Virus record (IMG/VR): IMGVR_UViG_3300008448_000510
Coordinates: 1 to 26,889 of that record
Length of the DNA: 26,889 nt
Source of the DNA: a virus
Direction: 5' to 3' (one strand)
Shown: positions 1 to 26,889 of the stretch, one piece after another
How the letters are laid out: each line of letters opens with the position of its first letter
Position numbering within the stretch: the stretch's first letter is position 1
The notes under the pieces: model-generated
Seen by the model: only the letters and a program-made list of their open reading frames with translations
Databases searched by the model: none
What the model was told of the DNA's origin: nothing
Position numbers and translations under genes: made by a program

Positions 1-54
1 GGTATGCACGAGGAGCTAGTGGGTCGTTACAAAGAGGAGATGCAAAATGAGTGA
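1..54 (+). CDS. 3' end of an upstream gene (partial)
   Basis: Frame 1 is open from the window edge to a TGA at 52-54 and would give a helical, charged C-terminus ending in KEEMQNE. It overlaps the next start (ATG at 47), which is typical of packed phage operons. A competing frame (from position 3) ends at a TGA at 48-50, making an ATGA overlap, but its residues look less protein-like. No function can be read from so short a piece. Only the presence of coding sequence is inferred. Confidence 0.3.
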   Translation, partial: GMHEELVGRYKEEMQNE

Positions 55-445
55 GGGTGTCGGAGCAGATAAACTCGTCAGGGTGTACGTAAAAATCCGC
101 GATGCCCGCGAAGCGCTGTCCCGCAAGTATGAAGAAGAGGATGCTGCATTGAAGGAACAGCAGGATGTTATCAAGCAGGAGCTGCTGGATCGTTGCAAGT
201 CAGTTGGTGCAGAGAGTCTCAAAACAGAATTTGGCACGGCCACCCGCACAGTCAAAGTCCGCTATTGGTCTAATGACTGGGGTGCCATGCACTCTTTCTG
301 CAAGGAGCACGATGTTCTTGACTTGATGGAACGCCGCATCAGTCAGGGCAACATGAAGGCATTCTTGAAGGACAACCCGGACATCAAAATCCCGGGTCTC
401 AATTCGGATAGCTTTTACGATATTTCAGTTCGGCGCAGCAAGTAA
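47..445 (+). CDS. Small coiled-coil phage protein, replication module, function unknown
   Basis: A 132-aa protein with a strong Shine-Dalgarno GAGGAG at 34-39, seven bases before ATG 47. Residues about 6-52 form a long charged helix, likely a coiled coil, followed by a compact domain (about 60-130) with a Trp-rich core (RYWSNDW at 72-78) and a basic C-terminus. The helix-then-small-domain layout recalls host-nuclease-inhibitor (Gam-type) proteins, but I see no diagnostic motif and do not assign that role. It lies 20 bases upstream of the four-cysteine ssDNA-binding candidate and in the same operon as the primase-helicase, so a role in replication or recombination is a contextual inference. 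The gene itself is well supported; its function is not. Confidence 0.85.
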   Translation: MSEGVGADKLVRVYVKIRDAREALSRKYEEEDAALKEQQDVIKQELLDRCKSVGAESLKTEFGTATRTVKVRYWSNDWGAMHSFCKEHDVLDLMERRISQGNMKAFLKDNPDIKIPGLNSDSFYDISVRRSK

Positions 446-465
446 TTAACTAAGGAGAAGCAAGC

Positions 466-1383
466 ATGTCTAATGAAATGACGCTGTTCAAAGATGGTAA
501 CAAACTCCCGTCCTACCTCAAGAATCGTGAGATGGATGCTGTCACCAAAAGCCTTATGGGTGGTGGCTCACTGGCCAAGCGTATCTCGATCAAGGGCGGC
601 GTGTGGCGGTTGATGTCCGGTGGCAAAGAGATCGCGGTGAACGAAGACCGGGCGATGAACTTCATCATCGTCAACGCAGCAGCCAAGGTCGGTCGCACTT
701 ATTATGAAGGCACCTACGATCCGGACGCGGAGAAGGCTTCAGCACCGGTGTGCTGGTCAGCCAATGGAGAAACACCTGACGCCAGCGTCGAAGCTCCCCA
801 GTCTAAGACTTGCGCGACCTGCCCGCAGAACATCAAGGGTTCCGGTCAGGGTGACTCCCGTGCGTGCCGCTTTAGCCAGCGTGTCGCTGTGGTGTTGGAG
901 AATGATCTGGACGGTGATGTGTTCCAGCTGTCGCTGCCCGCTGCGTCGATCTTCGGTAATGGTGAGAACGGCAAGCTCCCGCTCAACGCGTATGTGAAGT
1001 TTCTGGCGGGCTTCAACGTGCCAGTGACTGCTGTTGTGACCGAGGCCCGGTTCGACACCAACGCGGCTACCCCAAAGCTGACGTTCAAAGCAGCCCGGGC
1101 GTTGACTGAGGCAGAGTTTGCGCAGTGCGAGGCGGCGGGGCAGTCAGCCGCTGCTAGACAGGCGGTCACGTTTACCGTGTCCCAACAGGATGGGGTGAAG
1201 CAGATCGCGAAGCGCGATGAAGAGTTCCGCAGCAACGACAAGCCCGCCGCGAAAAAGGCCGCCGAGCCCGAGGATGAGGCTGCTCCACCCGCCGAGGAAG
1301 CGCCGACCAAGCGCACGACCAAGGCCGCAGCACCCGAACCAAAGAAAGACGCGAAAGCCCTGTTGGCTGAGTGGGACGACTGA
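466..1383 (+). CDS. Putative ssDNA-binding protein with four-cysteine cluster and acidic tail
   Basis: A 305-aa protein with Shine-Dalgarno AAGGAG at 452-457, eight bases before the ATG. Residues 1-240 look like a folded domain containing Cys96, Cys116, Cys119 and Cys134, a C-x19-C-x2-C-x14-C pattern that could bind zinc. Residues about 245-298 are a disordered Ala/Pro/Lys/Glu linker, and the protein ends in LLAEWDD, a short acidic-aromatic tip like the C-terminal tails of single-stranded DNA-binding proteins that recruit replication partners. It sits directly before the primase-helicase gene. Proteins with this cysteine region are common in phages, usually as hypothetical proteins. The ssDNA-binding role is inferred from tail, cysteines and context, not from a recognised OB-fold signature. 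Confidence 0.6.
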   Translation: MSNEMTLFKDGNKLPSYLKNREMDAVTKSLMGGGSLAKRISIKGGVWRLMSGGKEIAVNEDRAMNFIIVNAAAKVGRTYYEGTYDPDAEKASAPVCWSANGETPDASVEAPQSKTCATCPQNIKGSGQGDSRACRFSQRVAVVLENDLDGDVFQLSLPAASIFGNGENGKLPLNAYVKFLAGFNVPVTAVVTEARFDTNAATPKLTFKAARALTEAEFAQCEAAGQSAAARQAVTFTVSQQDGVKQIAKRDEEFRSNDKPAAKKAAEPEDEAAPPAEEAPTKRTTKAAAPEPKKDAKALLAEWDD

Positions 1384-1396
1384 ATTTAGGTGGTCT

Positions 1397-1426
1397 GGGG
1401 GTGGGGACGCTCACCCCCATTTTTTC
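1397..1426 (+). terminator. Intrinsic terminator between the ssDNA-binding candidate and the primase-helicase
   Basis: A perfect 7-bp stem, GGGGGTG at 1397-1403 pairing with CACCCCC at 1412-1418, has an 8-base loop and is followed by A and then TTTTTT (1420-1425). This is a classic rho-independent terminator on the plus strand. It lies 14 bases after the upstream stop codon and 17 bases before the preferred primase start, so it probably attenuates the transcript and lowers primase-helicase relative to the ssDNA-binding candidate. Confidence 0.8.
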
Positions 1427-1442
1427 TTTGAACGGGTCACCT

Positions 1443-4283
1443 ATGCAAACGAGAACAGAGTTTTTGCAGGCCGTACTGCCTGCCGAGGGGGTCTACGTCG
1501 CGGTTGCGATCGACGGGAAGCGGGTAGCTCAGACGTTTCACGATACGATAACCGACCTTGAGGCCCGCTGCACTACACTGGTTGGAGAGGGGCAAAACAC
1601 CTTCTACGCGTTGGCGACGTTCAATACCGCCAGCACCCGCACCACGGACAACATGAAGCTGATCCGGTCTCTGTTCGTGGACTTGGACTGCGGTGCGGAT
1701 GAAGAAGGTAAGAAGTATGCTACACAAGCTGAAGCCGTAGCGGCGCTACGCGAGTTCGTCAAAGACATGCGGCTACCGACGCCGTGGGTGGTGGATTCAG
1801 GACGCGGCATCCATGCGTATTGGCCGTTTACGGAGGCAGTCACCCGACTGCAGTGGAAGCCGGTAGCTGAGAAGCTGAAGCAGATGTGCGCCATCAAGGG
1901 GTTCAAGGCCGACCCTGCTGTTACGGCTGACGCCGTGCGGGTGCTGCGGGTGCCGGGGTCGTTCAACGTCAAGGACAAGGCCAACCCGTTGGCGGTGGAG
2001 ATTCTCAAGGCAGGGGTAGCCACCCCGTTTGACGATTTGCGGCAGCTGCTGGGGGTGTCGGAGTTTGAGGCATCCGCTGTCAAACGCCCGATGGACGAGG
2101 TTACCAAGAACCTGCTGGCCAACCGGCCTTCCTACTTCAAGGATATCCTCCAGCGCAGCGTGGCGGGCGATGGCTGCAACCAAATCATGCACGCCGTGGG
2201 TAACCAGTCCAGTATCCCGGAGCCCCTGTGGCGGGCGGTCTTATCGGTGGCGCAGCACTGCCATGATCGGGACAAAGCCATTCATGTTGCATCGCGGCAA
2301 CACCCGGACTATGACCCCGACGAGACCGAGCGTAAGGCACAGGCCACCAAGGGCCCCTACACCTGCGCGTCGTTCCAGAAGATTGATCCCACCTTGTGCG
2401 AAGGTTGCCCGCATTTTGGGAAGATCAGCTCCCCGATTACGCTGGGGGCGGGGCGGGTGCTTGAGGCCACGCAGGAGGATCGGACGGTTGAGGTGGTGCT
2501 GCCGGAGTCTACTGAACCGGTGGTGTATGAAATACCGGCCTACCCCTTCCCGTTTTTCCGGGGCAAGAATGGCGGCGTCTACGTCCGCGAGAAGGTGGAG
2601 GACAAGAAGACCGGTGCAACGCATGAAGAAGATACCTTGATCTACCAGCATGACTTTTATTTGGTCGCGCAGGTGCGAGACCCTCACGACGGAGCAACCG
2701 GGCTGTTCCGAGTTCACTTCCCGCAGGACGGGGTGAAGGAGTTCTGCGTGCCGCTGTCGGACATGCTGGCCAAGGATCGGTTCCGTGATGCTATCGCAAC
2801 GGTGGGCATGTGCCCGCAGGGTTCACAACTGGACAAACTTATGGCGTATTCAAACTACTGGGTAAACACCTATCAGAAGTCGAGTCAATCCAAGCTGGGC
2901 CGCGTGCAGTTCGGCTGGGCAGACAACAACCAATGCTTCATTGTAGGTGATCGGGAAATCCGGGCGGACGAGATTCGCTACAGCCCCCCGACCATTACTA
3001 CGGTAGAGATCGCTACAAAATATCAGAAGGTGGGCACGCTGGAAGGCTGGCAGAAGATCGCCAATTTCTACAACCAACCCGGCATGGAGCTGCAGCTGTT
3101 CACCCTGCTGTCCGGGTTCGCCTCACCCCTGATGCCCTTCACCAAGACGCAGGGCGGCTTGATTAGTCTGTACTCGGACAAGGGCGGCACCGGTAAGACG
3201 ACCCTGCTCTGGATGATAAACAGCATTTTTGGCCACCCCAAGGACTCCTGCCTGATTCTGCGAGATACAGCGTTGTCGAGATTGAACCGAGTCGGCGTGC
3301 TGAACAATATCTCCTCCACGACCGACGAGATCACCAATGAGCTGCCTGAGAATATCTCCGCGTTTGTATATGATGCGATGCACGGCAGGGCACGGAACCG
3401 GCTGAAGTCATCCTCCAACGTGGAGCGGGTCAACAAGTCTACGTGGAATAACATCAACGTGGTTACCGGCAACGCGGCGCTGGCTGACAAGTTGCGGCTG
3501 CTCAAAGATGACCCGGATGGTGAGCTGCGTAGGCTGCTGGAGTTTGAGGTCATGCTGCCTATCAAGATCAGCAAGGCCGAGTCGGATAATATCTTTCTAC
3601 CCATGATGGACAACTATGGAGTTGCTGGCGAGCTGTATATCCAGCACCTGCTCCCTAAGACCGATACGATTCATGACACGTTCCGCAAGGTGCAGTTAAA
3701 GCTGGATGCGGCAGCGGGGTTACAGCAGCGGGAGCAGTATCAATCAGCCACCTGTGCCGCTATCCTTACGGCGGGAATTTATGTGATGGAGTGCGGGGTC
3801 ATGAACCTGACTTCCGCCGATATGAAACGTCTGTATCAGTGGGTGGTGGACTACCTGACGAAGCTCGTGGCCAAGACCGCGAATGAGACCGTGCCGCTCG
3901 ATGAAGTGCTGGGCTTGTTCCTGTCGAACCACGTCAATGATACGCTGATCATCAAAGGTAACCCCACGATTGGCACCATGTTGGACGCTCCCATTCGGGA
4001 GCCGAGAGGTAAGCTGCTGATTCGCTATGAGCCTGATACCAAAGAGCTGTGCGTTAGCCTGCCCAAGTTTCGGTCGTTCTGTGCTCATAGGCAAGTGTCA
4101 TATGATTCCGTGATTTCGTATTTCACACGACAGGGCAAGTTCCGGGAGGTTACTCGCAAGCGGCTGGGTAAAGGCACCCACATATCGGCTAATGAGCGGG
4201 TGATCGTGTTCTCCAACATCGACGAGGATTTTGTCGGTCATGCAGAAAAAGCTGCAAGTACTGGGGCTGCCGGTTCAGATTGA
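1443..4283 (+). CDS. Primase-helicase, AEP-type primase fused to a D5/DUF927-like ATPase
   Basis: A 946-aa replication protein that should lay primers and unwind DNA at the fork. The N-terminal part carries archaeo-eukaryotic primase-type motifs: the metal-binding pair Asp80-x-Asp82 in FVDLDC, His124 in SGRGIHAYW, and RVPGSFNVK at 169-177. A cysteine group (Cys308, Cys319, Cys322 with His324) may bind zinc. The C-terminal part is a P-loop NTPase: Walker A GGTGKT at 581-586, Walker B-like DE at 628-629, and a polar NVVTGN segment about 45 residues later. I chose ATG 1443 over an in-frame GTG at 1371, because the latter overlaps the previous gene and would put the terminator hairpin inside the coding region; however, no good Shine-Dalgarno precedes 1443. 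Residue numbers use the 1443 start. Function is confident, exact family less so. Confidence 0.88.
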   Translation: MQTRTEFLQAVLPAEGVYVAVAIDGKRVAQTFHDTITDLEARCTTLVGEGQNTFYALATFNTASTRTTDNMKLIRSLFVDLDCGADEEGKKYATQAEAVAALREFVKDMRLPTPWVVDSGRGIHAYWPFTEAVTRLQWKPVAEKLKQMCAIKGFKADPAVTADAVRVLRVPGSFNVKDKANPLAVEILKAGVATPFDDLRQLLGVSEFEASAVKRPMDEVTKNLLANRPSYFKDILQRSVAGDGCNQIMHAVGNQSSIPEPLWRAVLSVAQHCHDRDKAIHVASRQHPDYDPDETERKAQATKGPYTCASFQKIDPTLCEGCPHFGKISSPITLGAGRVLEATQEDRTVEVVLPESTEPVVYEIPAYPFPFFRGKNGGVYVREKVEDKKTGATHEEDTLIYQHDFYLVAQVRDPHDGATGLFRVHFPQDGVKEFCVPLSDMLAKDRFRDAIATVGMCPQGSQLDKLMAYSNYWVNTYQKSSQSKLGRVQFGWADNNQCFIVGDREIRADEIRYSPPTITTVEIATKYQKVGTLEGWQKIANFYNQPGMELQLFTLLSGFASPLMPFTKTQGGLISLYSDKGGTGKTTLLWMINSIFGHPKDSCLILRDTALSRLNRVGVLNNISSTTDEITNELPENISAFVYDAMHGRARNRLKSSSNVERVNKSTWNNINVVTGNAALADKLRLLKDDPDGELRRLLEFEVMLPIKISKAESDNIFLPMMDNYGVAGELYIQHLLPKTDTIHDTFRKVQLKLDAAAGLQQREQYQSATCAAILTAGIYVMECGVMNLTSADMKRLYQWVVDYLTKLVAKTANETVPLDEVLGLFLSNHVNDTLIIKGNPTIGTMLDAPIREPRGKLLIRYEPDTKELCVSLPKFRSFCAHRQVSYDSVISYFTRQGKFREVTRKRLGKGTHISANERVIVFSNIDEDFVGHAEKAASTGAAGSD

Positions 4284-4455
4284 ATGGGAGAAGCTGCGTG
4301 TCGGGGTGTCTTTTTTCATCCCGGTGCCCCTTGGCATCTCCCAGCAACTGCGTAAACAACTTTTGGCAGCTGCCGCCGAGTATGGCTACGACCTGTTGAT
4401 GGAGGAGGTCGTGGAGAAGAACCTCACTGGGTTACGAGTTTGGCGGACCCGCTAA
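4240..4455 (+). CDS. Small protein overlapping the primase-helicase end, function unknown
   Basis: A 71-aa protein whose ATG (4240) lies 44 bases inside the end of the primase-helicase gene in another frame; GAGGA at 4224-4228 is a possible ribosome site 11 bases upstream. An in-frame TTG at 4231 is an alternative start. The sequence has an aromatic-hydrophobic strand (VSFFIPVP) followed by an amphipathic helix and a basic, aromatic end (LRVWRTR). Nothing diagnostic is present. It is the last gene of the plus-strand operon, ending 60 bases before the strong terminator, so it is co-expressed with replication genes. I infer a small accessory or regulatory protein at most. Confidence 0.7.
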   Translation: MQKKLQVLGLPVQIEWEKLRVGVSFFIPVPLGISQQLRKQLLAAAAEYGYDLLMEEVVEKNLTGLRVWRTR

Positions 4456-4515
4456 GGCATGGTAGTATCCGCCTGACGCTGGATTCCTCCCCAGCCGTCG
4501 CTTCTCCTCCGTTTA

Positions 4516-4542
4516 CCCCCGGCGCAATGCCGGGGGTTTTTT
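4516..4542 (+). terminator. Strong intrinsic terminator at the convergent junction
   Basis: An 8-bp perfect GC stem, CCCCCGGC at 4516-4523 pairing with GCCGGGGG at 4529-4536, has a 5-base loop (GCAAT) and is followed by TTTTTT (4537-4542). It ends the plus-strand replication operon. The T-tract runs into the stop codon of the opposing 1910-aa gene (TAA read from 4543-4541). The other side lacks a matching T-run for the minus strand, so efficient termination is expected mainly for rightward transcription. The 60 bases between 4456 and 4515 hold no gene that I can see. Confidence 0.92.
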
Positions 4543-7500
4543 ACATGCCCATCTGCTTCCGCAGGGTTGGCAGGTTCAGATTGGAGAACAGCAGCATCTC
4601 GTATTTGTCAATCTGGTCTAATTTGGCTCGTTTCTCTTCGCTGTTCATGTCCTTGTTGCCTTCAATGAGCCTACGTGCTTGCCGCAGCTGCGAAAGCTTT
4701 TGTTCGACCTGCGAAAAGAACCCGGACTTCGCCAATGCGTACAGCTCCTTGTTTTCCATCAAACGCTGCTTGGCTTCTTCCGGATCACGCTCCATCAGGA
4801 ATTTGATATCCTCGGCAACGGCACGGGACTTTTCACGCAGCTCGTAGTAGTCGTCCTTCAGACCAGAAGGCGCACTGCCTGTAAGGAATGTCGTAGCCTG
4901 TGGCACATCAGCCCAGCGGCGGTCTGCGCGTTCAATACCCGAGACCCCTTCGATAGCCCGCCCACCTGCATACATCACGGTACCGCCGAATATCCCCAGA
5001 TACCCACGAACCAGATGCTCGACCTGCACCGGTGCCAACGGTGTAACCGCCGACAACAACTTCGATAGCTCTGACGTCCCACTGGTGAACTGCAGGTCCT
5101 TAGAGCGACCCTCCAGACCTTTGCCGATGATGGGGTTGCCGGTAAAGAACGAGTAGTTGGCCGCGACCTCAACACCGGGTTTCAGCAGCTGGGGCATGTA
5201 GCCGGGAGCCGACACCGCGTTGACTAACCCATCGCGGAACACGCGAGCAAGTTTGGTTGCATCGACTTCATCCTTGGTGCCCAAGCGCATGATGTAACCC
5301 CACGACTGCTCCGGGATGGTTTTGAACATCAGACCAATCGGGTCCTGCGGCGTGGGTATCTTCAGGTTGCCGCCAATGTCGGTGCCTGTCAGCTCTTTAA
5401 TCATCTCCCGCGAGCCCGGGATCATAAACCCGGTCAGCTTCTCGTGGTCTGGCAGCTTCTTGTAGTCCTCGTCGTCCGACACCAGCATGGCATAGATGGA
5501 ACTCAGCGCGGCGATCTTCATGCCGGTAGCCCAGAACTGTCGGATCGCTGTGGTGCGGTCTTTGCCGGAGATGCCCTCACGAAGCATACTGCGATAGGTT
5601 ACGTCCATACCCTGCAGATACGCGTTCATAAACGGAATGATCTGGCGCAGCACATTGATCGAACCCGAGCGCCCTTGCCGCTGGAAGTTGATGATCTCAC
5701 TGGCCTTGTACAGCGCCAGCATTTTGTCGCCGGTTTCTTTCAGGGTCTGTTCGTATATCGCCATACGCTGCGAAGCGTCCGAAGCCCGAGACATAGCCTC
5801 CAGCGCCCGCGCTACAGCCCTCTGGGATTTCTTCACACCGGTGCCGCCTGCGTCCAACGCAGCTTCTATACGACTGCGATCCGTCCCCGCCATGAAGTCA
5901 GGTCGGCCAATGATGCCGTAAGCCGCAAGGTCCAGTGCAGTGCCGGAGTGGGTAAGCGCGTCTTTAAAGGACCCCAGAACTTTGGCACCGACCATGAACG
6001 GACTTTGCGCTCCGGACAGCGCAGTTGCACGGAAGCCGTCTTGGAACAGCTGACTCACCACGAATCCCGGCATCAACGTCGTGCCGGTGCGCAACCAGTT
6101 GGCGGCTTTACCCAACGATTTAAACAGCGGAGTTGATATGGATTCCACACCCATAAACGCGTGTCGATCCAGCGGGTCTTCAACCTCGAAGTACGCAGCC
6201 TTACCATCACGGTAGGTTTTTACTAGGCGCTCTGCCGTGCCTTGCTGCGGGGTCTTCAGTGTTTCGGCACTTTTTATGGCCAGCAATCCATCCATCGCCA
6301 CATTGGCGGCGTGATTACGCACGATGGTGTTGACCAGCCAGAACGACAGGTTCTCCATATTGCCGAGGATGTCACCGATGGGTCGCTTATTGACGTCACC
6401 ACCAATCAGCTCGGCCACTTTGCCGTTATCTACCAACCCCTTGAAGTAAGTCTTGGTGGACTTCTTGGTTTCATAGCCGAACTTTGCGTCGTCCAATATG
6501 CGATGCCACGGCACATACTCCGGTGCCTTGACCCACTCGTCTACATCTTCCTGCGTGAACCGGCCTGTGGCTTTACCCACTTGGAGCAGCTGATTCTTAT
6601 ACTGCTGGAACTTCTGAACCCCAGCGCGAATCTCGTCGCCATACAGGCGCAGCACATCATCAGCAGCTTGTTCATCGGCTGCGGATAGCGCCATCGACTT
6701 GCGAATTTCCGGGCTGATTTCCGGTGAGCGCAGACGCAACACCGTGGCCCCCAGATCAAACCACGCTTTGGCCGTGGCCATATCGACACCGGCTTTTTCT
6801 GATATGGCGTTGACATGACTGTACACGTCAGCCAGCGAGACACCCTGATTGATTTTGAACAGCCCAGTCTCCGGGTCCAGCGCGATTGCGCCTTCCAAGA
6901 TGGAGGATGTCGCCAAGTCCATTGATCGGGTAGCCAGCAGCAGATTGACCACAGATTTAAGGTCATTCGCCTGCAGCAGCTTTTCTTCCACGGAGGCACC
7001 GTTGAATATAACCGCGTTTCGCAGTTCCTTGATCTTGTTGACCCGGTAGGCTTCATCAAACGCAAACCGCCACGCATGTGTGAAGAACCCCTGATCACCT
7101 TCGCGGGTCTTCTCCGCGATACGCCGCGTGGCCTGCGCTTCCATTGCCGCTGTGGCGGGCAGCTTCAACACACCGACATTACCTTGACGGGCTTCCGAGG
7201 GGGCGGCTTCCAACAGCTGATCCAGCGTCTGCTCGACCTGCTTGGCTTTGCTCAGGCCGAGGAACCCACGAACAGCGTCAACGAACCGACCCCACCAGCC
7301 CTTGGGCTGACCACGCAACGCGTCTTGAAACTCTTGGTTGCTGATGGCCTCGGCGGCGAACTCCTGCAGGTTGGTCGCGCCATACTGACCCTTGAGCTCC
7401 GGGGCCAGCGAGTCAAACAACTTCTGCAGCTTCTGCGTCAGGACATGGTTGGGGTTAGCCAGCACATGAGAGACCGCCGCGTGCATGGCTTCGTGCAGCA

Positions 7501-10273
7501 GGGTGTGCTCGTGCAGTCCTTCCGGATCAATGTAGATGGTGTCCGTAATTGAGCTATAGATACCCGCATCACCGGTCGGCGTTTTGCGAACCAGCACCTT
7601 GGTGCCCTTGATGGCGGACAGGATTTTGCGAGCCGCCGTGCGGATGATCGGGGTAGACCCGGTTTCACCCAGCAGCTTCAGAGCACCCTTGAGGTCGCCC
7701 TTGTCCAACAGCCCACGCACTTCCTTCGACAGCCCGGAGCCAATGGGCCGATGTGACAACCCGAAGTTGCCCCCACGACGCATCAACTTATCAAATTCCG
7801 ATGTTGATTGTTGCGTGACCACGCGGTTTTTTGTGTCGCGGATCGCGGCGAACATTTGTCGGTAGGCAGTATCCCTAAGAGATTTACGTGCAGCGGGAGC
7901 GTCCGTTTTTCGTGCCTGCTCCATCAGGCTGTCTATTTCAGCCATCGCTTTGGGGTCTACATCATTCACCCCGAGTTTTATTGCAGTAAACTTAGGCGGA
8001 GTCGCTCGTTTCCCCAGTTTATAGATATCCGCTACTGTTTCTTTGGACATCCCAAGAGCTTCGAGCTGTTCATTCTCCCGAAGTTTTTTACGCTCCGCAG
8101 CACTCAACCGTCGCTTAGTACCCTTTTCTTCAACCTCACGCTTCGTCGCTTCCTGCTGGGCGTTGTAATCATCAAAGTAAGACTGCATCAGCCTGCGAGT
8201 ATCTGCAGGGGTAGTGACCCAAGATAATTCGAGCGGCATTTCAAGGGTCTGCCATTCCCGCAACCGTTTCAGTTCCTCTGATTGCTCAAATGCGGTCTTT
8301 TGAGCCTGCGCCTCTACTAACTGCTGCTCAGTTTTTGCACGAGGTTTGCGCGGCGTTTTGTTGAGTTCTCTTTTTAGCTGATCACCAATATTACGTTGCG
8401 TCTTTTTCGACGCCTCCAATGACGCGTTCTCACTCTGCTCTTGTTGTTGAGCAGCGTGTGATATTGCGATGTTTCCCCACACCGCCTGCACCTCAGCTTC
8501 GGGGACGTCGAGTTTTTTAAGAGCGGCCCGAGCGGCTAATTTAGCTGTAGGCCCGACATCCGGGTCGTTTGCGAAGTACACCAAATAGGTGATAGCGTCG
8601 TTGAAGTCTTTTTTGGATTTGGCATCTGTCTGGGATTTGGCAGCTGCTGCGATATCCAGCGCGGTCTCTACTTCCTCGGCGTCACTTAATGTACGCTGCT
8701 CTGCTTGCGCTCCGCTAACAGGCTCACCAGCAACTGGCCCAGCTCCACCCACAGTTCCGGGCTCAGTTCCATCAGTGGCCCCGACTCCGGTGCCTCGTTG
8801 TGATACAGGTGATACATCGCCTGCTCCACTAGTTCCTTGTCCAGTTGCATTTTGAGGTACCTCACCGAAGTCGAACGACGTTTGTTGGGCTGTGCGGAAT
8901 TTTGCCTGCTCTATAAAGCGCTTTACGGCTGTTGCGTTGTACGGCTGCTTGGCCGAGGAGCGGTTGCCGTAGTCCGTGACCAACTCTTCAAACCGGTTAA
9001 TGTCGTCCGGGTTGGTCAGATCAAGACCCTTCAGCTCCTTAGCCACTTTTGCTGTCTTGATTACACCCGGTTTGAAACCCAAACTCAGCAGCGTGGAGTC
9101 TGTGACTTTTGAGGTTGTCGGCTCTTGTGACGGTTGCGCTGGCTCTTCCAGCGGCAGCTCCATTTGCTGCTCACCGGTCAGCTCAAATTCTGGGCGTTCC
9201 TCTCCAAGCTCCACTACATCTTGACGTGGAGCCGGTATCTGCGTCGGGAACAACTCCATTTGTTGGCGCTGTAGATTTTCTTCCTCAAACTGCTGTTGCG
9301 CATATTTAGCCCGAGCATCCAACTCGTCTTGCGTCCGCAGCACTGTGCCTTCCGGTGTGCCGTAAAAGACTGGCTTCTCTGGGGAGATCGCGGCAGCTTC
9401 AGCACCGCCGGGGGGTTCTTCAGAAGGTTTCCCAGCAGCTGGGGTTGGTTTGGCCCTACGACCGGCCACTGCGTCCACCAAGAACTGCACGATCGCACCG
9501 GCACCCGCACCATAGGCCGCGTTCTCACCGACCTTCTCGATCAGCTCTTGGCTGGGCTTATACACCTGCTGGGCGATGAGGTTCTGAGCGATGGCCGACG
9601 CGCCCTCCTGCAACCCCTCCATACCGCCGGTAACCAGCGCACGCTGCAGCCGGTCAAATATTCCGCCCTTGAGTTCTTTGGGCATCATCCGGAAGATACG
9701 TTCAACCGGTGCGAGCTCCGCGATGCCCGGAATGACGCCAAGCTGTGTGGCGCTTGTTATCTGCTCTGGGGTAGCACCGGCTTCAACTGCGCGTTCACGA
9801 GCCTCACCTGCACCCATACCTGCAGCGGTAGACCCCGCCGCTGCCGTCCGTCCAATACCCGCAGCCAACCCAGCCCCGCGAGCGGCCATGCCACCGATAC
9901 CGCCGGGGATCAGCAGGGAGCCCATTGAGCCAACCCCTTCCATGACCTTCACAAGAGGCGATTCTTCGTAGCCTGCAGCGGCTCTGGGTTTCAGGCGCTC
10001 GGCAAACCCCTTAATGCCTTCGCGGGCGGTCTTTTCAAACCCTTCCTGCGTATCACCCGGCAGTAACGCCGCAGCACCCAGCGCCGCGCTCTCAAGACCG
10101 CCGACGAGCCCACGCGGGACAGCCTTCAGCGCTTCTCTTGCATAACCACCGATTGTGGTTTCCGGGGGTGCCAGCGTAAGTGCAGCTTGGTATGCCTGCT
10201 CATCAGACAAGTCCTCCGGCGAATCAATCCGAAATTTGCCCTTGCCCGGAATTTCAACGCGATAGACTGGCAT
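4541..10273 (-). CDS. Large polyvalent protein with zincin motif and LPD38-like C-terminus; likely ejection/internal virion protein
   Basis: A 1910-aa protein, last gene of the late operon; its ATG overlaps the stop of the previous gene (TAATG). Residues 1-35 form a small conserved start (MPVYRVEIPGKGKFRI). Residues about 40-270 are Ala/Gly-rich and helical, with segments that could insert in membranes. A Glu/Gln/Thr-rich disordered stretch follows to about 540, then charged helices to about 800. A metallopeptidase-like motif HEAMH lies at 927-931, with EFAAEA at 971-976 a likely third-ligand region, as in phage-encoded zincins. Residues about 1400-1820 are helical, and the end (from about 1560, including ANYSFFTGNPIIGKG near 1705) matches my memory of large polyvalent protein associated domain 38. 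Such giant proteins are thought to travel with the DNA and act in the new host. Protease activity and ejection are inferred. Confidence 0.85.
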   Translation of the reverse strand: MPVYRVEIPGKGKFRIDSPEDLSDEQAYQAALTLAPPETTIGGYAREALKAVPRGLVGGLESAALGAAALLPGDTQEGFEKTAREGIKGFAERLKPRAAAGYEESPLVKVMEGVGSMGSLLIPGGIGGMAARGAGLAAGIGRTAAAGSTAAGMGAGEARERAVEAGATPEQITSATQLGVIPGIAELAPVERIFRMMPKELKGGIFDRLQRALVTGGMEGLQEGASAIAQNLIAQQVYKPSQELIEKVGENAAYGAGAGAIVQFLVDAVAGRRAKPTPAAGKPSEEPPGGAEAAAISPEKPVFYGTPEGTVLRTQDELDARAKYAQQQFEEENLQRQQMELFPTQIPAPRQDVVELGEERPEFELTGEQQMELPLEEPAQPSQEPTTSKVTDSTLLSLGFKPGVIKTAKVAKELKGLDLTNPDDINRFEELVTDYGNRSSAKQPYNATAVKRFIEQAKFRTAQQTSFDFGEVPQNATGQGTSGAGDVSPVSQRGTGVGATDGTEPGTVGGAGPVAGEPVSGAQAEQRTLSDAEEVETALDIAAAAKSQTDAKSKKDFNDAITYLVYFANDPDVGPTAKLAARAALKKLDVPEAEVQAVWGNIAISHAAQQQEQSENASLEASKKTQRNIGDQLKRELNKTPRKPRAKTEQQLVEAQAQKTAFEQSEELKRLREWQTLEMPLELSWVTTPADTRRLMQSYFDDYNAQQEATKREVEEKGTKRRLSAAERKKLRENEQLEALGMSKETVADIYKLGKRATPPKFTAIKLGVNDVDPKAMAEIDSLMEQARKTDAPAARKSLRDTAYRQMFAAIRDTKNRVVTQQSTSEFDKLMRRGGNFGLSHRPIGSGLSKEVRGLLDKGDLKGALKLLGETGSTPIIRTAARKILSAIKGTKVLVRKTPTGDAGIYSSITDTIYIDPEGLHEHTLLHEAMHAAVSHVLANPNHVLTQKLQKLFDSLAPELKGQYGATNLQEFAAEAISNQEFQDALRGQPKGWWGRFVDAVRGFLGLSKAKQVEQTLDQLLEAAPSEARQGNVGVLKLPATAAMEAQATRRIAEKTREGDQGFFTHAWRFAFDEAYRVNKIKELRNAVIFNGASVEEKLLQANDLKSVVNLLLATRSMDLATSSILEGAIALDPETGLFKINQGVSLADVYSHVNAISEKAGVDMATAKAWFDLGATVLRLRSPEISPEIRKSMALSAADEQAADDVLRLYGDEIRAGVQKFQQYKNQLLQVGKATGRFTQEDVDEWVKAPEYVPWHRILDDAKFGYETKKSTKTYFKGLVDNGKVAELIGGDVNKRPIGDILGNMENLSFWLVNTIVRNHAANVAMDGLLAIKSAETLKTPQQGTAERLVKTYRDGKAAYFEVEDPLDRHAFMGVESISTPLFKSLGKAANWLRTGTTLMPGFVVSQLFQDGFRATALSGAQSPFMVGAKVLGSFKDALTHSGTALDLAAYGIIGRPDFMAGTDRSRIEAALDAGGTGVKKSQRAVARALEAMSRASDASQRMAIYEQTLKETGDKMLALYKASEIINFQRQGRSGSINVLRQIIPFMNAYLQGMDVTYRSMLREGISGKDRTTAIRQFWATGMKIAALSSIYAMLVSDDEDYKKLPDHEKLTGFMIPGSREMIKELTGTDIGGNLKIPTPQDPIGLMFKTIPEQSWGYIMRLGTKDEVDATKLARVFRDGLVNAVSAPGYMPQLLKPGVEVAANYSFFTGNPIIGKGLEGRSKDLQFTSGTSELSKLLSAVTPLAPVQVEHLVRGYLGIFGGTVMYAGGRAIEGVSGIERADRRWADVPQATTFLTGSAPSGLKDDYYELREKSRAVAEDIKFLMERDPEEAKQRLMENKELYALAKSGFFSQVEQKLSQLRQARRLIEGNKDMNSEEKRAKLDQIDKYEMLLFSNLNLPTLRKQMGM

Positions 10274-13200
10274 TATTCCCTCGTGACTTTCACACCTTTC
10301 GGCAGGGTCGGTGCAGTCGGAGTCTCAGTCGCAGAAACACCCGCCAAACCCGCAAACTTTGGATTTCTGGTAATTACGTTGCGGATTGCTTGCTGTTCAA
10401 TTTGCTCCGGTGTGGCTGACATCATCCCCAAGGATTTCTGGAGCGAATCTTTTTCTTTTTGCACTGCACTGTTAAACGCCGTGATGTTTCTGGATTCAAG
10501 CGCAGCTTCCCGATACGCAGCGGTGCCTTCTCGGCTTGCTTTGACTTTCTCCCGCTCGATGTCCAGCCCAGTGCGTTTGATCGCCAGCTCTTCCAGTTTT
10601 GCTTTATACATAGCATCCGCTTTTTGCGCGTCCCTTGTGATGTCTTCCACGCGGGTGCGGGCTTTGTCAGCCACATCGTATTTCTGCATCCCTTCCAGAC
10701 GGTTGGCCTTGCGCTCCTCGCGCTCGATCTGTTTGCGGAGGTCTTCGGCCTTGCGGAAGTCTTTGTTGATGCCCCGCATCTCTTTCGTCGTGATGCCCAG
10801 ACCCTGAGCGAAGTTCTGCAGTGCATATGGCGACTGGCCAGCAGCCGCAGCGAACCCACCCATAGCCACAGCCAACCAGCGATCTGCGTCACGGTCTTTG
10901 ACAGCCTGCTGCCCCTGCGCCTTGAGGTCTTCGAGCCGGTCTTTCAGCTCGCTCGGGAACCGCTTCTCCATCTCAGCTTCTTTACGGGCAAACGCTGCTT
11001 CCGGCGTCTCTTCGGTGTAGAGCAACGATGTCTCGGGTTTGATGGACTGTCCCGGTGTGGCCGCAGGGGTAGCCGGGGCTGCGGTGCGTTTAACAGGAGC
11101 AGCGGGAATCTGTTGTGTGTTGGGGGCAGCTTGAACCGGTGGTTTTTGTTGTGCAACAACAGGTGCTGGTTTAGCCGTTACAGGTTGCGGCAGGGTAGCA
11201 GGGAGCCCCATGTCACCTGATTGGATATCCAATATCTGAGCCAACCCGAGGTTTTCGCCACGAGCGCGTCTGGCCGCGATAGTTGCGTCAACTTCTTCCG
11301 GAGTAGGTTTGCGGCGTACTTCTTGCTCGGGCATCTCACCCATCTCACCCATCTCCGCGCCCATGCTGGAACCGCCATACTGAAACGCCACGATTCCGCC
11401 GCCTGCATAAACATCTTCCATCACACCAGCGTCAACACCGCCGATACCCGCAGCGACTTTGCCCATTTCCTCGTCATATACACTGGGTGCTTGCTGCCGA
11501 CCACCGTCCAGAGCCTGCTGGTTTTTTGCAGCGGAGGTAAGCTCCAGTTGCTTGACGAAGTCTCGATCTTGCAGGGCCAGCATTACGCCCAGCGGATCAG
11601 GTATCTTGCGGGGATCGACACCAGCCAGCAGCTGCTTTTTGACGTTGGTGACGCGTGACGGCGTAACACCCTGAGCTTTGGGATCACCACCCGTAACTCC
11701 GCCGTCCGCATACCCTTTGATCTCGCCACCATCTTTTCTGCCAAACGCCTGCGACAGACCCAGTGCGCCCAGCCCCAGACCACCAATCTGTGAAATGGCC
11801 GACGGCTGCTGCTGGTAGGTATACATCGTCTGTTGCGGCGCAACAACAGAGCCGCGAAGCAGAGAACTCAGGAACTGCAACTGAGACTGCGGGTAGAGCT
11901 GCTGCCGCATGAACTCTTCATACCCGATATCGCGCTGCTGTTGACCCTGAGCCTGCTGCATAGCGCCCGCACGTTGTTGCGCTTCAAGGGCCGCCGCTTG
12001 TTGGCCAAACCCCGTCTGACCCAGCTGGCCAAATTGACCGCCCAACTGCCCAAGCATCCCCGCGCCCTGAAGCCCGAGGTTGGCACCAAACTGTCGTGAC
12101 TGCTCCCCGGCCTGAAGCCCTGCCAGCCCATATTGAGCAGCGAGTTGAGCGTTCTGTTGGGCAAACTGATTGGCAGCCTGCGATTGACCAAGTGCCTGCT
12201 GCTGCGCTTGGAGTTGTGCGGCTTGATTGAGCTGTTGAGACTGCATACCCGTCTGAGCACCGAGGCCCTGCGTCTGCAACAGCGCTTGAAGGTTCTGTTG
12301 GCCTGTAGTCAGCCCCGCTTGCTGATTAGCAAGGTTCGCCTGCTGACGCATTTGTTGGTTGGCCATCATGGCCTGCTGCCTAGCCTGTTGATTGGCCAGA
12401 GAAGTCTGCAGACCTGTTTGAGCGCCCAGTTGCTGCACCCCAAGGGCAGACTGAAGGTTCTGCCCGCCAACGGTGAGACCGGCCTGTTGATTAGCAAGAT
12501 TCGCCTGCAGTTGCCGTTGGGCATCTGTTTGATAGGCTTGCTGCGCTTGCTGGTAGGCTGATTGAAGCCCTTGCGCTTGGATGTCACCCTTCTGTGTTGC
12601 CAGATTTCGAGCGGCTTCTGCTTCCATGATTGCCTGACGGGAGCCGCCAAATGCACCAACACCGACAGCTTGCGCACCTCGTTGAGTCCGGGCGATATCC
12701 GCTTGCCGTTGCGCTTCCCTCTGCTGCACATCCACCACATTCTGCATGTAGGGTGACATGTAAGCTTCGGCAGTTCCCGGGCGGGCAAACGACCCCGTCC
12801 TCGCTCTCTCGGCGGGGCCCATCTGAAATGTCTGAAGATTCGGATTGTAGTTTGTTTGAGCTGCGCCGGTCTGTGCGCCTTGCACTCTTTCAGCCGGACC
12901 CATCTGATATTGCTGCAGATTAGGCGCTTGGGTACTAAGATACTCCAGCCCCATGCCTTGGAACTGCGGCGCTTGGTATGTCTGTTGGGGGGCCATCGGT
13001 TGATACTGACTAGCCTGTGCGGCTTGACCTGCAGCCAATCCCGTGAGTCCTGCACCTGCACCGATTAGCGGCGAAGGCCCGAGGTTTTGCACACCCTCAA
13101 ATGCTTGTTGCTGCATCGGGGTAAAAGGTGCGACACGTTCGCCGGTGTAGGGTTGATACTGCACGTTGGACGCGGTAGTCCCCCGCGTCATAATGTCCTC

Positions 13201-13287
13201 AAAATAAGGACGTGCGTATTCCGGAATATTAGACTGCTGAACAGTCTGAGTGGATGGTGCCGGTGCCGAGCCGCCGCCTTTACCCAT
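10273..13287 (-). CDS. Gln-rich repetitive virion protein, candidate internal/ejection protein
   Basis: A 1004-aa protein with Shine-Dalgarno AGGAG (complement of 13294-13298) before its ATG; it overlaps the previous gene by 8 bases and the next by one. The N-terminus (PEYARPYFEDIM, about 22-33) is a pattern recurrent in aquatic phage proteins. Residues about 85-480 are extraordinarily rich in Gln, Ala, Leu and Gly and probably form long amphipathic helices, with internal duplications such as LANQQAGLT and QMGPAER. A Gly-rich segment with DGGEIKGYADGG follows near 520-540, then a Pro/Ala-rich linker and a charged coiled coil (about 780-960). Position between GNAT-like and LPD38-type genes fits an ejection or internal core protein. 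A tape-measure-like role is an alternative. Function is inferred from context and composition only. Confidence 0.75.
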   Translation of the reverse strand: MGKGGGSAPAPSTQTVQQSNIPEYARPYFEDIMTRGTTASNVQYQPYTGERVAPFTPMQQQAFEGVQNLGPSPLIGAGAGLTGLAAGQAAQASQYQPMAPQQTYQAPQFQGMGLEYLSTQAPNLQQYQMGPAERVQGAQTGAAQTNYNPNLQTFQMGPAERARTGSFARPGTAEAYMSPYMQNVVDVQQREAQRQADIARTQRGAQAVGVGAFGGSRQAIMEAEAARNLATQKGDIQAQGLQSAYQQAQQAYQTDAQRQLQANLANQQAGLTVGGQNLQSALGVQQLGAQTGLQTSLANQQARQQAMMANQQMRQQANLANQQAGLTTGQQNLQALLQTQGLGAQTGMQSQQLNQAAQLQAQQQALGQSQAANQFAQQNAQLAAQYGLAGLQAGEQSRQFGANLGLQGAGMLGQLGGQFGQLGQTGFGQQAAALEAQQRAGAMQQAQGQQQRDIGYEEFMRQQLYPQSQLQFLSSLLRGSVVAPQQTMYTYQQQPSAISQIGGLGLGALGLSQAFGRKDGGEIKGYADGGVTGGDPKAQGVTPSRVTNVKKQLLAGVDPRKIPDPLGVMLALQDRDFVKQLELTSAAKNQQALDGGRQQAPSVYDEEMGKVAAGIGGVDAGVMEDVYAGGGIVAFQYGGSSMGAEMGEMGEMPEQEVRRKPTPEEVDATIAARRARGENLGLAQILDIQSGDMGLPATLPQPVTAKPAPVVAQQKPPVQAAPNTQQIPAAPVKRTAAPATPAATPGQSIKPETSLLYTEETPEAAFARKEAEMEKRFPSELKDRLEDLKAQGQQAVKDRDADRWLAVAMGGFAAAAGQSPYALQNFAQGLGITTKEMRGINKDFRKAEDLRKQIEREERKANRLEGMQKYDVADKARTRVEDITRDAQKADAMYKAKLEELAIKRTGLDIEREKVKASREGTAAYREAALESRNITAFNSAVQKEKDSLQKSLGMMSATPEQIEQQAIRNVITRNPKFAGLAGVSATETPTAPTLPKGVKVTRE
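12309..12515 (-). repeat. Direct repeat pair inside the Gln-rich gene
   Basis: Two near-identical tracts, around 12319-12340 and 12487-12508, lie 168 bases apart and encode LANQQAGLT followed by similar residues (GQNLQ, then LGAQTG). The 56-codon spacing keeps frame, so this is an in-frame internal duplication. It could allow length change by recombination. Confidence 0.6.
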
Positions 13288-13711
13288 TGCTATCTCCTAG
13301 CGGTAACTCACAGGTTACCCATTGAACTTGGTTGCCATCATTGGCGAATAGTTTGATCCAACCTTTGCGCCCCGTAAATTCGATGGCGTTGCATTGCGTA
13401 TCCTTTGCCCAGCGGCGCAACAGCGCCAGCATGGGGGCTTTCCAGAGGTGGAGCTCGTCCCCACCACAGAAGTGCATCGTCAGCACCCGCTTGTTGGGAT
13501 AGTCTGTGAATCCGGTGACGACTGCCCCATAGTAGACCGGGCCTTCTTCAAAGGCAACCCAGAGGTTATAGTCCGGTCTCTGAGTCACCAAGTCATAAAT
13601 ATCGTCTTCGTGATACCGACCAAACGTATACTCCGCTGCCTTGTCCATAAACTCCTGCACATCCGGCCAACACTCATGGACATGCTCTTGGGGGATCAAA
13701 CTGACCATCAT
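13280..13711 (-). CDS. GNAT-like small phage protein
   Basis: A 143-aa protein whose ATG overlaps the stop of the 424-aa gene (ATGA). It begins with MMVSLIP and an acidic-aromatic helix (about 9-30), then a strand pattern (LWVAFEEG, YYGAVVTG), a strand RVLTMHFCGG near 75-84, a helix (about 89-106) and a final strand segment. This order of strands and helices, and the way such genes sit beside internal virion proteins, resembles GNAT-fold acyltransferase-like proteins, including T7 gp13, a GNAT-like internal virion protein. I do not see a clear acetyl-CoA P-loop signature (Q/RxxGxG/A), so catalysis may be absent. Possible roles are protein modification or a structural or ejection accessory. 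The coding call is firm, the fold moderate and the function weak. Confidence 0.75.
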   Translation of the reverse strand: MMVSLIPQEHVHECWPDVQEFMDKAAEYTFGRYHEDDIYDLVTQRPDYNLWVAFEEGPVYYGAVVTGFTDYPNKRVLTMHFCGGDELHLWKAPMLALLRRWAKDTQCNAIEFTGRKGWIKLFANDGNQVQWVTCELPLGDSNG

Positions 13712-14982
13712 GCCCGACGGGCTGACTTCTCAGCTTGCTTCATCAGGGCGTAGAACTTCTTGGCCCCTCCCCGGCGTTTGACCTGATCCCTTGGGACGTA
13801 GGCTTCGCCGTTGGACAGCAGCGCCGGACGCCTGCCCTCGATCGTCGTAGGAATAGAATCGCTGGTGCCAGTTCCCGGGCCCCTGATGGGGATCGATCCA
13901 AGACCAGCAGCCGCTGCACGTTGACCCCGGTTGTTACTACCCCCGCCAATACCGTCCACCGCTCTCTTAGTGAGAACAAAACCACCATCTTCAAGCTCTG
14001 GTACAGACGGCACCTCACCACCTTTGGCCGCAAGGAAGTTGGGCTGCAGGATACCTCGATCGGTAAAGTAGTAGCCACCCGGAGCCGACGGGTCATAAGG
14101 ACGCTTACTGGGGCCTTGTTTCCGGTAGTTCGACGGCCCTTGTTCCGGCGCGGCGAAATTAAGTTCAGGTTGGTCAAACCCACCCATTAGTCCGGCAACA
14201 CCAGCGGCACCTGCAACTTTTGAACCCGTGGAGGGGAACTGCTGGCCGAGGGCTTGCATGAAGGAGGGTTTTGAGGGCGTGACTTCCGGTGCCATGCTCA
14301 TCTGATCTGCATTGGGGGTGAATGTCGGGATTGACGAAGTCGCAGCGGTATAGGTGGAAGGCCCACCGGGTAGGTATTGCTCTCCGGGAAACGCCAGTGG
14401 CAGTTGCGAGGACGCAGCTTCTGCCGCTCCGGGGAACACCGCCGGGTTAGCTAGTTGGTTCCCCCCGAAAAGCTGTGATGCCGCAGTATCCGTGGCCGAG
14501 GCTCCAGACTGTAAGAACGCGTTTCCGGGCACCGCAGGCATTCCCCCGGTTATCCCAGCACCAGCAGCCTCTGCTCCACCCCCGAACAACCCTGACTGCA
14601 TACCCGCCCCTAAACCACCACCAATGCCATAGCCACCGAGGCCACCTGTCAAAGCACCCATTAGCGGGTTTTCTTTGTTGGTCAACGCCCCCGTGATCCC
14701 GCCTGCCACAGCGCCGGTGCCTGCCGCCCCTAGCCCGAGAGCACCTGTAGCTGCGCCAGCAGCAGGTCCCAAAATAGCAACCGCAGCAGCTGCGGCCAGC
14801 GCGGGAAGGATGTTCTTCAGAAACCCTGCTTCGGGAAGTCCGGTATGTGGATTGATGGTCAGGGAGCCGCCGTGCGCGAGCGCAATAGCCTGTAGACCCC
14901 GCACTTCTCCGGGGGTCATGTGAACCAGCATCTTGTCTTCGCCACGCCCGAGGGCGGCCAAACCAGCGGCGGTGTCTCTCAT
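13708..14982 (-). CDS. Gly/Ala-rich virion protein with membrane-active segment
   Basis: A 424-aa protein. Residues 14-55 hold a conserved-looking motif (EDKMLVHMTPGEVRGL, then INPHTGLPEAGF) that recurs in aquatic phage genomes beside internal virion genes. Residues about 57-125 are almost entirely Ala, Gly, Leu, Ile and Val and could insert in a membrane. A low-complexity Ser/Ala/Pro part follows, and the C-terminus (about 320-424) is basic, with ELEDGGFVLTKRAVDGIGGG, a Gly/Ser-rich turn motif and RRPALLSNGEAYVP, ending in a Lys/Arg-rich helix. A G-rich stretch upstream of the ATG is a weak ribosome site. Context suggests a tail-channel or ejection component. No enzymatic motif is visible. 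Confidence 0.75.
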   Translation of the reverse strand: MRDTAAGLAALGRGEDKMLVHMTPGEVRGLQAIALAHGGSLTINPHTGLPEAGFLKNILPALAAAAAVAILGPAAGAATGALGLGAAGTGAVAGGITGALTNKENPLMGALTGGLGGYGIGGGLGAGMQSGLFGGGAEAAGAGITGGMPAVPGNAFLQSGASATDTAASQLFGGNQLANPAVFPGAAEAASSQLPLAFPGEQYLPGGPSTYTAATSSIPTFTPNADQMSMAPEVTPSKPSFMQALGQQFPSTGSKVAGAAGVAGLMGGFDQPELNFAAPEQGPSNYRKQGPSKRPYDPSAPGGYYFTDRGILQPNFLAAKGGEVPSVPELEDGGFVLTKRAVDGIGGGSNNRGQRAAAAGLGSIPIRGPGTGTSDSIPTTIEGRRPALLSNGEAYVPRDQVKRRGGAKKFYALMKQAEKSARRA

Positions 14983-15009
14983 AAAACCCCCAAAGTTTTC
15001 AACATAATA

Positions 15010-15876
15010 TCACGCATAAACAACCTCCGGAACATCCGACACCCGGGCTACAGTCAGAATTACGGATGGGGTGGTGGGACGGGTCGGATTGGACTGTGCA
15101 GCTAATTGCTGAATGCTGACATTGGAGCTGTCGGTACACCACATCAACTCAAAAAAATCCCCTGCCGCCGCCGTAACAAAATAGTTCCAAGCCGCAATTA
15201 ACCGGCCATCCGTAGAGCCGTGCTTTGCAGGTATCGAAAGATCACCGTTGGAGTCCGGAATATCTACTCCGTTTTGTCGCGCCCATATACTGGCTGATTG
15301 GTCATTAGCGTTTGCGTTGATAAATTGAATACTGAACTGGATATTGTAAATCCCTGCGGTTTCAACTGTGACCTTGGTCGGCAACGTGCCAGTGATGGTG
15401 GTACTGGAGACCGTCTGTGAAGTGCTAACCGTGTAGGTGCCCGTCAAACCTCCGCCGGTACCGAATGCCGTGATGGTAGTGCCTGCAGTAACCCCGGTGC
15501 CGGTAATTGGCATCCCGATATAGATTGCTCCATCCGCAGGAGCTACCGTTACCGTCAGCGTAGTCGCCGCAATGTCCCCAGTGAACGTAATTGACCGGTT
15601 CGCAACCGTAACCCCTTGGCTCAGGTCTGTACTGTTTAAACGGACAAAGTACGCACGGGTCGTGTCTCCGTCCGTCTGATCACTGTCGTCGTAGAAAGAA
15701 CCATACGAAAACGAAAGGTAGTCACCGCCTCGCGGCCCAAATAAGTTGGAGAGACCGTTGTCTACTGTATTGAAGTAAACCCGCAGCTCGCGGTTGAGCT
15801 GGTCGTGATACATCGCCTGATACTGCTGCGGCGCATTGATGAGGTTGGGGGCGCGGGATGCTTTGAGAATCGGCAT
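15010..15876 (-). CDS. Beta-rich virion protein with inserted Thr/Gly module and jelly-roll-like C-terminus
   Basis: A 288-aa protein whose ATG shares a base with the stop of the 716-aa gene (TAATG). The N-terminal 50 residues ([12 protein letters not shown], then [10 protein letters not shown]) resemble the start of a widespread phage decoration or tail-associated family. The C-terminal half (about 165-280), with [26 protein letters not shown] and [10 protein letters not shown], reads like alternating strands of a C1q/TNF-type jelly roll. Between them, residues about 99-163 form a Thr/Gly/Val-rich module ([23 protein letters not shown]) of the sort inserted in many phage structural proteins. 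A role on the virion surface or tail is inferred from domain style and its place next to the hub-like gene. Confidence 0.75.
15388..15582 (-). other. Inserted beta-module in the 288-aa gene
   Basis: Codons for residues about 99-163 encode a self-contained Thr/Ser/Gly-rich segment containing [15 protein letters not shown] and [15 protein letters not shown]. It splits what looks like a continuous jelly-roll-like strand order (ITFT before, [12 protein letters not shown] after). Similar segments are known to me from unrelated phage tail proteins. The boundaries are estimates. Confidence 0.5.
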
Positions 15877-18026
15877 TACGATTTCCTGCCATCAGGACGG
15901 ATATCAATACGAGGGGCACCCAACTGCCATGCCACACCCTGCCCGGTAGACCTAATCTCGAACGCCATTTGACGCCCCCGCACCCGAGTGTAGACCTGAC
16001 CGGTGAACTGCTGCACCGTGTAAACGCGCTGGGTGTTGTAGCTTTGGGCGCTAACCACGCCCGGGGCACTGGGGGCTCCGTAGGCAGTACCAGAGTTTTG
16101 TCGGGGTTTACACACCATAGTGACTTCCGGGTAGACCGGAGCAGCGGTTGTTGAACCATCAAAAGTCAGGTCAGGCAGTATCCGCCACACAAACCCGTAG
16201 TTGTGCCCGTCGCCAATGTCAAAGTCCGAAGAACTGATATACGCTTCGATCGGCACCAACGTGGCGGTAGAGTTGTCGTCATTCCCGACCTCGTGATACA
16301 TGACCTGATTGGGCACAACCAAAGGCACTACCGTATATGCTGTGTGAGACGCTGCTGTTGTCGAGTTAAACCCACGAACGCATCCGTTTAATGCGACGGA
16401 AGTCCGGCTACCGTAAGAGATTTGCTCACTGTCAATTTGGATAACCCCAGAGGCCGGGTAGCTGGAAGCATCCAAAAGGTTGATGGTCGTGACGGACGAG
16501 TCGATTGCTGCGGAGAGATAGCTGGTCTTTATGCTAAACGCGCCCATCGGGTTCCTTCTTAATGAAGAATCCAGCCATGCCGTGCGGTTCAGGTTGCCGT
16601 AATACCAGATATTATCCAAGTAGTTGTATATGACATACCGGTCGTTGACCGTGCTGTTCGCGGATGGGTAGTGCCACCACACTTCGCTATATTGCTCATT
16701 ACCCCCGGCGACAACTTGGTAAAACTGACTGGTGTTAAGGTCGTTAAAAATAAATTGCCTTATCGAGCAAGGCAGTGTCTGCACACGACCGTCATACATA
16801 TAAAACTTATCAATACCCATCCAGAACATGATATTACTGGAGCCCACCACCGCATTGGGGGAAGCGATTGATACGCCGTCCATCAACAGGTTTACACCCC
16901 AAACATAGGGTGGTCCAAGGTATTGCATTGAGTAGATGGCGCTGTCCGACCAGACCACAAACTCCTGCCTGCCATGACGAGCAGTAACAAGACGAGAACC
17001 GTGGGACAGCCGGATTTCACCTGCCTGATTTGTAGCGGCGGGCACCCATTCATAAATGTTCTCTTGGTCTGACCACCGCACCAGCATGGGTTCAAACTCG
17101 GTCTCAGAGTCTGTCGGGTCATAGGGATTGGCACCGATGCAAATAGCAAAACGCTGCACCCCGGAAGTATGGATTTCAAATACCCGGTTGGGCACAAAGT
17201 CGCCGTCGTAACCAGCGGTGTTTGCAAGACTCTCCAATGTCACGGCGCGGGGTGGGCTCGTAGTGGTATCCACCACCCAGTAATAAATAGCACCCTCACG
17301 AATGGCGGCAACGAGGTCTTGGCCGTAGTTATCCAGTGACCACAGACGGAGAGCGTTAGTCTCCTGAACCACAGCGGTGCCAGAGAACTCTTCGCCCCAG
17401 CCGTCACGACCCCACGGGCCAACACCCCAACCGGTGCTGAGAGACGCTATGGAGTTACCGGAGTTGACCTGATACGCCGCAGAGACCGAAGCTCCACCAC
17501 CAGACCCCGTAGCGGTAGCGGCAGTAGCGAGGATGATGTTATAGCTGTTGGCATCAACTATCGTAACGATCTCATACTCACCGTTGAAGACCGTATAGTC
17601 TGCACCGGTAGCGCCGGAGAATGTAACGTATGTGCCTACGGTTACGCCGTGAGCTGTATCAGTTACGGTGACAAGTTTACTACCGGTAGTTATTGCAAAC
17701 GGGTTGTTGTTGATGGTAACTGTGGAGCGGATCGGCGTGACATCATAAAACGCACCACCGTTCTCAATGTAGAGCTTTTGCTCCGTGCCGAGGGAAAGCA
17801 GGTTACTGCTGTTGAGCGTGATCCAGTTCCACAAGTTACGGCACACGCCCTTGTAGGTGTTTGCAACGCCCGCAACAGACGCAGCGAGGTTCTGCCAGCC
17901 ACCAATCTTTTCAGGGTACCCAGAACGGAAACGAATCTTGTCCCCGTCATACCAACCTCCTTCACCGGCGTAATTGGTGTTCTCGCGGTTGATACCCGGT
18001 TTAAACTGCAGCTTGGATAGTGGCAT
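15876..18026 (-). CDS. Tail/hub structural protein, stabilisation-protein-like
   Basis: A 716-aa protein with GAGG six bases before its ATG. The start ([14 protein letters not shown], then [22 protein letters not shown]) and the C-terminus ([19 protein letters not shown]) are hallmarks of a large phage family often found among tail genes. The repeated Trp/Tyr-rich, strand-like segments in between (such as [13 protein letters not shown] and [18 protein letters not shown]) suggest a beta-propeller-like body, reminiscent of DNA-stabilisation or tail-hub proteins such as P22 gp10. Two modules seem inserted: one at residues about 80-175 ([17 protein letters not shown]) and one near 500-566 ([17 protein letters not shown]). 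The neighbours are the endolysin gene and the 288-aa beta-rich gene. A structural role is likely; the exact location in the virion is uncertain. Confidence 0.75.
16327..16527 (-). other. Inserted module in the 716-aa structural gene
   Basis: This segment encodes a short module containing [20 protein letters not shown] and [19 protein letters not shown]. Modules of this style recur in otherwise unrelated phage tail proteins. Its edges are estimated from where the propeller-like sequence seems to resume. Confidence 0.4.
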
Positions 18027-18034
18027 GTGTTACC

Positions 18035-18475
18035 TCACGCGTACGGGCGTGTGCCCTGCTTATCGATAATCAATCGGGAGTTACGAGGTTTAGCGTCCGG
18101 CGTATTCGGCACAGAGATATGCGTCCAAGAGTCAAACTCAAGAATGATCTGATCAAACGGCACCCCGGCAGTAATGCAGGCTTCCACTACCTCCCGAGGC
18201 TTCATACCCGGCACTCGAATGTCCGCAGCGCAGCCTAGCCGGTGCTGGCTGGTGTCTCTTGAGCCTACAGAGTCGTTGACCTTTTTAGACCGGAACCCGC
18301 TGTTAATCATGACCGGCTTACCGCCAACTGCCGTCTTGACCTGTTGAAGTAAACCCGCCAGCCGTTTTAGGTTCTCAACTTCCTGCTCGTTGGGCGTGTT
18401 ATCCCATCCGTTCCGGTCAGCAGCTTCGGAGCGGGTCAGCTCGGCGAGGGAGAAGTTAATGGTCAGTTGAGTCAT
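18035..18475 (-). CDS. Endolysin, peptidase M15 family (D-Ala-D-Ala carboxypeptidase-like)
   Basis: A 146-aa zinc peptidase expected to cut peptide cross-links in peptidoglycan and release progeny. The M15A pattern is clear: SGFRSKKVN at 59-67, the SxHxxGxAxD-type motif with His78 and Asp85 (QHRLGCAAD), and a C-terminal WTHIS with His119 as third zinc ligand; Glu113 is the likely catalytic acid/base. The length is normal for phage M15 endolysins. There is no signal peptide, so it should need the holin encoded just upstream in the transcript, whose stop overlaps this start (ATGA). Function is confident. Whether it acts as an L-alanyl-D-glutamate endopeptidase or a D-Ala-D-Ala cleaver cannot be decided here. 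Confidence 0.93.
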   Translation of the reverse strand: MTQLTINFSLAELTRSEAADRNGWDNTPNEQEVENLKRLAGLLQQVKTAVGGKPVMINSGFRSKKVNDSVGSRDTSQHRLGCAADIRVPGMKPREVVEACITAGVPFDQIILEFDSWTHISVPNTPDAKPRNSRLIIDKQGTRPYA

Positions 18476-18873
18476 TCCTTGGCCTTCTTCATGCCGATAA
18501 TTTTTTCAAGAGTCCTGCCTCCAAAATAGAAGGACATTATCAGCATACCCCACTGTCCAAGAAGTTCGACGTAGTTGTTGTTGACTTCAATATTCCATGC
18601 CGACATTAGACCAAATGCGGTGTAAGTAATCAGGATAAACACCAGCGTCATAGGCCGGATGTTCTTGGACAGCCAGCTATCGCTACTCATATCGGCTTGA
18701 AGGCGCTTCGTCAGTTCCTCCTGCTCGGATACATCGGCGTTCAGTTGAGCCAATTCACCATTCTGCTGCATTTCCAGCAGCTTCAGCTTGGCCTGTTCCG
18801 CAGCCTGTGCGTCAGGGAAGAACTTGTCGATCAGCTTGGCACCGACCGTCAACAGTGCGGGAATCGGAATCAT
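18472..18873 (-). CDS. Holin, 3-TM type (GTA holin-like)
   Basis: A 133-aa membrane protein expected to form lesions in the inner membrane and release the endolysin. The layout is an N-terminal hydrophobic patch (IPIPALLTVGAKLIDKFF), a charged helix (about 21-64) and two strong transmembrane segments at about 75-93 and 104-118, ending in a Lys-rich tail. This matches the family known as the 3-TM holin superfamily of phages and gene transfer agents. It overlaps the endolysin gene by four bases (ATGA) and is itself overlapped by the upstream TM-protein gene. The adjacency to a clear M15 endolysin supports the call. Confidence 0.85.
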   Translation of the reverse strand: MIPIPALLTVGAKLIDKFFPDAQAAEQAKLKLLEMQQNGELAQLNADVSEQEELTKRLQADMSSDSWLSKNIRPMTLVFILITYTAFGLMSAWNIEVNNNYVELLGQWGMLIMSFYFGGRTLEKIIGMKKAKE

Positions 18874-19514
18874 TTTAACCTCACCATTTTTGCTGCGGAC
18901 TGATTGATTATAACTTTCACTGAGTTGGTGTCATTTGGCTTACTCTTAAAACCAACGCTTACATACCCGACCAGTTTGCCAATTTCAGGCGGTATAGAGC
19001 CTCGGCATACAAACGTCACTTCATTCTTTACAAACCATTCACCTACTTTTGATGAAGGCTTGAAATCCTCGCACAGAACCTCTCCGTTCAGCATTGCTAC
19101 AACTGCTTTGTTCCTGCCGGGGCTTTCGTTAAAGATGCTGGTGACAGTTCCTTCGACCGATTTATTCCTGCCGTTCTTGTCCGCAGCCATAACAGTCGTG
19201 CGCTTGTTTATCATCAGGTTGGCTTGGTGAACGACAACTACTTCGCCGCCAGCCTCCTTAATTAAATCGCTAGATATGGCAAGCAGTTCAGAGTCAGACT
19301 TCAGGGAAGAAAGCTTGTCATTAGCGGTAATCGCAGACTTGAGAACCTCACGACTTTCCCAAGCAAAGAAACCTACGAAAGCAAAGGTTGCAATGACAAG
19401 AACAGTAAAAAGTTTGAACGGGTTATCTACCCATTTGATTAAGCCGATAACCTTGTCAACAGGGCTTTCCTGCTGAACAGCTTTAACTGCTGCTTTTGGC
19501 TTTCTTGTTGCCAT
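18870..19514 (-). CDS. Single-TM membrane protein in the lysis cassette
   Basis: A 214-aa protein with a Lys-rich N-terminus, one strong transmembrane helix at about 33-52 (FKLFTVLVIATFAFVGFFAW) and a long predicted extracytoplasmic part. The latter looks mostly beta, with Cys148 and Cys170 that could form a disulfide. The gene lies directly before the holin (ATGA overlap) and right after the cupin gene, and its base composition looks more AT-rich than the tail genes. It may be a spanin-like, superinfection-exclusion or lysis-timing protein. There is no lipobox or extended periplasmic coiled coil that would settle a spanin call. I do not recognise a family. Confidence 0.7.
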   Translation of the reverse strand: MATRKPKAAVKAVQQESPVDKVIGLIKWVDNPFKLFTVLVIATFAFVGFFAWESREVLKSAITANDKLSSLKSDSELLAISSDLIKEAGGEVVVVHQANLMINKRTTVMAADKNGRNKSVEGTVTSIFNESPGRNKAVVAMLNGEVLCEDFKPSSKVGEWFVKNEVTFVCRGSIPPEIGKLVGYVSVGFKSKPNDTNSVKVIINQSAAKMVRLK

Positions 19515-19814
19515 TTATTTGCCAGAAACCTTAGTAATTTTGATTTCAGAAAATACGTTGATGAACACCGTGCCGTCTTCCAGCGCCTCAATCTCGTGCC
19601 ACTCGTTCTCGATGAGATTTATCGGTTGGGTTTGCTTCACCACAACAACTTCGCGCCCTTGCTTCCTAATGACACAGGAGCCAGCGGCACAGAACGTGGC
19701 ATGGGAATACACATGCTCGTGCTTTGGCAAGCCCTCACCCTTGTTGGCATGAAACACGTTCACTATCGCGCCATCGTAGGTAAAGCTGTGTGCTGGAGGG
19801 ACGCGGATAGTCAC
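19515..19814 (-). CDS. Small cupin-fold protein
   Basis: A 99-aa single-domain cupin. It starts with GTG, overlapping the TGA of the previous gene (GTGA), and has no separate ribosome site, so translation is probably coupled. Cupin motif 1 is GLPKHEHVYSH with His32, His34 and His38; motif 2 contains NEWHEIEALEDG with His73. These residues could bind a metal ion. Small cupins of this kind occur in cyanophages and other marine phages, but their substrate is unknown. It could be a sugar- or metabolite-binding protein, or a dioxygenase-like enzyme. Its position between fibre and lysis genes does not fix the role. Confidence 0.8.
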   Translation of the reverse strand: MTIRVPPAHSFTYDGAIVNVFHANKGEGLPKHEHVYSHATFCAAGSCVIRKQGREVVVVKQTQPINLIENEWHEIEALEDGTVFINVFSEIKITKVSGK

Positions 19815-20047
19815 AGCGGCTGTGTGCCTGTGGTTATAGGTTGCACCACCGGTTCTGGTTCAGGCACCGGGAAATCCTTGAACTGCTGGTCTGCGGGGTC
19901 ATACCACTTTTCATCGGCCTTTAAATCATCCGGGCAATCAGTCCAAAACAATTCAGGAGAAACGGGAAAAATGTTTCCATCTTCTTCTACCTCTGCAACA
20001 CGGTAGCCAGTTTCACGGGGTTCTACAGTCGAAATGAGTGCTTTCAT
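19811..20047 (-). CDS. Small tail-fibre-associated protein
   Basis: A 78-aa acidic protein beginning MKALISTVEPRETGYRVAEV, a start I recognise from small phage proteins encoded immediately after tail fibres. It contains LFWTDCPDD and WYDPADQQ, then a Pro-rich tail (PVPEPEPVVQP). Its start lies four bases after the fibre stop, without a clear ribosome site, so expression is probably coupled to the fibre. A tail-fibre chaperone or attachment role is inferred from position. A structural cap is another possibility. Confidence 0.7.
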   Translation of the reverse strand: MKALISTVEPRETGYRVAEVEEDGNIFPVSPELFWTDCPDDLKADEKWYDPADQQFKDFPVPEPEPVVQPITTGTQPL

Positions 20048-20050
20048 GGG

Positions 20051-22114
20051 TTATCCAATATATTCAATGTAAACAGCGCCGCCGGTGCCGCCCGAAGCCT
20101 GATCGGGCGATGAAGACTGACCTTCGCCCCTTGCGCCGGGAACGCGATTTAAAACCGCAGTCCATGCTGTAGCAGCCGTAAGAGATGCGCCGCTAGCGCG
20201 ACTAAGCGCCCCAGTAAAACTACCTCCCGCGCCACCAATAACAGAACCGTTGCCGGTAACACCGCTTGCGCCAGCACCATTTGCACCATCAGCGCCTAGG
20301 GCAACTCCACCACCGCCACCAGTCGCGGACAGCAACGAACCTAAAGAACTAGTTGCGCCGGGGCTACCATTAGTTGTAGTTGAACCTGCCCCTCCAGCGC
20401 CTACAGTAACTACGTAGCCAGTGCCGGGAACTACCGTGTAAATTCCGACAGCAATTCCGCCGTAGCCCCCGTTTCCGCCGTTAGAAAACGAGCAACAACA
20501 CGGGCCGGATGTTGCGCCTATACCGCCACCACCACCACCGCCGATGCAGATAACTTTTATGCGGGTAACTCCGGTAGGAGCCGTCCAAGTTGCTGTGCCA
20601 GAAGTATAAAGGGCATATTGAAGTTGGCCCGGAGCGGATGATGCCCAAGTCGTCCCATTTGATGTCAGCACGTTACCGCTGGTGCTAGGGGCAACAGTTT
20701 GCGGGGAAGAAGTACCATTACCCAACAAGACATTATTTGCTGTCAATGTCGCAGCGCCGGTACCGCCATTAGCTACTGGGAGGGTGCCGGTAACCCCCGT
20801 AGTAAGCGGCAAGCCCGTCGCATTGGTCAGGGTCGCAGCAGACGGAGTCCCAAGGTTGGGGGTGGTCAACGCAGGGGAGGTGGACAAAACTACAGAGCCA
20901 GAGCCCGTAGAGGACGTAACCCCTGTCCCACCGTTGGCCACAGGCAGCGTCCCGGTGACATTCGTAGTCAGGCTGCAGTAAGCCGTCGCAGTAGAGCCCG
21001 TGCCGCCATTGGCAACCGGTAAAGTACCAGTAACTCCAGTAGTAAGCGGCAGACCGGTGGCGTTGGTCAAGGTGACCGCAGAAGGAGTCCCAAGATTTGG
21101 CGTCGTCAGCGTTGGGCTGGTAGACAAAACAACAGAGCCCGTACCTGTAGAGGACGTAACCCCTGTCCCACCGTTGGCTACCGGCAGGGTGCCGGTGACC
21201 TGCGTCGTGAGGCTTACACCCGAAAGGGCTCCGCCCAGTGTCAGACTACCGGATGACGTAACCGTGCCGGAGAGGGTAATGCCGTTGACCGTGCCGGTGC
21301 CGCTGACAGAAGCAACTGTGCCGGTGTTGCCAGCGATGGTGATCGAGCCGGTGCCGTTGGTGATGGTAATGCCCGTACCGGCGGTCAGGGTGGCTTTGGT
21401 CAGAGTATTGCCGGTGGTATTGCCAATCAGCAGTTGGCCGTTGGTGTAGGTCGTGTCGCCAGTGCCGCCGTTGGCCACCGGCAGGGTGCCCGAAACGTGG
21501 GTTGTCAGGCCGATTTTGCCCCAAGCGGGTGCGACACCAATGCCCCCGGAGATTAGCGCGTTACCTGTCGCCACATCCGCCAGCTTGGACAGGGCCGTTG
21601 AGGTGGACGCATAAAGGAGGTCACCAATCGCGTAGCTGGACTGCCCAGTACCGCCAGAAGTTGCGGCCAGAGCGGTGTTGAGGGTCAGGGTCGGCAGGTT
21701 GGAAACTGAAGAGACGACGTTCGTGCCGTCCACATACACCAGCGTTCGCGCACCGTTTGGCACCGTAACCCCCGTACCCGCAGAGGTCTTGACGATGATG
21801 CTCTGGCTACCGGTTGTGGCGTTGTAGATCAGGTAGGGCTTCTGGATCGTCGGGACAATCAAGTTCCGGGTCGTAGTAAGGGATACCCCGGACGTAACAT
21901 TCAGGGCAAAAGCCCGTGCGATCTGGGAGGCGTTGGAGTCCGTCAGTGTGATCGTCAGGTCAGCGTCTGTGGTGAAGTTCGGGTTACCGTAGCCCACAAT
22001 CGCCTGCTCAACCGCAGTGCCAAGGTTGCCGTTGGTCGTAGTACCCCAAGTACCCGCCTGCTCACCGGTAGCGATTAGCTCGATTTTTAGGTTGGTGCTA
22101 TATGTGCTTGCCAT
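20051..22114 (-). CDS. Tail fibre with PTR-type repeats and glycine-rich tip
   Basis: A 687-aa fibre with Shine-Dalgarno AGGAG (complement of 22121-22125) six bases before its ATG. The N-terminal domain (about 1-140, MASTYSTNLKIELI, GEQAGTWGTTTN) is a conserved virion-attachment start for phage fibres. The shaft (about 150-500) carries five copies of GTLPVANGGTG plus a degenerate one, as in phage tail repeat (PTR-like) fibres, and includes a tandem duplication of about 80 residues. The C-terminal part (about 515-687) is glycine-rich (GGGGGGGIGA and similar) with a striking Cys-Cys-Cys, and ends in GGTGGAVYIEYIG. The tip is the likely receptor-binding part. It is followed by a small fibre-associated gene. 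Confidence 0.88.
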   Translation of the reverse strand: MASTYSTNLKIELIATGEQAGTWGTTTNGNLGTAVEQAIVGYGNPNFTTDADLTITLTDSNASQIARAFALNVTSGVSLTTTRNLIVPTIQKPYLIYNATTGSQSIIVKTSAGTGVTVPNGARTLVYVDGTNVVSSVSNLPTLTLNTALAATSGGTGQSSYAIGDLLYASTSTALSKLADVATGNALISGGIGVAPAWGKIGLTTHVSGTLPVANGGTGDTTYTNGQLLIGNTTGNTLTKATLTAGTGITITNGTGSITIAGNTGTVASVSGTGTVNGITLSGTVTSSGSLTLGGALSGVSLTTQVTGTLPVANGGTGVTSSTGTGSVVLSTSPTLTTPNLGTPSAVTLTNATGLPLTTGVTGTLPVANGGTGSTATAYCSLTTNVTGTLPVANGGTGVTSSTGSGSVVLSTSPALTTPNLGTPSAATLTNATGLPLTTGVTGTLPVANGGTGAATLTANNVLLGNGTSSPQTVAPSTSGNVLTSNGTTWASSAPGQLQYALYTSGTATWTAPTGVTRIKVICIGGGGGGGIGATSGPCCCSFSNGGNGGYGGIAVGIYTVVPGTGYVVTVGAGGAGSTTTNGSPGATSSLGSLLSATGGGGGVALGADGANGAGASGVTGNGSVIGGAGGSFTGALSRASGASLTAATAWTAVLNRVPGARGEGQSSSPDQASGGTGGAVYIEYIG
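20492..20500 (-). other. Triple-cysteine codon run in the fibre tip
   Basis: Three consecutive Cys codons (read TGT TGT TGC) lie in the glycine-rich tip of the 687-aa fibre, flanked by SGP and SFSNGG. The cysteines are the only ones in this domain. They might bind metal or form inter-chain disulfides in a trimer. Confidence 0.7.
20759..21215 (-). repeat. Tandem approximately 240-base direct repeats in the fibre shaft
   Basis: Two units beginning near 20759 and 20999 are highly similar over more than 200 bases and encode the same shaft sequence twice (such as STSPTLTTPNLGTPS versus STSPALTTPNLGTPS). The 240-base offset equals 80 codons, so frame is kept. The pair is likely the product of recombination or slippage and could change shaft length. 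Confidence 0.75.
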
Positions 22115-22128
22115 CGGAAACTCCTAGT

Positions 22129-24258
22129 TTAGACAACTATGCCCTGCCAGTTTGGGGTTTGGGGCGTTGAGATTGGACTCCAGTTGCTGGCTTGGTCGTC
22201 ATCGATATCCACCCAGATTGTGACATATGAAGTTCCGCCCACAGCTTGCACTCCCGTCGGGACGACAATTGCTCCTTGTGTCGTCGTAACTGTTACATCA
22301 CCTATTGCGGCGCTGGCTGAGACTCCGGTTACTTGATATATGAATGCGATCGTTACATCGCCGACTGCACCGATCGTGGCTACGCCAGACAATTCTACAA
22401 CGGAAGTGCCTGTAACTGCTACAGAACCCGTTGATCCAGAGGCCGAAATCCCGGTAACCGGCACCGTCTGATTTACAGAAACTTGTACCGTCCCGATGTC
22501 TCCGGTGGCTTCCACCCCAGTAGTCGAAACCAGCCCGTTCCCAGCAACGGTAACCGACCCAACCTCACCGGTCGCTGAAACACCTTGCACCGCAACATTG
22601 ATATTCGCAACAACAGATACAGTTACGACACCCAAGGCCGACGTAGCGGCTACTCCAGACGGTGACACCACCGCCCCGGCCGCAATCTGAACTGTTCCGA
22701 CTTCCCCGGTAGCCTCTACGCCTGTAACGGCAACTGTCTCGTTTTGAACGATGACAACCGCAACATCCCCAATAAACCCACTGGCCTGCACTCCGGATGC
22801 CGTGACAACAGCAGTCCCCGTTAGAACGACGACACCAACCTCACCGGTCGCAAAAACCCCCGTGGTAGGCACGACAGCCGTGCCTGTAACCGTGGCATTC
22901 CCAACTTCCCCGGTGGCTTCTACGCCTGTAACGGGAACATAAATTGTCCCAAAAACCACTGTTACAGTGCCGATAGCACCGGTGGCCTCTACGCCTGTGA
23001 CGAGGGCTGCTGCCGAGGCTACAACCGTTACATCTCCAACCTCGCCGGTAGCAAAAACCCCCGTGGTGGGCACAACTGCAGCACCAGTAGCTGTGGCATC
23101 ACCTATCTGCCCAGTTGCCTCTACGCCTGTAACCGGAACTGCGGCATTGCCTATCTCAGTGGGGTCTCCGATTTGACCAGTGGCTTCTACTCCGGTAACG
23201 GGGACAACCGCAGAGGCTACAACCGTTACATTCCCAACCTCGCCGGTTGCCGAAACCCCAGTAACCGAAACAGTGACGTCTACGGTGGAGGACGTATAAG
23301 TGATGATGATCGCGCCTTGGGCACCATTACCGCCTGCACCGACGTTATCGTCACCCGCACCCGCACCACCACCGCCACCACCGTAGGAAGCACCCGCGCC
23401 GCCCGTACCACCACCAGTATTGGTTGTATTGCTGTTGCCACCACCGCCACCACCACCGCCGCCTGAACCCGCAGTTCCACCTGCTGTAATCGTATATTCC
23501 GTACCAGCACCGCCGGTGCCGCCGTTAAAGCCGTTCTGGTTATTAGCTGCCCGACCAGCACCGCCACCACCGCCCGCGCCATTGGAACCGTCGCCGCCAT
23601 TAGATGCGTTACCTGCTGTGCCACCAGCGCCGCCAGTGTATGAAAGACCGCCAACACCGCCCAATGCGCTTGTCGTGGTTCCACCATTACCGCCAGTGCC
23701 ACCACCACCGCCACCACCCCGGCCAGCTACAGTGCCGCCTGCACCACCAGTGCCGCCGTTGGCTGTATCGTCACCCGCAGAGCCACCACCGCCACCTGCG
23801 GTCTGGTCAGTCGCAGAACCAGCGCCACCAGTGCCGCCGTTAAACTTGGTGTCACCCACACCAGCAGATGCCAGACCGCCAACACCGCCCGCCGTAACAG
23901 TAGCATTGGCACTAGCACCCTTGGCTAAGGCACCGTCAGTCGTCGAAGTTGGTGCGGCATTTGTGGTCTTATTGAGCCAAGTATCACCACCGGCTGTAGG
24001 GCCAGCCGCAGCACCAGCCGCACGACCAGTGCCGCCAGCACCAATGCTGATGTTGACCGTCGCGTTGGGGGTAAGCGTAAAGTTGGTAAGGATTGAGAAC
24101 GCACCACCACCACCGGCACCTGCGCCATCTTCAGCAGTAGCGTCACTGGAACCACCACCACCGCCACCGGCAATAACCCTAATGGTGTTAGTGTTTGTCC
24201 AATCCGCAGGCACCGTAAATGTGGTGCCTGTGGTAATCAGTATGGTTTTATCAGCCAT
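22129..24258 (-). CDS. Adhesin: glycine-rich domain plus 22-residue beta repeats
   Basis: A 709-aa protein that starts inside the end of the previous 65-aa gene (8-base overlap). After an N-terminal strand region (TILITTGTTFTVPADWTN), residues about 30-325 are dominated by Gly runs (GGGGGG and GGTGGAG). This recalls the polyglycine-type helices of receptor-binding adhesins such as phage S16 gp38. From about 325 to 665 there are about sixteen repeats of 20-24 residues with the pattern VTGVEATGEVGxVTV. The C-terminus has a short Trp/Asp/Gln motif (DIDDDQASNWSPI, QTPNWQ) that is shared with the 224-aa protein. Both suggest a host-recognition protein with exposed, variable surfaces. The adhesin role is inferred from domain style and location among fibre genes. 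Confidence 0.8.
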   Translation of the reverse strand: MADKTILITTGTTFTVPADWTNTNTIRVIAGGGGGGSSDATAEDGAGAGGGGAFSILTNFTLTPNATVNISIGAGGTGRAAGAAAGPTAGGDTWLNKTTNAAPTSTTDGALAKGASANATVTAGGVGGLASAGVGDTKFNGGTGGAGSATDQTAGGGGGSAGDDTANGGTGGAGGTVAGRGGGGGGGTGGNGGTTTSALGGVGGLSYTGGAGGTAGNASNGGDGSNGAGGGGGAGRAANNQNGFNGGTGGAGTEYTITAGGTAGSGGGGGGGGGNSNTTNTGGGTGGAGASYGGGGGGAGAGDDNVGAGGNGAQGAIIITYTSSTVDVTVSVTGVSATGEVGNVTVVASAVVPVTGVEATGQIGDPTEIGNAAVPVTGVEATGQIGDATATGAAVVPTTGVFATGEVGDVTVVASAAALVTGVEATGAIGTVTVVFGTIYVPVTGVEATGEVGNATVTGTAVVPTTGVFATGEVGVVVLTGTAVVTASGVQASGFIGDVAVVIVQNETVAVTGVEATGEVGTVQIAAGAVVSPSGVAATSALGVVTVSVVANINVAVQGVSATGEVGSVTVAGNGLVSTTGVEATGDIGTVQVSVNQTVPVTGISASGSTGSVAVTGTSVVELSGVATIGAVGDVTIAFIYQVTGVSASAAIGDVTVTTTQGAIVVPTGVQAVGGTSYVTIWVDIDDDQASNWSPISTPQTPNWQGIVV
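22216..23285 (-). repeat. Array of about sixteen 60-72-base coding repeats (709-aa gene)
   Basis: Degenerate direct repeats encode variants of VTGVEATGEVGTVTV with a roughly 22-codon period. They are coding repeats that keep frame, with no spacer structure, so this is not a CRISPR array. Identity between units is high enough to allow recombination. Confidence 0.8.
23290..24189 (-). repeat. Glycine-rich low-complexity coding tract
   Basis: A tract of GGN codons encodes dense Gly runs in the first half of the 709-aa adhesin. On the opposite strand it reads as a Pro-rich open frame, which is a shadow of this composition and not a gene. Confidence 0.8.
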
Positions 24259-24448
24259 CTGGAGTTTCTGGCTGAATGACTGGGGGGTTAGGGTTTATAA
24301 AAGATGACCCGTCCCAAGACCAAGCAATATCGCAGAATACGGCGTCCTCGATACCCACAAGAGAACACCCTGCAGGAGCCAGATCGGTAGGCTCTGCCAT
24401 GATGATATTCACCACAAGGCCGTCGGTATCAATAACTGCGCATCTCAT
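24251..24448 (-). CDS. Small protein between two adhesin genes
   Basis: A 65-aa protein beginning MRCAVIDTDGLVVNII, a start typical of small phage proteins encoded next to tail fibres; it contains VFCDIAWSWDGSSF and a Pro-rich tail. It follows the 224-aa adhesin by one base and overlaps the 709-aa gene, so it belongs to the adhesin pair. Fibre assembly or tip-attachment is plausible but not shown. It has the same aromatic-Asp plus Pro-tail style as the 78-aa protein after the 687-aa fibre. Confidence 0.65.
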   Translation of the reverse strand: MRCAVIDTDGLVVNIIMAEPTDLAPAGCSLVGIEDAVFCDIAWSWDGSSFINPNPPVIQPETPDG

Positions 24449-24449
24449 A

Positions 24450-25124
24450 TCAAGCCGCCAATGTCGCTACAGGAGACCAAGTGCCCGTTTGACTGTCGTT
24501 TACAGGCACCCAGTTAGGGGTTTGATTATCGTCGATTACTGACCAGATCAGTACATTCCCCACAAATCCTGTGGCCTGAACACCCACAGGGAAAACAAAG
24601 GCCGTGCCGGTTACAGTTACGGTGCCAGTCTGACCTGTGGCTTGAACCCCGGTAACGGAAACAACTATGCTTAGAGATACAGATACGGTGCCAAGTTGGG
24701 TATCGCATTGAACGCCTGTAACCGGAACATCTGCATCTGCTGCGACAACAACGTCCCCAACGAACCCATTAGCCTGAACACCTGTGACTGAGAATAGAGC
24801 GTTGCCGGTTACGGTTACAGTTCCGGTCTGCCCTGCAGCTTCTACGCCGGTGACAGGAACAACAGCAGTACCCGAAACTGCAACCGAACCAACCTGCCCC
24901 GTAGCTTCTACCCCGGTGACAGGAACATCTGCATCTGCGGCGACAACGACGGTGCCAAGCTGAGTATCGCCTTGAACGCCCGTAACAAAAATAATAGCCG
25001 AGGCAGCGACAACAACGGTGCCAAGCTGGGTGCCGCCTTGAACGCCAACAACAGAAACAACGACATCAGGAGAAAGCCCTATGCCGGAAAAAGGAGCAGC
25101 CGAGAATGGGAAATCGCTAAACAA
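24450..25124 (-). CDS. Repeat-only adhesin or fibre protein
   Basis: A 224-aa protein that begins with TTG, supported by AGGAG (complement of 25133-25137) eight bases upstream. After FSDFPFSAAPFSG (residues 2-14), it is almost entirely eight repeats of about 22 residues (VTGVQATGQTGTVTV and relatives). It ends with SVIDDNQTPNWVPV and QTGTWSPV, which match the C-terminal motif of the 709-aa adhesin. It lacks a glycine-rich domain. It is probably a paralogue or a repeat-only version of the 709-aa adhesin, acting on the virion surface or in receptor contact. The repeat similarity is direct; the role is inferred. Confidence 0.75.
   Translation of the reverse strand: MFSDFPFSAAPFSGIGLSPDVVVSVVGVQGGTQLGTVVVAASAIIFVTGVQGDTQLGTVVVAADADVPVTGVEATGQVGSVAVSGTAVVPVTGVEAAGQTGTVTVTGNALFSVTGVQANGFVGDVVVAADADVPVTGVQCDTQLGTVSVSLSIVVSVTGVQATGQTGTVTVTGTAFVFPVGVQATGFVGNVLIWSVIDDNQTPNWVPVNDSQTGTWSPVATLAA
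24555..25073 (-). repeat. Array of eight 22-codon repeats (224-aa gene)
   Basis: In-frame degenerate repeats of 66 bases or so encode the same family as the 709-aa gene (VTGVEATGQVGSVAV and similar). Some units are near-copies of each other, such as the pair with VVVAADADVPVTGV. Confidence 0.8.
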
Positions 25125-25132
25125 CCAGACTG

Positions 25133-25137
25133 CTCCT
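25133..25137 (-). promoter_or_regulatory. Shine-Dalgarno deciding a TTG start
   Basis: CTCCT on the plus strand reads AGGAG on the minus strand, eight bases before the TTG at 25124-25122. It supports TTG as the start of the 224-aa adhesin; no in-frame ATG exists near it. Confidence 0.65.
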
Positions 25138-25154
25138 AATTAGTTTAACTACTG

Positions 25155-25400
25155 TTACTTGTTTGCGGCGATAGCGGCCTGCAGCGGGGTGAGGTCTTGA
25201 TCTTGCATAAAGGATTTTGCAACCATGATCTCAAGGTGCTCTACATTACGCCTCTTGGTGTCAACCCATTCTGCATCCGACATGCGCTCGGGCTTGCCAG
25301 CATTGAGCAGGTTCACAGAGGCCATCGCTGCGCTGTAGTGACGGGCGACTTCTTCAGGGGTTTGGTTTTCAAAACGAGACCTAACGGATTCCATATTCAT
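25155..25400 (-). CDS. Small helical phage protein, function unknown
   Basis: An 81-aa protein starting in an ATGA overlap with the upstream 56-aa gene. It is mostly helical and charged, with TPEEVARHYSAAM near the start, RNVEHLEIMVAKSF around 51-64 and DLTPLQAAIAANK at the end. I know similar short proteins from phage tail-fibre regions, but none with a proven role. There is no membrane segment or enzyme motif. The strong overlaps on both sides argue that it is really expressed. Confidence 0.7.
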   Translation of the reverse strand: MNMESVRSRFENQTPEEVARHYSAAMASVNLLNAGKPERMSDAEWVDTKRRNVEHLEIMVAKSFMQDQDLTPLQAAIAANK

Positions 25401-25567
25401 GATCCCTCTGTTTTCGGCTCTTCTGGCGACCCGACTTGCGGCTGCGCTTGTTGTTGGATTTTTAGCACCAAAGCCACCACCTGCGAGTACGGCATCTGAC
25501 CCAGAGATTGAAGAATACCATTCACTTCTGCAACGGTCAGTTTCAGTTCGATTTCTTTGGTTTCCAT
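25397..25567 (-). CDS. Small acidic helical protein, function unknown
   Basis: A 56-aa protein too short for most scans: it runs METKEIELKLTVAEVNGIL and then a helix with GQMPYSQVVALVLKIQQQ, and ends PKTEGS. AAGGA lies six bases before this ATG; a second ATG directly upstream (25570) would add one Met but has poorer spacing. The stop overlaps the next start (ATGA). A very similar helix pattern, with NGIL, LG and PY, is familiar to me from small proteins in many phages. Function is unknown. Confidence 0.65.
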   Translation of the reverse strand: METKEIELKLTVAEVNGILQSLGQMPYSQVVALVLKIQQQAQPQVGSPEEPKTEGS

Positions 25568-25587
25568 CATGCGTCCTTATTTGACGT

Positions 25588-25776
25588 TTACTTTTGGTTG
25601 ATAGGCTGCGTAGTGATAATCCGCAGTACTGCTACTCCGACAGAAATGACCAGCATCACCAAGCCCGTATTAGCGGGGCCGACTAGCTGAGACACGACTG
25701 ACTGAGACTGTTCCAGAATCCCACCCACAGCAATCAGGACGGAAAACCAGATAGTTTTGGATTTAAGGTAGTTCAT
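25588..25776 (-). CDS. Small two-TM holin-like protein
   Basis: A 62-aa membrane protein with hydrophobic segments at about 9-21 (IWFSVLIAVGGIL) and 37-54 (TGLVMLVISVGVAVLRII), a short loop between and a charged tail. Small two-TM phage proteins starting MNYLKSKT and ending with a VLR-rich helix are often annotated as holins. Its ATG overlaps the TGA of the 27-aa stub. The endolysin is over 7 kb away, beside a second holin candidate, so this one could be an antiholin, a regulator or a redundant holin. Confidence 0.65.
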   Translation of the reverse strand: MNYLKSKTIWFSVLIAVGGILEQSQSVVSQLVGPANTGLVMLVISVGVAVLRIITTQPINQK

Positions 25777-25856
25777 GCGGCTGCGGTGATAACAACGTCC
25801 GCTTCACCGTCCTGCTGAACGGCGCAATCCATCTGTTCGATTAGCCAAGTAGTCAT
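25773..25856 (-). pseudogene. 27-aa stub of a longer phage protein family
   Basis: This short frame starts at an ATG at 25856 and encodes MTTWLIEQMDCAVQQDGEAD followed by VVITAAA before a TGA that overlaps the next ATG. The residues look like the start of a phage family I recall as roughly 100 aa or more, in which the D-V-V-(I/V)-T/V run is followed by a Trp-rich sequence. Here it stops just after that point, consistent with a deletion or premature end. It may still be translated as a small leader. The upstream signal GGAT is weak. I mark it as a probable remnant, not a proven pseudogene. Confidence 0.45.
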
Positions 25857-25907
25857 TTTTTATCCAGTTTATTTATTCGTGCCAGACCGTCTTGAATTTA
25901 TGAAGCG

Positions 25908-26447
25908 TCAGTCAATTCTTAGTGCTTTAAGTTCATCAAGAGAAACCAGCAAGTCCACCTGTTTCGTTATGTCGCGCAGTCTTTGCTTTTCTTTCACAAT
26001 TTCCGAGGTGTCTGCGCCAGTCTCAAGTGCGCGTTGAAAGGCTACATCTTGCGCTTCAAGCAGCGGCTTGCGTTCAACACGAAGTCTGTCTTTAGTTAGG
26101 TCTTTTGCTTTGCCCATATCAACCTTAATTCCGTTATCGTCTTTCCATGCGTTGCGGAAGGTGCGGTCTGAGGGAATTTCAGACCCATCTACTACATGCA
26201 CGTTGGTTGCGTCTTTTTGAACGTCTTTGGCAATAATGCGAGCGATAAATTCAGCCTCGGTTTCTGCCCATTCCGCAACTGCACCATTGACAGGCCAGCG
26301 CCGCAAGAAAGTATCCACTGGTCGCGCATCTTCACTACGAATAACCGAGCCATCAGAGAACGTCACACCATAAGCCAACCGCGCACCCTCGCATGGCCCC
26401 ATTACAGAAACACCGCCATCAGCGCAAGTAAAAACGATTTTTATCAT
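25908..26447 (-). CDS. Phage protein of a fibre-adjacent conserved type, function unknown
   Basis: A 179-aa protein. I chose ATG 26447 because it shares a base with the stop of the upstream fibre gene (TAATG), making a coupled start; the longer frame from 26468 begins inside that gene. Residues 1-85 are mixed alpha/beta with several acidic strands, and residues about 90-145 hold a motif typical of many phage proteins: SEIPSDRTFRNAW, then VDMGKAKDLTKDRLR and PLLEAQDVAFQRALE. The end is a charged helix. No active-site pattern is seen. It probably takes part in tail-fibre assembly or is a virion accessory, by location only. The bases from 25857 to 25907 are AT-rich and hold no gene that I can see. 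Confidence 0.75.
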   Translation of the reverse strand: MIKIVFTCADGGVSVMGPCEGARLAYGVTFSDGSVIRSEDARPVDTFLRRWPVNGAVAEWAETEAEFIARIIAKDVQKDATNVHVVDGSEIPSDRTFRNAWKDDNGIKVDMGKAKDLTKDRLRVERKPLLEAQDVAFQRALETGADTSEIVKEKQRLRDITKQVDLLVSLDELKALRID

Positions 26448-26889
26448 TACTGATCTCCAAAGGCACAAAACAGAAAACGATCTGGATCTGTTGGTGTTCC
26501 AGTCGCACTTGATGCGGTTATTGAAAAAGAACCAATCGCAGGAGTTGCGTTAAGTTTTGAAAATACTGTACCAAGCGCACTTACAACGTCAGAAATTGGG
26601 ACGTTATCAGTTGAAAAGTCTGTCCCCACCACGACTGTTGCAATCCCAGTGCCTACATCCGTGATGCTTGTCACGTTGTAACCGACAATTAAGTTTCCGG
26701 TAACACCAGCCTGCCCCCACACTTTTGCCGCACTTGGGTGAAATTGCTGCCGACCGGGAGTGACTATTGTTGTGGTGCTGGTCGCGGTTTCTTGGTCTGC
26801 TTGGGTTGCAACGGCAGTTCCAGAAACACTTGCCGCACTAATATCCCCCGTCGCACTTAGCGCCCCGGTGACTGCTAGGCCGGTCGAAA
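26447..26889 (-). CDS. Tail fibre, C-terminal part (5' end beyond the window)
   Basis: The frame is open from the right edge to a TAA at 26447, so this is a 3'-end fragment of a larger gene; a GTG at 26722 is merely internal. Near the edge it carries a shaft-like segment with LAVTGALSATGDISAASVSG, then STTTIVTPGRQQFHPSAAKVW, a common phage fibre motif in which the fibre domain starts around FHPSAAK. After it comes a beta-rich domain with IVGYNVTSITDVGTGIATV and ends in RFLFCAFGDQ. It is the first gene of the late operon in this window. The domain style strongly suggests host-recognition or virion fibre function. Confidence 0.75.
   Translation of the reverse strand, partial: STGLAVTGALSATGDISAASVSGTAVATQADQETATSTTTIVTPGRQQFHPSAAKVWGQAGVTGNLIVGYNVTSITDVGTGIATVVVGTDFSTDNVPISDVVSALGTVFSKLNATPAIGSFSITASSATGTPTDPDRFLFCAFGDQ

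Follow-up and report, generated by a model that had tools for sequence, protein, structure and literature searches.

A 27-codon open reading frame (ORF) overlapping the start of a 62-codon gene in a phage genome is best read, with a probability that we put at roughly 60%, as a translational leader born by deletion: a stub of a formerly longer gene that would now supply ribosomes to its downstream neighbor. Sequence comparisons make it almost certain that this stub is the remnant of a gene of the phage family DUF7936 (Pfam PF25590), counting as one outcome a deletion within a single gene and a join between two phages. The sequence analyzed, referred to here as the window, comprises the 26,889 bases of IMG/VR virus record IMGVR_UViG_3300008448_000510, possibly a fragment. 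The features around the stub are as follows.

25155-25400, minus strand: 81-codon ORF
25397-25570, minus strand: 57-aa gene
25588-25776, minus strand: gene for a small hydrophobic protein of 62 aa, the presumed coupled downstream gene, with no Shine-Dalgarno match
25588-25868, minus strand: 281-bp block of a 12-bp ribosome-site region, the stub and the 62-aa gene, 95% identical to contig L001
25773-25776, minus strand: stop/start overlap ATGA, 4 nt common to the stub and the 62-aa gene
25773-25856, minus strand: stub, the 27-codon remnant of a DUF7936 gene, encoding MTTWLIEQMDCAVQQDGEADVVITAAA
25780-25781, minus strand: deletion junction, GC, ORF bases 76-77, from comparison of carrier L001 with L111 and L005
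25857-25868, minus strand: ACTGGATAAAAA, the stub's ribosome-site region, at which the block common with L001 has its upstream limit
25908-26447, minus strand: upstream neighbor, a tail-fibre-assembly-like protein (phrog_20196, 3.6e-16; phrog_4912, 1.3e-4; the PHROG query, 25908-26450, was one residue longer than the gene)

Identity of the stub

In the ORF reading of the window, the stub runs from an ATG at 25856 to a TGA at 25775-25773. Its 3' end reads GCC GCA TGA, and the ATG of the 62-codon ORF (25776) sits inside GCATGA, so that the letters confirm both the position of the stub and the ATGA overlap reported from an initial inspection of the sequence (hereafter the sequence-only reading). 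That inspection had also taken the stub, truncated after VVITA, for the first part of a longer phage protein family, and here too it proved correct: residues 1-26 are identical to the start of the full-length, 107-aa DUF7936 protein of L111, the ORF of which reads MTTWLIEQMDCAVQQDGEADVVITAA and continues as WRCNG..., while the middle of the gene has been lost from the stub. The stub is therefore not just an ORF that arose by chance. Common descent of the two is evident at the DNA level, where carrier L001 and L111 are identical over 93 bp that begin 16 bp upstream of the ATG and end at ORF base 77.

Scanning IMG/VR with the N-terminal motif W-x-I-E-Q-M-x-C identified 80 stretches, comprising 70 full-length ORFs (106-140 aa, 52 distinct proteins), five mini-ORFs, three that run off the stretch end and two without an ATG. 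Longer homologs sharing the N-terminus are thus present, and the 27-residue form of the stub occurs in just two of the 80, so that neither outcome named beforehand as refuting the sequence-only reading was observed. Against the Pfam DUF7936 profile the stub scores 13.9 bits (E 0.094, profile positions 4-25 of 103) relative to a curated cut-off of 27 bits; intact genes score 81.5 (L005), 84.9 (L111), 88.3 (L004) and 74.6 bits (MW202825.1, Manatee Spring phage). Because its score falls below the cut-off, we treat the stub as a remnant and not as a DUF7936 member protein. It had no match in the PHROGs, where DUF7936 also constitutes phrog_7802, nor did the 27-aa peptide match named phages by tblastn.

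Two further IMG/VR contigs carry the stub. One, L013, derives from the same phage as the window (99.98% identical over 6,299 bp, with identical stub DNA). The other, L001, represents a different, partly related phage that encodes the same peptide and is 82.5% identical to the window over 836 bp at the lysis genes. A second DUF7936 copy was found in none of the records of these carriers (G000, L001 and L013; 17.9-26.9 kb, possibly fragments). The N-terminal pattern was also matched 19 times in genome contigs; with translations judged by eye, none of the 19 was a DUF7936 gene, and the matches therefore give no hint of a host.

A structural model of the full-length protein (L111:5010-5330; mean pLDDT 95.8) comprises three long strands and two helices. 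A structure search with this model returned no PDB match at E <= 0.001 (best E 0.35), and 20 matches in BFVD at the same threshold, consisting of DUF7936-named proteins and unnamed entries. On the basis of the model, this widespread phage family possibly has an undescribed fold; no mention of DUF7936 by name was found in the literature searched.

Loss of the gene middle

Carrier L001 consists of L111-like DNA up to ORF base 77 and of L005-like DNA from base 76. Its last 9 coding nucleotides are those with which the intact DUF7936 gene in L005 ends, and that gene, too, precedes a 62-aa gene. In the stub, bases 1-77 thereby represent the old 5' end, and the last 9 nt (GCCGCATGA) represent the old 3' end as in L005. 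As 77 and 9 sum to 86 for an ORF of 84 nt, the two ends share a 2-bp microhomology, GC. These alignments make it near certain that an in-frame segment of about 80 codons disappeared across the 2-bp match, either deleted or bypassed when related phages were joined. Such an in-frame internal loss, or an equivalent illegitimate join, would have reduced a DUF7936 gene of about 107 codons to 27, with the ribosome site, the start codon and the stop overlapping the next ATG all kept.

The alternative route, illegitimate recombination between two phages contributing an L111-like 5' end and an L005-like 3' end in place of a deletion within one gene, is plausible, if somewhat doubtful. It concerns the origin of the stub and not its function, and its odds are not exclusive of the other readings considered here. 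Among the loci fetched, no intact gene with both L111-like and L005-like ends was found and no intact gene with an L111-like start precedes a 62-aa gene, L111-type genes preceding the 57-aa gene or others, as a two-phage join would predict. However, such a join would leave the same product as a deletion in a parent missing from the sample, the two are indistinguishable, and an in-frame internal loss within the DUF7936 family is seen in L124.

Age of the stop/start overlap

The sequence-only reading had proposed that a deletion joined the stub to the downstream gene. Relatives of the 62-aa gene contradict this part of the proposal. Scanning IMG/VR with the 62-aa protein identified 26 loci, ten of which have an intact gene of 104-109 codons directly upstream. 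Including L190 (MW202825.1), in which the downstream gene is a 61-aa relative of the 62-aa protein, an intact DUF7936 gene lies directly before the 62-aa gene in 11 loci (L002-L008, L012, L014, L015 and L190), some of them near-duplicates, e.g. L005/L006 and L004/L008. Membership in DUF7936 was assigned by Pfam for L004, L005, L012, L014 and L190, and by family alignment for L002, L003, L007 and L015; L006 is identical to L005, and L008 is nearly identical to L004. The two genes overlap by 1 nt in six of these loci and by 4 nt in four, and are separated by a 2-nt gap in L014. Since 10 of the 11 intact genes already overlap the 62-aa gene, the overlap is ancestral and older than the loss, and its creation by the deletion is ruled out. 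More widely, overlap letters are found at the stop of 40 of the 75 complete ORFs from the motif scan, as a raw count that includes the mini-ORFs (8 ATGA; 32 TAATG, TGATG or TAGTG).

Initiation signals

Start sites were compared by the energy of the anti-Shine-Dalgarno duplex in the 17 nt upstream, for which the background median is -2.8 kcal/mol. In line with an earlier claim that the downstream gene lacks its own ribosome site, its start has no Shine-Dalgarno match: after the stub, the 62-aa start scores +1.1 kcal/mol in the window and +0.9 in L001. The 62-aa starts that follow the 11 intact DUF7936 genes range from -2.6 to -3.3 kcal/mol, with -4.3 in L190, and five of the six that follow another gene score -4.0 or stronger (L009, L010 and L026, -4.0; L023, -5.9; L022, -9.3), the exception being L019 (-0.9). 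The start of the stub itself is weak in the window (-3.1 kcal/mol, GGAT, near the background median) and scores -6.4 in L001 (GGAG), compared with -3.1 to -9.3 for 17 intact DUF7936 starts. Weaker-than-background values also occur at 3 of 15 other gene starts in the window (24258, +0.2; 19814, -2.5; 13711, -2.7), all 15 being scored at ORF-list coordinates with the start of the upstream neighbor left out.

A search of Rfam returned nothing for window positions 25000-26600. A simple consensus scan found no promoter-like site in 24300-26889, and mRNA folding around the overlap was ordinary (z -0.03, -0.90 and -0.68). With no Shine-Dalgarno match, no promoter-like site and ordinary folding, the second start would therefore rely on something else.

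A block common to two phages

When the 10.2 kb of L013 surrounding the stub are compared with the 6.4 kb of L001, nothing but the 281-bp block matches; it ends at the stop of the 62-aa gene, and the neighboring DNA is without a match. All coding differences within the block are synonymous, four of four in the stub and nine of nine in the 62-aa gene, and the chance of four out of four in a neutral stub is 0.003-0.006. Such a pattern would be expected if selection maintained the reading frame of the stub, but does not prove it. The silent differences could also be imports by recombination with genes that are themselves under selection, because bases 1-77 of L001 equal those of the intact L111 gene while the stub of the window is nearer to intact L161 (2 differences over codons 1-22) than to the stub of L001 (3 differences). 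The two stubs could also represent separate, independent losses at the same place.

Other DUF7936 mini-genes

Mini-genes account for 5 of the 75 complete ORFs of the motif scan and are of three kinds, the overlap being kept only in the kind found in the window. Loci L124 and L139, which represent one phage (99.97% identical over 2,854 bp), carry a mini-gene of 29 codons, MFTWLIEQMDCAVQQDGKADVVLPLPWSN, corresponding to an in-frame join of VV to an LPLPW end; the longer of the two next ORFs starts 15 nt past its stop. The mini-gene of L125 is frame-shifted and has 27 codons, with AGGAG before the next gene; its 3' part, set beside gene ends like the one in L184, resembles an out-of-frame reading of an LPWVS end. 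Searching ATG-initiated ORFs of at least 20 codons from 551 sequences (550 loci and the window) with an N-terminus profile recovered the three mini-gene kinds, all at E < 1e-5, with the next short ORF at E 1.1. Patterns placing the N-terminus near PLPW matched at least 120 stretches each; among the loci listed, L124 is the one mini-gene.

Collapse of DUF7936 genes thus recurs, which supports the dispensability of DUF7936 more than a leader role. A broader proposal, which we advance only tentatively, is that DUF7936 genes repeatedly collapse to starter ORFs of 27-29 codons and that at least one now forms a compact expression unit passed horizontally between phages, comprising a ribosome site, a starter ORF and an overlapping cargo gene. 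If true, deletion would turn ordinary phage genes into new translational leaders where the overlap with the next gene is kept.

Other rearrangements were observed among these loci. In L025 (954-1327) a mirror-image loss has left an intact DUF7936 gene followed by the last 21 residues (42-62) of the 62-aa gene, in another frame and with the first 41 codons gone. Two different DUF7936-type genes lie in tandem in L051 (2477-2794 and 2794-3138), sharing the last base position, and a similar pair meets at 7737 in L133.

Leader, remnant or peptide

Under the leader reading, ribosomes would load at the stub, translate its 27 codons and terminate at the TGA, and those ending at this overlapping stop would restart on the ATG of the 62-aa gene, which would be the simplest source of its initiation; the stub peptide itself is probably without function. 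This reading builds on the observed homology, junction, overlap, second start lacking a Shine-Dalgarno match, and block common with L001, and supposes in addition that the stub would be translated, that reinitiation would follow, and that selection would act to keep the leader. Restart at ATGA and TGATG overlaps has been demonstrated by experiment, and according to the available extracts of the same study removal of the intragenic Shine-Dalgarno sequence lowered or abolished reinitiation in four of five Escherichia coli gene pairs (PMC6728339). Given these four pairs, restart without an intragenic Shine-Dalgarno sequence may be inefficient here. Also counted against the leader reading are the weak start of the stub in the window, the fact that absence of a Shine-Dalgarno match is not unique in the window, the ordinary folding, and the lack of an overlap with the next gene in the mini-genes of L124/L139 and L125.

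Several of these observations are shared by a second reading, in which the stub is inert debris of a dispensable gene and the 62-aa gene either starts alone, weakly, or is itself dispensable. We consider this unlikely but deserving of weight. Another gene precedes the 62-aa gene in L009/L010 and L022, so DUF7936 is not needed there; the L124/L139 and L125 mini-genes exist without an overlap; and several other starts in the window have no Shine-Dalgarno match. Against inert debris stand the retention of frame, start and overlap in two phages whose neighboring DNA differs, the synonymous nature of 13 of 13 coding differences in the block common with L001, and the absence of a Shine-Dalgarno match for independent initiation.

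It is very improbable that the 27 residues act as a protein, for instance as the N-terminal strand of DUF7936. The peptide is identical in both carriers despite four DNA differences, as a functional micropeptide would be; yet according to the model, in which the fold has three strands and two helices, it retains only the first strand and roughly half of the second, it scores about half of the Pfam cut-off (13.9 versus 27 bits), and only two of the 11 positions that never vary among 48 family members, W4 and V22, are preserved in it. An assembly artefact is hardly credible: the window and L013 are the same phage and hence not clearly independent, but the junction recurs, with four silent differences, in L001, which comes from another dataset and has other neighboring DNA; this refutes an artefact unless both assemblies made the same error.

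The 62-aa protein and the lysis genes

The 62-aa protein is modeled with moderate confidence (mean pLDDT 73.8) as three helices (2-23, 25-32 and 34-56). Its family of 16 members has 10 invariant positions, including L4, K5, S6, T8 and F11, and L51, R52, T55, P58 and K62. The sequence-only reading had called the gene holin-like and regarded its product as a lysis protein. The first description finds weak support among relatives, in that the PHROG holin family phrog_297 matches 8 of the 16 members, weakly (best E 0.037), and the 61-aa relative in MW202825.1 was annotated 'holin' by its depositors; it does not extend to the protein of the window, which matches no holin family in PHROGs or Pfam and has no phrog_297 match at E <= 1. 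A role as lysis protein is putative at most; a recognizable holin and endolysin are present at a separate site of the window:

18035-18475: endolysin, Peptidase M15 (above the curated Pfam cut-off; PHROG endolysin)
18472-18873: holin, GTA_holin_3TM (above the curated Pfam cut-off; PHROG holin)

These findings caution against naming the 62-aa gene as the lysis gene of this phage. Elsewhere in the family, the gene before the 62-aa relative in L020 and L021 (1183-1545 in each) seems frame-shifted relative to L019, after NKENHTP. In L001, a 242-aa ORF (1423-2151) follows shortly after the 62-aa gene and presumably resembles a homing endonuclease of the GIY-YIG type.

Relation to known systems

Within DUF7936 (PF25590; phrog_7802), the stub corresponds to the N-terminal 26 residues, and it lacks roughly three quarters of the domain and, with them, 9 of the 11 invariant positions. 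From sequence alone, the stub and the 62-aa gene were likened to gene pairs coupled by termination-reinitiation at ATGA or TGATG. As far as the available extracts describe these pairs (PMC6728339, PMC10666635), they resemble ours in their 4-nt overlap on the same strand and in a second start without its own upstream region; unlike them, the first partner here is a 27-codon remnant and not a full gene, and there is no intragenic Shine-Dalgarno match. Short ORFs also exist whose sole role may be ribosome delivery, including mycobacterial MIRU elements with a spacing of -4 nt (PMC12548453, in the text available). The stub shares with these the 4-nt overlap, a start of its own and apparently no role for the peptide, but differs in that it descends from a member of a known phage gene family that lost its middle, and in that it sits, together with its downstream gene, in a block common to two phages.

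If the leader reading is right, a further parallel is provided by the coat-lysis arrangements of MS2 and fr, in which a small membrane protein is read after upstream termination. MS2 and fr are RNA phages with overlaps of 50 and 38 nt, and gating by RNA structure has been proposed for MS2 (PMC12548453, same extracts); the stub pair, by contrast, has a 4-nt overlap and no unusual structure. On the evidence of that text, short ORFs that deliver ribosomes are a kind already known (PMC12548453), and less usual is the way in which this one would have arisen, from a phage gene that lost its middle and kept its overlap. No description of such a case was found in the available portions of literature on deletion, lysis-gene coupling and gene remnants. 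The window provides a concrete sequence case of how a short translational leader can arise, in which near relatives are available for either end and the junction itself is located. Should the leader role hold, it would help explain why tiny, meaningless-looking ORFs are kept in phage genomes, and why neighbors are silenced when an accessory phage gene is deleted outright.

Neighboring genes

Among named phages, megablast found no match to the 6.9-kb end of the window, and the best match to its 970-aa ORF is 28% identical, indicating no close relative. Gene-pair overlaps are common elsewhere in the window, e.g. at 13708-13711, 18472-18475 and 18870-18873. The 57-aa gene (25397-25570), which starts KEIELKLTVAEVNG, has no family match in Pfam or PHROG, and a relative of it lies directly after an intact DUF7936 gene, with overlapping stop and start, in L111, L131, L150 and L035. 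Between the stub region and the lysis genes, a TGVxATGxxGxVxV-like repeat occurs in many copies in two minus-strand ORFs (22129-25124), one of which, scanned over 212 residues, has no PHROG match. In contrast to the window, where these repeat ORFs intervene, the endolysin relative of L111 begins about 1 kb past its DUF7936 gene.
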